The position numbers and the translations under genes were made by a program. From a virus, in IMG/VR virus record IMGVR_UViG_3300010158_000028, positions 97,183 through 161,182 of that record: a stretch of 64,000 nt of DNA; one strand, 5' to 3'. Each line of letters opens with the position of its first letter. The stretch's first letter is position 1. Positions 1-64,000 of the stretch are shown in pieces. Below the pieces are notes generated by a model, which was not told the origin of the DNA, made no database searches, and saw nothing but the letters and a program-made list of their open reading frames with translations.

Positions 1-394
1 TTGATTGTTTTCTTTTCAACAAAACTCTATTAATCTTCGCACGACCTTTTGTTTTCCAATATCTTTTTAACATTCTAGCTTTATGAATTCTTGTTGATGC
101 AGGAATTCGTTTAACTGTATTACCTGAAAGTCTATAACCTTTAATACCAGATTTACGAACATTTCGTTGAACAATTATTCTATTCTTTTTGTTCCTACGA
201 ATCCTTCGTCTAATCTTTGTAATTCTACCCATCTTGATAATGTTTGCTTCATCTAATTCAACTTCTTCAAATGAACCTTCAGCAACATATCTCTTTGCTT
301 CTTCTAATCTCTTTTCAGTAATTTCATTTAGTTTGGCAAATATTAGTTCTTTTGCTTCACTGAGTCTATTACTTAAAATTAAATCTATAATCAT
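1..394 (-). CDS. 68: Prohead core protein, gp68-like (3' end off window)
   Basis: The gene starts at ATG 394 in an ATGA overlap with the stop of the gene before it and is still open at the window edge, so at least 131 residues are encoded. The N-terminus reads MIIDLILSNRLSEAKELIF and is followed by a helical, acidic stretch. The rest is extremely basic, with runs such as RRRIRRNKKNR. Position after portal and gp67, and the 'LSEAKELI...KRLEEAKR' style N-terminus, fit the T4 prohead core protein gp68, which helps form the scaffold around which the head assembles. The long basic tail is larger than I would expect for T4 gp68 and could be a fusion or a DNA-binding extension. Assignment rests on synteny and N-terminal resemblance only. 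Confidence 0.6.
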   Translation of the reverse strand, partial: MIIDLILSNRLSEAKELIFAKLNEITEKRLEEAKRYVAEGSFEEVELDEANIIKMGRITKIRRRIRRNKKNRIIVQRNVRKSGIKGYRLSGNTVKRIPASTRIHKARMLKRYWKTKGRAKINRVLLKRKQS

Positions 395-1221
395 TTGGCA
401 CGTTTAAAAGCAAAGTCTGCTGCTTTTTGAAAGTTACCAGGACTCTTATGTACCATATCTGCAAACTTCTTTTTATTTTGATCATTTAATGCATTATGAA
501 CTTGTGTTAATGCTGATGCTGTAAAATGATCTACTTTACGTGTATGACCAGAAGCAAATTTAACCGATTTAGCGGATTTATCAGATACAATTTTATGTAG
601 TGTATCCATAACTGCTTCTTCCAATTCTACTTCTTCAGCTTGAATAGAAGCACCTTCAATATGTTTTTCATTTGAATACGCTACACTAAAATACTTTTTC
701 AATCTTTCATTATAGTATAGTGCAATCTTTGTTTCATCTGGATACAAACGAATTGCTTTTCTTTTCAGTAACAATGTAACGGGTGGATCACCTTTCATTA
801 CATTATCTGCTTCTACAATTTCAATTTCTTCTTTAATCTTATCTGGATCATCACCAATTTCTGGTGCATCTTGCCCAACTTTAATACGATGTGCTTTATA
901 TTTGTGACCAGCAGAATCAATCTTATAATCTGATGTTGCAAGAACACCTTCATCTAAATCTTCTCTTACTGCTCTACGTGCTTGAGAGAAGATTTGTTTA
1001 TTATTAGTAATAACATCTACCATTCTATTAAAGATATTTTGAATGATTGCTCTATCGGCAGGAGAGAAATTTGGTTTCTCTTCTTCCATTTTACCAAGAA
1101 TTTTATGTAGTCTTTGTATCTGTGCTTTGTTACCTAAACCAGCACGAACTAAAACGTCAAACTTTGAATAGTCTGATTTTTCTTCTTCTACGATTGATTT
1201 AAATTCTTGTAATGATTTCAT
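391..1221 (-). CDS. Conserved phage head-region protein, function unknown
   Basis: 276 residues, between the gp67-like and gp68-like core genes, so probably a head-assembly or virion component. It starts one base after the gp67 stop and ends in an ATGA overlap with the next gene. The N-terminal two thirds are charged and helical. The C-terminal ~65 residues (HFTASALTQVHNAL...KKKFADMVHKSPGNFQKAADFAFK) look like a small helical module that I recall at the ends of several structural proteins in aquatic T4-like phages. That recollection is family knowledge, not a search result. No enzymatic motif is visible. A scaffold or internal head protein is the most likely role. Confidence 0.6.
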   Translation of the reverse strand: MKSLQEFKSIVEEEKSDYSKFDVLVRAGLGNKAQIQRLHKILGKMEEEKPNFSPADRAIIQNIFNRMVDVITNNKQIFSQARRAVREDLDEGVLATSDYKIDSAGHKYKAHRIKVGQDAPEIGDDPDKIKEEIEIVEADNVMKGDPPVTLLLKRKAIRLYPDETKIALYYNERLKKYFSVAYSNEKHIEGASIQAEEVELEEAVMDTLHKIVSDKSAKSVKFASGHTRKVDHFTASALTQVHNALNDQNKKKFADMVHKSPGNFQKAADFAFKRAK

Positions 1222-1222
1222 T

Positions 1223-1402
1223 TTACTCGGTTTCTGCGGTTTCTACTTCGGGTTGATTACCAAACAATGAACTTGCAATTTCTTGTTTACGTCCTTCTAA
1301 ATTCTCAAAAGCACGAGCGGCCAATAACTCTTCAAGTGCATCTTTAGCACCTACGTTATCTCCTTGACCTACTAAATCTATAAAATTTCTAATCTGTTCC
1401 AT
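1223..1402 (-). CDS. 67: Prohead core protein gp67-like (59 aa)
   Basis: A short reading frame (MEQIRNFIDLVGQGDNVGAK...) of 59 residues lies 10 bases after the portal gene and ends one base before the next gene. It has a clear ribosome-binding site (AGGAGAAT) before ATG 1402. It is helical and ends in an acidic tail (PEVETAETE), like T4 gp67, the small acidic prohead core protein that is cleaved during head maturation and sits at exactly this place after gene 20. Size, composition and synteny all agree. Confidence 0.8.
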   Translation of the reverse strand: MEQIRNFIDLVGQGDNVGAKDALEELLAARAFENLEGRKQEIASSLFGNQPEVETAETE

Positions 1403-1412
1403 AATATTCTCC

Positions 1413-3083
1413 TTATTTCATATTTATAACTTTGGAAAACTTTTCTACCTGTTTATCTAATTCAGGTGTTTCCGATTCGTTTGAACCTTTATCTGATACA
1501 TTATCCACTGGTGCATATTGTTCTGGTGTTGTTTGTTGTTGATTTTGTTCTTGACCTTGATCTAATGATTGTCCATCAGGTCCAGTTTGTTCAGGTTGTG
1601 GTTCTGCATCAATTTGTTTTTGCATCTCTTCAATTTCTTCATCAGTCAACTGCAATACATTTTTCTTTACCCATTCCTGTGAGTAATACTTACCAACATA
1701 TGGTTCAACTAAATTTAAAATTGATATTCTTTGTTGAAGTAAATCTGCTTCTTTTAATTCTACAAAATTATTATCTTTCTTATAATCATAATAGATATTT
1801 TCTCTAAACTTATCCCACTCTTCTTCGGTACATACACCTTTCAAAGATAGTTGAACACGTAATGCATGATCAAATAATTGAGAAAACTTATTGCGAAGTC
1901 TATTAATAAACTTATTAAATCTTAATTCATCTCTAGTTACTTCAGTTGTTCTACCAATACCTGCCATACCACCACCATTTTGCTGATCCAATCTTGAATA
2001 CGGAACACTAAGTGATTGTAATAACTTCTTTTGAAAGTATTGAACATCTTCAATTTGCCCAAGATTTTGTCCTGCAGGCAATGTTGTAATTTCTGTTCCT
2101 TTACCACCTTCTCTACGTGGTAACCAAAAATCTTCCAACATTGACATATGTTTACGATCATCTCTTAACTCACCAGTATTGGCATCATATACCATTTTGT
2201 TACGATACTTAGTCATAACATCACGCATATACTGTTCTGCTTTACCTTTTGGTAAATTACCAACATCAATATAAAATATTCTACGTTCTGGTGCTCTAGA
2301 TAATCTATAGATAACTACAGCATCTTCAATCATTCTTAATTGATTGAGTGGTTTAATTGCTTTATGCAAATATGAAATAACAAAAGTATTCTTTGCATCC
2401 ATCAATCCAGAGTTTACATTAACAATAGACTCTGGTGCAATTCTTAATCCTTGAGATACACCTGCAGTGTAACTTTGTGTAATAGTACCACGATCATTAT
2501 ACATGTAGTATTCAGCAATAGACTGAATAATTTCTGCCCCTGTTTTTGGATCTCTTCCTTTTTTAATCTCACGAATTTTTCTAATCTTTCGTGGATCAAT
2601 ATATCTTAATTCTTGAATACCGTCTTTAGGTTTCTTTTCATCTAAAACAATTTGAAAGTAAATTCTACCATCAATATACCAGCGTTTGTAAATATCATCA
2701 GCAAGATTACTAAAGTTTAACATCTTTAGAACAGTATCAAACTCTTCGTGGATTTTCTTTTTAATTGAATCTGGTTGTTTAAGATTATCCATTACAATAT
2801 CAACAACTGTACCATCTTCATCATGTGTGATAGACTCATTAACAATTTCATTAATTGCCATGTCACATTCAGGATGATTTGCCATTTCTCTATAACGAGT
2901 AATTAACTCTAACTCATTCCGAACAGAACCTTCTAAATCTACATAGGTACCGTAATGAGCATTTTGAGTGATGACAACCGCACCATCATCTTGATTTGGA
3001 GGTGTGAAAGAAGGTTGCTCAGGCTTTTCAACCTGAACAACATCTTTATTCCCTAGTGTAAAACCGAATAACTTAATAGCCAC
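1413..3083 (-). CDS. 20: Portal vertex protein gp20
   Basis: 556 residues (T4 gp20 is 524). This is the portal ring subunit at the unique head vertex, through which DNA is packaged and to which the neck attaches. Recognisable T4-portal stretches include 'YREMANHPECDMAINEIVNE' near residue 65 and 'ISYLHKAIKPLNQLRMIEDA' near residue 236. 'APERRIFYIDVGNLPKGKAE' follows, and further on 'DQQNGGGMAGIGRTTEVTRDEL'. The C-terminal ~60 residues are a low-complexity Gln/Glu/Pro-rich tail not expected in T4. It lies between the tail tube gene and gp67, as in T4. A late promoter for gp67 is embedded in its last codons. Confidence 0.96.
   Translation of the reverse strand: MAIKLFGFTLGNKDVVQVEKPEQPSFTPPNQDDGAVVITQNAHYGTYVDLEGSVRNELELITRYREMANHPECDMAINEIVNESITHDEDGTVVDIVMDNLKQPDSIKKKIHEEFDTVLKMLNFSNLADDIYKRWYIDGRIYFQIVLDEKKPKDGIQELRYIDPRKIRKIREIKKGRDPKTGAEIIQSIAEYYMYNDRGTITQSYTAGVSQGLRIAPESIVNVNSGLMDAKNTFVISYLHKAIKPLNQLRMIEDAVVIYRLSRAPERRIFYIDVGNLPKGKAEQYMRDVMTKYRNKMVYDANTGELRDDRKHMSMLEDFWLPRREGGKGTEITTLPAGQNLGQIEDVQYFQKKLLQSLSVPYSRLDQQNGGGMAGIGRTTEVTRDELRFNKFINRLRNKFSQLFDHALRVQLSLKGVCTEEEWDKFRENIYYDYKKDNNFVELKEADLLQQRISILNLVEPYVGKYYSQEWVKKNVLQLTDEEIEEMQKQIDAEPQPEQTGPDGQSLDQGQEQNQQQTTPEQYAPVDNVSDKGSNESETPELDKQVEKFSKVINMK
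1421..1428 (-). promoter_or_regulatory. T4-type late promoter (TATAAATA)
   Basis: Perfect TATAAATA on the minus strand inside the last codons of the portal gene. It is 19 bases before the gp67 start, leaving room for a short leader carrying the ribosome-binding site. T4 late promoters consist of just this -10 element, read by gp55/gp33-modified RNA polymerase. It would drive the prohead core genes. Confidence 0.6.
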
Positions 3084-3133
3084 TATTATTTCCTTTTAAA
3101 CATTATAAAAAGTATAAGGATCTCTCCCTATAC

Positions 3134-3679
3134 TTATACTACTAAATCCTCGGCAGATTCCCACCATTGATAACTCAAGTTTACAGTAAACTCTTCAATA
3201 GTATCATTAGAACCCCAATCAACATCAATTGCTGATAAATCTGTTGGAAATACGCCAATAAATTTATACTTTTTCAAGATGTTACCACCTTTACCATATT
3301 GGCGAACTTCAGCATCAACACTATAACCCAATGGTGTAGCTGCAGCCGGTGTTCTTACATTTAAATTGTGACTATTAAGACCACTCATCCAGCGTTCAAA
3401 AGCATTACGGATAACAAAATCTTCATCATTAATGATTGTAACTGACCAATCTTGGAAAGTTCTGTTACCTGCAAATTTTAATTCACGTCCAAAATACTGA
3501 ACGGGAACCGAATTAACTGTTGATCCAGGTAGTTGTGCTGTCTTACACATAAAACTCATTTTACTTTGTGCGTTTCCAGGCAATGCGAAGGCAGGAAAGG
3601 GAAGCGTAACCTCGAACAGATTTGGTCTCGCTCCATCTCCTGTCATCTGAGAGCGGAACTCGTTTACATTAAAAGCCAT
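3134..3679 (-). CDS. 19: Tail tube protein gp19
   Basis: 181 residues, close to T4 gp19 (163). It polymerises on the baseplate into the inner tail tube. Typical tube features are the N-terminal 'RPNLFEVTLPFPAF', 'FMCKTAQLPGSTV' near residue 45, 'FQDWSVTIINDEDFVIRNAF' and the C-terminal 'LSYQWWES'. It lies directly between sheath and portal as in T4. A second, longer relative (gp54-like) is encoded at 49,858 on the other strand. Confidence 0.95.
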   Translation of the reverse strand: MAFNVNEFRSQMTGDGARPNLFEVTLPFPAFALPGNAQSKMSFMCKTAQLPGSTVNSVPVQYFGRELKFAGNRTFQDWSVTIINDEDFVIRNAFERWMSGLNSHNLNVRTPAAATPLGYSVDAEVRQYGKGGNILKKYKFIGVFPTDLSAIDVDWGSNDTIEEFTVNLSYQWWESAEDLVV

Positions 3680-3700
3680 TTAATATTCTCCTATCTCTCT

Positions 3701-3708
3701 TATTTATT
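3701..3708 (-). promoter_or_regulatory. Possible late promoter variant (AATAAATA)
   Basis: One mismatch from TATAAATA, at the end of the sheath gene and 22 bases before the tail tube start. The placement matches the other late promoters, but the match is imperfect. Confidence 0.35.
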
Positions 3709-5401
3709 AAAATGTACCAACAATTTCATCAAATGCAACACCAGTGCCAACTGCAACAAAGTTAAGTTGAATGAAGTTGATTGAACGGGCGGGTTTGATG
3801 TAGATATCACCAACAAATTGATTTGAATCAATAACATTTGCGGTATTATTCGTTGTATCACAGATAACTCTGTAATCGTAAATACCACGGCGGCCTTTAA
3901 TTTCACGCAAGAATGGTTCTACAAGATTTACAAATGCTGCTCTTGTAAATTCATCATTGAATTCAAACAGTGTTGATCTTGCAGCTTTAGCAATTGATTT
4001 CTCAAGAACAATAAACAATCTACGAACATTGATCCGATCAAATGCAGATGATTTACCTGTTTGAAGAGTCTTATCACCGTAAAGAATTGTACCTTCACCA
4101 GCAAATGTTACTACTGGATTAATAGAATTCTTATACAAAGTATCTCTTTGTGCCGATGTAGGATTCCAAGCAAGTTTAACAACATTCTTGATAATACCAC
4201 GTGAAAGACCTGCAGGTGAAAACCATGCATCACGATCAGCATCAGTGCGAGCGCATAGACCAGCAATGTCACCATTTAATGGTACCCAACGATATACATT
4301 GTTATATTTGTCAAATTGATATTTCCAACCACTATCAACAAATGCATATGAAGATTTTGTAAATGTTGCAGCAGTAGCAGTAACACTTGTTAATTCACCA
4401 TTGTAATTATCAACACAGTCATCTAGTTGTGGTGAAATAAATGCGATACAATCTTTACGTGACTCTGCAAGTGAAATTATTTTATTAGGTATCGTTGTAC
4501 CCGTTGTTACACCTGCCATTAAGAATGATACATCTTCTGAATCGGCATTAGCATACAAATCTAATGTTGCACTAATGTTTGCAGCGGTTGGTGTATCATC
4601 AATACCACCAGCCAATGATGCAGTTAAATTGCCGGAAAGATTTTTAAATGTTACTGCGCCAGCAATTGAAGAACCCCAATTGTTATTAGCGCCATCAACC
4701 ATGTTAGAAGCTGGATGACCATTCCACCAAATGTATTTTGATTTAGAATTGATTACATCTTTATAATAGTTACTTGTTCCATCAGGATTTTTAATATCAG
4801 ATGCTTTTGATGCATAAGAAAATCTTTCAAGAACTGTATTTGCTGTTGATGAGAATTGACCATCTTCATCAATAACAACAATATGAATTTCATCATTTGC
4901 TGAATTTTTATTCGATGCTGCAGTAGATGTTCCTGGTGCAGAATCAAAATAAGAATTGTATGCCCATGTGCTAAAGTTATTTGAATCTACCATTGATACT
5001 TTTAGTGAATTACCTAAAGCACCCGGATACTTAGCTTGGAACAATGTTGTTGTGTTTGCACTGTAATTTGCTTCGTAATCGTCTTTGTTTAAAATCAAAC
5101 GAGCAGTACCTGCACCGCCACCTGCAGCATTTTTAGCTGCAGTACCAACTGACCGAGCAAATTTAAAATTACTACCATATGCTAAGAAATTGGCAGCAGT
5201 AAAAAATGACCCGTATGTATTTGCATCTGGTTTACCGAATGTATCTGCAAATTGTGATTCGCTGCTAATAAGAACTACGTTATTTGCAGGACCCCAAACA
5301 GACGCACCAGCTAAACCACCAATAGTAGTGGACACAGAAGGAACAACTGTAGTCGCATCTACTTCGGAGACCAGAACTCCTGGTGATAATTGAAAAGCCA
5401 T
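3707..5401 (-). CDS. 18: Contractile tail sheath protein gp18
   Basis: 564 residues (T4 gp18 is 659). It forms the contractile sheath around the tail tube. The N-terminus 'LSPGVLVSEVDATTVVPSVSTTIGG' is the classic sheath start, and the C-terminal ~120 residues ('INVRRLFIVLEKSI...FEFNDEFTRAAFVNLVEPFLREIKGRRGI') are the conserved sheath core with its 'GDIYIKPARSINFIQLNFVAV' end. The middle is variable and surface-exposed in the family. It follows gp17 with its own late promoter and a strong ribosome-binding site (AAGGAGAA). Confidence 0.97.
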   Translation of the reverse strand: MAFQLSPGVLVSEVDATTVVPSVSTTIGGLAGASVWGPANNVVLISSESQFADTFGKPDANTYGSFFTAANFLAYGSNFKFARSVGTAAKNAAGGGAGTARLILNKDDYEANYSANTTTLFQAKYPGALGNSLKVSMVDSNNFSTWAYNSYFDSAPGTSTAASNKNSANDEIHIVVIDEDGQFSSTANTVLERFSYASKASDIKNPDGTSNYYKDVINSKSKYIWWNGHPASNMVDGANNNWGSSIAGAVTFKNLSGNLTASLAGGIDDTPTAANISATLDLYANADSEDVSFLMAGVTTGTTIPNKIISLAESRKDCIAFISPQLDDCVDNYNGELTSVTATAATFTKSSYAFVDSGWKYQFDKYNNVYRWVPLNGDIAGLCARTDADRDAWFSPAGLSRGIIKNVVKLAWNPTSAQRDTLYKNSINPVVTFAGEGTILYGDKTLQTGKSSAFDRINVRRLFIVLEKSIAKAARSTLFEFNDEFTRAAFVNLVEPFLREIKGRRGIYDYRVICDTTNNTANVIDSNQFVGDIYIKPARSINFIQLNFVAVGTGVAFDEIVGTF

Positions 5402-5451
5402 GTTATTTTCTCCTTTTTATATTCATGGAATTTATAACTCAATTTATAGTA

Positions 5452-5459
5452 TATTTATA
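5452..5459 (-). promoter_or_regulatory. T4-type late promoter (TATAAATA) for the sheath gene
   Basis: Perfect TATAAATA on the minus strand, 51 bases before the sheath ATG and just after the terminase stop. Two further TATAAATT look-alikes follow within the leader. It fits high-level late expression of sheath and tube. Confidence 0.7.
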
Positions 5460-5462
5460 ATT

Positions 5463-7091
5463 TTAGAATGTTGACGGCATATAACCACGATTCTTCGCTA
5501 CGGTCCATATGTCCTCACCATCATACATCTTTTCTTCTTCTTTTCCATCATCAAAAATACCTATTGGCATATATTCATCTTCTAAATGCATCTTGCTTTC
5601 TTCCATTAATCTACGTCTGATATCAGAATTTGTAGTTTCTCTAAAGAAAGTTTGAGATGTTAACCAGGAAAATAGAACTAATGCCATCACCAAATCGTCA
5701 TGATTACCTTCTTCTGCCTCATATGAATCTCTTACCTTGACAAATGTGTTTAACTCAGATATAATATCAAAATCTTCAATGATTAGTTTCTTTGTTTCTA
5801 CCAAAGTCTTTAAGTTTGCACACCCAATCTTCTTAACGGGTGTTGTGGTCTTTATACCAAATGATACCGCTTTCTTATAACCAGCAGATAAATGCTGACC
5901 TTTTGTAACATGTTTTTGTATTTTGAATATATTCTCGTATTCTAATTCATAATGTAAAATGTCAACAACTTGTTGACCTACATTATTAGTCTCTGCCAAC
6001 AGAAATGCACCATTATATCTTTGTCCAATATTATATATGATAGTAGGAAAGAGTAAAGGTGCAATGTTATTATCTCTATATTTTGCCACTAGTTTATATG
6101 GTATATCTGTTACATCAACAACTGCAACTGTAGAATAGTCTTGACCTACACCTTCTGCACAGTCTACAGTCATTACATACGTTCTATCTGGTCTTGGCAT
6201 TTCATGTATATCTAATCCTTCAATAGAACTTAATGGATCTCTAAATGCTAATTGTCTTAATATAATACCAGGTATTAATGTTGCAGAAGAACCAATGAAT
6301 TCAGTTTCAAACTCTTGTTGAAATTGTTCTTCACTAGTATTTCTAATTGTTTCTTCTTTCCACTTTTGATCTCTACCTGGTACCATTGACCAGTGAACTT
6401 CAAGTGGTTTATATAATGACCGTTTCTCTGTTGCATCTACCCACATCTTATAGAAATGATTTAGGCCATAAGGTGTAGATACAATGATTACTTTTGTTGT
6501 TTTACCTGAAGAGATAACGGGATATGTAGATGTAAAGAAATCATTTGCCATATTCTGTGGAACGAAAGCAAACTCATCAAGAAAGATTAAGTTGTATGTT
6601 CCTCCACGAACACCAGAATTTGATGTTGCAAATGCGGCAATCTTAGAACCGTTCTCTAATTCTAAACTTCTTTTATTCCAAACTACAATACCTTGTTGTA
6701 ACCAAATTGGTAAATATTCATATGCATATTGTATTCTACTTAAAATATCTTGTGCGAGATTACCTTTGTTAGCAAGAATTGCAACTGAAAAGTTTTCTTT
6801 GAATAATACACACCATAACATGTAACCCGCAGATGTTGTTGTTTTACCAACTTGTCGAGGCATCTTACAAATACTAAAACGATTCTCATGGAAATTTCTG
6901 ACCATATCTTCTTGAAATGGCCACATCTCAAATGGAATAAGACCACGGTCCACGTTGACGATTTTTACATACGTCTTAATGAAGTAAACAGGATCATCTA
7001 TACACTTTGCAATTTCTATTGCTTGTTCTTCAGTGTATGATAATTCAATTCCTGTGGGTTTTAGTTTTGGATTACCTAAATAACCTTGCAT
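5463..7091 (-). CDS. 17: Terminase large subunit gp17
   Basis: 542 residues (T4 gp17 is 610). It is the DNA-packaging motor and headful nuclease. The ATPase has Walker A 'RQVGKTT' at residues 79-85 and Walker B 'LIFLDE' at 168-173, followed by the coupling motif region 'VSTPYGLNHF' near 205. The RNase H-like nuclease domain begins near 300 with Asp310 in 'TVDCAEG', Asp318, and the late acidic pair in 'EGNHDDLVMAL'. The start at 7091 shares bases with the stop of the Dps gene (TAATG), so the two are translationally coupled. The insertion of that gene between gp16 and gp17 is unusual. Confidence 0.98.
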   Translation of the reverse strand: MQGYLGNPKLKPTGIELSYTEEQAIEIAKCIDDPVYFIKTYVKIVNVDRGLIPFEMWPFQEDMVRNFHENRFSICKMPRQVGKTTTSAGYMLWCVLFKENFSVAILANKGNLAQDILSRIQYAYEYLPIWLQQGIVVWNKRSLELENGSKIAAFATSNSGVRGGTYNLIFLDEFAFVPQNMANDFFTSTYPVISSGKTTKVIIVSTPYGLNHFYKMWVDATEKRSLYKPLEVHWSMVPGRDQKWKEETIRNTSEEQFQQEFETEFIGSSATLIPGIILRQLAFRDPLSSIEGLDIHEMPRPDRTYVMTVDCAEGVGQDYSTVAVVDVTDIPYKLVAKYRDNNIAPLLFPTIIYNIGQRYNGAFLLAETNNVGQQVVDILHYELEYENIFKIQKHVTKGQHLSAGYKKAVSFGIKTTTPVKKIGCANLKTLVETKKLIIEDFDIISELNTFVKVRDSYEAEEGNHDDLVMALVLFSWLTSQTFFRETTNSDIRRRLMEESKMHLEDEYMPIGIFDDGKEEEKMYDGEDIWTVAKNRGYMPSTF

Positions 7092-7525
7092 TACTTAATA
7101 ATACTTCTCAACATCCATGCATGTTTCTGATGTTTACCCAATAAGTCTTGCAAGAAATTAGATACTGCTGGTTCATTCGCTTGATCGGCTGCAACAATAC
7201 CTGCACGAAGATGATAAATGTATCTGTCATTATCGGCTTTGATTTCTGCCATCATTGATAGTGCCATTGGTATTGTTGTTGCATCTTGAATATCTGATAA
7301 CTCTTTAAATCTTGTTAATGAACCTGGCGCATATGAATCTAATCTTCTTAGATGTTCAGCGATATCATCTGTCTGTGCCCAAATATCATTGTAGAGACCA
7401 TCAAGAAAAGAATGATATTGTGGAAAATCTTTACCTTCAATGTTCCAATGATAGTTATGTGTCTTTAGGTAAAGGCAAAAGTTGGTTGCTAAGATTACTT
7501 TTAATTGTTGGATTAGTTGATCCAT
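7091..7525 (-). CDS. dps: Dps/ferritin-like protein
   Basis: 144 residues, a four-helix ferritin-like protein of the Dps family (iron oxidation with peroxide, mineral storage, DNA protection). The ferroxidase residues are all present with the spacing of E. coli Dps (His51, His63, Asp67, Asp78, Glu82): His26 in 'NYHWN', His38, Asp42, Asp53 and Glu57. There is no Lys/Arg-rich N-terminal tail of the kind E. coli Dps uses to bind DNA, so direct DNA binding is doubtful. It overlaps both neighbours by one base (TAATG junctions) between small and large terminase genes. Expected to act in the infected cell's cytoplasm. A role in oxidative protection or iron sequestration is inferred from the family. 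Confidence 0.88.
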   Translation of the reverse strand: MDQLIQQLKVILATNFCLYLKTHNYHWNIEGKDFPQYHSFLDGLYNDIWAQTDDIAEHLRRLDSYAPGSLTRFKELSDIQDATTIPMALSMMAEIKADNDRYIYHLRAGIVAADQANEPAVSNFLQDLLGKHQKHAWMLRSIIK

Positions 7526-7920
7526 TATTTACTACTCCTAATTAGTTTTACCATCTCTGCAGTTGAACCGATGAATACTGCTTTATCTATAACGGTTTTT
7601 TCTGATGTTGGTTGATTGTTATTTAATTCTTTTCTTTTCTTTTGTATATCTAATAAATCTTTATTTAAGTCTGCCATCGTCTTAATTAGATTGGCAACAA
7701 CTTCATATGCTCTTGGATGTTCTGTTTCTTTTGCTACATTTAATAAATTATCAACTGCAACATTACCTTTTTGTAATAATGAATTGATATTTGTTCTAGC
7801 AATATTAAAATCTGTTTCAACATCATTATTTGTGGATACAACTACAGGCATTTCTTCTACCAATTTTTCAGTAGGTTCAATATCAAAAATTTCTGATAGA
7901 TTTTTTTCTAGAGTTTTCAT
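7525..7920 (-). CDS. 16: Terminase small subunit gp16
   Basis: 131 residues (T4 gp16 is 164). It recognises DNA and regulates the packaging motor. The central coiled-coil block 'INSLLQKGNVAVDNLLNVAK' followed by 'EHPRAYEVVANLIKTMADLNKDLLDIQKK' (about residues 46-95) is the hallmark of the T4 gp16 family. It starts in an ATGA overlap with gp15 and is followed by the Dps gene instead of gp17. Confidence 0.93.
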   Translation of the reverse strand: MKTLEKNLSEIFDIEPTEKLVEEMPVVVSTNNDVETDFNIARTNINSLLQKGNVAVDNLLNVAKETEHPRAYEVVANLIKTMADLNKDLLDIQKKRKELNNNQPTSEKTVIDKAVFIGSTAEMVKLIRSSK

Positions 7921-8711
7921 GATGGTAAAGTTTCAGGCCATTCTGTAAAGTTTTCTGAGAATCCATAATGTGATGAAGCATTTGCACTAACTGGATATGG
8001 TTTAGTAGATGTAGCAAATGCATTAACACTATTACTATTTGCGATATCAGTAGAATCTGTAACAATCATAGTATTTGTATTTGCAGTAGTTATTAATGTT
8101 GCAGGTTTTACTGGTGGGAATATGTATGCTTTAACAGTAAAAGATAAATTCCACATAACCATTCTTGTAGTCATCATATCACCCTCATAGTCTATCGAAG
8201 GTGATACAGAATTTAATATTACTGGCATGTCATATGTTCTATTCATACTTGGAATAAAATTCACAGTAACAGTATAATCTGGTGTAAAAAATGGTAATAT
8301 CTGTTCTAATATCTGTGTACCATCTTCAATATTTCTAACATATATTGATAATGAAAAATCAAAACTATATGGTACAGGTGCATATTGACTATTATAAGAA
8401 CCAGAAACAGTATTTGCTGAAAAGTTATTCTGTAGTGTAATATGTTTTCGTGATGAATCGTAACTTAAACCATCCAAATCAAAACTCATTCTTGGTAATG
8501 ATGTGGCAATAGATTTTGTTAATGACGGATCTGTAGTTAATCTCGTAAAATATTTTTCTTTTGGACCATAAGATAAAGGTACTTTGATTTTTTCATAATC
8601 GATTGTACCTGCTTTATTATATCTTACTAATTGGATGTCATTGAATAGTGTTCCAAATGCAACAACTATTTTTCTAATTGTTCTATTATAAAAATGACTA
8701 TTACCCAGCAT
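7917..8711 (-). CDS. 15: Tail sheath stabiliser/completion protein gp15
   Basis: 264 residues (T4 gp15 is 272). It caps the tail, binding the last sheath ring and tube so that the tail can join the head. The start 'GNSHFYNRTIRKIVVAFGTLFNDIQLVR' and the middle 'PYSFDFSLSIYVRNIEDGTQILEQILPFFTPDYTV' (split here by a residue change) match the family. The C-terminal ~55 residues are Thr/Asn/Ser-rich. Position between gp14 and gp16 is as in T4. Confidence 0.94.
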   Translation of the reverse strand: MLGNSHFYNRTIRKIVVAFGTLFNDIQLVRYNKAGTIDYEKIKVPLSYGPKEKYFTRLTTDPSLTKSIATSLPRMSFDLDGLSYDSSRKHITLQNNFSANTVSGSYNSQYAPVPYSFDFSLSIYVRNIEDGTQILEQILPFFTPDYTVTVNFIPSMNRTYDMPVILNSVSPSIDYEGDMMTTRMVMWNLSFTVKAYIFPPVKPATLITTANTNTMIVTDSTDIANSNSVNAFATSTKPYPVSANASSHYGFSENFTEWPETLPS

Positions 8712-9604
8712 TATGCTTCTCCAAACGGATTATGCTCAGTGAAATCAATGATACTATCCGATTCACCTTCTATTAACGTATTGTCTGCTATATCTTCAAA
8801 GATATTATTATTAGCTTGTGTGGTATCATCTTCTGCTAATAATATGTAACGAGCATTACTTGTAACACCTATAACATTAGCAGATGCAACAAAATCACCA
8901 CGAACTTGAATTACGTTTAATGTGGAGTATGGTACAAACGAATACACAATAGCTTGAGCATTTGCATATGCTAAGTTTGCACCTTGATAAACAATTTCAC
9001 TTGATAAGTATGTTCCACTTCCAGTATTTGATAATGCCAATCGTGTTCTCTTATAAGAATCAAATATTTGATTATCAACTTCTTGAACACCGGTACTAAT
9101 AATTTCTTCAGAGAATACAAACTGTTTCATCTTTAATGCATAGACATAGACGTTACCACCACGACCACGACCTAACGTATAAAACATTGCTTGGTCATTT
9201 TCATGTTCTACAAAAGTTATTTCAAAAAAGTTTTGAACTAAAGGTATATAAACTAAATCACCTTCTCTTGGTCTATGTAATGGTACTGTTGATGCAAATC
9301 TTCTTCGTGACATTAATAAAGTAACTTCATCTTTAATCTCTAGACCAAACTTAGAAATGAAGTCACCTTCACCGTCCATACCAGTAACATTCTCAAGATA
9401 CATTTCCATTTGATATGCATTACGGAATTGTTTTATAGTATCTTCACCATAAATTTGGTCAATACTATCTCTTGAAGAAAAAGGCATATAATAAACATCC
9501 ATGCCATTAACTTGCATAGATTCAATAACTAAATCTTCAACAAGTAATTGCTCACTTGTTATTTGATTGATTGGAAAATTATTAAAATAAAAGTTGGTTG
9601 CCAT
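8711..9604 (-). CDS. 14: Neck protein gp14
   Basis: 297 residues (T4 gp14 is 256). It forms the lower neck ring that joins head and tail. Supporting stretches are 'ATNFYFNNFPINQITSEQLLVEDLVIES', 'MDVYYMPF' and 'YGEDTIKQFRNAYQMEMYLENVTGM', with 'PREGDLVYIPLVQNFFEITFVEHE' in the middle (quoted in part). It sits between gp13 and gp15 with single-base overlaps on both sides. Confidence 0.93.
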   Translation of the reverse strand: MATNFYFNNFPINQITSEQLLVEDLVIESMQVNGMDVYYMPFSSRDSIDQIYGEDTIKQFRNAYQMEMYLENVTGMDGEGDFISKFGLEIKDEVTLLMSRRRFASTVPLHRPREGDLVYIPLVQNFFEITFVEHENDQAMFYTLGRGRGGNVYVYALKMKQFVFSEEIISTGVQEVDNQIFDSYKRTRLALSNTGSGTYLSSEIVYQGANLAYANAQAIVYSFVPYSTLNVIQVRGDFVASANVIGVTSNARYILLAEDDTTQANNNIFEDIADNTLIEGESDSIIDFTEHNPFGEA

Positions 9605-10557
9605 TATCCTACAAACATTTCATTGGGCAACACATTGTATGATTGCATCTCTTCTTCTATTTTATCAATTTCTGCTTGTGCTTCTTGCATGATTCTTGGT
9701 CCATCTAAAGTAACACCGCCAGGTAATTGCACATTAGCAAACTTACTTAGATTGGTACCCCATTGATATTTAATTTTCTCTGTAGCATACTTCTTGAGAA
9801 ATCTATCATTCCAAATATCTGTGATGCCATCTTTAGTCAGTGTTATTGCGGTATTGGTAGTAGTAAATGCACTGCTAACATTTAAAGCAATATCAGAATT
9901 AATTTCAACAACTGTTCTTACTTGAGTGCCAAAATTAATTTCATCACCAATTAAAATATCTCTTGTAAATGTTGTACCTGTTCCTACAACCATAACATTA
10001 GATGCAGCAACATTTGCAGTGCCTTCTACTGTCATTGTATCTGGATCTAATTTTCTATAACATTCCATTACCAGATATTCATTTAACATTACATCTCTTG
10101 ACCAATCAATATCAAGGAATATCTTATTCATATGCCGATTGAATCTAAACTGTGGCATACCAGAAAACAACATATTCAATGTGGTAATATGTTGCATTGT
10201 AATCTCATATGACACATAAGATACAGATGTGAAGTCATAGAGATCGTGTAATCTTAATTGATAACGCATATCAAACATATTTACAGATGATGTTGAGTTA
10301 TCAAATGGCAACACACCAGTAACAAACAGAACCGAATCAGGACAATAAATCCATTTACGGTCTATATCTATTTGAGTAACTTTGTGTTTCATAAACATTT
10401 TTTGACAACCATCAAAATGATAGTCATGGAAAAATGCTAAAGCATCATCAATCCGATCTTCTACCTGATCGTCATCAACATTGATTTGAATGACTGGATG
10501 ACCCAATCTACGTAGACAATAATCTTTAAATTGGGCTCTTGTTGTTGGTTTTGCCAT
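9604..10557 (-). CDS. 13: Neck protein gp13
   Basis: 317 residues (T4 gp13 is 309). It forms the upper neck ring next to the portal. Seen here: 'FKDYCLRRLGHPVIQINVDD' at the N-terminus and 'DRIDDALAFFHDYHFDGCQK' shortly after, then 'YCPDSVLFVTGVLPF' and 'MLNEYLVMECYRKLDPDTM', all characteristic. A Thr/Asn/Val-rich insertion of about 55 residues (around 180-235) interrupts the usual C-terminal part. Preceded by a late promoter and a good ribosome-binding site (AGGTGG). Confidence 0.94.
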   Translation of the reverse strand: MAKPTTRAQFKDYCLRRLGHPVIQINVDDDQVEDRIDDALAFFHDYHFDGCQKMFMKHKVTQIDIDRKWIYCPDSVLFVTGVLPFDNSTSSVNMFDMRYQLRLHDLYDFTSVSYVSYEITMQHITTLNMLFSGMPQFRFNRHMNKIFLDIDWSRDVMLNEYLVMECYRKLDPDTMTVEGTANVAASNVMVVGTGTTFTRDILIGDEINFGTQVRTVVEINSDIALNVSSAFTTTNTAITLTKDGITDIWNDRFLKKYATEKIKYQWGTNLSKFANVQLPGGVTLDGPRIMQEAQAEIDKIEEEMQSYNVLPNEMFVG

Positions 10558-10581
10558 GTTTCCACCTATAGTAGTATTATC

Positions 10582-10589
10582 TATTTATA
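10582..10589 (-). promoter_or_regulatory. T4-type late promoter (TATAAATA) for the neck operon
   Basis: Perfect TATAAATA on the minus strand, 25 bases before the gp13 start and after the stop of a small upstream gene. It would start the gp13-gp14-gp15-gp16-Dps-gp17 transcript. Confidence 0.68.
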
Positions 10590-10615
10590 ACATAATACTC
10601 TTACTACTAATAGAG

Positions 10616-10771
10616 TTACACTGAAGATTGTTGGCCTTGTTGTTCGTTCAACTGTGGACCAAGTTGTTCTTCAAGATTTTTTACCAAACGAAACACAGAT
10701 TCAAATGGTAATTTTCCTAATCCGGCTAAGATAATATTTACTTCATCTAAATTCAATTCAAGTTTTAACAT
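10616..10771 (-). CDS. Small conserved phage protein (51 aa)
   Basis: A 51-residue frame (MLKLELNLDEVNIILAGLGK...) with a ribosome-binding site (AAAGGATGA) before ATG 10771. The leucine-spaced helical N-terminus 'LELNLDEVNIILAGLGKLPF' and polar Gln-rich tail resemble a small protein I recall in many aquatic T4-like and other phages next to structural genes. Function unknown. It fills the space between the fibre locus and gp13. Confidence 0.65.
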   Translation of the reverse strand: MLKLELNLDEVNIILAGLGKLPFESVFRLVKNLEEQLGPQLNEQQGQQSSV

Positions 10772-10794
10772 ACTTCATCCTTTAAAAGTTATAT

Positions 10795-11109
10795 TTACCA
10801 AGGTTTACCAGTTAATGTAACTGGATTTTTTTGCGATTCAATTTGATCAATTAATGAGTTTTCATAATCAGTGACTTGTTCTGTTCCTAAAGTGTTCTTT
10901 ACCCAATCAACTACAATTTCTTCAGTTAAACTGTCAAAAGCAATAAATGTATCACCACGAGTGAGTGAAAGTGAACCATATACATTACTATAATATGTAT
11001 GTTCTCCTACAGTCTCAGTTGCATTTGCTCTCCAATGAACGACAGTAACTAATCCATCGGATGCATTACGATCCATTTGTTCAATATTCCATGTTTTTGT
11101 AACTGCCAT
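10795..11109 (-). CDS. Conserved structural-region protein (104 aa)
   Basis: 104 residues beginning 'MAVTKTWNIEQMDRNASDG', a beta-rich protein with 'VVHWRANATE' and the C-terminal 'NPVTLTGKPW'. Proteins of this type (my recollection: the DUF7936-like family) occur in fibre regions of cyanophage-like myoviruses. It begins at the fibre stop (one-base overlap), so it is co-translated with it. Probably a virion or fibre-associated protein; function unknown. Confidence 0.65.
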   Translation of the reverse strand: MAVTKTWNIEQMDRNASDGLVTVVHWRANATETVGEHTYYSNVYGSLSLTRGDTFIAFDSLTEEIVVDWVKNTLGTEQVTDYENSLIDQIESQKNPVTLTGKPW

Positions 11110-14003
11110 TATTTATTCTCCAGTGCTGTTAGTCTTGTTGTTAATGATTCAATAAGTGCTTGTTGTTCTTGAATACCTTTAATTAGATGTGGAACTAATT
11201 CTGTATAACGAACTGAAAGATAATCTATACCGTCAATTTCATTTGTTACATTATCTAAAGCTTCATCTATTTTTCCAACAATATCTTGTGCAATAATACC
11301 AATCCTTCTTTTTGATTCTGGTATATCAATATCTTTGCGATGATATGTGACACATCTGATAGAATTTAATATAGAGATAGCATTTTCAATTGGTTTTAAA
11401 TTTGTTTTTAATTTTTCATCTGAATAAGTTGACCAAGCACTTGCACCATTAACAATAGTAACACCGACACCAGAAGCATTTAATAATCTTATATCTGGTG
11501 TTGCAGAAGATCCATATACATCAATAAACCATGCATTTGCGTTATCAGTGCTTCTTCCAAAACTTAATTGTCCACCTTCAGCAGATGAATTTACTCTACC
11601 TGTTTTTATTTCGCCAACTACTTCAAGAGGCATTCCAGGCGCATTTGTACCAATACCTACATAACCTGATGTATCAATAGTCACTCTGACATTATTGTTT
11701 GTGGCAAATTGAGTAACTGCAGCGCCGGCAGAACCAAATACTGCCGCATTTGCACTTGAACCAACAAACAATCCACCACCAGATGCTCTTTCTACACCAA
11801 TGGTTGTTCTTTGAGCCGCGCCATTATTTGTAAAATTTTGACTAGATGCTGTTGTTCCTGTGCCTGTTACCGTAACTACTGGAGTTGCGGAACTTACTTC
11901 AAGAATTGTTGATGGTGAACTTGTACCAATACCAAGACCTGTGCTATTAAGTCTCATTTTTTCTGTACCAATTGCACCAGTAGAACCGGTATAAAAGTGT
12001 ATCTCACCAGCGGTACTTGCTCTATAAAATTTAATAGCTGCAAAATCATTTAAGTAATCTAAACCAATAGAACTTTGCACCGCAGAAGTTCCAGTATTTC
12101 CTGTTTTAAGTTTAGAAATAAATGCAGAGTCATCACTTCCTCTTGACCAAATTATCTGTGGAATCTCTACACCAGTTCCACCAAGGTCAAGTTTAGCACT
12201 AGTAGTTGTTACACCAATACCTACATTAGAGTTAGCAAAAATTGTATTTGAGTAAATTAAATTCAATGCACTGATTGTACCGCCAGTACCTGTAATACTA
12301 AGACCATCAGCATTTAATGTGCCTGCAACGGTCAATGTACCACCAAATGTTCCTGTGGTATTTGCTAATGCATTATTGGCTTTTAAGAAAGCACTATTAG
12401 CATAACTACCTGCACTGTTAGCTGTTAAGTATGCACTATTAGCGTAACTACCTGCACTGTTTGCAGCTTGAAATGCTCCATTAGCATAACTTGATGCACT
12501 ATTAGCTGTGCTTCTAGCCAAAGAATCTGGACTACCTGTATTTGCCGCAGCATAGGCACTATTAGCGTAACTACCTGCACTGTTTGCAGCTTGAAATGCA
12601 CCATTGGCATATGATGCTGCAGATGTAATATTTGTATTTTGTGTAATGTTTACTACGTTAGCATTGTTAGCAGTTGCAAAAGCACCATTGGCATATGATG
12701 CTGCTGATATAGATACATTAGCTTGTGCAAAAGCACCGTTAGCATATGATGCTGCAGATGTAATATTTGTATTCTGCGTAATGTTTACTACGTTAGAATT
12801 GTTAGCAGTTGCAAAAGCAGCATTAGCGGTTGAATTTGCAGTTGATATGTTTGTATTTTGTTGTGCATTAACACCATAAAAATAACTGTTACTAGCTGCA
12901 GTATTCTGAGTAGATCCATCAGAAAATATTATACCACCATTAGCTAAAAATGTATTTGAGTAAATGACATTTACACCACTAATAGTTCCAAGAGTTCCTG
13001 TTGATGTAATAGTATTAGCAACCAAATTACCACTGACAGTTAAATCGCCAGCAAATGTTCCTGTCGTGTTTGCTAATGCATTATTGGCTTTTGTATATGC
13101 ACTATTAGCATAACTACTAGCACTATTTGCAGCACTTCTTGCCCACGAGTCGGCTCCAGAACCAGAATTAGCAGCAGCAAAAGCAGCATTAGCATAAACA
13201 CCTGCACTATTAGCTGCTTGGTATGCACTGTTGGCATATGAACCTGAAGCACCGCCAGAACCAGAATTTGCTTGAGCAAAAGCAGCATTAGCATAAACAC
13301 CAGCACTGTTAGCAGCTTGAAATGCAGCATTAGCATAACTAGCTGCACTATTAGCAGTACCTAATGTAATGTAATTAGCTGATGCATTGGCAGTTAAAAA
13401 TGCACCATTGGCATATGATGATGCGGATGTTATATTTGTATTTTGTAAATCATTAACACCATAACTATAAGTATTAATTGTATTAGCAAATGCATATGCG
13501 GAGTTAGCATAACTACCTGCACTTATGGCATTTGTATTGGATGTGTTTGCTTGAACAAAACCACTATTAGCATATGAAGAAGCAGCGTTGGTTGCATTTC
13601 TTGCCCATGAATCTACAGAACCCGCAGCAACACTATTAGCAAGAGCAAAAGCAGAATTGGCATATGAACCAGCACTTATAGCATTTGTGTTGGCAGTATT
13701 AGCAGCAGTGAAAGCACTATTGGCAATACCATATGCACTGTTAGCATAATTACCTGTAGAGTTTTGACTCAGATAAGCAGAGTTGGCTTGAAGATATGCA
13801 CTATTTGCATATGAACCTGAAGCACCGCCAGAACCAGAATTTGCTTGAGCAAAGGCAGCATTAGCATAAACACCAGCACTGTTAGCAGTTTGAAATGCAG
13901 AATTTGAATAATTAGAGTATAGATTGCCAGTTACTATTAAATTATTAAAAGTAAAATCTGCTGAACTATTTGCTGAGTATGGTTCTATTTTAACTAATGG
14001 CAT
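11109..14003 (-). CDS. Long tail fibre with SYANSA repeats and S74 chaperone
   Basis: 964 residues. Residues ~20-560 are built of many degenerate 'SYANSAYxxANS' units, about 12-18 residues each, interrupted by short fibre-shaft modules such as 'NALANTTGTFAGDLTVSGNL'. From ~590 a receptor-binding region follows. The C-terminal ~110 residues form an intramolecular chaperone (Peptidase_S74): 'YSDEKLKTNLKPIENAISIL', with candidate self-cleavage Ser861 and Lys866, ending in a coiled coil. This chaperone trimerises the fibre and cuts itself off. Preceded by a near-consensus late promoter. Role as a host-binding fibre is inferred from architecture. Confidence 0.85.
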   Translation of the reverse strand: MPLVKIEPYSANSSADFTFNNLIVTGNLYSNYSNSAFQTANSAGVYANAAFAQANSGSGGASGSYANSAYLQANSAYLSQNSTGNYANSAYGIANSAFTAANTANTNAISAGSYANSAFALANSVAAGSVDSWARNATNAASSYANSGFVQANTSNTNAISAGSYANSAYAFANTINTYSYGVNDLQNTNITSASSYANGAFLTANASANYITLGTANSAASYANAAFQAANSAGVYANAAFAQANSGSGGASGSYANSAYQAANSAGVYANAAFAAANSGSGADSWARSAANSASSYANSAYTKANNALANTTGTFAGDLTVSGNLVANTITSTGTLGTISGVNVIYSNTFLANGGIIFSDGSTQNTAASNSYFYGVNAQQNTNISTANSTANAAFATANNSNVVNITQNTNITSAASYANGAFAQANVSISAASYANGAFATANNANVVNITQNTNITSAASYANGAFQAANSAGSYANSAYAAANTGSPDSLARSTANSASSYANGAFQAANSAGSYANSAYLTANSAGSYANSAFLKANNALANTTGTFGGTLTVAGTLNADGLSITGTGGTISALNLIYSNTIFANSNVGIGVTTTSAKLDLGGTGVEIPQIIWSRGSDDSAFISKLKTGNTGTSAVQSSIGLDYLNDFAAIKFYRASTAGEIHFYTGSTGAIGTEKMRLNSTGLGIGTSSPSTILEVSSATPVVTVTGTGTTASSQNFTNNGAAQRTTIGVERASGGGLFVGSSANAAVFGSAGAAVTQFATNNNVRVTIDTSGYVGIGTNAPGMPLEVVGEIKTGRVNSSAEGGQLSFGRSTDNANAWFIDVYGSSATPDIRLLNASGVGVTIVNGASAWSTYSDEKLKTNLKPIENAISILNSIRCVTYHRKDIDIPESKRRIGIIAQDIVGKIDEALDNVTNEIDGIDYLSVRYTELVPHLIKGIQEQQALIESLTTRLTALENK

Positions 14004-14026
14004 TTAAATATTCCTGTTGTTTCTCG

Positions 14027-14034
14027 TATTTATT
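14027..14034 (-). promoter_or_regulatory. Possible late promoter variant (AATAAATA)
   Basis: One mismatch from TATAAATA, 24 bases before the start of the 964-residue fibre, with a usable leader. Overall placement is like the perfect copies. Confidence 0.38.
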
Positions 14035-14039
14035 AAACT

Positions 14040-14966
14040 TTAAAATGTTATAGAACCAGATGATTTGAATATATAAATTCTATTATTACTATCTAATATG
14101 TAAATTGGTGATCCTGTGTTTGCACTTGCTAAAGGATAAGTATCTGGATATTTTATTATAACTGCACCAGAACCACCAGCACCACCAGCAATAGCTGGAG
14201 AATCTCCACCACCGCCGCCACCTCCACCAGTATTTGCTGTTGCTGAAGAACCTGCTCCTTGACCTGTTCCTCCCGCTGCACCACCGCCAGAACCTCCAGC
14301 ACCACCAGCATTACCTGTAAGACCAGCACCACCGCCACCACCACCAGAAAAATAAACACTTGATGATACTACTTGTCCAACTGATTGTGCAGTAGCTATA
14401 GATGTTGTTATTATTGTAGTTGTATTTCCTATACCTCCAGCACCACCTACTCTAGTTCCACTTCGGTCACTACCCACTGCACCTGCGCCACCGCCGCCAG
14501 CACCACCAAGAAAACCTCCTGCTCCGCTTGAACTACCGCCATTATTTCCTTGTCCTGCTGTTCCTAAACCACCTGGCGCTGTTCCCGCATTAGCTTCACC
14601 AACACCGCCACCACCTCCAGAACCACCAGGAAGACCAGCAGCTAGTGAAGAACTAATATATCCACCGCCTTTACCACCACCAATAGATATAATTGAAGTA
14701 GAAGAACCAACTATACTACTATTGTTACCACTCACTGCATTATTAGCACCTGAAGTTGCACCTGTTCCACCAGAACCTACAGTAATTGTATATGTTGCAT
14801 TAACAGCACTAAATGATCCCGTAAGAAAACCACCTGCACCGCCACCGCCACCACGTTTTGAACCACCGCCACCACCACCCGCAACAACAAGATATGTAAC
14901 TGCAGGAATTACAACGGGTGAATAAGCAAGTCCGCCAGTAATTATTCCTCCACCATTAATTAACAT
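14040..14966 (-). CDS. Glycine-rich adhesin-like protein
   Basis: 308 residues, dominated by polyglycine runs (for example 'GGGGGGSKRGGGGGAGGF') separated by short Ser/Thr/Ala segments. This is the pattern of glycine-rich phage adhesins such as the T-even gp38 type, whose Gly loops pack as polyglycine-II helices at a fibre tip. The N-terminal 'YLVVAGGGGGG' and 'TITVGSGG' are typical of the Gly-rich domain family found in aquatic phages. It ends 'GSPIYILDSNNRIYIFKSSG', shared in style with the next gene. The two are neighbours and paralogues. Likely a receptor-binding tip; the exact receptor is unknown. Confidence 0.75.
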   Translation of the reverse strand: MLINGGGIITGGLAYSPVVIPAVTYLVVAGGGGGGSKRGGGGGAGGFLTGSFSAVNATYTITVGSGGTGATSGANNAVSGNNSSIVGSSTSIISIGGGKGGGYISSSLAAGLPGGSGGGGGVGEANAGTAPGGLGTAGQGNNGGSSSGAGGFLGGAGGGGAGAVGSDRSGTRVGGAGGIGNTTTIITTSIATAQSVGQVVSSSVYFSGGGGGGAGLTGNAGGAGGSGGGAAGGTGQGAGSSATANTGGGGGGGGDSPAIAGGAGGSGAVIIKYPDTYPLASANTGSPIYILDSNNRIYIFKSSGSITF

Positions 14967-14979
14967 TTATCATTCTCTC

Positions 14980-15873
14980 TTAAAATGTTATTGAACCAGA
15001 AGATGTAAATTTGTATATTCTAAAACCACCAGTAACTGTGACTGTTGGTGATCCTGTATTTGCTGATGCTGCGTTATAATAATCTGGATATTTTAATACT
15101 ACTACACCTGAACCGCCACCGCCAGCACCTTCACCGTTTGCAGCACCACTTCCTCCGCTACCAGTATTTGCTGTTCCACTCGAACCGGCTGCTCCAAACC
15201 AACCGTTGTATCTAACACCAGGTCCTCCACTAGAATAAGTAATACTAGATCCGGTGATACTATTTGAAATTCCAGCACCGCCAGAAACTGGGCCCGCACC
15301 ACCAGTATAATTAGCTCCCACACCGCCAGCACCACCACCACCGCCACTACCACCAAAGTTGCCACTAACATATGTACCATTACCGCCATCATAACCTTGT
15401 CTTGTTGCTTCATCAATATATGTTGATCCTGAATACACTCCTTTTCCGCCCACAGCTCCAGTTGTGCCACTAGTTAATCCACTAGCGCCGCCACCACCAG
15501 AGCCGCCAGAAGTGCCTGGAGTTCGTGATGGTGCACCTCCTCCACCTCCACCATACGATAATACAGAAATTCCAGAACCACTGATAGAAGTATTTGATCC
15601 GTTATTTCCTTGTTTATTAGTGCCACTAGCTATTGCAGCACCACCAGCACCTACTGTTATTGTAAAAGTATTACCATATGAAACTGAAGAAATTGTTGAT
15701 GTTAAGTAACCACCAGCACCACCGCCACCACCACTCTCAGAAGATGAAGAACCAGTAGCTCCTGATGCACCGCCCCCTACTGCAAGATATTCCATATTAA
15801 GTATAGCGGTAACTGGTGGAGGTTCATAAAAATTAAAATTACCTCTAATAGTTGTTCCACCTCTAATTATCAT
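14980..15873 (-). CDS. Glycine-rich adhesin-like protein, paralogue
   Basis: 297 residues, same plan as its neighbour: 'MEYLAVGGGASGAT', 'TITVGAGGAA', many GG-runs, and an end 'GGFRIYKFTSSGSITF' nearly identical in form to the neighbour's 'NRIYIFKSSGSITF'. The glycine-rich middle differs in the loops between Gly runs, as expected if loops choose the receptor. Probably a tandem duplication that diversified. Confidence 0.75.
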   Translation of the reverse strand: MIIRGGTTIRGNFNFYEPPPVTAILNMEYLAVGGGASGATGSSSSESGGGGGAGGYLTSTISSVSYGNTFTITVGAGGAAIASGTNKQGNNGSNTSISGSGISVLSYGGGGGGAPSRTPGTSGGSGGGGASGLTSGTTGAVGGKGVYSGSTYIDEATRQGYDGGNGTYVSGNFGGSGGGGGAGGVGANYTGGAGPVSGGAGISNSITGSSITYSSGGPGVRYNGWFGAAGSSGTANTGSGGSGAANGEGAGGGGSGVVVLKYPDYYNAASANTGSPTVTVTGGFRIYKFTSSGSITF

Positions 15874-15889
15874 TTATAGTCTCTCATTA

Positions 15890-16267
15890 TTATGTTGTAA
15901 TTTCTAGAAGTTTCCAGTTAATAGTTTCTTCATCCCAATCATATAATTTACCATCTGTTGGATAAGGTATTGGTGATTCCCATAAGAATGTAGTTGAATT
16001 TAATGTCCAACTAGCAAATGGTTTTGGTGGATAAAATACATCCAATTCACTATCATAAATGTAACCAATGCCTGCATAGTTACCACGCATAGCAGGTTTA
16101 TCATCAGGTTCATTTGTGATTGGATCATAGTGTATTCCACCTCTTGTGTTATAGGATGTTTGAATCCATAATGAAGGATTACCAAATAAACCGGTATCAA
16201 TTACATCTTGTTCTACTACTATTACTTGAGTAACAATACCACCTTCCACTTTTGCAAAATGACTCAT
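15890..16267 (-). CDS. Conserved fibre-region protein (125 aa)
   Basis: 125 residues, start 'MSHFAKVEGGIVTQVIVVEQ', with 'SWIQTSYNTRGG'-type motif (here 'LWIQTSYNTRGGIHY') and 'RGNYAGIGYIYDSELDVFYPP'. This is a protein family frequent in cyanophage-like myoviruses, usually near tail fibres. Tryptophan- and tyrosine-rich, no signal peptide. Probably a small virion or fibre accessory protein; biochemical role unknown. Confidence 0.72.
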   Translation of the reverse strand: MSHFAKVEGGIVTQVIVVEQDVIDTGLFGNPSLWIQTSYNTRGGIHYDPITNEPDDKPAMRGNYAGIGYIYDSELDVFYPPKPFASWTLNSTTFLWESPIPYPTDGKLYDWDEETINWKLLEITT

Positions 16268-16287
16268 ATTTTTTTCTCCTATTACTT

Positions 16288-16470
16288 TTATCCTGTAGAA
16301 TAATTATTATATGTATCACTAGGTGTTAAAATTGTTGGATCAGTGCTTGGATCAGATTCAATATATAATATTTTTACTGCACCAATATCATTTAAACTTG
16401 ATATTAAATTGGCATATGAACCCTCAAATGTTATAACTTCAGAACATATATTGTAAGTTAAAGTAGCCAT
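16288..16470 (-). CDS. Small hypothetical protein (60 aa)
   Basis: 60 residues, 'MATLTYNICSEVITFEGSYANLISSLNDIG...', tightly packed between fibre-locus genes (two bases from the next). I do not recognise it. Contains one Cys and a Pro/Thr/Ser-rich end. Kept because it has a start and packing consistent with a real gene. Confidence 0.5.
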   Translation of the reverse strand: MATLTYNICSEVITFEGSYANLISSLNDIGAVKILYIESDPSTDPTILTPSDTYNNYSTG

Positions 16471-16471
16471 A

Positions 16472-17533
16472 TTATGTAGCGTTCGTTTGTATAATTACAC
16501 CATACTTGGTGCAGACATTAAAGAATGTGTATGTATTATCATTAAGACTAACCGTGTCTCCAGTTGTTCCCATACCACCAGTTGTCCAATAAATTGGAAC
16601 AACACCTGTAACATATTGTGTTGGATATCCTATTTGCTGCATACTATAAAATACTGGTGATACAACATATTTTGGATTACCTGATGCATCAATTGTATTT
16701 GTTCTACGACCAGTTCCCGTTTGAGCAATAGTTAATGTTGCTGCTGTGTTTGTACCTATATCATATATTGGATAATTAGTTCCACCATTTGGATTAGTTA
16801 CATTACTAGTAAAAGCAGCTATACCCCAAGTGACTGCTGTGGAAGCAGTTGAGTATAATGTTGCTCCAGAAGTTGTATATGTAGTTAAAGCACTTGCTGA
16901 TGTTCCTGCATAATGATTATACATTACAAATGGTGCAGTACCATAAAATGTGTGAGCATTAGTCATTGACGATTCCCACAATCCAACCATTCCCACATTT
17001 TCACAAATTAATGTGCAATGTCTTTGATTGGCAATAAGATAATAAGTTTGACTAGTAGAACCAAAACTTGAAGTTAAACCGTAAGTATCTCTAGTAGCTA
17101 TGTTTGCAGCAGTAGAATTAATATATAATCTAGGCGTTTCACCCGTAACAACTCCTACTGATGATGCATTTGAACCGGCAGTAACGGTAAAACCTGCATT
17201 AAACGATGTATTACTAGAATAATTATATGGATTTAATGTAATATATTTTAATGCTGAACCAGAAAGACATGGTGCTGAAAAACAAAAGTTCCATGATGTT
17301 CCATCGGGTGCAGTAGTTTCACTAGATGTTGCAATTGTTGGTCGGTCTACAGAATGATTACTACCAACATAAGTCCATCCTGCAGCGGTTGAATCAAATA
17401 TGACAGAAGATGATTGAGAAAATCCACTCAACAAACTTGTGCTTGGTGAAGAGTTGGTTATTAATCTTCCAATGTCTCTTAAATAAAACAATGGATTAAC
17501 ATAGGTTGATGGAGTTACTAATTTTGCATACAT
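16472..17533 (-). CDS. Putative receptor-binding/fibre-locus protein, paralogue A
   Basis: 353 residues. It begins 'MYAKLVTPSTYVNPLFYLRDIGRLIT', has Ser/Thr/Asn/Gly-rich beta segments, and contains the landmarks 'GWTYVGSNHSVDRPT', 'CFSAPCLSGSALKY', 'LWESSMTNAHTFYGTAPFV' and 'GYPTQYVTGVVPIYWTT'. All of these recur in the next gene, so the two are paralogues. The location inside the fibre locus suggests a virion surface protein. I know no characterised relative. Confidence 0.65.
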   Translation of the reverse strand: MYAKLVTPSTYVNPLFYLRDIGRLITNSSPSTSLLSGFSQSSSVIFDSTAAGWTYVGSNHSVDRPTIATSSETTAPDGTSWNFCFSAPCLSGSALKYITLNPYNYSSNTSFNAGFTVTAGSNASSVGVVTGETPRLYINSTAANIATRDTYGLTSSFGSTSQTYYLIANQRHCTLICENVGMVGLWESSMTNAHTFYGTAPFVMYNHYAGTSASALTTYTTSGATLYSTASTAVTWGIAAFTSNVTNPNGGTNYPIYDIGTNTAATLTIAQTGTGRRTNTIDASGNPKYVVSPVFYSMQQIGYPTQYVTGVVPIYWTTGGMGTTGDTVSLNDNTYTFFNVCTKYGVIIQTNAT

Positions 17534-17545
17534 ATTATTTTCCTG

Positions 17546-18598
17546 TTAACCTGCTACATTAACTATTAAACCAAATTTTGTAGATACGTCAATAAACGCA
17601 TAATCTACTCCATTGACACTAATAGTATCACCGGTACTTCCTATAGAAGGTTTAGTAAGATATACTGGCGTTACACCCGTAACATACTGTGTTGGATAAC
17701 CTATTTTATCCATTGAATAGAATATAGGTTGCACAACATATTTTGGATTTCCTCCCGAATCAATAGTGCCGCTTCTTAGTGTAGTAGAAGTTGTTGCTTG
17801 GACTAAATGAAACCCGGTTAAATTATTTGTTGCCAAATCATATACACCATAATTAGTTCCTGTATTTGGATCAGTTACATTAAATGTGTTAGCAAATAAA
17901 GCCCAATTACCACTAGCAGTATATACTGTAGGTGTGATTGCTGTTCCTATTGCAGAAATTGCAGAAATATTTCTATGTGTAAGTGATACGAAAGGTGCTG
18001 TGCCATAATAATTATGAGCATTAGTCATTGACGATTCCCATATAGCACCTAAACTATTTCCATCTAATAGAATTGTTAAATGCCTTGCACTTGCTATTAT
18101 ATAATAAACTGTACCAGCTGCACATGAAAAAGATAATGATGTGTTATTTGCATTTAGTCCTGAAGTGGAAATAGTTCCATTAGTATACAAACGAGCACTT
18201 TCATTTGTAACAACACCTAGAGATGATGCACTGCTTGCTCCAGTAAGACACCATCCATTTGGATAAGTACCAACACCTTGATTAAGACCGTAGTTATATA
18301 CACTAAATATAGCATACTTCAATGCAGAACCAGAGAGGCATGGTGCTGAAAAACAAAGATTCCATTGAGCGCCATCACCAATTGTGCTACCATCTCCAAT
18401 TGTTGGTCGATCTGCTGCATGATTGCTACCAACATAAGTCCATCCTGCTGGTGTTGCATCATATACAACAGACGAAGCAACATTGAATGCCTGTAATAGA
18501 CTTGTGCTTGGAGTAGCTGAAGTTATTAATCTTCCTATATCTCTCATTATTCCTGTAGAGAAAACATTAGAAGAACCAATTACTAATTTAGCAAACAT
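17546..18598 (-). CDS. Putative receptor-binding/fibre-locus protein, paralogue B
   Basis: 350 residues, clearly duplicated with its neighbour: 'FAKLVIGSSNVFSTGIMRDIGRLIT', 'GWTYVGSNHAADRPT', 'CFSAPCLSGSALKY', 'IWESSMTNAHNYYGTAPFV', 'GYPTQYVTGVTPVYL'. The blocks between these landmarks differ. Same strand, 12 bases apart. Beta-rich and without signal peptide. Function unknown; virion surface role inferred from place. Confidence 0.65.
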   Translation of the reverse strand: MFAKLVIGSSNVFSTGIMRDIGRLITSATPSTSLLQAFNVASSVVYDATPAGWTYVGSNHAADRPTIGDGSTIGDGAQWNLCFSAPCLSGSALKYAIFSVYNYGLNQGVGTYPNGWCLTGASSASSLGVVTNESARLYTNGTISTSGLNANNTSLSFSCAAGTVYYIIASARHLTILLDGNSLGAIWESSMTNAHNYYGTAPFVSLTHRNISAISAIGTAITPTVYTASGNWALFANTFNVTDPNTGTNYGVYDLATNNLTGFHLVQATTSTTLRSGTIDSGGNPKYVVQPIFYSMDKIGYPTQYVTGVTPVYLTKPSIGSTGDTISVNGVDYAFIDVSTKFGLIVNVAG

Positions 18599-18600
18599 TT

Positions 18601-18816
18601 CTATAATCCTTCAGGTGTATAAAACACATTAATTTTTTCATCAGTAAAACTTAAAATTTCATTAGATGGTGTAATAAAATATAAAATAAATTTAACAACC
18701 AAATAGTTAAAACTTATTGATTTTTCTTGCATTAAAGATTGCAATTCACTAATTTCTCCACTATATGTATAGATTATACAACCATTAAAATATTCTTTAA
18801 TTTCGTCATTTGTCAT
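18601..18816 (-). CDS. Small hypothetical protein (71 aa)
   Basis: 71 residues, 'MTNDEIKEYFNGCIIYTYSGEISEL...', rich in Phe, Tyr and Ile. It is squeezed between two fibre-locus genes with only 1-2 bases to each neighbour. Not recognised. Could be a small chaperone or a virion component, but nothing in the sequence decides this. Confidence 0.5.
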   Translation of the reverse strand: MTNDEIKEYFNGCIIYTYSGEISELQSLMQEKSISFNYLVVKFILYFITPSNEILSFTDEKINVFYTPEGL

Positions 18817-18817
18817 T

Positions 18818-19297
18818 TTAATATCCCGAATAATATGTATAAGTAATTGCTATTTTTTGACCAGGTTGACCAATACCAACTTGCGTAATATCCCAAAATA
18901 AATAATTACCTGCAGAAATTGATATAGATTGACTGACTGTATTAGATTGACCTAAATTATAGTAATAATTTTTTAATCCTGGTACTAAATTAACTGTAGC
19001 AACAGTAGAAGAAACATCATAATCCGTTCCAGTTTTAAAAGTTAATATAATATTCTGATTTGTTGGTGTTGATGTTGTTGTAGCTTGAATAGTTGTTAAT
19101 AATGCGGGACCTGCAAATCTTAATCCATTTCCAACATTCAATGCTACTTTAGCTGTTCCTGATTGAGATGTGCTAACAGTTAAAGGTTTTGAACCAGCAA
19201 TTAATTTTGAAGCATCAGCCGAACTAACACTAACAACATTATTAAAAATTTTTCCAATTGTTGTATCGATTAACACACTTCTCGTTCTTGTTGTCAT
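18818..19297 (-). CDS. Fibre-locus beta-rich protein (159 aa)
   Basis: I place the start at ATG 19297 (MTTRTRSVLIDTTIGKIFNN...), because it overlaps the stop of the preceding fibre gene in a TAATG junction. A start 13 codons further upstream is possible but would overlap that gene more deeply. The protein is Ser/Thr/Val-rich, with a C-terminal half reading like a jelly-roll tail or fibre domain ('YYYNLGQSNTVSQSISISAG...'). Probably a virion accessory; no characterised family recognised. Confidence 0.6.
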   Translation of the reverse strand: MTTRTRSVLIDTTIGKIFNNVVSVSSADASKLIAGSKPLTVSTSQSGTAKVALNVGNGLRFAGPALLTTIQATTTSTPTNQNIILTFKTGTDYDVSSTVATVNLVPGLKNYYYNLGQSNTVSQSISISAGNYLFWDITQVGIGQPGQKIAITYTYYSGY

Positions 19298-21156
19298 TAT
19301 TGTAATACCTCTACAGTTTTTACATGAGCTACCCAACGAACATTTGAACTTGCTGCACCAGTGACGTAAATGTTTACTGTATCCGTTGTATTATTCGCTC
19401 TTGCATCTATTGACCAAGTTCCAATATCTCTATGAATAACTATTTCATATAATGATCCAGCATCAGATGCTATTCCAGAATTATTTATTGCAACACCCTT
19501 TAAATGAAATGCTGCATTTTGATTTGTAACATCTGTTCTTCTTCCAACTATATCTACAGTATAAAACATTGTAGAATTTGATGAAATTGATATTCTATTA
19601 TTACCATCAATCAACAACTCTGTTTCTGTAGCATTAGTTGTTGTTCCTCTTAATATATAATCTTTAACAATGCTGTCACCAGATGAAGAAAAGTTACCAG
19701 TAGTTAGTGTTAATCCATTTGCAGTAGCAGTAAGTGTAGTATTTGAAAGTGTGATAGAATTGCCAGATGCTGTAGAACCAGAGTTTGTTCCAGAACCGGC
19801 AAATATAGTAGAAATTTCTATAGGTGCATTATTTCCAGGTGCAGATGTAAATGTTAATACTGATCCTGATATACTATATGTAGTTTTTGGTTGAAATAAA
19901 CCACCAACAGAGACTAGTGTATAATTTATATTGGATGGTGTTGTGCTTAATGAATATACAGTTTGAGAACCACTTCCTGTAAAATTATCTACAGTTATTG
20001 ATATTGGTGCTATTGTATTTGCAACAGCAAAAGCAGCATTAGCATAAACACCTGCACTATTAGCTGCTTGATATGCACTATTGGCGTATGAACCAGAAGT
20101 TACTGATCTTTGGTCTGCAGTATTAGCTGCAGTAAATGCACCGTTAGCATATGATGATGCAGATGTTATGTTTGTATTCTGTTGTGCATTAACACCATAG
20201 AAATAACTATTAGATGTGTTTGCAAATGAATATGCACTATATGCATAAGTATTTACTGTATTGGCAAATGTAAATGCACCATTTGCATAACTTGATGCAC
20301 TATTTGCAGCACTTCTTGCCCAAGAGTCTGGACTACCTGTATTTGCCTGTGCGTATGCACTATTAGCATAACTACCTGCACTGTTAGCTGCATCTCTTGC
20401 CCATGAATCAGTTGCAGACCCGCCAGTATTTGCAGCTGCAAAAGCAGCGTTAGCATAAACACCTGCACTATTGGCAACTTGATACGCAGCATTAGTTTTA
20501 TCAAATATGGATGAACCATCAAATGTTATACTTTGTGGAGATGCATTTCCATTTGCAGTAATTGTAATACCATTAGTTGGTAAGAAATTAACTGTATCAA
20601 GACCTTGCGCTGTTAGGTATGTTGTACCGTTTACTTTCCAGTATTTGAAAGTAGAATTTATTCCAACTTTAACAATACCTTGAGATAATGCATTTACATT
20701 AAAACCAGAATCAACATCAAATCTAAGAGCAGATACATTAGATACAACATTACTTACATTACCCGAAGTATCAATTAAACTTACAGTAAGGTTGTTTGTA
20801 TTTGCAGCACTGTATTGACGTGAACCATCACCAAACAATATATAATTATTAACTGTTGCAATATTTGAAGTTAAATTACCAGCAGTTAATAACCCATCAG
20901 ATTTATTAAATGTTAATCTAGAATTGCCAGCAAAAATACCTGAATCATTAAATTGGATTTCTTTATTCAGTCCAGAAGGTTGTGTATTTGTAATTGAACC
21001 TAAAGTATTGGATGCAGTTTTATAATAGAGAATACCATCAGCATAATTGATTGTTAATTCGCCATTAGCAAGAGATGCTACAGTTGGGACGTTTCCTGTA
21101 TTTCCAGAGGAACGTAATGTAATTACTGTATTTGCTATTGCTGGTGGTCCTGACAT
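19297..21156 (-). CDS. Tail fibre with SYANSA repeats (619 aa)
   Basis: 619 residues. The N-terminal ~90 residues ('VITLRSSGNTGNVPTVASLANGELTINYADGILYYK') are an attachment-type module common to phage fibres. A shaft (residues ~220-400) of 'SYANSAYxxANS' repeats follows, with 'DSWARDAANSAGSYA' variants. A C-terminal beta domain then ends '...ASSNVRWVAHVKTVEVLQ'. No S74 chaperone is seen. Its repeats match those in four other proteins of the locus. Probably one of several fibres or fibre segments. Confidence 0.78.
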   Translation of the reverse strand: MSGPPAIANTVITLRSSGNTGNVPTVASLANGELTINYADGILYYKTASNTLGSITNTQPSGLNKEIQFNDSGIFAGNSRLTFNKSDGLLTAGNLTSNIATVNNYILFGDGSRQYSAANTNNLTVSLIDTSGNVSNVVSNVSALRFDVDSGFNVNALSQGIVKVGINSTFKYWKVNGTTYLTAQGLDTVNFLPTNGITITANGNASPQSITFDGSSIFDKTNAAYQVANSAGVYANAAFAAANTGGSATDSWARDAANSAGSYANSAYAQANTGSPDSWARSAANSASSYANGAFTFANTVNTYAYSAYSFANTSNSYFYGVNAQQNTNITSASSYANGAFTAANTADQRSVTSGSYANSAYQAANSAGVYANAAFAVANTIAPISITVDNFTGSGSQTVYSLSTTPSNINYTLVSVGGLFQPKTTYSISGSVLTFTSAPGNNAPIEISTIFAGSGTNSGSTASGNSITLSNTTLTATANGLTLTTGNFSSSGDSIVKDYILRGTTTNATETELLIDGNNRISISSNSTMFYTVDIVGRRTDVTNQNAAFHLKGVAINNSGIASDAGSLYEIVIHRDIGTWSIDARANNTTDTVNIYVTGAASSNVRWVAHVKTVEVLQ

Positions 21157-21833
21157 TAAAACGAACCGCCCGGAGATTCAATTTTTAATTCTACATCATC
21201 GGTTAGTATATTATCAGTAGATTGCATCATACTTGTTGTCTTTTTTTTCTTTATATTAGGAATTGATTTTTCTAACTGTATAATATAATCGTTTTTAGTA
21301 TTTAGTTGTTCTTCCAAATCCTTTATTCTAGACTCAAGTTTGATTTTTTCAGTGTTTAATACAGATTCAAGATTGTTTTTTTGATTAGTTAAATTAGAAA
21401 TTTCATCATTCTTTACTCTGATATCATTTTCTAATCTGGCTTTTTCCTGATATTGACCATTAACTTCATTTTGCAATCTATTCTTTTCATTATTTAAATT
21501 TGAAATCTGTTCATCTTTAGATTTAACAGTATTTTCTAAATTGGTTTTTTCTTCTAATAATTTATTTTTTTCATTGTTTAAATCCAATTCAATAGAAGAT
21601 AACTTCTGATTTAATTTATTTTCTAAATCAGTTTTCTCTTCTATTAATTTGGATATTTCAAGTTTTATGGTTTCATAGTCACCGACTTTCTTTTCATATG
21701 AGTCGGTGATTATCTTTACATCTTCTTCTTGCAATGCCATTTTAGTCTGAAACAATAAATTCTGTTTCAATACGGCATTAAAATTATCAAATGTTACATC
21801 ATTGTGTTTCTTTAAAAAACGAGTTTCTGACAT
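21156..21833 (-). CDS. Long coiled-coil protein of the fibre locus
   Basis: 225 residues. From about 50 to 195 it is an almost unbroken coiled coil (heptads of Leu/Ile/Asn with Lys/Glu, such as 'NNEKNRLQNEVNGQYQEKAR'). A short unfolded C-terminus ends in 'ESPGGSF'. The neighbouring 753-residue fibre also ends in GGSF. Starts at the one-base overlap with the preceding fibre's end region. It may be a fibre stalk, whisker-like or a chaperone; whichever, no T4 counterpart is recognised. Confidence 0.6.
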   Translation of the reverse strand: MSETRFLKKHNDVTFDNFNAVLKQNLLFQTKMALQEEDVKIITDSYEKKVGDYETIKLEISKLIEEKTDLENKLNQKLSSIELDLNNEKNKLLEEKTNLENTVKSKDEQISNLNNEKNRLQNEVNGQYQEKARLENDIRVKNDEISNLTNQKNNLESVLNTEKIKLESRIKDLEEQLNTKNDYIIQLEKSIPNIKKKKTTSMMQSTDNILTDDVELKIESPGGSF

Positions 21834-21856
21834 TATAAAATCCTTTCATGATATTT

Positions 21857-24118
21857 TTAGAATGATCCACCACTGACAGTTCTCAATCTACCAAAATATG
21901 GTACGCCAGTTGCATCAACTTGTAATAAGTCACCATCAGTTGATGATGTTACTGCACTTAACGCACCAGTTGAAGATGATGTATCAGAAACAATAACACC
22001 TTTGATTGCAAATGATGAATTACCAGTACCACCTCTAACAACACCTAGTGTACCAGAAATAAGTCTTGATGTATCTATTGCAATTTGTGTGTTACTTACA
22101 CTCGAAACACGACCAAAAGCATCAGTGGTTACTACAGGTATATATGATGCAGAGCCATATGTTCCTGCACTACCAGTATTTGCTAGTGATATTAATTTAC
22201 CCGTACCATTACCAACAAGTATTTGTCCTGCACTAAACGTATTAGCGCCAGTACCGCCTTCGGTTACTGCAATCGCAGCAGCAAGACCTGAAATTATACC
22301 ACCAGTTAAGTTTGCACTGATTGTTGCAATTCTACTATTAGCAACATCAATTACGTTTGTATATGGATCTGGTACATAACTATCAAACAAGTAGTATTTG
22401 CTATCTGCAGCATGTCTGACAAAACCAGTATGAAGATTTGCACTACCTGATTTATAGTGACCAACAAAACCAATATCAACCGAATCACTTACATCATTGT
22501 TTGCAGCAAGGAAAATCATTGAATCGGTAATATTTAAGTTGGTTACATTAGATGTAAATGTATTACCACTTAATATCAAGTTACCAGTAACTGTTACATC
22601 ACCAGAAATGGTACCACCAGAAGAATTGAACTTTGTATTTGCAACAGCAAAAGCAGCATTAGCATAAACACCAGCACTGTTGGCAGATTGAAATGCACCA
22701 TTTGCATAACTAGATGAACTATTTGCAATTCCGTATGATGATAATGCATTTACGGCGGCAGTATTTGCTTTTGTGTATGCACTGTTTGCATAATCACCGG
22801 CACTTACTGCTTTTTGATCGGCAGTATTGGCAGCAACAAATGCACCGTTAGCATATGAAGATGCACTATTAGCACTAACAAAAGATGAATTGGCATATGA
22901 ACCAGCACTTACTGCTTTTTGATCTGCTGTGTTAGCGGCAACAAAAGCACCGTTAGCATAACTTGATGCACTGTTAGCAGTAATAAACGCACCATTAGCA
23001 TAACTTGATGCACTGTTGGCAGTTGTTCTTGCCGTATTGTCAATACCATAACCTTGGAAAGCAGTTAATTGAATTGTTGAATCTGGGAATACAATGTTTC
23101 CACTGTTAGCAGAATCAAATCTCCATGTTCTAAATGTTGAGTTATCGGTACTTACAGATAAATTAACATAACCTTCGTAATTAGCTGCAAGAGTTGGACC
23201 AAAACCAGTAGGTAATGTTAATCTATTTCCACTATAACTACCGCCAGCAATTGCGTGGCCATTAACATCTAAATCACCACCTAACTTTGGAACTGAATCT
23301 CCTTCAACCGATGAGAGTTTTCCTGATGCTGTTGACTGTGCAGTATTTGCGGCAGAAAAAGCAGCATTAGCATAAACACTAGCACTGTTGGCAGATTGAA
23401 ATGCACTATTAGCATATGAACTTGCGCTGTTAGCAAAACTTCTTGCAGAACTATCTACAGAACCCGCAGAAGCACTGTTAGCTAAAGCATACGCTGCATT
23501 AGCATGGAGATATGCACTGTTGGCATATGCACCAGAAGTTATTGCTTTTTGATCTGCAGTATTGGCAGCAACAAATGCACCATTAGCATAACTACTGGCA
23601 CTATTGGCAGTATCTCTAGCATATGCATCGTTTGGTGTAAATGCAGTATTTCCAGCGGCAGTAATACGACCTTTGGCATCAACAACAAATGTTGCTACAT
23701 TAGTTGAACCACCGTATGAACCTGCGGTAACACCAGTAGATGCTAATGTTATCGGAATTGCTTTGTCTGCAGAACCATTAACTGAAACATTACCAGTTGC
23801 ATCACCGGTTAAACCAATGTTTCTTGCATTTTGCCAAGTTGTTGCGGTTGTGGCATTACCATTCAATGTTGCAGTAATTATACCTGCACTAAAATCGCCA
23901 TTAGTATCTCTTTTTACTAATTTTGATGCGGTATTTGCATCAGTTGCAGCATCAATAATATCTGTATAATACTTACCACCAACAGCAATTACTTGATTTC
24001 CAGCTAAACCAAGAAATAATTTATTAGATGTATTTGAATAAGCAGGCTCAGCAACATTTAACGAAGCCGGTAAAGCTGTGCTTTCTGAAAATTTTAGTTG
24101 AATTACGGTATCTGACAT
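21857..24118 (-). CDS. Tail fibre with SYANSA repeats (753 aa)
   Basis: 753 residues. The N-terminal 'VIQLKFSESTALPASLNVAEPAYSNTSNKLFLG' (quoted in part) is the phage fibre attachment module. Repeats of 'SYANGAFxxANTADQKA' form the middle (about 170-510). The C-terminal part contains 'GGTGANTFSAGQILVGNGTG' and 'GVVRGGTGNSSF', a fibre-shaft motif, and ends 'RTVSGGSF'. No self-cleaving chaperone. Preceded by a perfect late promoter. Confidence 0.8.
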   Translation of the reverse strand: MSDTVIQLKFSESTALPASLNVAEPAYSNTSNKLFLGLAGNQVIAVGGKYYTDIIDAATDANTASKLVKRDTNGDFSAGIITATLNGNATTATTWQNARNIGLTGDATGNVSVNGSADKAIPITLASTGVTAGSYGGSTNVATFVVDAKGRITAAGNTAFTPNDAYARDTANSASSYANGAFVAANTADQKAITSGAYANSAYLHANAAYALANSASAGSVDSSARSFANSASSYANSAFQSANSASVYANAAFSAANTAQSTASGKLSSVEGDSVPKLGGDLDVNGHAIAGGSYSGNRLTLPTGFGPTLAANYEGYVNLSVSTDNSTFRTWRFDSANSGNIVFPDSTIQLTAFQGYGIDNTARTTANSASSYANGAFITANSASSYANGAFVAANTADQKAVSAGSYANSSFVSANSASSYANGAFVAANTADQKAVSAGDYANSAYTKANTAAVNALSSYGIANSSSSYANGAFQSANSAGVYANAAFAVANTKFNSSGGTISGDVTVTGNLILSGNTFTSNVTNLNITDSMIFLAANNDVSDSVDIGFVGHYKSGSANLHTGFVRHAADSKYYLFDSYVPDPYTNVIDVANSRIATISANLTGGIISGLAAAIAVTEGGTGANTFSAGQILVGNGTGKLISLANTGSAGTYGSASYIPVVTTDAFGRVSSVSNTQIAIDTSRLISGTLGVVRGGTGNSSFAIKGVIVSDTSSSTGALSAVTSSTDGDLLQVDATGVPYFGRLRTVSGGSF

Positions 24119-24160
24119 ATTGTCCTCGTTTTTATTATTGTTGTTGCCGGAATCTCTATC

Positions 24161-24168
24161 TATTTATA
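24161..24168 (-). promoter_or_regulatory. T4-type late promoter (TATAAATA) for the 753-aa fibre
   Basis: Perfect TATAAATA on the minus strand in the 61-base gap before the 753-residue fibre gene. It is 43 bases from its ATG, consistent with an independently transcribed fibre operon. Confidence 0.68.
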
Positions 24169-24179
24169 AAAATCAAATA

Positions 24180-24632
24180 TTAAAAATTACCGCCTGTAAT
24201 ATTTTTGATATTTTGAAATACTGTATTTGCTAATGCATAAGAACTATTGGCATAAGAACCTGCAGTAATTGATATCTGATATGAATTATTTGCCAAAATA
24301 TATGCATTATCCGCTAAAGTGTATGCGGTATTTGCTCGAGCAAATGCGGAATTTGCGTTTAAAAATGCGGAATTTGCATATGATTCTGTTGCAACACCAG
24401 CAGCACCAGTAATAGATCCAATAGCAGTTGCTTTAAAACTTTGATTTACTGAGTCATATGTAATAGTGTCACCATCATGTATACCAGTAAGATTAAAACC
24501 TGTAATATCATTTATGGTAACAGTCTGTCTTGATCTAAAATTAGGATCAGCAATGAATGTTCTATTTGGAGATGTAATTGTTACTTTATTAACACCGCCA
24601 GTATTTTGAAACAATTTAGCATTTATGGCCAT
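24180..24632 (-). CDS. Short SYANSA-repeat fibre-like protein (150 aa)
   Basis: 150 residues. The N-terminus ('AKLFQNTGGVNKVTITSPNRTFIADP') resembles a fibre attachment module. Residues ~80-140 are 'SYANSAFLNANSAF' repeats, and it ends 'NITGGNF'. Looks like a short fibre or a remnant of a longer fibre's N-terminus, but start, stop and ribosome-binding site are intact. Co-linear with the next genes by 2-base gaps. Confidence 0.65.
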   Translation of the reverse strand: MAINAKLFQNTGGVNKVTITSPNRTFIADPNFRSRQTVTINDITGFNLTGIHDGDTITYDSVNQSFKATAIGSITGAAGVATESYANSAFLNANSAFARANTAYTLADNAYILANNSYQISITAGSYANSSYALANTVFQNIKNITGGNF

Positions 24633-24634
24633 AA

Positions 24635-24967
24635 TTACCTCGTTACTGATGGCAAGACGGTTGCAATTCCTTCAATAACTCTAGATACAATATTATTAGC
24701 TGAAGTTATTTTTAAATCATAAACATATCTACCTGCACTTAAGTTTGCAGTGTTTGCCGCAGTAATAGAAAGTGTTATCTCACCGTTTGCGGTACCTGTG
24801 ATTGTAGAATTAATAGTATATGCAGTAGATGAGTAATAAGATTTACGCATCTGTGAATTGGCTGTATATGCATAAAGATTGATGGCATTTCCACCATCAT
24901 CTCCAACATTAACAGTGGTGTTAAATGTTGCACCTTGTTCTATTGTAAGTTCTGAAAAAGCAGCCAA
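24635..24967 (-). CDS. Small beta-sandwich fibre-region protein (110 aa)
   Basis: 110 residues, beginning 'MAAFSELTIEQGATFNTTVNVGDDGG'. I recall this start from small phage proteins in tail and fibre regions, with an all-beta Ig-like pattern ('SQMRKSYYSSTAY' in the middle and 'VSRVIEGIATVLPSVTR' at the end). It precedes the short fibre-like gene by two bases. Likely a fibre attachment or tail accessory protein. Confidence 0.62.
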   Translation of the reverse strand: MAAFSELTIEQGATFNTTVNVGDDGGNAINLYAYTANSQMRKSYYSSTAYTINSTITGTANGEITLSITAANTANLSAGRYVYDLKITSANNIVSRVIEGIATVLPSVTR

Positions 24968-24979
24968 AATTATTTCCTT

Positions 24980-27900
24980 TTACTTATTTATCTGTGCTTC
25001 TAATTCTTTAACTTTATCTGATAATTCTTTTATTGCTTCAATTAATAATGGAACAATCTTTTCATACTGAACAGTTTTATAGTTCTCACCAGATATACTG
25101 TTGCCTTCTTTATCAGTATCAAATGGTGCAGGAACAACAACTTGTGGCAATACTTTTTCTAAATCTTGTGCAATAACACCAACTTTTATTTTATCATCAT
25201 AACCGTAAGATGCCGCAATATCATTTCCCTGATATGTTACACCTTTTATTTGATGAACTTTTGATAGTGCATCTGAGATTGGTGTAATATTTTTCTTCAA
25301 TCTTTCATCAGAATAGTATGCGGTAATATCAGCAGTAGAAGTGATTGCACCATATGCCGCAAATGCACCAACTCGCATAGCAGTATATGCGCCACTGCCC
25401 GCTGACCAACCAGCTGTGCTAAACACATTATCGGTATCTAAACCAAAATGAGCACCATATGCTCCCACTCTATGAAAATTAATGAAAGCTGCTCCACTAG
25501 CATTATTATTAACTTCAATTTGTCCTGATTCAGCAGTGGTAAAAGCAGCACCGGTTTTTGAAACTGTTATTTGTCCACTAAATGTGCATCCTGCTAACGG
25601 TGCATATGAACTTATACTTGCATTATTAAATGGTGTATATCCTAATGCAGTTGTAACATTACCACTTGTTATACCTGTAATGTAACCAGCGCCATTTGTT
25701 AATTGATTTGTATTAGTTACATTAGTTGCACCTGCAGCGATACCATCTAATTTACTTGCATAGGTACTTGTCATATAACCATTAACTGCAGAAGTTGCAG
25801 CTGCCATCGCTAAAGTAAATGATGAAGCAGTACCACCACCAGTTAAAGGTGCAGTTGTTGTGATTGCAACAGATGATATAAATCCGTTACCATTACTAAT
25901 TTGATTATTATTAGTTACATTAGTTGCACCTGCCGCAATACCATCTAATTTGCTGGCATAGGTACTTGTCATGTAACCATTAACTGAAGCAGTTGCAGCA
26001 GGCATCGCTAATGTAAATGATCTACCAGTAGTACCACCAGTTATTGGTGCGGTTGTTGCAATTGTTACACTATTAATAGCACTTGAATCAATACCATCTA
26101 ATTTGCTGGCATAGGTACTTGTCATGTAACCATTAACTGCAGAAGTTGCAGCTGCCATTGAAATTGCTGGTGTTAGACCACCAGATGATACAACAGGTGC
26201 AGTTCCTGTTACTGAAGTAAGATATAATGATGCCGCAGTATTTGCTTTTGCATATGCACTGTTAGCATATGAACCAGAAGTTACTGCTCTTTGATCGGCA
26301 GTTGCGGCATTTGTTGTTGCAGTATTGGCTTGAAGATAAGCACTGTTAGCATATGAACCAGAAGTTACTGCTCTTTGATCGGCAGTTGCGGCATTTGTTG
26401 TTGCAGTATTGGCTTGATTATAAGAACTATTTGCTTGAAGATAAGCACTGTTAGAATATGATTCAGCGGCTGCAGAACCCATATTACTATAGATAGTACC
26501 ATCATTAGTAAATGTCCATTTATCTGTTGTTTCATTCCAAATAACTGCAGCATTATCTAATGTACCACGTTCAACTTCAATACCAGCATTTTCAGTTGGT
26601 GCAGATGCTTGTGGTAAATCTGCATTTAATGTGATGATGGCATCACCAACTCTTAACTCTGTAGTATTTACATATGTTGTTAAACCAGAAACAGTTAAAT
26701 TACCAGTAACCACAACATCACCAGAAACAGTACCACCTGATGATGAGTATCTAGTATTTGCAAATGCATAAGCAGAATTTGCATAATTGCCTGTAGAGTT
26801 TTGACTTAGATATGCTGCATTGGCATGTAAGTATGCACTATTGGCATATTGACCTGTAGAGTTTTGACTTACATATGCACTGTTAGCATGTAAGTGAGCA
26901 GTATTAGCATATACGCCAGTTGTATTTTGACTTGTATATGCAGCATTGGCATGAATATAAACACTGTTTGCTTGTATGTGTGCCGCATTGGCATGCATGT
27001 AAGAATTATTAGCGTGTATATATGCATTGTTAGCATAATTGCCTGTAGAGTTTTGACTTAAATATGCACTATTAGCATGTAAGTAAGAACTATTGGCATG
27101 TCTATATGCAGCATTGGCATAACCACCAGCAAATGTAGCCGTGTCGTATGCAGTTTTAACTGCTAAAGAAGATGCAATATTACTACTAATAGTTGATGTA
27201 ATACTATCACTGATTAAATTAGCAGTTAATATTTTTGAGAACATTGTTGTCGGCACTGGATTAAAGATATCTCTAATCTGCCAAGTATTGGATGTTCCTT
27301 CAAATCTGATATAAGCATTAGCATCAGGTGCAGTAGCACTACCATTACTTCCTAATGTAATGTTTGATGTATTACCTCTCCATACACCAAAATAACCAGC
27401 ACCAACAGTTGTAATTGGAGTATTTGCACTGATAACAAAAGTATCAGTATCAAAAACTACAGCACCAGCTAATTGGAATTGTCCATCCACTGTTAATGTA
27501 TTACCTACATACATGTTACTGGCAACATCAGCATTCTGTGCAGTTAAAGAACCAACAATATCTGCACGACCAGTTGCTCTCAGTGAATTAGTGTGAACTA
27601 GTCCAGTTGTATTAAAATTACCAGAGGTTGTATTTGTTGTAACTGCAACATTAGCTAAGAAATTAGCTTGTTGAGCAACAGTCAATGTGCTATCTAAATT
27701 AGCAAAAGATGTAACTCTTAAGGTACTATCTAAATTAGCAGCCCCAGTAACTTTTAATGTGCTATCTAAATTAGATGCATCGGTTACTCTCAAGGTACTA
27801 TCTAAATTGGCACCACCAATTACTTTTAAGGTACTATCTAAATTAGCAGCACCAGTAACTCTCAAGGTACTATCTAAATTAGCAGCGCCTGTTGTCCTTA

Positions 27901-29314
27901 ACGTGCTTCCTAAATTAGCAATACCAGTTGTTCTTATTGTACCCACATGAACTAAACCTGTCGTTACTACATTACCTGTAGTAGTATTTGCAGTTACATT
28001 AACATTAGAACCAAAATCTGCTTGACCAGTTGTTCTTAAAGTACCACTCTGAGTTAAACCTGTCGTTACTAAATTACCAGAAGTTGTATTTCCAACAACA
28101 TCTACTGTAGTTGCAAAATCAGCACGACCAGTTGACCGTAAAGTGCCTGTATGCGTAAGACCTGTTGTTACTAAATTACCTGCAGTTGTGTTTGCAGTAA
28201 TGTTAATATTGGAACCAAAATCTGCTTGACCCGTGGAACGTAAAGTGCCTGTATGTGTAAGACCTGTTGTTACTAAATTACCAGAAGTTGTATTGCCAAC
28301 TGTGTCTACTGTAGTTGCAAAATCAGCACGACCGGTACTTCTTAGTGTTCCAGTATGTGTTAATCCAGTAGTATTTAAATTACCTGATGTTGTATTTGCA
28401 ACAACATTCAATGTGCTGTCAAGATTTGCTGTTCCAGTTACTCTCAAGGTACTATCTAAGTTAGCACCACCAGTTACTTTTAATGTGCTTTCAAGATTTG
28501 ATGCACCAGTTACTCTTAGTGTGCTTGTTAGATTAGAACCACCAGTTACTCTAAGTGTACCATCAACATTAGCAGCAGTAGTTACTCTTAGATTGCCTGT
28601 TTGTGTTGTATTTGCAGTTACAGTATTACCTGTATTTAAGTTACCAAATACTGTACCATCTGTTCTAACATTTAATGTAAGTGTATTAGCAACAGCACTT
28701 AAATTTAAACTTGTACCATAGATATTTGACGAGTGTGTTGTAACACCAACAACATCTAAAGTATCATAGATTGTTGATCTTGTTGATTTTGAATTTGTTG
28801 TTACCATATCGGTCAAGTATGCAGTATTAATACTTGCAGAACCTACATTGACAAATACTACATTACCTGTACCGGTCATACTTAGTTTGTTTACAATAGA
28901 TGCATTTTTACCTATTGCAATATCATTATTCGTTGAAATATTACTTGTTGTAATATTATTAGTTACTTGTAGATTTGAATTAATTATTGCATTATTGGCA
29001 ACGTAGAGTGCAGTTCCTTTACCATATATGTAAGTATTTGCACCAACAGTTAAATTACCAGTCTGTGATGATTGAGAACCAAGTGTTATACTTTTACCAA
29101 CTTCAAGATCGGTTGAAAACAAGACTCCATTAGCAACTTGTAATGCAACGCCAGTTGCAGTAATTACTTGTTTAGAATTCCCTGTAAAAGCAAAGGTACC
29201 ATTTGACTTTGTATAGTTTCCAGTCTCTAATGTGTTTAAAGCATTGGCAGACTGATTGGTTTGAATTCGCCATTCATCTATCGTATTATTTTTGGTGATA
29301 TTAGTTATTGCCAT
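24980..29314 (-). CDS. Giant tail fibre with two repeat types and S74 chaperone
   Basis: 1444 residues. N-terminal module 'TNITKNNTIDEWRIQTNQSANALN' (residues 3-26), then a shaft made of two repeat families. About 230-560 holds 'LDSTLRVTGAANLDSTL' and 'NTTSGNLVTTGLTHTGTLRS' units. About 740-1050 holds 'YANSAYLHANAAYLSQNSTG' units. Shaft motifs 'AINSVTIATTAPITGGTTG' recur three times near 1080-1180. The C-terminal Peptidase_S74 chaperone ('YYSDERLKKNITPISDALSK', candidate Ser1335 and Lys1340) ends in a coiled coil. Probably the main long fibre. Most of the sequence is beta-structured and trimeric by inference. Confidence 0.85.
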   Translation of the reverse strand: MAITNITKNNTIDEWRIQTNQSANALNTLETGNYTKSNGTFAFTGNSKQVITATGVALQVANGVLFSTDLEVGKSITLGSQSSQTGNLTVGANTYIYGKGTALYVANNAIINSNLQVTNNITTSNISTNNDIAIGKNASIVNKLSMTGTGNVVFVNVGSASINTAYLTDMVTTNSKSTRSTIYDTLDVVGVTTHSSNIYGTSLNLSAVANTLTLNVRTDGTVFGNLNTGNTVTANTTQTGNLRVTTAANVDGTLRVTGGSNLTSTLRVTGASNLESTLKVTGGANLDSTLRVTGTANLDSTLNVVANTTSGNLNTTGLTHTGTLRSTGRADFATTVDTVGNTTSGNLVTTGLTHTGTLRSTGQADFGSNINITANTTAGNLVTTGLTHTGTLRSTGRADFATTVDVVGNTTSGNLVTTGLTQSGTLRTTGQADFGSNVNVTANTTTGNVVTTGLVHVGTIRTTGIANLGSTLRTTGAANLDSTLRVTGAANLDSTLKVIGGANLDSTLRVTDASNLDSTLKVTGAANLDSTLRVTSFANLDSTLTVAQQANFLANVAVTTNTTSGNFNTTGLVHTNSLRATGRADIVGSLTAQNADVASNMYVGNTLTVDGQFQLAGAVVFDTDTFVISANTPITTVGAGYFGVWRGNTSNITLGSNGSATAPDANAYIRFEGTSNTWQIRDIFNPVPTTMFSKILTANLISDSITSTISSNIASSLAVKTAYDTATFAGGYANAAYRHANSSYLHANSAYLSQNSTGNYANNAYIHANNSYMHANAAHIQANSVYIHANAAYTSQNTTGVYANTAHLHANSAYVSQNSTGQYANSAYLHANAAYLSQNSTGNYANSAYAFANTRYSSSGGTVSGDVVVTGNLTVSGLTTYVNTTELRVGDAIITLNADLPQASAPTENAGIEVERGTLDNAAVIWNETTDKWTFTNDGTIYSNMGSAAAESYSNSAYLQANSSYNQANTATTNAATADQRAVTSGSYANSAYLQANTATTNAATADQRAVTSGSYANSAYAKANTAASLYLTSVTGTAPVVSSGGLTPAISMAAATSAVNGYMTSTYASKLDGIDSSAINSVTIATTAPITGGTTGRSFTLAMPAATASVNGYMTSTYASKLDGIAAGATNVTNNNQISNGNGFISSVAITTTAPLTGGGTASSFTLAMAAATSAVNGYMTSTYASKLDGIAAGATNVTNTNQLTNGAGYITGITSGNVTTALGYTPFNNASISSYAPLAGCTFSGQITVSKTGAAFTTAESGQIEVNNNASGAAFINFHRVGAYGAHFGLDTDNVFSTAGWSAGSGAYTAMRVGAFAAYGAITSTADITAYYSDERLKKNITPISDALSKVHQIKGVTYQGNDIAASYGYDDKIKVGVIAQDLEKVLPQVVVPAPFDTDKEGNSISGENYKTVQYEKIVPLLIEAIKELSDKVKELEAQINK
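27640..28600 (-). repeat. Tandem coding repeats inside the giant fibre
   Basis: About 1 kb of direct repeats coding for 'ANLDSTLRVTG' units (14 codons, about 42 bases) and 'NTTSGNLVTTGLTHTGTLRSTGRADF' style units (about 37 codons). The DNA copies retain long identical stretches such as 'aaggtactatctaaattagc', so recent duplication or gene conversion is likely. Confidence 0.75.
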
Positions 29315-29317
29315 TTA

Positions 29318-29548
29318 TTATCTACTTTTTTCTAATAGTTGATTTAACAACGACTTGACTTCTTTCATATCGGATGACATTTCTTCAACTTGATTCTTTA
29401 ATCTATTTATTTCATTATTTTTGTCAGTTATACTTTTACTCATTCTTTTTCGTTCTTCATTTTCTTTTAATAAAGACTTATTAGTTGCCAATAATGCACG
29501 ACTATTAGTATCTTTAGAATAAGGTGTTCCTTCAACTTTTAATAACAT
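29318..29548 (-). CDS. Small coiled-coil protein (76 aa)
   Basis: 76 residues. 'MLLKVEGTPYSKDTNSRALLATNKSLL' followed by a coiled coil from about residue 30 to the end. I recall short proteins with the 'EGTPYxxDT' start next to baseplate/fibre genes of aquatic T4-like phages. The position between the DUF4815-type protein and the giant fibre suggests a connector or chaperone. Function unknown. Confidence 0.62.
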   Translation of the reverse strand: MLLKVEGTPYSKDTNSRALLATNKSLLKENEERKRMSKSITDKNNEINRLKNQVEEMSSDMKEVKSLLNQLLEKSR

Positions 29549-29550
29549 AA

Positions 29551-32500
29551 TTATTCCGCAGGTAATGCAATCACACGTAAATCTTTAACCTTCGGTACAA
29601 TCGTAGGATCACTTGAACGTAATACAATTTTAATTGATAAAGTTACAAATGTATCATATGTTACACCATTGGTTGAAGTATATGTAATGAAATTACTTGT
29701 TGCCGATGGACGATATTCATAATCAATAAAACTATATGGTGTTAATGATGGGGCTACTGTAGGATTAATATTTACTAATTTTTGATATCTTCTATCCTTA
29801 AATGCAGTGCCGTCAGAACCAGATAGTATCTTACAGAATACATCAACTGAAGTACCAACTGGTTTATTTGCGGTTAAGAATACTCTTAAATCTCCAGCAT
29901 CAAAGCCATCTGCCAATTGAATCTGTCTTGTAATATATCGTGCGAGACATGGACCACCACTTGAATCATATTCAGTATTTAATACAACACTTCCACCAGA
30001 ACCAGATGCAACAACTGATGGATAATTTGTATTTGCACCAATAGTTATAGTATAGTCATCAATGTAACCAGCACCAGGAACAGAAACATACACACTAAGA
30101 ATATTGCCACTTGCATCACATGAAAGATTACCACTGAAACCTGTACCAGTAGAACTGCTAACAACAATAACATTAGAATTTCCATAACCAGTTCCCGAAG
30201 CAACAATTGTAAAATCTTCTGAATTTATTTCTGCATCATCAACATAATTTTCCCATATATTTAGAAATGCTTTTTCTATAGATACTACAGGAGAAACAGC
30301 ATCATTTGTTGTTGACATATCTACTTTAACAGTAAAGTCACCTTTATATCCTAATGTTTTTCTTCTATAACCAACTGCATACAAGTCATCATTTTCAAAT
30401 GATATTGTTGTTCCCGGTACAATTGCACGATAATTTGATTCCATTGAACCACTAATTGTATTTGCTTTCAATGAATAATTAACTGAAGTACCTGTTGGAA
30501 CAATAGATGTTTCTAATAATCTAAATTTATCTACGCTGTAAATCACATCTTGTTCATCACTTTGTAATGCTATTGATGCTGGTGTTGTTGAGAACGAACA
30601 CCGATGTAATCTAAACATCAAATCTTCATTGATATAAGGTATATATTCCATAGAATTCTGTGAACGATACAATGTTCCAACATATGGATTAACACCAATA
30701 TACTGATTACTTGTTGATACTTGACCTTTTTCTGCTTCCCATAAAATGTAATCTGGTGAATCAGTTAATACAACAACTGCATATAAACCAGGTTTCAAGA
30801 ATATAGGAGTATAAAACTCAAAGTTTGTTATTGTTGCTGCAGTATCAATTGAAGGTGATGTGTCTGAAATATTAACTTCAGATGGTACTTTAGTTACAAC
30901 TGATTCTGGATACCAAAAATCTGATGATGGTGTTCCATTTACAGTTGGGCGAATTTGAACCCATACAGGCAATTCATCATCTTTTGCTTTGAAGAACAAA
31001 TCTACACTGTTCAAGTAAATACCATAGGGGTATCTTGATGGATCAACAAAGAAAGTTTGTGCTAATGGATCCCAATTGTATGTTGACAATAATTGTGAAC
31101 CAGCTGATCTTGATGATATCAATCTATCTGATGTAGTTGTTCCAACAATCTTTGAGTCTACGTCATAATTATATACAGTATCAACTAATTCAGTTTTACT
31201 TACACTTATTCCTGAAGAAACGTATACTTTATCAGCAAATGATATTGAATCACCGTCATATGTATTATTATATGATTCCGTTACACGTAAATTTCTTTGA
31301 CCAGAACGGAATGTTGCAGTTGGAATATGGAAAGCACCACCGGCTTGACCATATTTGTTTGTTTTATTAGTACCAAGACTGTAAACAATTGAACCTGTTG
31401 TAGTAGGTGTAGAACTTAATGTTGCAGTTTTTGTAGAACCAACATAAGAACTAATTGTAAACTGTTCACCAATACCAGCTAATGATGTTGTTGAATGAAC
31501 AATACTTATTGTATTGCCATTATAGTAATCATTTGTTGCTGATGCATTACCATCCAATACAATAGTATTACTTGCCACAGTTCCTATACCAGAATGATGT
31601 TCTTCTACTGAAGATATGATTACTGTTGCACCACTATCTAAACCATAAACATATTTGCCAGCAAGTGTTAATGCATTTTCATTAATTATAGAAACATTTG
31701 CACTACCAGTTTCACTGACGGCAACATAACCTACGTTATATGAAGTACCACCACTCAATAAAGAGTTTAATGCTGTAGCCAATGCGCCGGTTGATGTTGC
31801 AATTAATATGGGTTCACCAGTTGTTAAAGTTGTATTTGTAGTTAAAGTAATTTTATTAGGTACAACAACATATTTGTTTACATCAACATCATCAAAGAAT
31901 GAATAAACTGTTGTTTTAGGACGTAACCCATTTGTTGTAAATATTACTCTTTTTGCTTTCATATAGGGTTGAATCGCTAAATCAGTTACAAATTCACCTA
32001 CACTTTGTTGTGATGAAGAAGTTGATATTTGTTGTTGATTTAATTCAGCACCAGCAGTTAAATATGTGTTATCATTATATGCTTGATAAACACCCCATAC
32101 GCCACCTTGTTTACCTCTCCATTCACCGTGACCAAATCCACCAGTACCTATCCATTTTTCATATGTGCCGCCTTCTTCGGTTCGTGTTTGATACCATTTT
32201 GAATCGGCAATTTGTGCAAAAGGACTATCTTTATCGTCAGACCATTGTTTTACATTATCACCAATATACTTAAACGCATTATTAATAAAATTAAATGCGT
32301 TTTCAATACCTTGATTGGAATTCAATACTACTTTTGCAGTTGTTTCTGAATCTACATCACCAGTAAATTCTGGGAACAAACGCATTGTTCCTTTAAATGA
32401 AGCATATAGAGCACCAGCAACTGGTGATGATTTTGTTGCATATGGTTGTTGTGCAAGAACAGATGTTGTATAATCTAACATCATAATCTTTTGTTGATTC

Positions 32501-35500
32501 ACACCAGGTGTTATTAATTGTGTTCCACCAGTAGATATTAGTGTATTTGCCTGAAGATTGATGGTTCTCATTAATGATGCGGGTTTCAATTCACCATTAT
32601 CAATTAAACATCTATTATCAAATTGAACTTGACTTGGTGGTGCTTTGATATCGTCTGTAGTAAAATTATCAGTTAAGATACCATACTTTGATCTCTCTAA
32701 ACCATTTGCATCTGTAATTTTTGTTGATACTGCATCTTTTTCTAGTGTATTCAATGCAACATAATATTCTAATTGTTTAATACGATTTTCAAATGCACCA
32801 ATATCTTGCATTGTATATCTACGATGATTAACAAAATCAGCACGAATATCTTTAACATTTTCCGTATATGCGGGTATTGCTAATGTATAGATTAACATGT
32901 CGCCAGAATTTACATTTGGTGCAATAGGTTTAATTGCAGATGTGCCAGATATTACTTCAAAATCTTTTGATTGTTTAACTACAATTCTATCAATTCTACC
33001 TAGATAATAATCAAAATTAGTTGTTAAAGTTCCACTAGGTAGAGGATTAACCGCACCAGATATATTTGTCGTACCAATACCTCTTGTTGGTCTGAAATCA
33101 AATGCCGATCTTAATGGTATTAATTTATTATCTTCTTTATTATTAAAGTAGAAAATCTCATCATATGTAAAATTAGATCCTGATTTTAAATAAGAATCTA
33201 TAGTAAACAAACCATCATTTTGTGGAGATGGTGCAGATTGATGACTTAGATATTTGTAAGTAACATAAACTTTACCACGTGGCGCACTATATCCACGTTT
33301 CAGTGTAATTGTTGCATGATCATAATAAGATTTACGTTGCCCATTGTCAAAATCATAATTGTTTGTAACATCATATGTTGAACTTGACAACATTGCAGTT
33401 GTTACATTTGCAGCAGGACTTCTGGAATCGGTAATTCTAACAATTTCTAAAACATCAGGCACTTGTAAACTTACTGCTTTACCTGGTGTTCTTAAATTTG
33501 TTAATATTGTGGTATCATCAAAGAATGTTGAACCAACAGTATTAAATACATAACCCACTCCACTAACTGAAGTTTTTGATGATGTATTTGCAGTGTAAAG
33601 ACTTGTTGTACCAGGAGAACCTGCACCATTAGTAAACTCATATGGAACTAATGAATGTAAATTTAATCCAGCTGTTGATGGTATTAATTGTTTACCACGA
33701 ATTGCACCCGAAGATGCATTTTCTGCATTATTAACTTTTGTATTAATTAACAAATCTACTTTTGCACCTGCAGTATTAAGGTCAATTTCAAAGTTTGTTG
33801 AACTGATCGCAGTTACAGTAAATAAGTTATTTGCTAATCCAAGAACAGTATTTGCAACAATACCTGACGTGGCATTTGCAGTAGTATCATACCGAACCAT
33901 ACAGATAATATTATCTCTAATATTTGAATCTGAAATAACACCAACAGAACCACAGAATGAGAATGTATCTGTACCTTCTGCACTAATACTAATTACACCA
34001 CCACTGTCTGCAGTTTTATTGCCATAAAACTTTTTAGCATAGAAATCCATATTTGTCAATGTGGATGGTTTCATTGCTTGGAATGGTACATCAAATATTA
34101 ATGACGATCTTTGTGGTTCTGAAATCAATGCAAAACCAGTTGTTGTATCTTTAGAATCACTATTAATATTACCACCAAATGTTTTTGCAGTTCCACTCTT
34201 AATTGCGAACGATTCTGCATTTTTAAAATCTGAATCAATAGAGAATGTATTTGCTGCTGGAATAATTGGCCAAGCAGAATCTAAGTAGATATGTGTTGCA
34301 TTAGATGATTGAATTAATACTGGAGCAATTGCTGTACCACCAGAATCGGTAACTCTAAAATACATATTTGCATATGCATTGGTAGTTACTGTAGAAGAAA
34401 AACTTGCGGGCATGCGAATTGATCTTGTATTTGAACCTGATGCTTGAGTTGTACCTGTAATTGATACACCATTAGCCGCAAAAGTATGGACAGCAAATGA
34501 ATGTGTAGTGCCAAGTTCTAAAGTTGTTGAGTCATTATAATCCATCATATTGGCACGTATTTCACCAATCTTTGTAGAATTATATGCAGCGGTAGTTGTT
34601 GTATTTACACTTGTATGTGCAACACTATGAACATCTAATAATGGATAATTTGTAATATCTAATGTACCAAAGACACTATCTAAAACAACATAGCTTTCGT
34701 AATTAGTTGATACATCATAACCTTCAACATTAGCAACTTCTCTTGCTCGATCTAATTGGATTGTTGTTGGTGCAATAGTTTGAAATTCATGTCCACTAAC
34801 ATAGGCTTTACCAGGATCAAGAACAATATTAAACATACCATTTGCAGAATCACCTTCTTCAATAGAAATAACAAATGGATCTACAGTATAGTTACCAGAT
34901 TCATCATATGTTCTACGTGCTAACATCTTTTCAATTTCACTATAGATTGGGTAATCAATTTCTTTTGTCTTTACGCCATCTACTAAACGAATAACTTCAA
35001 AAAATGAAGATACATCAGGAGAATCAATTGATCGTTTTGAAAGTAGTGTATTAATCGCAAATCGTTCTGCACCCGGTGCTTGATAGTTAAATGCACCTTG
35101 TGCTGGGTCTAATAAAGAAGTATCATCAATTTCATCTACAATAGTTAATTCAAATTCAATACCAACTTTATATGATGGCTGTTTATTAACTGTTGTTGAA
35201 TTGCCTATTCTATAAAATAATTCCAAAACTAAAAATTGTGGTGTAACTTTTACAAATTGACCTTTAAAATAGTAAACACCGTCTTGAACACTGGCAACAT
35301 ATGAAGCACCATATGCGCTAGCACTTCTTAGTTGTGCATAGATATTTTGACCATAAATCTTTAATTCATCCGATTCAACAAAACGATCACCACTGAGATA
35401 TTTAATAACTAAAACTGGATAAGTATCAAGTGTATCAACAGCGATAACTTTGGCACGTGCCAATTTTGTAGAGTTATATGATACAATTGTTTTATTTAAG

Positions 35501-35772
35501 TAATCTGAAGGTACAATATCTTCATTATTATATTGTTCATTTAGTATAATATAATTTGTCGTAGTATCTAATGAAATTTTACCACCAATAATTGGACTAC
35601 CACTTTTGAATATATTATTACCAAATTTTTCTATTTGGTTAGTTAGAATTGTTTGTAACTGAGTAAGTTCTCTTGCCTGAATTGAATATCCAGGACGGAA
35701 AAGAACCCGCATAAAGTTCTTATTTTCATTGAAATCATCGTAATATGGATCGTAATTGAATAGAGTAGTCAT
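29551..35772 (-). CDS. Giant baseplate/fibre-connecting protein (DUF4815-like)
   Basis: 2073 residues, the largest protein of the window. The start 'FNYDPYYDDFNENKNFMRVL' followed by 'FRPGYSIQARELTQLQTILTNQIEKFG' marks the DUF4815-type family, found in cyanophage-like myoviruses next to gp8. Roughly the first 1100 residues belong to this. The second half carries 'WDPLAQTFFVDPSRYPYGIYL' (about 1520), a motif of baseplate wedge proteins that bind fibres. The repeated use of Asn/Thr/Ser suggests beta-rich shafts. I infer a baseplate-to-fibre connector playing the part of T4 gp10 and neighbours, but I cannot map it exactly. Confidence 0.78.
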   Translation of the reverse strand: MTTLFNYDPYYDDFNENKNFMRVLFRPGYSIQARELTQLQTILTNQIEKFGNNIFKSGSPIIGGKISLDTTTNYIILNEQYNNEDIVPSDYLNKTIVSYNSTKLARAKVIAVDTLDTYPVLVIKYLSGDRFVESDELKIYGQNIYAQLRSASAYGASYVASVQDGVYYFKGQFVKVTPQFLVLELFYRIGNSTTVNKQPSYKVGIEFELTIVDEIDDTSLLDPAQGAFNYQAPGAERFAINTLLSKRSIDSPDVSSFFEVIRLVDGVKTKEIDYPIYSEIEKMLARRTYDESGNYTVDPFVISIEEGDSANGMFNIVLDPGKAYVSGHEFQTIAPTTIQLDRAREVANVEGYDVSTNYESYVVLDSVFGTLDITNYPLLDVHSVAHTSVNTTTTAAYNSTKIGEIRANMMDYNDSTTLELGTTHSFAVHTFAANGVSITGTTQASGSNTRSIRMPASFSSTVTTNAYANMYFRVTDSGGTAIAPVLIQSSNATHIYLDSAWPIIPAANTFSIDSDFKNAESFAIKSGTAKTFGGNINSDSKDTTTGFALISEPQRSSLIFDVPFQAMKPSTLTNMDFYAKKFYGNKTADSGGVISISAEGTDTFSFCGSVGVISDSNIRDNIICMVRYDTTANATSGIVANTVLGLANNLFTVTAISSTNFEIDLNTAGAKVDLLINTKVNNAENASSGAIRGKQLIPSTAGLNLHSLVPYEFTNGAGSPGTTSLYTANTSSKTSVSGVGYVFNTVGSTFFDDTTILTNLRTPGKAVSLQVPDVLEIVRITDSRSPAANVTTAMLSSSTYDVTNNYDFDNGQRKSYYDHATITLKRGYSAPRGKVYVTYKYLSHQSAPSPQNDGLFTIDSYLKSGSNFTYDEIFYFNNKEDNKLIPLRSAFDFRPTRGIGTTNISGAVNPLPSGTLTTNFDYYLGRIDRIVVKQSKDFEVISGTSAIKPIAPNVNSGDMLIYTLAIPAYTENVKDIRADFVNHRRYTMQDIGAFENRIKQLEYYVALNTLEKDAVSTKITDANGLERSKYGILTDNFTTDDIKAPPSQVQFDNRCLIDNGELKPASLMRTINLQANTLISTGGTQLITPGVNQQKIMMLDYTTSVLAQQPYATKSSPVAGALYASFKGTMRLFPEFTGDVDSETTAKVVLNSNQGIENAFNFINNAFKYIGDNVKQWSDDKDSPFAQIADSKWYQTRTEEGGTYEKWIGTGGFGHGEWRGKQGGVWGVYQAYNDNTYLTAGAELNQQQISTSSSQQSVGEFVTDLAIQPYMKAKRVIFTTNGLRPKTTVYSFFDDVDVNKYVVVPNKITLTTNTTLTTGEPILIATSTGALATALNSLLSGGTSYNVGYVAVSETGSANVSIINENALTLAGKYVYGLDSGATVIISSVEEHHSGIGTVASNTIVLDGNASATNDYYNGNTISIVHSTTSLAGIGEQFTISSYVGSTKTATLSSTPTTTGSIVYSLGTNKTNKYGQAGGAFHIPTATFRSGQRNLRVTESYNNTYDGDSISFADKVYVSSGISVSKTELVDTVYNYDVDSKIVGTTTSDRLISSRSAGSQLLSTYNWDPLAQTFFVDPSRYPYGIYLNSVDLFFKAKDDELPVWVQIRPTVNGTPSSDFWYPESVVTKVPSEVNISDTSPSIDTAATITNFEFYTPIFLKPGLYAVVVLTDSPDYILWEAEKGQVSTSNQYIGVNPYVGTLYRSQNSMEYIPYINEDLMFRLHRCSFSTTPASIALQSDEQDVIYSVDKFRLLETSIVPTGTSVNYSLKANTISGSMESNYRAIVPGTTISFENDDLYAVGYRRKTLGYKGDFTVKVDMSTTNDAVSPVVSIEKAFLNIWENYVDDAEINSEDFTIVASGTGYGNSNVIVVSSSTGTGFSGNLSCDASGNILSVYVSVPGAGYIDDYTITIGANTNYPSVVASGSGGSVVLNTEYDSSGGPCLARYITRQIQLADGFDAGDLRVFLTANKPVGTSVDVFCKILSGSDGTAFKDRRYQKLVNINPTVAPSLTPYSFIDYEYRPSATSNFITYTSTNGVTYDTFVTLSIKIVLRSSDPTIVPKVKDLRVIALPAE

Positions 35773-35782
35773 TTATTCCTCG

Positions 35783-37108
35783 TTAAAAACTCAGTATAAA
35801 ACGGATTCGTTCGGTTTGTGCATCATCACGGGTTATTGGTGTTTTACTGCTTATGTATAATACGTGTCCTGAATATAAATCTAGTGTTGGATTCTGAGTT
35901 GAATTAACTACACGAATTGCACCACTATCACGACCTTTTATTGTAGAATTTATACTTAAAGTACCACGAACATTATTTACATAAAGATGATTTTCTACAG
36001 TATCAAAGGATATAACATCTGCTTTATATGTTGCAGTTTCATATGTTGAACCTTGAAATACTACTTCATCAACACCAAAATCACCTACACCTGGTGCTGT
36101 TGTTATTCTTGTATATAATGAATAAGATTCACCTGTTGCTGGATTTGATGTATCATTTAAATATGGATTATGTAACAACACTACTTGTCTAAAATCATTA
36201 TCAGTAGGTAATATACCAGATTCGTCTTGATCAAATTCAACATTAAACATTAGATTAGAAGCAGTTAATTCATATACTGGATCATAACCATGACCATCAT
36301 GCGGTGCAATAGAAACATTTGCGGTAGCACTAGTTCCAACACCACCAGTAATATCAGTAAATGTTAAATCCGCATATGTATACTGTGAACCTCTATTTTG
36401 AATAATGACATCGACAACATGTCCACCTGTTACGTTTGCTTTTAATATTGCACCAGTACCATCACCATCTATTGATATAATACCCTGTGTTGTTCCATTA
36501 GTATAATTATTACCTGAATTTTTAATCGTAACAATATCAATACCACCGGGAACTGCTGCAGCTCTAACAAACTTATTATAAGTTACTGGCATCCAGTTAT
36601 CTGTTAAGAATTTTTGTTTTTGGACAGATGAAATTGTATACAAATATTTCCATTTATAACCATCTGCAGTTAAAACATATGGTTCTTCTAATGATGTTGT
36701 AGACAATGTTAATGCAGGTTCTGATGTAGAGTTTGCACTTGCGTTATTTGCTAAACATTTAAATACTTGATCTTTACTATTCAACACATAAAAATTAGTA
36801 TTTGCTTCGTAAGTGTTATATTTTGTATTTGCTGTCCAATTATTTCTATCTACGACCAAAGATGCATTAGTATATGATAATTGTTTTGCCAATATACCAT
36901 ATCTGTAATAATCATTAATTATTGCATCGGTTTCTGTAGGTGTAACTGGAACTTCAGTACCTGCATTCCAAGGTAATTGTTTACCTATAAATGCATACAT
37001 GTATGATCTTCTTGTTGTGGGAAGATATGAATTTGCCATTAAATCCAATAGATTATATAATTGTTTGGCAAGTAATACTTTAAAATTTTTCGTTATGAGT
37101 GAGGACAT
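35783..37108 (-). CDS. 8: Baseplate wedge protein gp8
   Basis: 441 residues (T4 gp8 is 334). The N-terminal half carries the family's signature: 'LDLMANSYLPTTRRSYMYAFIGKQLPW', quoted in part, followed by 'WKYLYTISSVQKQKFLTDNWMPV' (about 150-172). The extra length comes from Thr/Asn-rich beta insertions in the middle. gp8 dimers sit in the baseplate wedge on gp10/gp7/gp6. It lies between the giant connector and the gp7-like protein, as T4 gene order 7-8 predicts. Confidence 0.85.
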   Translation of the reverse strand: MSSLITKNFKVLLAKQLYNLLDLMANSYLPTTRRSYMYAFIGKQLPWNAGTEVPVTPTETDAIINDYYRYGILAKQLSYTNASLVVDRNNWTANTKYNTYEANTNFYVLNSKDQVFKCLANNASANSTSEPALTLSTTSLEEPYVLTADGYKWKYLYTISSVQKQKFLTDNWMPVTYNKFVRAAAVPGGIDIVTIKNSGNNYTNGTTQGIISIDGDGTGAILKANVTGGHVVDVIIQNRGSQYTYADLTFTDITGGVGTSATANVSIAPHDGHGYDPVYELTASNLMFNVEFDQDESGILPTDNDFRQVVLLHNPYLNDTSNPATGESYSLYTRITTAPGVGDFGVDEVVFQGSTYETATYKADVISFDTVENHLYVNNVRGTLSINSTIKGRDSGAIRVVNSTQNPTLDLYSGHVLYISSKTPITRDDAQTERIRFILSF

Positions 37109-37113
37109 AATTG

Positions 37114-37121
37114 TATTTATT
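37114..37121 (-). promoter_or_regulatory. Possible late promoter variant (AATAAATA)
   Basis: One mismatch from TATAAATA at the end of the gp7-like gene and only 6 bases before the gp8 start, so a transcript from it would have almost no leader. Weak candidate. Confidence 0.2.
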
Positions 37122-39915
37122 TAACTTTTTGGACGTTTGTGACAATATTTTTAGTATTTGAAGTAAATGCAGTATCTACTTTAATAGTATTGGCATTTAC
37201 AAAAGTAACAGTTTTAGTCTCATCAAAATACAGATTAATTGTTACATTAGTTGCAGTAACACCAATTGTATTTTGAGTAATTAGATATTTACTATTTGAT
37301 AAACTTAATACCGTTTCTGTATTACCAGTTGACAGATAGATAATATCACCATCTTGGATATCATTAATAAAGTTACTATTATTACCAAATACTGTATTTG
37401 ATCCAGAATTAACATTTACTGTATTTGCAACATGACGATATACACCAGTAAATATTACAACATCTCCAACATTGACATAATTCATTAAGTTGGCAGTTGT
37501 ATTTGTAGTTGCATTAGCACCATATACAATATTGAATGTTGTGGGTAATGCTTTTACTGTTATGTATTGATTTACTTCATCTGGTGTAACTATTTCAGTA
37601 TTATTATCAATTCTTGTAACAAATGTTTTTGTACCTAATGGATGAACAATATCTTGTAATGGTTTCTTAAATTTATTGTAGTCTGTCTGTGAACTAATTA
37701 CATATGAAAAATTGTGATATTTGTTACCGTCTTGCATAACTTTATCTGCACTCAAGTGACCGTCAGTATTCAAATAGATACCCGGATAACGAATTAAACC
37801 ATTCTCAAAACCTGCAGTTGCTTTAGCACGACCATCACCATAAACTAATACACTACCAGAAACTACATTACCGGTAACTCCACCATCATCTGAAATGATT
37901 TTTTTAGTTTTATCAAAAGTTCCTTTATAATTAAATAGTCTAATGAATCCGGTATTTTGATCAAATTCATCAACATAAGCTGAAAATGTTGTTGATATAT
38001 TACTTGTTCCCTGATACACTCTTGTATTGGAAACAAATAACTGTCCTTCAGTAACATTTGATAAACTTAAATCCATATTTCTTAAAGATATGATTGGCGC
38101 TTCAACATAATCATATCCATAACTAACAATACGAATTGAAGATATTGCACCAATTCTTGAGGTTGTTAATGAATATATTTCACCATCTCCCAATACTTCA
38201 CTCACGTAAACATTAGCATTTGCACCAGAAGTTGTGTTTATTGTAATCGTAGGTAATGCATCTCTTCTATAACCTTCACCACCTAATGTATATGCATTTG
38301 ATGAATGATTGTTAATTGTTACTGTTTTAATACCAGTATTACCTGAATGAATAGCACTAACATATGCATTAGCACCATATCCAGAACCACCAAGAAAGTT
38401 TAATGTTTGTCCAACCGCATATCCATTACCACCATTACCAATTATAATTCTACCTAATGAACCAATTTTATATAAATCATTTCTTACAATTTTATATACA
38501 GTAACACCAGAAATATCATTTTTAAAATTTTCAGCAAATGAAATTGTGTGAGTAGTAACTCCAGTAATTTCATAGATATCTTCCATCTTATTTTGGATGT
38601 ATAATCTTACATAATTACCAACTTCAAATGAATCAGTTAAATCCTGTGTTGCATCTGTTATTATGTTTGTATCTTTAACAATAAAACATGAAGTTATTAT
38701 CATGATATCTTCATAACTTTCATTATAAAAACTATACGTATCAAGTGTTGGTCTTGCTCTATATCCACCACCGCCTTGATCTAATTCAATAAACGATAAT
38801 GGATAAACATTAAAAGATTGATATGTGCCGATATTACCAATTGTAATAGCATTGGCAACATTTATATTTGCGTATTGTCCATGAAGAGTTTCAATGGATG
38901 TATTGCGAACATTTACTTTACGAACAATTGATTTATCAACTAAATTGATAAATGCCTTTGCTTCTGCACCATATGGAGCATTTTCAAATCCTCCTTTAAA
39001 ATCTAAGGTAGTTACATAATCATCATATAATGAAGATATTTCACTTTCTTTTCTAAATCCAAAACCAGGATTAGTTAAAAGAATATCAGTAACAGAACCT
39101 TTTGTTGTGTTACCAACATATGCCAAAGCACCTACTGGATTATTTGCAGAAGGATTTAAACCACCAACAATAGTAACTGGATCACCATCATAGTCAATAT
39201 CTGGATCATAACCATTATAGTAAAGACCTCTATTTTTAGAATCAATTTTAATTTCTGATAACGCACCAATTAGACGACCTGATACAGTTACATCAACAAC
39301 ACCATTATTGTATGTTGCATCTACAGTTTCACCAGTCTCAAATAATCTTTCGACATTTGAAACATAAATTTCAATATATGAAATGCCTAATTGCCGATCA
39401 ATAGATTCAATGACTTTTTCTACTACGGCAGTTGCTTTAGATATTCTACCTGTTATTTTTGTTTTTTCAATATTAAAGATATTGTTATCATCTGTATCAA
39501 TTCTAAGTGCCAATGGCAATACCCATTTACCATCGGAAGTTTTTATTATATCTTCTTTAGGATAGTAAATGTCTATATTTTCATTATATAAAGCACGGAA
39601 TAGAAACTTAACTGAATCTGGTGTACCGTTAGATTTATAAAATGTTGTAATTAATTTTAAGAATAATTTTTTATCTGCCAATATATTATTTGGAAAATAT
39701 GGCATTAAATCTCGTTTTAATAATTCTAAGTAATCGGCATCTGCATTATCTAAATCAATAGAATTTTTAAGCGCAGTTAATTCATAACTTATTTGGTTAT
39801 TTGTTTCTAACCATTCGTAGTATTTTTTAAGAAAAGTTACAAATACAGGATGTTCAGACCGAACAAATTCTGGTAATTGTTTTTCTACTAGTATAGATGT
39901 TAAAACTTGATCCAT
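37117..39915 (-). CDS. 7: Baseplate wedge protein, gp7-like by position
   Basis: 932 residues (T4 gp7 is 1032). Start 'MDQVLTSILVEKQLPEFVRSE', then 'FVTFLKKYYEWLET' and 'LKLITTFYKSNGTPDSVKFLFR' (about 95-116), a helical motif typical of the equivalent protein in aquatic T4-like phages. The remainder is Gly/Asn/Thr-rich beta structure with several 'GxGGNGYAVGQTLNF' repeats. Position between gp6 and gp8 corresponds to T4 gp7, the wedge scaffold. The sequence itself does not prove orthology. Confidence 0.68.
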   Translation of the reverse strand: MDQVLTSILVEKQLPEFVRSEHPVFVTFLKKYYEWLETNNQISYELTALKNSIDLDNADADYLELLKRDLMPYFPNNILADKKLFLKLITTFYKSNGTPDSVKFLFRALYNENIDIYYPKEDIIKTSDGKWVLPLALRIDTDDNNIFNIEKTKITGRISKATAVVEKVIESIDRQLGISYIEIYVSNVERLFETGETVDATYNNGVVDVTVSGRLIGALSEIKIDSKNRGLYYNGYDPDIDYDGDPVTIVGGLNPSANNPVGALAYVGNTTKGSVTDILLTNPGFGFRKESEISSLYDDYVTTLDFKGGFENAPYGAEAKAFINLVDKSIVRKVNVRNTSIETLHGQYANINVANAITIGNIGTYQSFNVYPLSFIELDQGGGGYRARPTLDTYSFYNESYEDIMIITSCFIVKDTNIITDATQDLTDSFEVGNYVRLYIQNKMEDIYEITGVTTHTISFAENFKNDISGVTVYKIVRNDLYKIGSLGRIIIGNGGNGYAVGQTLNFLGGSGYGANAYVSAIHSGNTGIKTVTINNHSSNAYTLGGEGYRRDALPTITINTTSGANANVYVSEVLGDGEIYSLTTSRIGAISSIRIVSYGYDYVEAPIISLRNMDLSLSNVTEGQLFVSNTRVYQGTSNISTTFSAYVDEFDQNTGFIRLFNYKGTFDKTKKIISDDGGVTGNVVSGSVLVYGDGRAKATAGFENGLIRYPGIYLNTDGHLSADKVMQDGNKYHNFSYVISSQTDYNKFKKPLQDIVHPLGTKTFVTRIDNNTEIVTPDEVNQYITVKALPTTFNIVYGANATTNTTANLMNYVNVGDVVIFTGVYRHVANTVNVNSGSNTVFGNNSNFINDIQDGDIIYLSTGNTETVLSLSNSKYLITQNTIGVTATNVTINLYFDETKTVTFVNANTIKVDTAFTSNTKNIVTNVQKVK

Positions 39916-41987
39916 TAGACGATCACTGTCTTAACAACAATACTGGTTGGATCTTGGTCATCTAATACTAACATTTTATTTAAACTTGATTGAATAACAC
40001 TACTCATAGGTTTAATATGTATCATAATATCACCAAAATCATTATTAACTGCGATAGGATTAAAGTTATTAATATATATTTTACCTAGTTTGTAATCAAT
40101 TGTTCCAGTAACGCCATTATTTCTATTGTTATTAATAATAATTTTGGTACTCTGACTACTAATCTCGTCAGTCTTGTAGTATGAGATTCTTATTTGTCCA
40201 TATCTACCTTGAAGAACTGCAAGACCCTCTCCTAATTGCCCACCGCCTCCTGTAATCTGAACTGCTGCAGTTGTATAACCAATACCCGGTGTTAATACTG
40301 TAATTGATGCTATCTTACCATTAACAATAGTTGCAGATGCCGTTGCACCCGCACCATCACCAACAATAGTAACAGTTGGTGTAGATATATAATTAATACC
40401 TGGATTAGATACTGTAATAGATTCCAAACCAGTATATGATGATGGAACTTCCTCAAAGAAACATTGTCTATTTATTCCACTTTCATCAGCAACAGTAAAA
40501 TCTGGTGATGAATAGAAATTATCATTTGTTGTTCCTCTGGTTAATTCAAATCCAAAATCTAAAATATAATTGTCTGAATTAATTAAATCTGGTCTAAATT
40601 TCTTTGCAACAAATAATGTTGCTTCATTAGAAACAATTGATCTATCATAAGCATCAACGCTTGTTTCCATACCAGAGAAATTAAAATAACTATTAAACTT
40701 GTTTAGATTAGTTGCACAATAATTACTAATTAATGTTTTAATATTTTCCACTAATACACTTTGTTGTGTATTTAATTTTGCTTTATTAAAATAAACTTTT
40801 GATATTACTTTAAGATAATTATAATCAACATCTACAATTTCCGGTGTAACAGTCAACATACTGATGGGTTTCAATATGTTATTTTTTACATAATCTTTTT
40901 CTGTTTGTGATACTTCAAAACCTAATTTTGGTTTTGCGGATACAAATACTTTACCGTAAACTGGTGGATTGTTTTCTTCTCCACCCCAAACATTAACTGC
41001 TTCAAATTGTGGATATTTTTGTTGGATTAATCTGATATAATCGTTCTTTGTTACTGCACGATTTTGTGCTAATAGACTTAATGGTGCACCAAACTTAATC
41101 TCATCAACGGTTTCCCTACTTTGACCACCAGATGCTTTTGATACTGGACTAATAGAAAATTGAGAATAACCGCCAACTGGAGATGTTGCAATAAAATTGT
41201 TGGCATAATTTGCCAATGAACCGTGTGTAATCAAATAGTCGGTTTTTATTACTGCGCCATCTGGAACACCTTTACTAATTACATTATCGCCAAAGTAAAT
41301 ATCATATTTACCGTTATAACCTTCTTGTAAAAAGTAAACCTCAGAATTTGCGGTAATATTTAAATCATTTTCCGATCTATCATAAACAACAACGGTGGTA
41401 TTTGAAACTGATTGTTGAACACTCACTACCAATGTAGTTGTATCTATGTTACTATCATTTAAAGTAAAAATCTGTTTTGGATTTGAACTTACACTATTTA
41501 CTGTTTCGTATGATGCTAACTGACCTTCATAAATTGGTATATTTTGAAATACAAAATTATAACCAACTTTATCAACCGAATATGCATCTAATGTAATAAA
41601 TTTATATGTTGTGCCGTCAATCTGTTCTGAGAAAAATACATAACCTTTTGGTATGAGTAAAGAACCTGGTGTTGTATCTGCCGATGCAATAGTTATATTA
41701 ACAATTGCTCTTGGTGCTGTAGCTGATCTTGGAACATAATTTAATTTTTTAGCATGAGAAACAACAGAACTTCTAAGTAATGCAGTATCTAAAAATGATT
41801 CGTTTGCAATCATATTTAAATAATATGCATTATAGTGTGTATTATATGCCAATACATCTAAAAGAATATTAAGACCTGACCCTTCAAAATCATAATCTTG
41901 AAATTGAGTTTGTTGTCTTAAAAAATCTCTTAAATTGGATTTTATTTGGTCAAAATCTAATTCAGTAACTTGGAGTCTATCTGCCAT
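39915..41987 (-). CDS. 6: Baseplate wedge protein gp6
   Basis: 690 residues (T4 gp6 is 660). It forms the ring that holds wedges together. Conserved stretches: 'ELDFDQIKSNLRDFLRQQ', then 'DFEGSGLNILLDVLAYNTHYNAYYLNMIANESFLDTA' (quoted in part), 'VVSHAKKLNYVPRSATAPRA' and 'ETVDEIKFGAPLSLLAQNRAVTKNDY'. These are hallmark gp6/BaseJ-type sequences. One-base overlap with the gp7-like gene. Confidence 0.95.
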   Translation of the reverse strand: MADRLQVTELDFDQIKSNLRDFLRQQTQFQDYDFEGSGLNILLDVLAYNTHYNAYYLNMIANESFLDTALLRSSVVSHAKKLNYVPRSATAPRAIVNITIASADTTPGSLLIPKGYVFFSEQIDGTTYKFITLDAYSVDKVGYNFVFQNIPIYEGQLASYETVNSVSSNPKQIFTLNDSNIDTTTLVVSVQQSVSNTTVVVYDRSENDLNITANSEVYFLQEGYNGKYDIYFGDNVISKGVPDGAVIKTDYLITHGSLANYANNFIATSPVGGYSQFSISPVSKASGGQSRETVDEIKFGAPLSLLAQNRAVTKNDYIRLIQQKYPQFEAVNVWGGEENNPPVYGKVFVSAKPKLGFEVSQTEKDYVKNNILKPISMLTVTPEIVDVDYNYLKVISKVYFNKAKLNTQQSVLVENIKTLISNYCATNLNKFNSYFNFSGMETSVDAYDRSIVSNEATLFVAKKFRPDLINSDNYILDFGFELTRGTTNDNFYSSPDFTVADESGINRQCFFEEVPSSYTGLESITVSNPGINYISTPTVTIVGDGAGATASATIVNGKIASITVLTPGIGYTTAAVQITGGGGQLGEGLAVLQGRYGQIRISYYKTDEISSQSTKIIINNNRNNGVTGTIDYKLGKIYINNFNPIAVNNDFGDIMIHIKPMSSVIQSSLNKMLVLDDQDPTSIVVKTVIV

Positions 41988-41988
41988 T

Positions 41989-42396
41989 TTATCTTTCTCT
42001 TGCTAAGAAAAATTCTATTTGAACGGGTTCTTGTTTATTCACAGTTGTAAATGTCATACTAACAGTAAATCTATTATTATCATAATCTGGAGTCACTTGA
42101 ATATCTTGTATACTGACCCGTGGTTCAAAATTTATAATTGTCTGTTTTATCTCTTTTTGTAAAATACTTGCACTAATTGAATCCATATTCTCAAATAACA
42201 TTTTCCTGACATTTGAACCAATCTCAGGATGAAAAGGTTTTTCAAAATGGTTTAACAAAATTAGATTCTTTACTGAATTTACAATTGCACTCATATCCGT
42301 CAAAATATTAATGTCTTTTTTGATTGGATGAGCAATGAAATTTAAATCTAAATCTCTATATCTATTTTTATTACTATTGTTATATGCGATTGCCAT
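41989..42396 (-). CDS. 25: Baseplate wedge protein gp25
   Basis: 135 residues (T4 gp25 is 132). Small sheath-nucleating wedge protein with a lysozyme-like (gpW/gp25) fold, without enzymatic activity. Recognisable: 'DLDLNFIAHPIKKDI', 'VKNLILLNHFEKPFHPEIGS', and the final 'EFFLARER' common to this family. Lies immediately before gp6, as in many contractile systems. Confidence 0.95.
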   Translation of the reverse strand: MAIAYNNSNKNRYRDLDLNFIAHPIKKDINILTDMSAIVNSVKNLILLNHFEKPFHPEIGSNVRKMLFENMDSISASILQKEIKQTIINFEPRVSIQDIQVTPDYDNNRFTVSMTFTTVNKQEPVQIEFFLARER

Positions 42397-42415
42397 TTAG
42401 TATTTATCTGTTATT

Positions 42416-43264
42416 TTAAGATGAAAGTAATTTTTCTTTATATAAATCTGTACCAATATAATTGTTAATCAAATAAGTTTGTGTATTTCCAACTGATCCC
42501 AAACGATTTACCAACATGTAATCATTAAGAATATTCATTGAATTGCCAAAAACAGTAAAATCATGAGTTCTTCTATCCCACAATAAATTATTTGCAGTAA
42601 GTGCATGTGCATATAATGCATCTACACCAACTGAAGATAAGTTAGAATATACATTACTATATCCAGTATCAGGATCAACTGATGTTCGTTTTGAATTTTG
42701 TAAGGTAATAATATCATTCGTTATAACTGCAGTATTAGAAGTAATTTCATCATTTACAAATAAACTGGTCATGCATCCTAACAACGGTAAAGCATTTGCA
42801 GAACCATCAATGTTATGGACTAATAATATTGTAGTTTGTCCAAGACTCATTATTTTAACATGATCGGGTATATTAGTACCTGCTGTTCCTAAAGATGTTG
42901 TTAATCCCGATATATTTGAAGTGTGTTTTTTAAAATAATTTATTGTATTTGTGCTGAAAGTATTATATAAAGAATTTGTTGCATTACCTGTTGCTGAATT
43001 ATTATCCCAAACTTCAATACTATTAATTAAACTTTTCATTGAATTTACTTGTGTTTGTAGACTTGCAACTACATTTACTGTTGGATCTCTGTAATAATCT
43101 GTTAAATTAGTTGGTCCATTTCTCACTAATTCTTTTTGCCATTCTTTTAAACCAAAAGGTGAGTTATTTAAAGTTTCTTTTGTTTCATTCGTCAATTCAA
43201 TAGAATTACCAAACTTTGTATTATCAAAATTTATTTGTAATTTACTAATAATTGATGTTGTCAT
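42416..43264 (-). CDS. Conserved baseplate-region protein (282 aa)
   Basis: 282 residues between the hub needle-like protein and gp25. The N-terminus ('ISKLQINFDNTKFGNSIELTN') may mimic a tail-protein attachment arm. The rest is mixed with no motif that I recognise. Conserved position in a baseplate operon argues for a virion component. Function unknown. Confidence 0.55.
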   Translation of the reverse strand: MTTSIISKLQINFDNTKFGNSIELTNETKETLNNSPFGLKEWQKELVRNGPTNLTDYYRDPTVNVVASLQTQVNSMKSLINSIEVWDNNSATGNATNSLYNTFSTNTINYFKKHTSNISGLTTSLGTAGTNIPDHVKIMSLGQTTILLVHNIDGSANALPLLGCMTSLFVNDEITSNTAVITNDIITLQNSKRTSVDPDTGYSNVYSNLSSVGVDALYAHALTANNLLWDRRTHDFTVFGNSMNILNDYMLVNRLGSVGNTQTYLINNYIGTDLYKEKLLSS

Positions 43265-43282
43265 AATAATTTCCTTTATAAA

Positions 43283-44269
43283 TTAAGCAAAAGTACCAAC
43301 CATACTAGGCGTTGGTATACCTGTTGTTGGAGTTGCAGGATGAACATGTAGATTATGTTCTACTCGTATACCTGCCATTGATCCCATTGCATCTCTAACA
43401 TATCCACCAACAACTATTCCACTAAGAACTAATGGTGCAAGCACAGATGTTGCTGATGAAATAGGTAATACCGCAGAAATTGTACCTGTACCTATATAAT
43501 GTCCTAACATTCCAGTAAGAGGACTTCCCATATTTCTAATTGTACCTGGAATTGCAACACCATCTACACCAATTGTTATTCCGCCATATTTAGTAACAAA
43601 ACCACCAGGACTACCCGAAAGATTACCAGTAGGATCAACAATAGGAACAACAGATGTACCTGAAGTAATGATGCCGTCAGCATTAATCTGTCCTGTAGAA
43701 ACAACAGATTTAGAAGTTAACCCACCATTGATATTAACATCAGCTTCAATCTGCATACTTACTGGCGCATTTATTGCCACTGTAGAAGCTGGATTTAATA
43801 TACCACCGGCAGTTATTCTAGTATCACCTGATGAATTTAATATAGTAGTACCTTTAACAATCTGAGTAAAATCACCACCAACTTCCATTGTAAAATCTTT
43901 TGCAACTTTCATTGTTAAATCTTTTTGGCAATCAATAATTGCATCACCAATAACAGTTATCTTACACAATCCAGAAACATATATTTGATTATCACCAATG
44001 ACAATTTCATAATTATCACCAAAAACTTTATTTACTCTTTTTCCATCTGGATGTAATTCAAAAAATGTACCACTTCTATGTTGAAGTCTTACTGATTCTC
44101 TACCCTTTACATCATACATTAAAAGAGAATGACCTGAAGATGATTCCCATAACTGTGAATTTTTATAATCTGGTGGAAAATCTTCATCAATTGGAGATGG
44201 CGGTTCTAGTAGTGTATCTGAACCAGAAACTTTAAACGCTAATTTTGTAGTATCAACTTTGTCTACCAT
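43283..44269 (-). CDS. gp5-like central spike (beta-helix part)
   Basis: 328 residues. From about 45: 'HSLLMYDVKGRESVRLQHRSGTFFELHPDGK', quoted in part, then regularly spaced beta repeats ('NQIYVSGLCKITVIGDAIID', 'KDLTMKVAKDFTMEVGGDFTQ'). These are the gp5/VgrG triple-stranded beta-helix pattern of the membrane-piercing needle. The C-terminal ~100 residues contain a 'HNLHVHP' segment that could hold a metal at a PAAR-like tip. No lysozyme domain is present. The OB-fold part is encoded separately in the gene just upstream (44,287-45,492). Confidence 0.72.
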   Translation of the reverse strand: MVDKVDTTKLAFKVSGSDTLLEPPSPIDEDFPPDYKNSQLWESSSGHSLLMYDVKGRESVRLQHRSGTFFELHPDGKRVNKVFGDNYEIVIGDNQIYVSGLCKITVIGDAIIDCQKDLTMKVAKDFTMEVGGDFTQIVKGTTILNSSGDTRITAGGILNPASTVAINAPVSMQIEADVNINGGLTSKSVVSTGQINADGIITSGTSVVPIVDPTGNLSGSPGGFVTKYGGITIGVDGVAIPGTIRNMGSPLTGMLGHYIGTGTISAVLPISSATSVLAPLVLSGIVVGGYVRDAMGSMAGIRVEHNLHVHPATPTTGIPTPSMVGTFA

Positions 44270-44286
44270 TTTATTTTCCTATCATA

Positions 44287-45492
44287 TTAAGCAATTGGTT
44301 TTGGTGCCGCAGATGCTGTTGATTTTTGTTGTTCTTTAGAAGGTATAGCAGCAATCGCAGAAGAAACCGAACTTGTTGCGCCAGCAATTGATTGTGTAAT
44401 AAAATTATCTGAAGGTATTGATCCTGTAAGAGTAATTAAATTTGCATTTGCAATAGTAAGTGCATCACCTATTTGATTAGGACTTATTGTTATATTAGTA
44501 GCGAGAGTTGCATTAATAATATTTGCAGGTATTTCTGCTAATGATAATGCATTTCTAACTAATGCTTTAGACTCATTAAATACACTTTTAACTTCAGCAA
44601 ATAAATCTTTATAATCTGGTCCTAAAGTACCCGGTGAAATACCCAACAGATCACCACCCACAGAAAATACCGAAGAAACAAAAGCAAATAAACATTCTTT
44701 TATAAATTTTAATATTCTTGCAGGTAATGACAAAATCCAATTAACAACAGCACGAATTATTACGATATAAAGAATAAGTGCATTTGCAAATTTCTTTACA
44801 AGATTTATATAATAATTTAATTCTTTAATCTTTGCTGCTAACCATTTTAATTTTTCAGTCCAAACATTTACATCTGCTTGGGGAATAATACCCGTAGCAT
44901 CAAATCTTTTATTAATAACTTCACGTAATGTCCGAATAAATCCTAAATTTTTCAGTGCAGCATAAGCAGCACTTTTTTTAATGTCTGCAGCAACATCACA
45001 TGCATGAACTAGTTTTGAATTTGTTCTTTTTATTATTGTAAAATCGTAGTTGTATGCACCCCAGGGTGTTGTTGATGGATACATCAATTTTGCACCAGCA
45101 ACTGTAGAATCTGATGGAGGTAAACCTTTTTTTGATCTTTCTGATTCTGGTGAAGCAAAACCCTGTGTTGTATTTTCTTTTGATGTTTTAATACCAGGTA
45201 AAATACCAACAACAACAGGTTTTTGAGCAGCTGGACCATCAAGATAAAATCCTATTACCCACTTATCCAATGCAGTACCTGCAGCAAATATTGGATTATT
45301 TACTGGTGATAAAACAGATGCCCACGGTAAAGTCTCAAGTGGCATTTTTACTTTATCTGCAGTATCTTTACCAATAACTCTAATTTTAACTCTACCCAGC
45401 TTTAATGGATCATCCATCGCTTCAATAACGGCCATAAACCAAACAAAATTTGGATTTAGTCCTGGTGCAAATGATTGATAAACGTCATTCAT
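44287..45492 (-). CDS. 5: Baseplate hub protein with gp5 N-terminal OB-fold
   Basis: 401 residues. Residues ~15-105 ('NFVWFMAVIEAMDDPLKLGRVKIRVIG...LPWASVLSPVN...WVIGFYLDGPAAQKPVVVGILPG') form the gp5/VgrG-type OB-fold that binds the gp27 hub. The rest is helical, with a hydrophobic stretch near 225-265, and ends Ser/Ala-rich. T4 gp5 has OB-fold, lysozyme and needle in one chain. Here these are divided: OB domain here, needle in the next gene, and a lysozyme-like domain in the tail protein at 51,564. Confidence 0.8.
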   Translation of the reverse strand: MNDVYQSFAPGLNPNFVWFMAVIEAMDDPLKLGRVKIRVIGKDTADKVKMPLETLPWASVLSPVNNPIFAAGTALDKWVIGFYLDGPAAQKPVVVGILPGIKTSKENTTQGFASPESERSKKGLPPSDSTVAGAKLMYPSTTPWGAYNYDFTIIKRTNSKLVHACDVAADIKKSAAYAALKNLGFIRTLREVINKRFDATGIIPQADVNVWTEKLKWLAAKIKELNYYINLVKKFANALILYIVIIRAVVNWILSLPARILKFIKECLFAFVSSVFSVGGDLLGISPGTLGPDYKDLFAEVKSVFNESKALVRNALSLAEIPANIINATLATNITISPNQIGDALTIANANLITLTGSIPSDNFITQSIAGATSSVSSAIAAIPSKEQQKSTASAAPKPIA

Positions 45493-45504
45493 TATTATTT
45501 CCTG

Positions 45505-46830
45505 TTAACCATAGTTATCACTCCACTGTTCATATCGGAGACTATCTGCGTTTGTTAATGATGTTCTATTTGTAGAATCGGTAGAAATTTCTATTACGGT
45601 TTCATGTCTATCATATTTAACCATTTGTCGTGCTGCCAATATTATATATTTGCCACTTAAACTCTCATCTACTGAATTTCCAATAACATTTGTTCCACGA
45701 TTAGATATATGCAATTCAACAACTGCACCACAAATTAAATCAAAATTTCCAGGCATAACTAATTTAATTCTAAGACCCATATAATTTCTCATCAGTGCTG
45801 GTCTTTTTGCAATATACGTTACACCATCATCAATTTTGTTTATAGAATATGGTTCATTAGCTGTTATGAAAGAATTTTTTTGTGCTGCATCTGTTGTAGC
45901 ACCGTAAAAAACTTTAACACAAGAACTTCCATCATCTTGCCATTCTGGTGGTGGAGCATTTAGTCCAGTATCATTAAGATTCAAAAGACTATCCATCATG
46001 TTTACAATAGCTGGTTGATATTGCGTATATATCTTTTGACTTAGATGGTCAACAGAATATGTTGTTGTTCCATATATACCATTCTTTGCATTTTCATTTA
46101 GATTATATTGTGAAACAACTTCCATGTATCTTGCACCAAATAATGAATTATCTGTAGTGTTGCCAAAATTCTTTGGTTCATAGTTTAATTGATACTGTGC
46201 ATTTTGTTTAGAAAGAGCTGCAATTGAATAGAATGAATACCCCATCTTATTCTCATAGAACATAAAAGTTGGAGAATCATTCTCAAGTGAAACTGCTTTC
46301 TTTGTGCAGTCCAAAATACATTCTATTGGTTGTTTACCTGATAAAGTTACATCATGCATTCCAGCGGTTGCTTCCCATTTCCAAGTTTGACTTGGTTTTA
46401 CTTTTAATTCATTCGTCAATATATTAGCAACAATCTCAGAATACGTTTTGCCTTCATAAGTTTTATATACTTTTCTTGACCTTGAATTGTAGAATTCTTC
46501 AGAAACAAAATTTAATGAATATTGTTCTGTAGTTGGATTCAATGGCACTCTTTTGCTCATTTCATATATTTTAAATGTTTTTGAAATGCCAGCAATATTA
46601 CCCATCTTACTAATTACAACTTTAAGCATTTCAGAACCATCAAATGCTAATTTAGCCGCAATGTTATTTGAATCTGTAATTAAAATATTACCAGTCATAC
46701 ATGGATTAAAAACAGAATCAAATATATTCAATTCTTCATAGATACCAGTAATATCAAATTTACCCAATCGGGTTATTAGTGATAATTCTTTTACTTCAAA
46801 TTTTAAATTTTGATTTAGTTTTTCAGCCAT
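45505..46830 (-). CDS. 27: Baseplate hub protein, gp27-like
   Basis: 441 residues (T4 gp27 is 391). N-terminal 'LSLITRLGKFDITGIYEELNIFDSVFNPCMTGNILITDSN', seen in part, is the tube-like hub barrel start, with a second barrel around 200. 'SFYSIAALSKQNAQYQLNYEPK' and 'NRTSLTNADSLRYEQWSDN' follow. Position next to the gp5 OB protein and gp53 fits a trimeric hub connecting tube and spike. Orthology is inferred from fold pattern and context. Confidence 0.78.
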   Translation of the reverse strand: MAEKLNQNLKFEVKELSLITRLGKFDITGIYEELNIFDSVFNPCMTGNILITDSNNIAAKLAFDGSEMLKVVISKMGNIAGISKTFKIYEMSKRVPLNPTTEQYSLNFVSEEFYNSRSRKVYKTYEGKTYSEIVANILTNELKVKPSQTWKWEATAGMHDVTLSGKQPIECILDCTKKAVSLENDSPTFMFYENKMGYSFYSIAALSKQNAQYQLNYEPKNFGNTTDNSLFGARYMEVVSQYNLNENAKNGIYGTTTYSVDHLSQKIYTQYQPAIVNMMDSLLNLNDTGLNAPPPEWQDDGSSCVKVFYGATTDAAQKNSFITANEPYSINKIDDGVTYIAKRPALMRNYMGLRIKLVMPGNFDLICGAVVELHISNRGTNVIGNSVDESLSGKYIILAARQMVKYDRHETVIEISTDSTNRTSLTNADSLRYEQWSDNYG

Positions 46831-47434
46831 TACGTAAAACTCTTTGTAACTCAGAATGAATTCTATCTTTATATTCTGCTTTTATAACTTTAATCGTTCG
46901 TTTACTCTCATTTAATTCCATCATATAATCATAGTATGTTCTACGTAATTTAGTTATAACAACTCTCATTGCAGTACCATCAGGTAAAATATATTGAGTA
47001 GTTGATGGTGTAAGTGATGAATATGTTGATGCATCTATTGTTACATATTCTTCATTTATCTCACCAGTTTTTACAAGTGTTCTAGTCTCAAGTTTATAGT
47101 AATCGTAATAATGCGTTTTTGCCCAAGCAAGACCATAAGTATCTTCTATTGTGTCCATTAACTGTGAATATGTTAAAGGCCAATCTGTTTTAATATCCAT
47201 AATTCCATTGACTCGCATAATGAGCCAATGATATTCTGCATTACCATAAATTTTATAAGATACTGTTTCTGGAGTATCACCTTCAGAAATTACATAATCA
47301 TAATACGATGATGAATTTGATACAATACTATTGTATATTGTAAAATTGGCAGTTAGGTTTGTAACTGTATCTAAATTATCAGTTTCATCATTCTTATATA
47401 ATGTTGTTGGAAAGTTTGAGAAAAAATCTGACAT
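46823..47434 (-). CDS. 53: Baseplate wedge protein gp53
   Basis: 203 residues (T4 gp53 is 196). It binds gp6/gp25 and clamps wedges around the hub. The block 'SYYDYVISEGDTPETVSYKIYGNAEYHWLIMRVNGI' (in part) and 'WPLTYSQLMDTIEDTYGL' identify the family. The C-terminus ('ESKRTIKVIKAEYKDRIHSEL') is usual for it too. Overlaps the hub gene by 8 bases. Confidence 0.94.
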   Translation of the reverse strand: MSDFFSNFPTTLYKNDETDNLDTVTNLTANFTIYNSIVSNSSSYYDYVISEGDTPETVSYKIYGNAEYHWLIMRVNGIMDIKTDWPLTYSQLMDTIEDTYGLAWAKTHYYDYYKLETRTLVKTGEINEEYVTIDASTYSSLTPSTTQYILPDGTAMRVVITKLRRTYYDYMMELNESKRTIKVIKAEYKDRIHSELQRVLRNG

Positions 47435-47435
47435 T

Positions 47436-48692
47436 TTATTTTAATCCATTCGATGGTTTACCTAAACTTGTAACATTAGGTAATGTTGCAGGAGTAAATG
47501 TAACTTCATTTCTACCTTGTTGCATTACCATGTTCTGTTTATTTTCTAAACCTAAAATTTCTTTTGTCATGAACTGAGTCTCTTGGAAATTCAATGATAA
47601 TCTTATTCCAACTGGCATACCTGTTCCACCAAACTTCGGTGTATCTGAATCAGATTCATATGCTTGAAAACCATTTGGTGCATAATCAACATTTATATTT
47701 CTAAGAACACAAGTGGCAATCTCAGGAATATTTGGATTTCTTCTACCATTATAATTAAATTCAATATCAAAGACTGAAGGCGGAACTAAAAATGCACCAC
47801 CCGAACCACTAAGAATTTCTGGTGCTTGATGATATCTAAATGTCTCAAGTATCTTTTGAACTTGAAGTGCTTCACTTTCACTTCTAGGATACATAAGAAA
47901 ATCAAACATAAACTCTCTTAACTGCGGTCTTGAATATACAACTTCAATCATAGGATTCTTGGCACCAAATGCAGATACAAAAGCAGTATCAACAGCAGAA
48001 CCATTAAGTTGAAGAATACCGGATTTATCTTTTAAAATTGAACCTAGAAAAGCCGCACCATTAGTAGTAGCATTTGAATTTCCTGCTTTATGTTCATCAT
48101 ACAAAGATTTAATAATTGCTGCATTACTTAAAAATTGACCACTCAACTCTGGAGTATTATACATGGCTCCTTGTTGAAATGCAAGCGTGTTTGGCATATA
48201 AAGTGCAATATTATCTTGCAACTGAACTACATTATTATTAAAATTTACAGAATTTAATTCACCCAATCTACTAAAAGCATTTCCAATACTATCAATGGTT
48301 TGATTAACTCCACTAGTGAAAGTATCATTACCAATTTTATCTGTTGCTTTATTTTTAAAACTGGCAATCGCACTCTGAGCATCTTGAAACATTTTTGTTC
48401 CTGCCACTGTACCTGAAATATTAGTTAAAGCGTTAATTGCTGTTCCAGCATTAACTTCACCCGTCAATAATCTATTGATTCCAGTTTTATTTAAACCAGG
48501 TCGTGTTGCCGCAGTAGTTGCCATTTTTGAATTTTTTTGAACAAAAATGTTAAAGATCATATAATGACCTTTATCTCTACCACCTATATCTTCGGGATAT
48601 CTGTAAGTTCCTGGATAAAAACTTTGTAATGGACTAGAAGATGAGAGGTCTTTACTTTGAAACTTAATATCAGTTAGCGTAAATAATGCCAT
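47436..48692 (-). CDS. 48: Tail tube/baseplate protein gp48
   Basis: 418 residues (T4 gp48 is 364). It sits on the hub as the first tube-like ring. Residues 265-380 carry the tube-like domain ('REFMFDFLMYPRSESEALQVQKILETFRYHQAPE...PPSVFDIEFNYNGRRNPNIPEIATCVL...LNFQETQFMTKEI', given in fragments), the gp48 signature. First gene of the leftward baseplate operon, with a perfect late promoter upstream. Confidence 0.9.
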   Translation of the reverse strand: MALFTLTDIKFQSKDLSSSSPLQSFYPGTYRYPEDIGGRDKGHYMIFNIFVQKNSKMATTAATRPGLNKTGINRLLTGEVNAGTAINALTNISGTVAGTKMFQDAQSAIASFKNKATDKIGNDTFTSGVNQTIDSIGNAFSRLGELNSVNFNNNVVQLQDNIALYMPNTLAFQQGAMYNTPELSGQFLSNAAIIKSLYDEHKAGNSNATTNGAAFLGSILKDKSGILQLNGSAVDTAFVSAFGAKNPMIEVVYSRPQLREFMFDFLMYPRSESEALQVQKILETFRYHQAPEILSGSGGAFLVPPSVFDIEFNYNGRRNPNIPEIATCVLRNINVDYAPNGFQAYESDSDTPKFGGTGMPVGIRLSLNFQETQFMTKEILGLENKQNMVMQQGRNEVTFTPATLPNVTSLGKPSNGLK

Positions 48693-48743
48693 TGCGGTTT
48701 CCTAGATTGACTACATATTTATGTGTAGTTAATTAATATTAGA

Positions 48744-48751
48744 TATTTATA
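48744..48751 (-). promoter_or_regulatory. T4-type late promoter (TATAAATA) for the baseplate operon
   Basis: Perfect TATAAATA on the minus strand, 52 bases before the gp48 start, within the divergent gap between gp48 and gp4. A CATAAATA look-alike lies closer to gp48. I see no equally good plus-strand copy for gp4. Confidence 0.65.
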
Positions 48752-49200
48752 TGACATTTGGAAAGAATACCTATAAAGGATTGTTTAAACCTAAGAATCC
48801 ACAGAAATATAAGGGAAATCCTAATAATATCATCTATCGTTCGTCATGGGAACTTAGATGTATGAAATACTTTGATGACCAAGAACAAGTAATCTGGTGG
48901 GCATCTGAAGAGTTATCAATACCTTATTTTTCACCAGTAGATAATAGGATGCATCGTTACTTTCCAGATTTCATTATTAAAGTTAAACAAAAAGATGGTA
49001 AAGTAATGACATATGTTATAGAGGTAAAACCAGCTGCACAAACACAGAAACCAGTCCAAAAGAAAAGAACTAAGAAATATATAAGTGAAGCAGCAACATA
49101 TGTTGTAAATCAATGTAAATGGAAAGCAGCAGATGAATTCTGCCATGAACATGGATGGGTATTTCAGATAATCACTGAAAGAGAATTAGGTATCAAATAG
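48751..49200 (+). CDS. 4: Head completion protein gp4 (nuclease-like)
   Basis: 149 residues, same size as T4 gp4 (150). It completes packaged heads before tail joining. It has a TnsA-like PD-(D/E)XK nuclease layout: Glu34 in 'SSWELRCMKYF', 'PDF' with Asp73, and 'IEVKP' with Glu91 and Lys93. These are all the residues of an active centre, so it could trim DNA. First gene on the plus strand, diverging from gp48. Confidence 0.93.
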   Translation: MTFGKNTYKGLFKPKNPQKYKGNPNNIIYRSSWELRCMKYFDDQEQVIWWASEELSIPYFSPVDNRMHRYFPDFIIKVKQKDGKVMTYVIEVKPAAQTQKPVQKKRTKKYISEAATYVVNQCKWKAADEFCHEHGWVFQIITERELGIK

Positions 49201-49279
49201 TATTCTAATTCAAAACCTAACACCTTTACTTATATGTTTTATTACTAAAAAAATAGGATAATATGCGAATAAATAGATC

Positions 49280-49858
49280 ATGGCCTACTTAATTACCAGA
49301 ATTAATCAAGAATTACAAAAATCAGGATACAATGCCGGTACTAGGCGTGCCAGAGATTGGTTGCGAGCAAAGATAGGTGAATTGAGTCCTACACCTGCAA
49401 CCTTGATGCGAGATAAAGAAAGATTGAGAAATACGCAATTTATTGGAAGTATGTTCTTCTTTTACTATGATCCTAAGACAAAAGATTCGCTGCCATATTA
49501 CGATAGGTTTCCATTGGTAATACCAATAGAACAATACTCAGACGGTTTTCTAGGGTTGAACTTGCACTACATTCATCCAAAGCAACGAATCATCCTTTTA
49601 GACAAGTTAAGTGAATATACGACTAATGATAAGTATGATGCAACAACAAAACTTAGATTAAGTTATGCTTTATTACGTGCCGCTTCAAAATCGTTTGAAG
49701 CAAGTCCATGTATTAAAAGATATTTGGCAAATCATGTTAAATCAAGATTTGTTAGTATAGATGCTAATGAATGGGATATTGCAGCACTATTGCCAGTTGA
49801 AAGATTTGAAAAAGCAAGTACCGGAAAAGTCTGGTCTGATTCAAGGAAAAAATTCTAA
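49280..49858 (+). CDS. DNA end protector, gp2-like (tentative)
   Basis: 192 residues. 'FYYDPKTKDSLPYYDRFPLVIPIEQYSDGFLGLNLHY' (in part) is the conserved core of a virion protein found just after gp4 in cyanophage-like myoviruses, often annotated as the DNA end protector gp2. The C-terminus is basic ('TGKVWSDSRKKF'). Only a poor ribosome-binding site precedes ATG 49280. Its stop overlaps the next start by one base (TAATG). The gp2 label is from memory of annotations, not from motifs. Confidence 0.6.
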   Translation: MAYLITRINQELQKSGYNAGTRRARDWLRAKIGELSPTPATLMRDKERLRNTQFIGSMFFFYYDPKTKDSLPYYDRFPLVIPIEQYSDGFLGLNLHYIHPKQRIILLDKLSEYTTNDKYDATTKLRLSYALLRAASKSFEASPCIKRYLANHVKSRFVSIDANEWDIAALLPVERFEKASTGKVWSDSRKKF

Positions 49859-50622
49859 TGTCATTTTTACCACAATTATTTCTTTCAAACATTAAAGCAA
49901 AAGATGGTTTAGCAAAACCTTCTAGGTTCCAAGTAATATTACCTATTCCTGCTTATGTCAATTCTTTTATTGGCCAAAATCTATTTGAAGAGATTGTAAA
50001 TTTTAGAAATTCTATTTTTGCAGATATTACTACTCAAGTAGCAGGAACTACTAATGAGGGTGCAAATCCAGCCATATCAAGATATCTAGCTCTACAATGT
50101 GAATCTGCCGAACTGCCAGGTAAAACATTACAGACTGCTGATGTTTCAATTTATGGTCCAAACTTTAAAGTACCAGTAAAGATGGAATATGCAGATACAA
50201 CACTTAACTTTATCTGCACAAACGAATTCTATGAGAGAAAGTTATTTGATCGTTGGTTAGAATCAATTATACCTAACGATACTCATAATGTTAGATTCTC
50301 AAAAGGTAGAACAACAAGATACTTAACAAATATTAAAATTGTCCAATATGACGATTTTATCAAACAGATTTATGCAGTGGAATTGATTGATGCTTTTCCA
50401 GTAAGTATTGCCGCACAACCATTAAGTTGGGGCGAAGATAATTTCCATAGATTATCCGTTCAATTCACATATCAACGATATAGAACTATATACAATGGTG
50501 CTTATGATTTAGGTGCCGCAGCCAGTGCATTGTTTGGTGCTTCTGTTTCAGGAATACCATTGAAAGCAATATTGAATTCCGAGATTAATCAAATCGGTGC
50601 AACATTGAAAAGAATTTTTTAA
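49858..50622 (+). CDS. 54: Baseplate tail-tube initiator gp54
   Basis: 254 residues (T4 gp54 is 320). It resembles the tail tube protein: 'KPSRFQVILPIPAYVNSFIG', 'ALQCESAELPGKTLQ', 'CTNEFYERKLFDRWLESI', 'WGEDNFHRLSVQFTYQRYR'. gp54 forms the ring from which the tube polymerises. Its tube-like pattern and place in the hub operon support this. Confidence 0.85.
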   Translation: MSFLPQLFLSNIKAKDGLAKPSRFQVILPIPAYVNSFIGQNLFEEIVNFRNSIFADITTQVAGTTNEGANPAISRYLALQCESAELPGKTLQTADVSIYGPNFKVPVKMEYADTTLNFICTNEFYERKLFDRWLESIIPNDTHNVRFSKGRTTRYLTNIKIVQYDDFIKQIYAVELIDAFPVSIAAQPLSWGEDNFHRLSVQFTYQRYRTIYNGAYDLGAAASALFGASVSGIPLKAILNSEINQIGATLKRIF

Positions 50623-50637
50623 TTAATTGGAGATACT

Positions 50638-51369
50638 ATGTTACCTAAAATTGATGTGCCTTTATTTACAGTTGAATTGCCTTCAACGAAAGAAAAAATA
50701 ACTTTTAGACCATTCTTGGTTAAAGAACAGAAATTGTTCTTAATGAATACAGAAAGTAATGATGCACAGGAAACTGTGAAGATTATCAGACAAGTATTAA
50801 AGAATTGTGTATTAAGTGATATTGATGTTGATGTATTACCAGTATTTGATATTGAATATCTATTTATGAATCTTCGTGCAAGATCGGTATCTGAAGTTGT
50901 AAATCTAAAATACAAATGCAATAACACAATCACAAAAGAAGATGGAGAAGAAAAACGGTGTGATACAGTTAATGAAATCGTTCTTAACGTATTAGAAATA
51001 GAACCAACAATTTCACCAGACCATACTAGAAAAATTCAATTGACGGATAACATTGGATTAATGATGAAATATCCAACTTTTGAAATGATGAAGAGTATGG
51101 CAGGTAAAAATGAGAGTGAAGTAATCATGAGTATGATTTATAAGTGTATAGATTATATTTACGATAAAGACCAAATTCATTATATCAAAGATGTATCTGA
51201 ACAAGAACTAGAAGAGTTTATTGATAATATCCAACAAAAAGATTTAGAAAAGATTCGGGTATTCTTTGATACTATGCCAAAGATTAAAAAAGATGTTGAA
51301 TACAATTGCAAAAAATGCGGATACCATGAAAGTATCACATTAGAGGGCACCCAAGATTTTTTCGGATAA
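50638..51369 (+). CDS. 26: Baseplate hub protein gp26-like
   Basis: 243 residues (T4 gp26 is 208). The N-terminal 'LPKIDVPLFTVELPSTKEKITFRPFLVKEQKLFL', partly quoted, and 'MNLRARSVSEVVNLKYKC' match the T4 baseplate (gp26) family. Four cysteines, Cys94, Cys108, and Cys224/Cys227 in 'YNCKKCGYHE', could form a zinc ribbon closing the C-terminal end on the N-terminal domain. One-base overlap with the gp51-like gene. Confidence 0.85.
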   Translation: MLPKIDVPLFTVELPSTKEKITFRPFLVKEQKLFLMNTESNDAQETVKIIRQVLKNCVLSDIDVDVLPVFDIEYLFMNLRARSVSEVVNLKYKCNNTITKEDGEEKRCDTVNEIVLNVLEIEPTISPDHTRKIQLTDNIGLMMKYPTFEMMKSMAGKNESEVIMSMIYKCIDYIYDKDQIHYIKDVSEQELEEFIDNIQQKDLEKIRVFFDTMPKIKKDVEYNCKKCGYHESITLEGTQDFFG

Positions 51370-51560
51370 TGTTTTGTCATGATACACTAGGTAATTACTA
51401 TAGGACTAATTTTGCGTTAATGCACCATCACAAATATAGTCTTACAGAACTTGAAAATATGATACCTTGGGAAAGAGAAATTTATATAACATTACTTGTT
51501 AATCATTTAGAAGAAGAACGACAAAGAATTGAACAACAAAAATTAGCAAACAAAAGGTAA
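51369..51560 (+). CDS. 51: Baseplate hub assembly catalyst gp51-like
   Basis: 63 residues. 'YSLTELENMIPWEREIYITLLVNHLEEE' matches the short gp51/gp28 chaperone type, in which a small helical protein follows gp26. In T4 gp51 assists hub assembly without being in the virion. Overlaps gp26's stop and precedes the tail lysozyme protein by three bases. Confidence 0.75.
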   Translation: MFCHDTLGNYYRTNFALMHHHKYSLTELENMIPWEREIYITLLVNHLEEERQRIEQQKLANKR

Positions 51561-51563
51561 GAC

Positions 51564-53855
51564 ATGGCAAAAGATTCCAGATTAGCAGAAATATTCCGTC
51601 AAGAACTTAAAAAAGATAAGGGTTTGATGAGTGCTTTCCTTGCCTCTGCCAGTGAGCGAGGAAAAGAAAGATCAGATATTAGAAATATATTGCCCAAATC
51701 TGGAATCTCTGGTGCTATAGCTGAACGAATGTTTGGTAAATCATATCGTGCAGGCAATAAAGATACTAAAGTTGAAAGAACATCTGGTGATATTACTTCA
51801 TCAAAGTATTTACCAGGTATGGCAAAAGATATGAATTTGATGCGATTGAATATGCAAAAATTAGTAACACTTGCTGGCGGTAAACCATCTAAAACAGTAT
51901 CCACTGGGTTATTAAAGGGTAAAGATACTAAGATTGCGGAAAAAAAAGAATCTGGTGGAATGTTAGGAACTGCAGGTAATATGTTAAATGGCGCAGCATC
52001 CATGGCAGGCGGCGCATTGGGTGGAATAGGAAAATTAGGAGGTGGTATATTAAGTATGGGTGGTTCTATGCTTGGTGGTATAGCTAGTGGCATAGGTAAT
52101 ATAGGCGGTTCTATACTTGGTGGTTTAACTGGAATATTAGGTTCACTTGGTGGTGGTTTTTTAAAAATATTAGGTGGACTTGTTAGTTTTGGTTTACCTG
52201 GTATGTTAATAGCACTTGGCGCAGGTTCATTAATATCAGCAATATTTACTAATTTTGATTTTAAAAGTTTAGGCGGAATTTTTACAGATACTTTTGATGG
52301 CATTACCAAAGTATTACAAGATTTTTTTGGAGTCACAGAAGAAAATAAAGATAAATCATTTATAAGATTGATAGCAGAAAAATTGGATGATAAATTTGAA
52401 ACAACAAAATTTACTGAATCTTTAGATTACATTGGTAAAAAATTAAAAAGTATTACAGATACTTTGGAAGTTCAAATTCGTAGTGTATACGTCACAATAC
52501 AAAATCACGCTAAAGCTGCTTTTACAACTTTTGCAGATATTATGTTGGCAGTTGGAAGTGACATTAAAGGAATAACAACTAAGTGGTTTGATGAGAACAT
52601 GGTTAAAATTTACACTTTAGTTGGTACCCTTATTGGTGGTGTTATTGGATCAATTATTCCTAAAGTTGGAACAGCTATTGGAGCTACAATTGGAGGTACA
52701 CTAGGTGCAGCCACAGCATTTACGATTCAAAAAGAACAATCTGGTGGTGAAAATGATAGAACTGCTTTAGCAAATATACAAAAAAGATTAGATGATAAAA
52801 GTGCGCCAGGAACAAGAGAATTTGATGAGAAACGAGTAATAGAATTAAAAAAGAGAATTGCTGATAGGGATGTTACTTATTCATCAAACAACTTAGATTT
52901 AATGAGAAAACAAGGTCTCGGTAATACATTTAATACACATTTAGCATCGGAATATGAAAAAAATCCATTACCAACATCACCAACTAAAATTCCAGGTAGT
53001 AATGTAAGTGGTACTGGTGGTAGTTACAATGATAGAATTGCTAGAGGTGAATCTGGCGGTAAATATGATACAATTTTTGGTAAAGCTGGTGGAGCAATGA
53101 TTAATGGTAAACTAGTAACCGAAAATACAATTGATGAGGTTATTGCTTGGCAAAAATCTATGGCAGCAACAAATAAACAAGCAATAGGAAAATATCAATT
53201 TATGAGTAATGAAGTGATATCATCGGCAAAAGCTGCTGGATTATCTGGGAATGATTTATTTAATGGCGTTAATCAAGAAAAAATGCAGGCTGCATATACA
53301 GAAGCAAATAAAAAATCTTTGAGAGCTGCTGGTTTACCAGATACTGATGAATATCTTTCAATGGCACATGCAGTTGGTGTTGGTGGAATACAAGCATTAC
53401 TTAAAGCACAACAATCAGGAGAAGGTGGTACATTATCCGCTGCGGATGCTTTTCTAAAATATGGAACATTTAAAGGAGCACAATCAACTTGGGCAGTAGA
53501 TTCTAATGCTAGAAAAACCAATAAACAATTAAACGCATCTGTTGATGATACTATTGCAAGACTGTCTAATAAAGTAAATGGAACTCAAAATTTAGCTTCA
53601 AATAAAGTAGTTCCTGTAACTCCAAATCCAGATGTGCCTAAATTGAGTATTGCACAACAAATGGGTGAAGCATTAGGAACTGAAATGAATAGTCTATTAC
53701 AATTTGTTGGAAAAAGTATTGATAGTATGAATAAGAATATGACTGCAACTGCATCATCATCTTCTGGTGGTCAAGGAAACATATCTGCTTACAATGATAA
53801 AGCGTTTGAATTATTCTTTAATGCTACGGTACAATCAACAGTTAATCCAAGTTAA
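51564..53855 (+). CDS. Tail/hub protein with glycine zippers and a lysozyme-like domain
   Basis: 763 residues. The N-terminal ~130 residues are helical. Residues ~140-230 form a long glycine-zipper hydrophobic region ('GGSMLGGIASGIGNIGGSIL' and more), and a second one lies near 352-390 ('GTLIGGVIGSIIPKVGTAIG'). Residues ~485-690 read like a lysozyme/transglycosylase domain: 'RIARGESGGKYD' with Glu496 as the likely acid, then 'AIGKYQFMSNEVI' and a helix-rich core. It occupies the place of T4 gp28/gp29, so it may be the tape measure, a hub protein, or both. It would supply the peptidoglycan-cutting activity that gp5 carries in T4. Ends just before a strong terminator. Confidence 0.75.
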   Translation: MAKDSRLAEIFRQELKKDKGLMSAFLASASERGKERSDIRNILPKSGISGAIAERMFGKSYRAGNKDTKVERTSGDITSSKYLPGMAKDMNLMRLNMQKLVTLAGGKPSKTVSTGLLKGKDTKIAEKKESGGMLGTAGNMLNGAASMAGGALGGIGKLGGGILSMGGSMLGGIASGIGNIGGSILGGLTGILGSLGGGFLKILGGLVSFGLPGMLIALGAGSLISAIFTNFDFKSLGGIFTDTFDGITKVLQDFFGVTEENKDKSFIRLIAEKLDDKFETTKFTESLDYIGKKLKSITDTLEVQIRSVYVTIQNHAKAAFTTFADIMLAVGSDIKGITTKWFDENMVKIYTLVGTLIGGVIGSIIPKVGTAIGATIGGTLGAATAFTIQKEQSGGENDRTALANIQKRLDDKSAPGTREFDEKRVIELKKRIADRDVTYSSNNLDLMRKQGLGNTFNTHLASEYEKNPLPTSPTKIPGSNVSGTGGSYNDRIARGESGGKYDTIFGKAGGAMINGKLVTENTIDEVIAWQKSMAATNKQAIGKYQFMSNEVISSAKAAGLSGNDLFNGVNQEKMQAAYTEANKKSLRAAGLPDTDEYLSMAHAVGVGGIQALLKAQQSGEGGTLSAADAFLKYGTFKGAQSTWAVDSNARKTNKQLNASVDDTIARLSNKVNGTQNLASNKVVPVTPNPDVPKLSIAQQMGEALGTEMNSLLQFVGKSIDSMNKNMTATASSSSGGQGNISAYNDKAFELFFNATVQSTVNPS

Positions 53856-53856
53856 A

Positions 53857-53885
53857 GAAAAACCCCACCGAAGTGGGGTTTCTTT
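53857..53885. terminator. Bidirectional intrinsic terminator
   Basis: A 9-bp perfect hairpin (AAACCCCAC, loop CGAA, GTGGGGTTT) lies between the convergent lysozyme-tail gene (+) and gp32 (-). T-rich sequence flanks it on both sides, so it can stop both transcripts. Confidence 0.85.
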
Positions 53886-53886
53886 G

Positions 53887-54783
53887 TTACGACTTCTCTG
53901 CTAGTGATTTAAAATAATCCATATCGTCATCATCTACAGAATCTTTAAATGCAGGTACTTCAATTTCTTCTTTGAAACTATGAACAGAATCTTCTGCTTT
54001 AGTTTTCATTGTAACTGCACCTTCTAAACCAAGAACTTTATCTAACCTTGTCTTTATTTGTTCATAAGACTTGAAGTTCTTTGCATCATGAAAGTCTTTC
54101 AATGAATACTCTTTCTTCCACAATTCTTCTAGTTTAGTATCATCACCTTCAAACAATGCTACTGGTGAATCAAATTCAGATTTATCATAGTTACGATAAT
54201 TCTCAACATTACGAATCTTCAATTTGAAGTTTGCACCTTCCCAAAGATCAAATGGATTAATTGGCTTCTCATCAGGAAATTCAGGATTCATTGCTTCAGT
54301 AATCTTATCAAAGATTTTCTTACCAAATTTAAATATCTTAATTTGACCTTCGTTCTCTTTGTTACTTGGATCAGAAACAATATAAACATTAGCATAGTAA
54401 CTTAACCTACGTTTTTGATTCCGTGCAATGTTTTTGTTTGCATCAATACCAGAATTCCACAGTGTTGAATTATGTTCACACACTGGACACTTACCATTGT
54501 TGATTGTAGTTAAACAATTATCAATCAACCATCCACCTGGTCCTTGAAAACCATGATTGAATACTCGTACCCATGGAAGACCATCATCACCATCTACTGC
54601 AGGTGCAGGAAGAAACCGAATGATTGCCATACCGTTTCCTGCTTTATCTACTGATGGTTGCCACATTCTAGGATCATCTCTTGATCCTGCTTCGGCAGTT
54701 TGATTTGTTGTTGTTGCTTCGATTGCTTTGGTCAATTTTTCAAAATTATTTTGACCACGTTTTAAATTTGCGAATGAACTCAT
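53887..54783 (-). CDS. 32: Single-stranded DNA-binding protein gp32
   Basis: 298 residues (T4 gp32 is 301). It coats single-stranded DNA in replication, recombination and repair. The N-terminal 'MSSFANLKRGQNNFEKLTK' contains the LAST-like basic cooperativity arm. Zinc ligands are His77, Cys90, Cys99 and Cys102 ('GKCPVC'), close to the T4 pattern. The C-terminus is acidic ('DSVDDDDMDYFKSL'), as needed to bind replication partners such as gp59. First gene of the replication-late transcription block. Confidence 0.97.
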   Translation of the reverse strand: MSSFANLKRGQNNFEKLTKAIEATTTNQTAEAGSRDDPRMWQPSVDKAGNGMAIIRFLPAPAVDGDDGLPWVRVFNHGFQGPGGWLIDNCLTTINNGKCPVCEHNSTLWNSGIDANKNIARNQKRRLSYYANVYIVSDPSNKENEGQIKIFKFGKKIFDKITEAMNPEFPDEKPINPFDLWEGANFKLKIRNVENYRNYDKSEFDSPVALFEGDDTKLEELWKKEYSLKDFHDAKNFKSYEQIKTRLDKVLGLEGAVTMKTKAEDSVHSFKEEIEVPAFKDSVDDDDMDYFKSLAEKS

Positions 54784-54856
54784 TTGTTTTACCTCGTATT
54801 AGTTGTATGTTAATATATCGTCTTGTCCACATGATTCATAATATAATAGTATTTAG

Positions 54857-55444
54857 TCATGCGAACTCCTTCAATAATATAGATTTCATTTTATCACATT
54901 CAAAGTGAATAAACGGCAAATATTTCAAACATTTCCGATTGAATTCTGGCCAACGAATAGTATCAGTGATTCGTTTAGACCACATCGGAAAGAAATTCAT
55001 TAGAGAATTCATAATACATAATGTCTCTAATTGAATATCTTTTTGAAGAGTCATTGTTAATAACTTTGGATAGTCTCCATTAGTCTTAAACAATTCGGTT
55101 GTATTCTCACAATTCTCTTTAATGAATTTGCAATCATTAGTAAAATTGTAAGTCAATGCTTGGATTATCTTCATCCGATCTCTGTGACGAGTCATAGCAT
55201 CCTCTTCAAATAACTTACCAACCCACATGTTTTCTTCACATAAAAAATTAGATATAAGAAATTCTATACAATCCTCTTTCTCATTTCTACGTGATAACTT
55301 GTAAAAATAATACTTGTCTTTACGGTTCTCAAATGATTCAATGCTTATTCTAGATTTACCCTGATACTTAAAGTAATCATATGAATCGGTTGAGAAATGT
55401 AATTTAAGAGAATTATATAAACAGAAAACTTCATAACCTGTCAT
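54857..55444 (-). CDS. 59: DNA helicase loader gp59
   Basis: 195 residues (T4 gp59 is 217). It loads the gp41 helicase onto forks coated with gp32. 'NRKDKYYFYKLSRRNEKEDCIEFLISNFLCEENMWVGKLFEEDA', quoted in part, lines up with T4 gp59's 'RRDKYFFQKLSEK...LIFISNLVANQDAWIGDI'. The two-domain all-helical pattern fits. Located next to gp32 as in T4. Confidence 0.92.
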   Translation of the reverse strand: MTGYEVFCLYNSLKLHFSTDSYDYFKYQGKSRISIESFENRKDKYYFYKLSRRNEKEDCIEFLISNFLCEENMWVGKLFEEDAMTRHRDRMKIIQALTYNFTNDCKFIKENCENTTELFKTNGDYPKLLTMTLQKDIQLETLCIMNSLMNFFPMWSKRITDTIRWPEFNRKCLKYLPFIHFECDKMKSILLKEFA

Positions 55445-55446
55445 AA

Positions 55447-55671
55447 TTAAATAGGTAATCTTGCTGATTTAGGCAATAGATTATGGTCTTGTGCATCCAT
55501 TTGAATCTTATCTCTAAGATTATTATTTACCAGAGTGGCAGCAATTTCAACTTCAAGACCTGTTCTTGTGCAGTATTCAACTATCGCTTCATAATGAGTA
55601 TAGTCAGTTTCTACAACAATCTTTTCTATTGCCTTAGCAAATTCCCTCATCTCCTCTTTGGTTGCCATCAC
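55447..55671 (-). CDS. 33: Late promoter transcription accessory protein gp33
   Basis: 74 residues. 'AKAIEKIVVETDYTHYEAIVEYCTRTGLEVEIAATLVN' is the gp33 core that binds the polymerase flap, and the C-terminal 'SARLPI' is the sliding-clamp-binding type hydrophobic tail. gp33 links late RNA polymerase to the clamp gp45. Its presence agrees with the TATAAATA late promoters found across the window. T4 order 59-33-dsbA is kept. Confidence 0.85.
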   Translation of the reverse strand: MMATKEEMREFAKAIEKIVVETDYTHYEAIVEYCTRTGLEVEIAATLVNNNLRDKIQMDAQDHNLLPKSARLPI

Positions 55672-55940
55672 TTTACAATCGTTTGATATAATGTTTCAAA
55701 CTGTTCATGCACAGCAACTTCTTCATCATAATTTTGTTTATGATAAACTTTTACCATACGATTAACAATTTTCTTGGGTAGATTTAATTGACTACAGATA
55801 TCTGCAACTGCATTTTTAATTAAATCTTTTTCACCTTCCATACGTGTCATTGATCCAGAACACTCACGTAATACGCCAAGTAATTTCTGTTGGTCTGCTG
55901 GATTACTAATCATATTAATACTCAATTGTGCAACTGCCAT
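55668..55940 (-). CDS. dsbA: Double-stranded DNA-binding protein DsbA
   Basis: 90 residues, size of T4 DsbA (89). This is not the disulfide enzyme: it is the late-promoter DNA-binding protein. Helical, with 'EGEKDLIKNAVADICSQLNLPKKIVNRMVKVYHKQNYDEEV', given in part. Overlaps gp33 by 4 bases (ATGA), as expected for the T4 59-33-dsbA block. Confidence 0.8.
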   Translation of the reverse strand: MAVAQLSINMISNPADQQKLLGVLRECSGSMTRMEGEKDLIKNAVADICSQLNLPKKIVNRMVKVYHKQNYDEEVAVHEQFETLYQTIVK

Positions 55941-55953
55941 AATATACTCTCCT

Positions 55954-56166
55954 TTATTTTTTCATTGCATAGGTAATACAAATTGCATCTGGTGTAGTTG
56001 TATATGCACACTTAACTGAAAGTGGATCTACACCTTTTGAAATTGCTTGTTCAATATTCTTTGACATCAAGTTTCTATCATTAATCATGTATAATGTTAC
56101 TGCTACTACTGCAGTGAAAATCATACCAAACATTGTTGCTGAAAACCAATCCATATCGTTAATCAT
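55954..56166 (-). CDS. Small membrane protein (70 aa)
   Basis: 70 residues with one clear transmembrane segment at about 8-27 ('ATMFGMIFTAVVAVTLYMIN'). The C-terminal region has two cysteines and a 'VKCAYTTTPDAICITY' motif. It overlaps the SleB stop (ATG within the TAA-containing junction), so it is translated with that hydrolase. It could help in lysis; there is no direct evidence. Confidence 0.6.
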   Translation of the reverse strand: MINDMDWFSATMFGMIFTAVVAVTLYMINDRNLMSKNIEQAISKGVDPLSVKCAYTTTPDAICITYAMKK

Positions 56167-56720
56167 AATTTTATCTCCTTTGTTAAATCATTCAAATCAC
56201 TCTGCTTCTTATAAAAAATGTGTCTACCTATCTTTGTAGTCTTAGGTAAGTTCCAACCTGGATTTACATAATCTGCATGATAGTATGTTGCACCTTCAGT
56301 CACATCATCTATAAATTCATAATTCATTAATACTCTTACTGCTATTTCACGTATACTATTATACAATAAAGTATCTCTAATTGTCAATGCTTTATTTAAG
56401 TTTGCCTGTTCACAAACCCATGAAAATTGGCATACGTTATTTGATTTCTGGTGAACTACACTACAAATTGTTGGTGCATATTTACCAGATGCTACACGAT
56501 TCAAAGTTACAAGTGCTACTGCTACCTTACCAACATCCGGTTCATGTCCCGCTTCAAAGTAAATATTCTCTGCTAAACAATCAACTTGTTTTTTAACAGG
56601 ATCAGTTAAACTTTTATATGAGACATTGATCGGTAAGAAATAAGTATTTGGCACATTAACTGATAATACAACAACAGAAAATGCCACACAGATACCCATT
56701 ATGGTTAATGGTATTCGCAT
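56163..56720 (-). CDS. SleB-like cell wall hydrolase
   Basis: 185 residues. An N-terminal hydrophobic segment (about 4-22) is a signal peptide or anchor. The catalytic domain from 44 is Hydrolase_2 (SleB-type): 'QVDCLAENIYFEAGHEPDVGKVAVALVTLNRV', in part, with Glu56 as predicted catalytic residue, 'CSVVHQKSNNVCQFSWVC' and 'GATYYHADYVNPGW'. It would cleave peptidoglycan in the periplasm, likely as a SAR-type or Sec-exported endolysin. Its start lies 20 bases past the tmRNA coding half. Confidence 0.88.
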   Translation of the reverse strand: MRIPLTIMGICVAFSVVVLSVNVPNTYFLPINVSYKSLTDPVKKQVDCLAENIYFEAGHEPDVGKVAVALVTLNRVASGKYAPTICSVVHQKSNNVCQFSWVCEQANLNKALTIRDTLLYNSIREIAVRVLMNYEFIDDVTEGATYYHADYVNPGWNLPKTTKIGRHIFYKKQSDLNDLTKEIKL

Positions 56721-56740
56721 TGTTCTCTCCCTATGATTGT

Positions 56741-56905
56741 GATGGGTTATTCTGTTACGAGGAAACCCATCGAAACCCTAAGTAGCCGTTAGGCTGCTAA
56801 TTGATAAACGCTTTCGTTTGCATTTAAAGATTTTACTTTTAACGACTATCTGTGTCGTGTTGTCTGTTTCGTTACTCATTGTCCTGTCGAAACTAAATCC
56901 GGCCC
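56741..56905 (-). ncRNA. ssrA: tmRNA, coding half of a permuted two-piece gene
   Basis: Read on the minus strand. The mature 5' end is at 56905. 56905-56899 (GGGCCGG) is the 5' acceptor strand; it pairs over 7 bp with CCGGUCC at 57447-57441, including G3-U70, the alanine identity pair. AUUUAGUUUCGA follows as the D-like region. P2 strand CAGGACA (56886-56880) pairs with UGUUCUG of the acceptor half. A hairpin ACGAC/GUCGU comes next. The tag frame starts at GCA 56821: ANESVYQLAA, stop TAA at 56791-56789. A P5-like helix surrounds the stop and an 8-bp hairpin (GAUGGGUU/AACCCAUC, 56771-56741) is near the 3' end. Exact 3' end is inferred. Confidence 0.93.
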
Positions 56906-56906
56906 A

Positions 56907-57365
56907 TCATAAAGACACATGAGGATTAACTTTATTCATAACTGAACGTAATCTACCTCTAGTCCAATTTTCAGGATGATTATCCAAAGAAAATTGTCCT
57001 TCTTTTTCACCATTGTTAAACCAAAATCTTTTTGCTCTAACTTTTCTACCATCAACATCAGGTGCATATAATGATTTTCTTTTCCAAAAAGGAATTCCAT
57101 CATCATAACTTCCAACACCCCATTGTTTCATGTTGGATTTTCTAGCACCTTTTCTTCCTGCGATACTCAATAGTTCTTTGACTAATTCTTCTTTGGACAT
57201 TAACCCTGCTAATCCTTGCCAAGCCAAATAATCTTCATGTAATCCATGTTTTTCCCACAATTCTTTATGTGCTAAAGCGTGTTCCTCAACAGTTAATTCC
57301 ACTAAATTGTCTTTACTATCAGTACCGCCCATATGTTTAGGTATTATATGGTGTTTGTGTTTCAT
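56907..57365 (-). CDS. HNH homing-type endonuclease in the tmRNA intervening segment
   Basis: 152 residues. 'HKHHIIPKHMGGTDSKDNLVELTVEEHALAHKE' (in part) has the HNH layout: His-His pair, Asn and the following His residues at 5-33. A middle 'AGRKGARKSNMKQWG' resembles a NUMOD3-type DNA-binding motif, and the end has 'WFNNGEKEGQF', common in phage HNH homing enzymes. Expected to cut double-stranded DNA. The stop TGA (56909-56907) is one base before the tmRNA coding half, so the gene fills the intervening segment of a permuted tmRNA. It is regulated by tandem late promoters inside an inverted repeat just upstream. Confidence 0.9.
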   Translation of the reverse strand: MKHKHHIIPKHMGGTDSKDNLVELTVEEHALAHKELWEKHGLHEDYLAWQGLAGLMSKEELVKELLSIAGRKGARKSNMKQWGVGSYDDGIPFWKRKSLYAPDVDGRKVRAKRFWFNNGEKEGQFSLDNHPENWTRGRLRSVMNKVNPHVSL

Positions 57366-57375
57366 TTGTTTTCTC

Positions 57376-57416
57376 CTGTCGATTGTTACTTATTTATAAT
57401 TATTTATAATCGACAG
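57376..57416 (-). promoter_or_regulatory. Inverted repeat masking the HNH ribosome-binding site
   Basis: CTGTCGATT and AATCGACAG (57416-57408 and 57384-57376, minus strand) are a perfect 9-bp inverted repeat with a 23-base loop. The right arm runs into the ribosome-binding site (AGGAG, then ATG 57365). Read-through RNA would fold and hide it. RNA started from the two late promoters inside the repeat would lack the left arm and stay open. Confidence 0.75.
57391..57408 (-). promoter_or_regulatory. Two tandem perfect late promoters (TATAAATA x2)
   Basis: TATAAATA occurs at 57408-57401 and again at 57398-57391 on the minus strand, 26 and more bases before the HNH start. They lie inside the inverted repeat described separately, and inside the intervening segment between the two tmRNA halves. 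Confidence 0.8.
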
Positions 57417-57436
57417 AGATTTAACATATGCCCTTA

Positions 57437-57510
57437 TGGTGGACCGGGGGGGATTCGCACCCCCGTCCAGAACACCTTTTACTTCACTTCATACAACAAT
57501 TCTATTAAAT
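57437..57510 (-). ncRNA. ssrA: tmRNA, acceptor half of a permuted two-piece gene
   Basis: Minus strand; the CCA end is encoded at 57439-57437, discriminator A at 57440, 3' acceptor strand CCGGUCC at 57447-57441. The T-arm is GGGGG-UGCGAAU-CCCCC (57464-57448). P2 strand UGUUCUG (57474-57468) pairs with the coding half. UGUUGU (57498-57493) can pair with ACAACA of the coding half (56863-56858) as P3. The 5' end is not defined by sequence; it must lie after the outer-membrane gene's stop at 57517. Lies before the coding half in transcription order, which is the signature of permuted tmRNA. Confidence 0.92.
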
Positions 57511-57516
57511 ATCCTA

Positions 57517-57966
57517 TTAGAAGGATACTTTAACACCTGCACCGATTGAATTACCATCAAATGACGATACACGACTTTGACCAATCTGATAACGATAATC
57601 AACTGTTGCGGCAACATTCTTAACAATAGGATAAGATAAACCAACACCACCTGTTACAGCATATCCATCTTTACCAGTTTGATTATCAAGCATTGCGGCA
57701 CCAGCTTTAACTGAAACTTGAACTGGACCAACTTTGGCAACATCATAAGCACTAACTAAACTATAACGATCCTGATTGTTTTTGCCTTTAGTAAACTGGT
57801 CATAACCTAAAGTAGCAGTAACACTACCAAATTTTTGACCAACGGTAATACCTTGACTATTACGATCTGTACCACTATAATCTTTAGTTACATTAACACC
57901 TACTTCTACGCTTTGTGCTGAACCAATAACTGCCATCAATGAAACTGCTAGAATAGACTTCTTCAT
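57517..57966 (-). CDS. Secreted outer-membrane beta-barrel protein
   Basis: 149 residues. Signal peptide 'MKKSILAVSLMAVIGSAQS' (19 residues), then alternating-polarity strands ('ATLGYDQFTKGKN', 'DRYSLVSAYDVAKVGP', 'YAVTGGVGLSYPIV', 'AATVDYRYQIGQS'). It ends in Phe ('GAGVKVSF'), the C-terminal signature read by the BAM machinery. An eight-stranded barrel is likely. Could change the host surface or block superinfection, like Lom-type proteins. It ends 7 bases before the tmRNA acceptor half region and has a strong ribosome-binding site (GAGGAG). Its direct role is not known. Confidence 0.85.
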   Translation of the reverse strand: MKKSILAVSLMAVIGSAQSVEVGVNVTKDYSGTDRNSQGITVGQKFGSVTATLGYDQFTKGKNNQDRYSLVSAYDVAKVGPVQVSVKAGAAMLDNQTGKDGYAVTGGVGLSYPIVKNVAATVDYRYQIGQSRVSSFDGNSIGAGVKVSF

Positions 57967-58029
57967 AATAACTCCTCTTTGTTTTGTTTAACTACCTTTA
58001 ATACAGTCAAAAAATGAAATGACTTTATG

Positions 58030-58037
58030 TATTTATT
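58030..58037 (-). promoter_or_regulatory. Possible late promoter variant (AATAAATA)
   Basis: One mismatch from TATAAATA, 64 bases before the outer-membrane gene. If active it would transcribe that gene and the tmRNA acceptor half. Confidence 0.35.
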
Positions 58038-58042
58038 ATACA

Positions 58043-58723
58043 TCATACTTCATTACATGTCAAGTAATACTTTTTGACATATTCCTCTAGTTTTTCCTTA
58101 TAATCATCAGGTTTTTTGATGAATACTTGGGCAAACCCCGTTTCACAGGCAATCATTACCACTATTTGTTCCACTTTCTTGCCTGTTATCTCTTCAAACA
58201 TAATCGCATATGCGGTACATTGAAGAAAATAATTTTCAATCCAATCTTCTCTTTTTTCTCTAGTAGATGTCTTATAATCTATAATTGATAACTTACCATC
58301 ATACTCTGCAATACAATCTACACGACCAGCAACCTTTAAATGATTACTAAACAATGGTTGTTCTATTGCATATACATTATTAACTTTATCTGTTATAATA
58401 GGTTTTACCTGCAAAAATAATTCTTTTATATGCGGCATTAACTTCATCATATAAAATGAATTAACTTTACCATTCAACAAATCTTCACATACAGTATGCA
58501 TTGCAGTACCACGTGATGCTGCCTGATGTGTTATTTTATTTGCTTGTTCTTCACCTACTCTATTACGCCATTCCTTTAATGCTTCTTTATTACCAAAATG
58601 TGATAACACAGTAGTGATAGATGCATATTTACCTTTAGGTGTTGTATAATATCTACCACTAGATAATGTCTCTGATTCCAATTCAAAATCTAATTCTGGC
58701 AACTTAACAAAACTAAAACTCAT
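58043..58723 (-). CDS. PD-(D/E)XK exonuclease, RecB/Cas4-like
   Basis: 226 residues. Nuclease residues in order: His76 ('RGTAMH'), Glu121, Asp136 ('GRVDCIAE'), Asp149 and Lys151 ('IIDYKTS'). This layout is that of Cas4/AddB/RecB-type exonucleases; relatives are often found in T4-like phages. It likely degrades or processes DNA in replication or recombination. No iron-sulfur cysteines are evident. Overlaps the next gene upstream by four bases (ATGA). Confidence 0.82.
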   Translation of the reverse strand: MSFSFVKLPELDFELESETLSSGRYYTTPKGKYASITTVLSHFGNKEALKEWRNRVGEEQANKITHQAASRGTAMHTVCEDLLNGKVNSFYMMKLMPHIKELFLQVKPIITDKVNNVYAIEQPLFSNHLKVAGRVDCIAEYDGKLSIIDYKTSTREKREDWIENYFLQCTAYAIMFEEITGKKVEQIVVMIACETGFAQVFIKKPDDYKEKLEEYVKKYYLTCNEV

Positions 58724-59043
58724 GCAACTCCGATTCGTTTAGTGATTCTATCCACATGCTCTTTAACAATTCTATCAGTCTTTACTTTCTGAATTGATTT
58801 TTTACCATGGCGTTCACCTACTGCACTATTAGGATGTGCTTCTGCAACTTTAGATAATACTTCTTTAAAACCATCTGGTACTCTATTTGCTTTTGATACT
58901 GATACACCAGATACAATCATTGGTGCAGAAATAATCGTTTGAATATGAGGATTTAGATTTAGATATTCTTCTCTTTCTGATATCTTCATAAATGTTTCAA
59001 ACTCTTCACCCGTTACAGTATCTAAAAAATTATATGTTGGCAT
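58720..59043 (-). CDS. Conserved phage protein (107 aa)
   Basis: 107 residues. 'MPTYNFLDTVTGEEFETFM' resembles an FmdB-like zinc-ribbon start, but no cysteines are present, so the metal site is lost or never existed. The rest ('VPDGFKEVLSKVAEAHPNSA', then basic 'HVDRITKRIGVA') is a segment I recall from relatives in aquatic T4-like phages. Overlaps the exonuclease by four bases. Function unknown. Confidence 0.65.
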   Translation of the reverse strand: MPTYNFLDTVTGEEFETFMKISEREEYLNLNPHIQTIISAPMIVSGVSVSKANRVPDGFKEVLSKVAEAHPNSAVGERHGKKSIQKVKTDRIVKEHVDRITKRIGVA

Positions 59044-59581
59044 TAAACCACTCCGGTACGTTTCTATTTTTCCACTTTGCTAAGTGTGTCTTGTTCTTTA
59101 TATAGTAATTGCGATATGAACTAATAGAATCGTTTTCAACTTTAACATCATCAGGCATTGCAGGTGTAGGTTCAGACCATTTACCTGATGGAATATTCTC
59201 TGGAAACCTATTTTTAAGAGTCTGCATTAATCCACTAGATTCAACTTTATGAATTTTACCATAACGATAAGTGTATTCAATACAAAGCATCTCAAGTAAC
59301 TCTGCAAGCCAAATGTAATTAGGAATAGATTGTCTTACCCAAATAGCGGAAGGATGATTAAGGTGAGTAGCACTATAAAGAATACTCTCACGTTGGTCAG
59401 GTAAAACATACCTTGTTTGTTTTCTACCAGTTTTAGATGCACCAACAGATTGAGTGCCGTCAAGATAACGATGGGCAGTAGAAAGTAATTGAGCATATTC
59501 TAAAACCATTTTGGTTACATGACGATCCACATGAAATTTGGCACATTCTTGTGGGATATTTGACAAATAAAATATGTTCAC
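59030..59581 (-). CDS. Conserved phage protein (183 aa)
   Basis: 183 residues, starting 'MNIFYLSNIPQECAKFHVDRHVTKMVLEYAQLLSTAHRYL' (in part). This histidine-containing N-terminus recurs in many phages. A helical region and a 'NHPSAIWVRQSIPNYIWLAELL' segment follow. The conserved His/Asp residues hint at a catalytic or metal role, but no function is established to my knowledge. Overlaps both neighbours. Confidence 0.7.
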   Translation of the reverse strand: MNIFYLSNIPQECAKFHVDRHVTKMVLEYAQLLSTAHRYLDGTQSVGASKTGRKQTRYVLPDQRESILYSATHLNHPSAIWVRQSIPNYIWLAELLEMLCIEYTYRYGKIHKVESSGLMQTLKNRFPENIPSGKWSEPTPAMPDDVKVENDSISSYRNYYIKNKTHLAKWKNRNVPEWFNANI

Positions 59582-59844
59582 GATAATTTTTTCTTCATAA
59601 CATTATTTAATCCATCAAAATTATATCTTTTATAGGTAATTGTATTTGGTTGGTCTAATACTGATAATACAATATCATCTTTAATCATATCAACTACACT
59701 AAGATATGGCCAACGAGATTGAAATGGACACAAATCACGCCATCGTTTGTTTACCATATAGTATTTGAATTCTTCTAAATCTTTTTGACTTTTAGCATCA
59801 AATACACGCTTGCGCTCATTAATTTCAGTAATCTTATTATACAT
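59578..59844 (-). CDS. Hypothetical protein (88 aa)
   Basis: 88 residues, start 'MYNKITEINERKRVFDAKSQ', with 'PFQSRWPYLSVVDMIKDDIV' in the middle. Basic with aromatic residues. ATGA overlap with the next gene. Not recognised. Confidence 0.55.
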   Translation of the reverse strand: MYNKITEINERKRVFDAKSQKDLEEFKYYMVNKRWRDLCPFQSRWPYLSVVDMIKDDIVLSVLDQPNTITYKRYNFDGLNNVMKKKLS

Positions 59845-59864
59845 TTTTTATTTCATCTAAAATA

Positions 59865-59881
59865 GGGAGAACTAGTCTCCC
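59865..59881 (-). terminator. Hairpin after the 110-aa gene
   Basis: GGGAGA/TCTCCC, six base pairs with a five-base loop (CTAGT on the minus strand), followed by TATTTTAG. It is placed right after the stop of the 110-residue gene. A weak intrinsic terminator or RNA-stability hairpin. Confidence 0.5.
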
Positions 59882-59891
59882 ATTGTTGATA

Positions 59892-60224
59892 TTAAGCAAC
59901 TTGTTCAGTTACTTGTTGGTTTACTTCTTCAGCAGTCAAATCTTTTAGATTAGCAACTTTAGATTTTGTACCACCGATAAGACCAACTTGTTTTAGATAT
60001 GCCTGAACTACTTCAGGATTCACGATTTGATATGCAACTGCTTTGCGACCATCTTTAATAGTCTTAATAACTGCATTAGCAAACAACTTACAATCTAACA
60101 AATAGTTGGAAATTCGGTACATATGAATTTGATTGCCCAACAAATCATTTAATTGTGTTTTGGTAAATACTTCACCAGTTTGCATCACCAACAAAAACTT
60201 CTGATAACCATTTGCTTTTTTCAT
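59892..60224 (-). CDS. Hypothetical protein, possible winged helix (110 aa)
   Basis: 110 residues. 'GYQKFLLVMQTGEVFTKTQLNDLLG' then 'HMYRISNYLLDCKLFANAVI' and 'IKDGRKAVAYQIVN' read like a small winged helix-turn-helix (helix, helix, wing). A DNA-binding or regulatory role is therefore possible. Polar tail 'TAEEVNQQVTEQVA'. No family assignment. Confidence 0.55.
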   Translation of the reverse strand: MKKANGYQKFLLVMQTGEVFTKTQLNDLLGNQIHMYRISNYLLDCKLFANAVIKTIKDGRKAVAYQIVNPEVVQAYLKQVGLIGGTKSKVANLKDLTAEEVNQQVTEQVA

Positions 60225-60297
60225 AATAAACTCCTATCAAATTAAAAATAACTACACTGTTCAAACATTATACTACACCTACACCAAATGTCAAGCA

Positions 60298-60636
60298 TTA
60301 TCGCCTCATGTTTGCCTGATCTTTAGCATCTTCTTTACTAAAAATTGGTACCGCATTAGATTTATGTAAAGTACCGATGCCTAGCATTTTATCACCAGTA
60401 TAAAACTTATCGGCTTTGCGAATACAAGCATCACCAGTGAAAGGTAAACTCTTATATACTGGTGTCTCACGCCGAAATGGCTCCGGTTGTTTTAAAGGCA
60501 TTACAGATTTAATATTCTTTTTACCAGAAAAACTTGAACTAGTATTTTTAACACTAGTCAACCACTCTTGATATTGTGCCACAACTTTTTTAGGCTTGCG
60601 TCTTTTCTTAGACTTTTGGTTCAAATGTAAAATCAT
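60298..60636 (-). CDS. Conserved phage protein (112 aa)
   Basis: 112 residues, basic and low-complexity N-terminus ('KSKKRRKPKKVV'). The C-terminal part 'DKMLGIGTLHKSNAVPIFSKEDAKDQANMRR' carries the 'MHKSNxVPxF...MRR' type motif that I recall from many phage proteins of unknown role. The 74-base gap before the next gene shows nothing. Confidence 0.62.
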   Translation of the reverse strand: MILHLNQKSKKRRKPKKVVAQYQEWLTSVKNTSSSFSGKKNIKSVMPLKQPEPFRRETPVYKSLPFTGDACIRKADKFYTGDKMLGIGTLHKSNAVPIFSKEDAKDQANMRR

Positions 60637-60724
60637 AATGTATCCTTTCTCATTTCAAATACCATTATATCATGATTGGTATCAAATGTCAAGCTATAAA
60701 AAATAACCCTTATAAAACAGTCAC

Positions 60725-60883
60725 TTATCCTTTGAGTAAAACTTGACTATTTCCTTGATTATTTTCAGATAACTGGCGCTTTAATCTGTCTAATTCCATT
60801 GAGATTATCTCAGTTTCCCTATGAGTATATGTTAATTGTACCTGAAGTAATCTAATTCTTTCTTGTATCTCTTCAGTAGTCAT
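60725..60883 (-). CDS. Small helical protein (52 aa)
   Basis: 52 residues, 'MTTEEIQERIRLLQVQLTYT...', an almost continuous helix with heptad-like leucines. Its start overlaps the end of the next small gene by 11 bases. Not recognised; kept for packing and composition. Confidence 0.5.
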   Translation of the reverse strand: MTTEEIQERIRLLQVQLTYTHRETEIISMELDRLKRQLSENNQGNSQVLLKG

Positions 60884-61025
60884 TATTCTTTTCCTGTTTT
60901 AATAACCGATATGCGGTTTTGTCTTTATGTTTTTTTCTGAACTGTTTGAAAGTATCTTTACCATCTTCATGTTTACGCATTTTAGATTTGTTCAACTTCT
61001 CAAACTTCTTACCACCTGCTATCAT
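60873..61025 (-). CDS. Small basic protein (50 aa)
   Basis: 50 residues, 'MIAGGKKFEKLNKSKMRKHE...', one third Lys/Arg. Starts in an ATGA overlap with the epimerase stop, which supports it as a real gene. Possible nucleic-acid binder; function unknown. Confidence 0.5.
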   Translation of the reverse strand: MIAGGKKFEKLNKSKMRKHEDGKDTFKQFRKKHKDKTAYRLLKQEKNNDY

Positions 61026-61990
61026 ATTACTTCCTCTTCCCTTTTACAAATATGCCAATAAAATGCCGTATTAATAATTGATTCAATATCGTGCTTAGGA
61101 TTAAAAATCTGTTTTTGTTTTGCTAATGAACTATCAGCAATAAGAATATCTGGATCACCAGAACGTCTTTTACCAAATGTATATTTAACATTAACTCCAC
61201 ATTTTTTAATATACTCAATGATTTCTAATACTGAATATCCTGTTCCATTACCTAAATTTAATATAAATGATTTATTGTCAATGTATGATGATGCAGTCAC
61301 ATGAGCATCTGCTACATCTGATACATGAACATAATCTCTAACACACGTTCCATCTTTTGTATTATAATCATCTCCATATACGATAACATTATTTAGATTT
61401 TCTAGAATGTTAGGTATCAAATGTGTTTCTGGTTTATGGTTTTCACCCATTTCACCATCAGGATCAGCACCCGCAAGATTAAAGTATCTGAATATACCAT
61501 ATTTCATTCCAGAATCTTTAATCATCTGTTCACATGCCAATTTAGTATTACCATAAACAGAATTATTATTAGTAAGTGGATGATGTTCATGTATCATATA
61601 TTTGTTCCACGAACCAAGAAGTTTTGGTTCATATACTGCAGCAGTAGAACTGAATATAATCTTATTGGTATTAGATGATTCCATACGTCTTAATAAGTTT
61701 GCAGTGCCAGCAACATTATTATACCAAAACTCAGTTGGATGTTTCATTGATTCACCAACTTCAATTCTACCCGCAAGATGAAATACAGTATCAAATTGAT
61801 ATGAATCAAATAATGTAAATAAATCATTGTTATCGCATATGTTACCATGACACCAATAATCGTAATACCTATGTGCTGGTGGCACTAAATCAAATATAAC
61901 AACATGCCATCCTGCTTTCTTAAGTGCTTTACTTAAATGACTACCCAAATACCCGGCGCCACCTGTAATAAGCGCTCTTTTACTTTCCAT
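61022..61990 (-). CDS. galE: UDP-glucose 4-epimerase-like enzyme (GalE family)
   Basis: 322 residues, a typical GalE length. Rossmann NAD-binding 'TGGAGYLGSH' (GxxGxxG at residues 10-16), catalytic Ser115/116 ('IIFSSTAAVY'), Tyr146 and Lys150 ('YGNTK'). The 'RYFNLAGADPDGEMGE' segment (about 168) is characteristic of GalE. It would interconvert UDP-hexoses such as UDP-glucose and UDP-galactose in the cytoplasm. The start overlaps the glycosyltransferase end by 58 bases. Substrate among UDP-sugars not fixed by sequence. Confidence 0.88.
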   Translation of the reverse strand: MESKRALITGGAGYLGSHLSKALKKAGWHVVIFDLVPPAHRYYDYWCHGNICDNNDLFTLFDSYQFDTVFHLAGRIEVGESMKHPTEFWYNNVAGTANLLRRMESSNTNKIIFSSTAAVYEPKLLGSWNKYMIHEHHPLTNNNSVYGNTKLACEQMIKDSGMKYGIFRYFNLAGADPDGEMGENHKPETHLIPNILENLNNVIVYGDDYNTKDGTCVRDYVHVSDVADAHVTASSYIDNKSFILNLGNGTGYSVLEIIEYIKKCGVNVKYTFGKRRSGDPDILIADSSLAKQKQIFNPKHDIESIINTAFYWHICKREEEVI

Positions 61991-62679
61991 GGAAACTCAC
62001 CTTTATACTTTTCATTTTGTATACTATTACCCTTATCAAAAAAATCTTGTGTTACTGAATTAGGATTACCATCTAATCTATAACTCATTGTATGTTCATT
62101 ATTACATTCATACTTTGGGAAGTGATGTTTCAATGCACTAAAAAACTTTCTATCTGCACCCCATTGACCATACCATGCATGTCCAACTTTAACAGCAACA
62201 TCTCTACGAATGGCAAAACTAGATGTATCAATATGATTTACATTATCATCAAAATACACTGGCCATTTACCTAATGATTCACAATTATCTTCACACAAAT
62301 AGTTGCCATCTTTATCATAGATTTTTCTTAGTGAATATGCCCAATCATTACCTTCATTCAAAACATCAACTAATGATTGAACATGATTAGGTTCAAACCA
62401 GTTATCTTCATCTAGATAACAGATAACATCTGCATTAACTAAAAATGAACATGCGGCATAGACACGGTGTCCATACCAACCTTGTCCTACGTTATCTTCT
62501 AATACAACAAACTTAGTGGTAGAACTCTCAATACACGTATCAAATACATTTTTTCTATGTGCATATCCATCTACAAAAATGTAATGGACAATATCTTTAT
62601 AAGATTGATTTTCTATAGATTCAACACATTGTTTAAGATGTGCGGAACCAATTGTTGGAGTAACTACTGCAACTTTCAT
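61933..62679 (-). CDS. Family 2-type glycosyltransferase
   Basis: 248 residues. GT-A fold: 'MKVAVVTPTIGSAHLKQCVESIENQSY' (in part) is the nucleotide-sugar binding strand. 'VICYLDEDNWFEPNHV' holds the metal-binding DxD-like motif (Asp90-Glu91-Asp92). 'WYGQWGADRKFFSALKHHFP' is a typical acceptor region. It would move a sugar from an NDP-sugar to DNA, lipopolysaccharide or a virion protein; the sequence does not decide which. Clustered with the epimerase and a cytidylyltransferase. Confidence 0.78.
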   Translation of the reverse strand: MKVAVVTPTIGSAHLKQCVESIENQSYKDIVHYIFVDGYAHRKNVFDTCIESSTTKFVVLEDNVGQGWYGHRVYAACSFLVNADVICYLDEDNWFEPNHVQSLVDVLNEGNDWAYSLRKIYDKDGNYLCEDNCESLGKWPVYFDDNVNHIDTSSFAIRRDVAVKVGHAWYGQWGADRKFFSALKHHFPKYECNNEHTMSYRLDGNPNSVTQDFFDKGNSIQNEKYKGEFPWKVKERLLQVAPGIWVVI

Positions 62680-63440
62680 TTTCTCTCAATGTCCTCTTCA
62701 ATACATTTGATACCATATTGTATTTCAATAATCTTACATGGTTCATCAAATGGGTTTGTTAATTGGTGCCATCCACCAACTGGTATCTTTATATTACTAT
62801 GTTTATATAAAGTTTGTGCTGGCATTTTATAATCAGAATCTAACATAGTATTGACTACTGCACAACCTTCTGCAATATGCCAATACTCGGCACGATGTTT
62901 ATGTCTCTGTATTGATAAACTAGATTTAGGATTAATAGTAAGTTCTTTTACTTTAGTTCCTTCAATATCATATAATACACGATAGTAACCCCATGGTCGT
63001 GTTGTCTTTGGTTGTTGCCAATCTTGTAATATAACACTTGATGAATTCTTTTTATAATTACCACCAATACCAAATTCAAAATTAATACCTTCAATATTCA
63101 TCTCTGGTATATTTTTTTCTGTTCTATCACCACCATTCGCAAAAATAATTACATCATCGGGATATTTAATCCTTGCTTTTCTTAATAGGTCACATGCAGT
63201 ATTATCATTATCATTAAATACAATTACTTCATCAACCATTTTCATATTACTTACAATTGCATGGCGTTCATCGAAAGGTAAAAATGATTTACCTTTCTTT
63301 CGTTCTAACCATGCATCAGAATTAATACCTACAATTAAATGATCACCTAACTCCTTCGCTTCACTAAACATAGAAATATGACCACTATGAATAGGATCAA
63401 ATCCACCGGAAACAATAACAATAACTTTCTGCATAATCAA
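62676..63440 (-). CDS. Cytidylyltransferase-cupin fusion protein
   Basis: 254 residues, two domains. Residues ~5-135 are a HxGH nucleotidyltransferase: 'SGGFDPIHSGHISMF' with His18 and His21, then 'GINSDAWLERKKGKSFLPF' and 'DERHAIV', as in RfaE/glycerol-3-phosphate cytidylyltransferase-like enzymes. Residues ~150-254 are a cupin of the mannose-6-phosphate isomerase type: 'RPWGYYRVL', 'SLSIQRHKHRAEYWHIAEG', 'PVGGWHQLTNP'. Fusion of these two is unusual; the natural pairing for this cupin is with a guanylyltransferase of another fold. Probably makes or isomerises a sugar nucleotide for the adjacent glycosyltransferase. ATGA junctions join it to both sides. Confidence 0.82.
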   Translation of the reverse strand: MIMQKVIVIVSGGFDPIHSGHISMFSEAKELGDHLIVGINSDAWLERKKGKSFLPFDERHAIVSNMKMVDEVIVFNDNDNTACDLLRKARIKYPDDVIIFANGGDRTEKNIPEMNIEGINFEFGIGGNYKKNSSSVILQDWQQPKTTRPWGYYRVLYDIEGTKVKELTINPKSSLSIQRHKHRAEYWHIAEGCAVVNTMLDSDYKMPAQTLYKHSNIKIPVGGWHQLTNPFDEPCKIIEIQYGIKCIEEDIERK

Positions 63441-63868
63441 TCCTGAATGTTTATATTTGGGTATGCTTCTTTAATTAGTTTTGCGGTTAAGAAAGGAACT
63501 TTTAAATCTTTCTTAAATAGATTAACAAGTAATTCTGCTTCATCTTTATATAAAGATTCTAGTACCTGCATTAATAAATTACTTTGTTTTTTACCTACAA
63601 GTCCGGGTGCTTGTTGCGGGTGACCTTTAATAAACCGATATAGTTTTCTTACTTCATTTTGTAGATACATGTAATTCAGACCTGCTGGATCTTTTGATGG
63701 TCTATAATCGGGTATCTCTACATCAAATTGAATATCTTTCATAAATGCTAAAACTAAGAACTCACGGAATCTTTCACTATCATTCTTCCGTAATACATCT
63801 AATCGTTCTGCCTTTGTAGATGCCAACTTAAAATCATCTAGAATCTCAGAAAATAATTTAGAATTCAT
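63437..63868 (-). CDS. Conserved phage protein (143 aa)
   Basis: I use ATG 63868 (MNSKLFSEILDDFKLASTKA...). A TTG four codons upstream is possible, but a GAGG lies nine bases before this ATG. Helical, with 'FRLFIKGHPQQAPG'-style central part (here 'LYRFIKGHPQQAPGLVG') and 'LLVNLFKKDLKVPFLTAKLIKEAYPNIN' at the end. I recall such proteins (DUF6433-like) in aquatic T4-like phages; a role in replication is unproven. Overlaps the next partial gene. Confidence 0.65.
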   Translation of the reverse strand: MNSKLFSEILDDFKLASTKAERLDVLRKNDSERFREFLVLAFMKDIQFDVEIPDYRPSKDPAGLNYMYLQNEVRKLYRFIKGHPQQAPGLVGKKQSNLLMQVLESLYKDEAELLVNLFKKDLKVPFLTAKLIKEAYPNINIQD

Positions 63869-64000
63869 CAAGTGCCTCAAGTAAATTTACCAACCTGTTC
63901 GCAATCATATAATTCATAAACTGCTGTTTGGTTGCTGGTTTAACTTCTTCATATCTACTTATAATAGTTTTTACAAGAGATTGTGGAATTTCTGATAAAT
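63858..64000 (-). CDS. C-terminal end of a gene starting off window
   Basis: An open frame runs from the window edge to TAA at 63860-63858, coding at least 46 residues ('SEIPQSLVKTIISRYEEVKPA...' and a helical end 'LVNLLEALDEF'). The upstream part is not available, so the product cannot be named. It overlaps the start of the 143-residue gene by 11 bases. Confidence 0.6.
   Translation of the reverse strand, partial: LSEIPQSLVKTIISRYEEVKPATKQQFMNYMIANRLVNLLEALDEF

What the first reader, a model, noticed from the sequence alone, without database searches (positions are those of the whole stretch)
56741..57510. Circularly permuted two-piece tmRNA encoded by a phage
On the minus strand, a T-arm with encoded CCA (57464-57437) precedes a coding segment (56905-56741) that has the other acceptor strand and a tag frame. 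The halves pair in trans: GGGCCGG with CCGGUCC (7 bp) and CAGGACA with UGUUCUG (P2, 7 bp). Permuted tmRNA is known from alphaproteobacteria, some betaproteobacteria and cyanobacteria. I know tmRNA genes in some phages, but not a permuted one in a T4-like phage. A viral tmRNA could recycle ribosomes on stalled late messages or redirect host rescue.
Basis: partly seen in the sequence, partly recalled or inferred. Interest (0 to 1): 0.93.

Follow-up and report, generated by a model that had tools for sequence, protein, structure and literature searches.

The report
Homing gene inside phage split tmRNA
A T4-like virus of bacteria carries a two-piece ribosome-rescue RNA gene (tmRNA), and the throw-away spacer between its two halves holds a selfish DNA-cutting gene whose final codons also appear to form part of the RNA fold that lets the tmRNA be cut out.

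Summary
It has a 3' piece ending at CCA 57437, a 5' piece starting at 56905, a 7/7 acceptor stem, a 7-bp P2 and the tag ANESVYQLAA. Permuted tmRNAs in T4-like phages were already published (Melnitz, Mosig; PMC9004378).

The 531-nt intervening sequence (IVS) contains an HNH homing-endonuclease gene (HEG, 57365-56907). Its stop codon ends one base before the 5' piece. A sister phage (L208) carries the same tmRNA with an empty 66-nt IVS, and there ARAGORN and Rfam (131.5 bits) recognise it. The HEG cassette replaced both acceptor strands together, GGGGGTG/CACCTCC to GGGCCGG/CCGGTCC, so pairing survived.

23 distinct related HEGs form one clade (support 98/97). 21 lie inside permuted-tmRNA IVSs and two directly upstream of one. 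The HEG's last codons form one strand of an IVS-closing helix that covaries across phages. A late-promoter/hairpin control region resembles those of T4 HEGs. Some phages carry other genes in the IVS.

Interpretation: a homing element whose 'splicing' is done by tRNA-processing enzymes. RNA processing, homing and tagging are inferred. I found no earlier report, but the literature searched was open-access only.

The parts
57437..57510 (-). 3' (acceptor) piece of the permuted tmRNA: P2 3' strand TGTTCTG 57474-57468, T-arm 57464-57448, acceptor 3' strand CCGGTCC 57447-57441, encoded CCA 57439-57437. The mature 5' end of this piece is not known; 57510 is approximate.
   Evidence: identical in sister phage L208 up to the T-stem
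56906..57436 (-). Intervening sequence (IVS), 531 nt, predicted to be absent from the mature tmRNA
   Evidence: sister phage L208 has a 66-nt IVS without the gene
56907..57365 (-). HNH homing endonuclease gene, 152 aa, inside the IVS; its stop codon ends 1 nt before the 5' piece
   Evidence: phrog_655 homing endonuclease E 2.6e-15; HNH PF01844 E 7.7e-4; clade of 23 tmRNA-linked HEGs
57425..57436 (-). 5' strand of the IVS-closing helix, TAAGGGCATATG
   Evidence: 12/12 pairing with 56921-56910; 11 of these pairs in the precursor MFE
56910..56921 (-). 3' strand of the IVS-closing helix, CATGTGTCTTTA, which is also the codons His-Val-Ser-Leu at the end of the HEG
   Evidence: covaries across 18 loci: 10.6 of 11 paired, partner-swap mean 7.4, maximum 9.1 in 2000
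57373..57416 (-). Hairpin CTGTCGATT...AATCGACAG that takes in part of the HEG ribosome-binding site (AGGAG 57377-57373)
   Evidence: fold of -14.7 kcal/mol; same layout in most other tmRNA-linked HEGs
57391..57408 (-). Two T4-type late promoter boxes TATAAATA (57408-57401 and 57398-57391) in the hairpin loop
   Evidence: 6 of 7 TATAAATA boxes of the window stand 8-90 nt before an ORF start
56741..56905 (-). 5' (coding) piece of the tmRNA: acceptor 5' strand GGGCCGG 56905-56899, TTCGACAGG D-region, P2 5' strand CAGGACA 56886-56880, terminal hairpin GATGGGTT/AACCCATC 56771-56741. The mature 3' end is not known.
   Evidence: identical in L208 from TAGTTTCGACAGG on
56789..56821 (-). Tag reading frame, ANESVYQLAA and stop
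   Evidence: same tag called by ARAGORN in L207-L211

Best explanation
This is a functional-looking, circularly permuted (two-piece) tmRNA gene of a T4-like phage whose intervening sequence has been occupied by a mobile HNH homing endonuclease gene (HEG). The IVS is a cargo slot that needs no intron: host tRNA-processing enzymes (RNase P at 56906/56905, 3' maturation after CCA at 57437) would remove it and leave the tmRNA intact (inferred). The HEG is fitted to the slot. It ends 1 nt before the 5' piece, and its last codons double as one strand of a helix that extends the acceptor stem and closes the IVS (shown by covariation). Its ribosome-binding site lies in a hairpin with a late promoter in the loop. 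On early read-through RNA it would therefore be silent and the precursor free to mature, while late transcripts starting inside the hairpin would express it (inferred from T4 I-TevI, segB and Aeh1 mobE). In mixed infection the endonuclease would cut an unoccupied tmRNA gene, and repair would copy in the cassette together with both strands of the acceptor stem (the exchange is shown by comparison with L208; that cutting drove it is inferred). The two-piece tmRNA, working with host SmpB, would rescue stalled ribosomes during infection (inferred).
For: Permuted tmRNA. HEG in the IVS. Empty site in an otherwise near-identical sister phage, with both acceptor strands exchanged together. Same arrangement in contigs of two further metagenomes (L002, L003), so not a chimera. 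An HEG-blind pattern scan finds the same architecture in many phages. 23 related HEGs form one clade (98/97): 21 in an IVS and 2 directly upstream of a permuted tmRNA; of the 76 other relatives none is inside an IVS in the same sense. IVS-closing helix with compensatory changes across HEG-bearing loci. Hairpin and late promoter; T4 precedent in PMC2988022. RF04321 passes its cut-off across the cargo in L010, L013 and L314.
Against: No RNA or protein data exist for this phage. Cofold interaction energy is no better than shuffles. Two loci of the clade (L004, L009) lack the hairpin and promoter, so that control is not universal. L005-type loci have a deviating D-region (TCGAT for TCGAC). The swap test for the helix does not correct for relatedness. 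Activity and target of the endonuclease are unknown; no SmpB in the record.
Confidence: 0.8

Rival explanations
1. The HEG has killed the tmRNA. The two pieces are remnants of a once-functional permuted gene that is no longer processed because the spacer is too long.
For: ARAGORN and Rfam gathering thresholds fail on the window. The phage could rely on host tmRNA.
Against: Acceptor (7/7), T-stem, P2, D-region, tag frame and terminal hairpin are all intact, and the coding piece is identical to L208. The acceptor pairing survived a change on both strands. The closing helix covaries in HEG-bearing loci as well as in empty ones. The precursor fold holds acceptor and closing helix despite the long loop.
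Confidence: 0.08
2. The gene in the IVS is a domesticated regulator rather than a selfish homing element: its translation melts the closing helix and so switches tmRNA maturation off late in infection.
For: The helix strand lies in the last codons, so translating ribosomes would melt it; late promoter and RBS hairpin give timing. Other phages keep non-HEG genes in the slot.
Against: Presence and absence between near-identical phages (window against L208) and spread over tmRNAs with many different tags fit a mobile element better. The protein keeps the conserved HNH-domain residues.
Confidence: 0.08
3. The HEG lies in a group I intron of the tmRNA gene, as known from bacterial tmRNA introns.
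For: Group I introns with endonuclease genes are known in tmRNA T-loops (PMC11915505).
Against: The T-loop is intact (TGCGAAT). No group I intron family appears in Rfam even at E<=10 over the region. The insertion lies exactly between CCA and the acceptor 5' strand.
Confidence: 0.02

Closest known systems
Phage-encoded two-piece tmRNA (Methylophilales phage Melnitz, Pelagibacter phage Mosig; PMC9004378)
   Same: Circularly permuted tmRNA in a T4-like phage; short tag; no gene for SmpB found in this record
   Different: No protein gene is described in the spacer there; Melnitz instead has a predicted glutamine riboswitch at the 3' domain
Permuted tmRNA, Rfam RF04321 (with alpha_tmRNA RF01849 and beta_tmRNA RF01850)
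   Same: 3' piece with CCA upstream, spacer, then 5' piece with acceptor strand, D-region and tag
   Different: Spacer of 531 nt with a gene; model scores fall below threshold in this window but not in the sister phage with the short spacer
T4 free-standing and intron homing endonucleases (mob HNH genes, segB, I-TevI; PMC2988022)
   Same: HNH domain; RBS hairpin with a late promoter inside; segB sits in a tRNA gene cluster
   Different: Here the gene is inside a permuted tmRNA spacer and its coding end forms part of the spacer-closing helix; tmRNA is not mentioned in that review
tmRNA group I introns with LAGLIDADG endonuclease genes (PMC11915505)
   Same: An endonuclease gene inside a tmRNA gene, in a segment absent from the mature RNA
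   Different: Those lie in a self-splicing intron in the T-loop of standard tmRNAs; here there is no intron, an HNH enzyme, and a spacer expected to be removed by tRNA-processing enzymes

Membership tests
Permuted (two-piece) tmRNA, RF04321 | Acceptor 3' strand with CCA and T-arm lies upstream of the 5' piece and pairs with its first 7 nt | tested here: met
   7/7 pairs
Permuted (two-piece) tmRNA, RF04321 | Tag reading frame ending in AA | tested here: met
   ANESVYQLAA*, same as called by ARAGORN in sister phages
Permuted (two-piece) tmRNA, RF04321 | Covariance model score over the gathering cut-off | tested here: inconclusive
   Window halves 42.7 and 26.1 bits, below 47; sister L208 with short IVS 131.5 bits; HEG-bearing L010 and L013 pass at 62.5 and 59.1
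Permuted (two-piece) tmRNA, RF04321 | Processed into two RNAs, alanine-charged, tags stalled peptides with SmpB | not testable with these tools
   Needs RNA and biochemical work
HNH homing endonuclease | HNH domain with its conserved His, Asn and His residues | tested here: met
   phrog_655 E 2.6e-15; H5, H6, N20, H29, H33 invariant in alignment A1; Pfam HNH 20 bits, just under its 21.4 cut-off, a relative passes at 25.1
HNH homing endonuclease | Polymorphic presence at the same site in close relatives | tested here: met
   Window, L002 and L003 occupied; L207-L211 empty
HNH homing endonuclease | Cuts or nicks the allele that lacks it and is inherited preferentially | not testable with these tools
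   Needs an enzyme assay and co-infection
tmRNA group I intron | Intron core in the T-loop | tested here: not met
   T-loop intact; no intron family at E<=10

The most novel reading that the evidence does not exclude
Phage permuted tmRNA genes are a general cargo platform. The spacer removed by tRNA-processing enzymes houses protein genes: a dedicated HEG clade that homes between tmRNA genes and carries matched acceptor strands, and also non-HEG genes. The coding end of the HEG has co-evolved with the RNA processing helix, so that translation of the cargo and maturation of the tmRNA exclude each other. The HEG's promoter hairpin mimics its target, the conserved tmRNA D-region (GGATCGAC / TTTCGACAGG), as an autorepressor site.
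Probability: 0.4. Interest if true: 0.85.

Novelty: new variant of a known kind. Interest (0 to 1): 0.72.

Why it matters
Homing endonucleases are known to spare their hosts by hiding in self-splicing introns, inteins or between genes. This adds a different refuge: a spacer that tRNA-processing enzymes would remove anyway, inside a nearly universal and strongly conserved RNA gene. It suggests how the acceptor stem of a permuted tmRNA can be exchanged without losing complementarity. It offers a clear case of protein-coding sequence constrained by the RNA-processing helix of another gene. It also shows why standard tools miss such tmRNAs. The permuted gene form, whose advantage is unclear, is seen here to provide a slot that mobile genes use.

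Tried and rejected
Chance match of short complementary segments: rejected (0 in 60 randomised windows; sister locus far over threshold). Assembly chimera: rejected, as the same arrangement occurs in contigs of two other metagenomes (L002, L003) and related ones in many. First permuted tmRNA in a T4-like phage: rejected by PMC9004378. Group I intron: no Rfam support, T-loop intact. Bacterial genomes searched for the HEG: one weak relative in a MAG, not at a tmRNA by the scan. Isolate-phage relatives of the HEG are not at tmRNAs. Cofold energy as evidence of pairing: uninformative. Longest shared word between promoter hairpins and the own tmRNA D-region: strong in some loci but weak overall (186 of 555 control windows reach the observed value), so homing-site mimicry is kept only as a hint. 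A second long-gap pattern scan was included in the tally but its loci were not read one by one. A second empty/occupied pair as close as window/L208 was not found among the fetched loci. Host of the phage: not determined.

Full report
WHAT IS THERE. The window lies in a 161-kb virus record with T4-type portal (601 bits), terminase, tail sheath, gp32 and gp59 genes, so it is a T4-like myophage. The best isolate matches by terminase are Pelagibacter phage Mosig and cyanophages at 53-56% identity. On the minus strand, between a beta-barrel-like gene (57966-57517) and a cell wall hydrolase gene (56720-56163), lies a circularly permuted tmRNA gene.

WHY THE TOOLS MISSED IT. ARAGORN and Rfam gathering thresholds give nothing. 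At relaxed thresholds the two halves are each matched by permuted-tmRNA models. The reason is a 531-nt spacer. In the sister phage contigs L207-L211 the same gene has a 66-82-nt spacer. There ARAGORN reports a permuted tmRNA with the same tag, and RF04321 gives 131.5 bits for L208. Randomised windows give no hit to the same set of features.

THE SPACER HOLDS A HOMING ENDONUCLEASE GENE. The ORF 57365-56907 (152 aa) matches phage homing endonucleases (phrog_655, E 2.6e-15) and, just under its cut-off, the Pfam HNH family (a relative passes). Its stop codon ends one base before the coding piece. Alignment with L208 shows identity up to the T-stem on one side and from TAGTTTCGACAGG on the other. 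Between these, the spacer and both acceptor strands differ: GGGGGTG/CACCTCC in L208, GGGCCGG/CCGGTCC in the window. Because the endonuclease gene lies between the two acceptor strands, one exchange swaps both and the stem stays paired. The exchange is shown by sequence; that the endonuclease drove it is inference.

IT IS A SPECIALISED FAMILY. A search with the protein and a DNA pattern scan that knows nothing of the endonuclease both lead to the same arrangement in many phages. Among 158 distinct phage permuted tmRNAs the median spacer is 87 nt; those with the endonuclease have 464-531 nt (the sample is biased by how it was fetched). Of 99 distinct relatives of the protein, 23 form one clade (support 98/97, bootstrap not fully settled). 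Of these, 18 are inside spacers by script, and L310, L409 and L404 by inspection. L396 and L041 sit directly upstream of an intact permuted tmRNA on the same strand. The tags of the tmRNAs that carry it differ widely, which fits spread between phages.

CODING END AND RNA HELIX OVERLAP. In phage permuted tmRNAs the spacer begins and ends with complementary sequences that extend the acceptor stem beyond CCA. In the window TAAGGGCATATG (after CCA) pairs 12/12 with CATGTGTCTTTA, which is codons His-Val-Ser-Leu of the endonuclease. Over 18 endonuclease-bearing loci 10.6 of 11 positions pair, against 7.4 (maximum 9.1 in 2000 trials) when partners are swapped between loci, and several positions show three to five pair types. 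Short spacers behave alike (9.5 of 10 against 6.9). The unconstrained fold of the 770-nt precursor contains this helix and the acceptor stem. This is the best evidence that the occupied gene is still a working RNA gene. The swap test does not correct for relatedness, and the loci were chosen by acceptor pairing, though not by this helix.

EXPRESSION. The endonuclease gene is preceded by a hairpin that takes in part of its ribosome-binding site and has TATAAATA in the loop. Most other members have the same layout (some with CTAAATA), but L004 and L009 do not. In T4 such an arrangement keeps I-TevI and segB silent on early read-through RNA and active from the late promoter (PMC2988022). In this window 6 of 7 TATAAATA boxes stand 8-90 nt upstream of an ORF start. 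I infer the same control here; it would also keep ribosomes off the closing helix while the tmRNA matures.

TARGET. The region upstream of the genes contains TCGAC or GTCGA, as in the tmRNA D-region, in 6 of 23 clade members and in all 14 members of a second clade, about half of which have a tmRNA 3' piece on the opposite strand directly upstream. It is found in 0 of 62 other relatives. I-TevI's operator resembles its homing site in this way. Shared ancestry limits the weight of this, and the per-locus word comparison was weak overall, so it remains a hint that the conserved D-region is the cutting target.

OTHER CARGO. Some phages keep other genes in the same spacer: a MRINEIL...DNCGPAALHM protein (L303, L314), an unassigned 112-aa protein (L325), a CxxCxxCC protein (L160) and a PGDYG protein (L159). 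RF04321 spans the L314 cargo above threshold.

WHAT IS KNOWN. Two-piece tmRNA in T4-like phages is published (PMC9004378). Group I introns with LAGLIDADG genes in tmRNA are published, and a permuted spacer with a repeat element and one with a tRNA-Ala are mentioned (PMC11915505). I found no report of a homing endonuclease or other protein gene in a permuted tmRNA spacer, but only open-access papers could be searched.

VERDICT. Shown: anatomy, occupied and empty sites, clade, covariation. Inferred: RNA processing, timing, cutting, homing and tagging.

Noticed in passing
L303, L314, L325, L160, L159, L104, L127, L098: Non-HEG protein genes or ORFs inside permuted tmRNA spacers of other phages, among them a MRINEIL...DNCGPAALHM protein, a CxxCxxCC protein (PF03692) and a PGDYG protein (PF14083).
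   Followed up: partly
L016 (= L410) about 4860-5760; L076:4910-5650: An HEG lies between two copies of the tmRNA 3' piece. In L076 the outer copy is cut off within the T-loop, as if the insertion displaced it and brought a new 3' piece, somewhat like integrative islands at tRNA genes.
   Followed up: partly
L056, L410, L018, L037, L064, L416, L058: A second, distinct HEG clade whose members stand head-to-head with a permuted tmRNA 3' piece on the opposite strand; all 14 members of the clade have TCGAC-bearing hairpin arms upstream.
   Followed up: partly
loci: Many phage permuted tmRNAs have a non-canonical T-loop, GGCAGTA or GGCGGTA, in place of the usual TTCRANN.
   Followed up: no
loci; L208:3596-3661: Spacers of phage permuted tmRNAs without cargo are also closed by a covarying helix beyond CCA, and often end in TTATGAT, TTTTGAT or TTCTGAT just before the 5' piece; it may be an unmodelled processing element.
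   Followed up: partly
window 57333-57533 (+): A plus-strand ORF across the tmRNA reads GGPGGIRTPV, the typical spurious protein translated from a tRNA-like T-arm and CCA end.
   Followed up: no
window 61022-63440 (-): A run of genes that look like a sugar-nucleotide epimerase, a glycosyltransferase and a nucleotidyltransferase fused to a cupin-like domain, probably for surface sugar synthesis.
   Followed up: no
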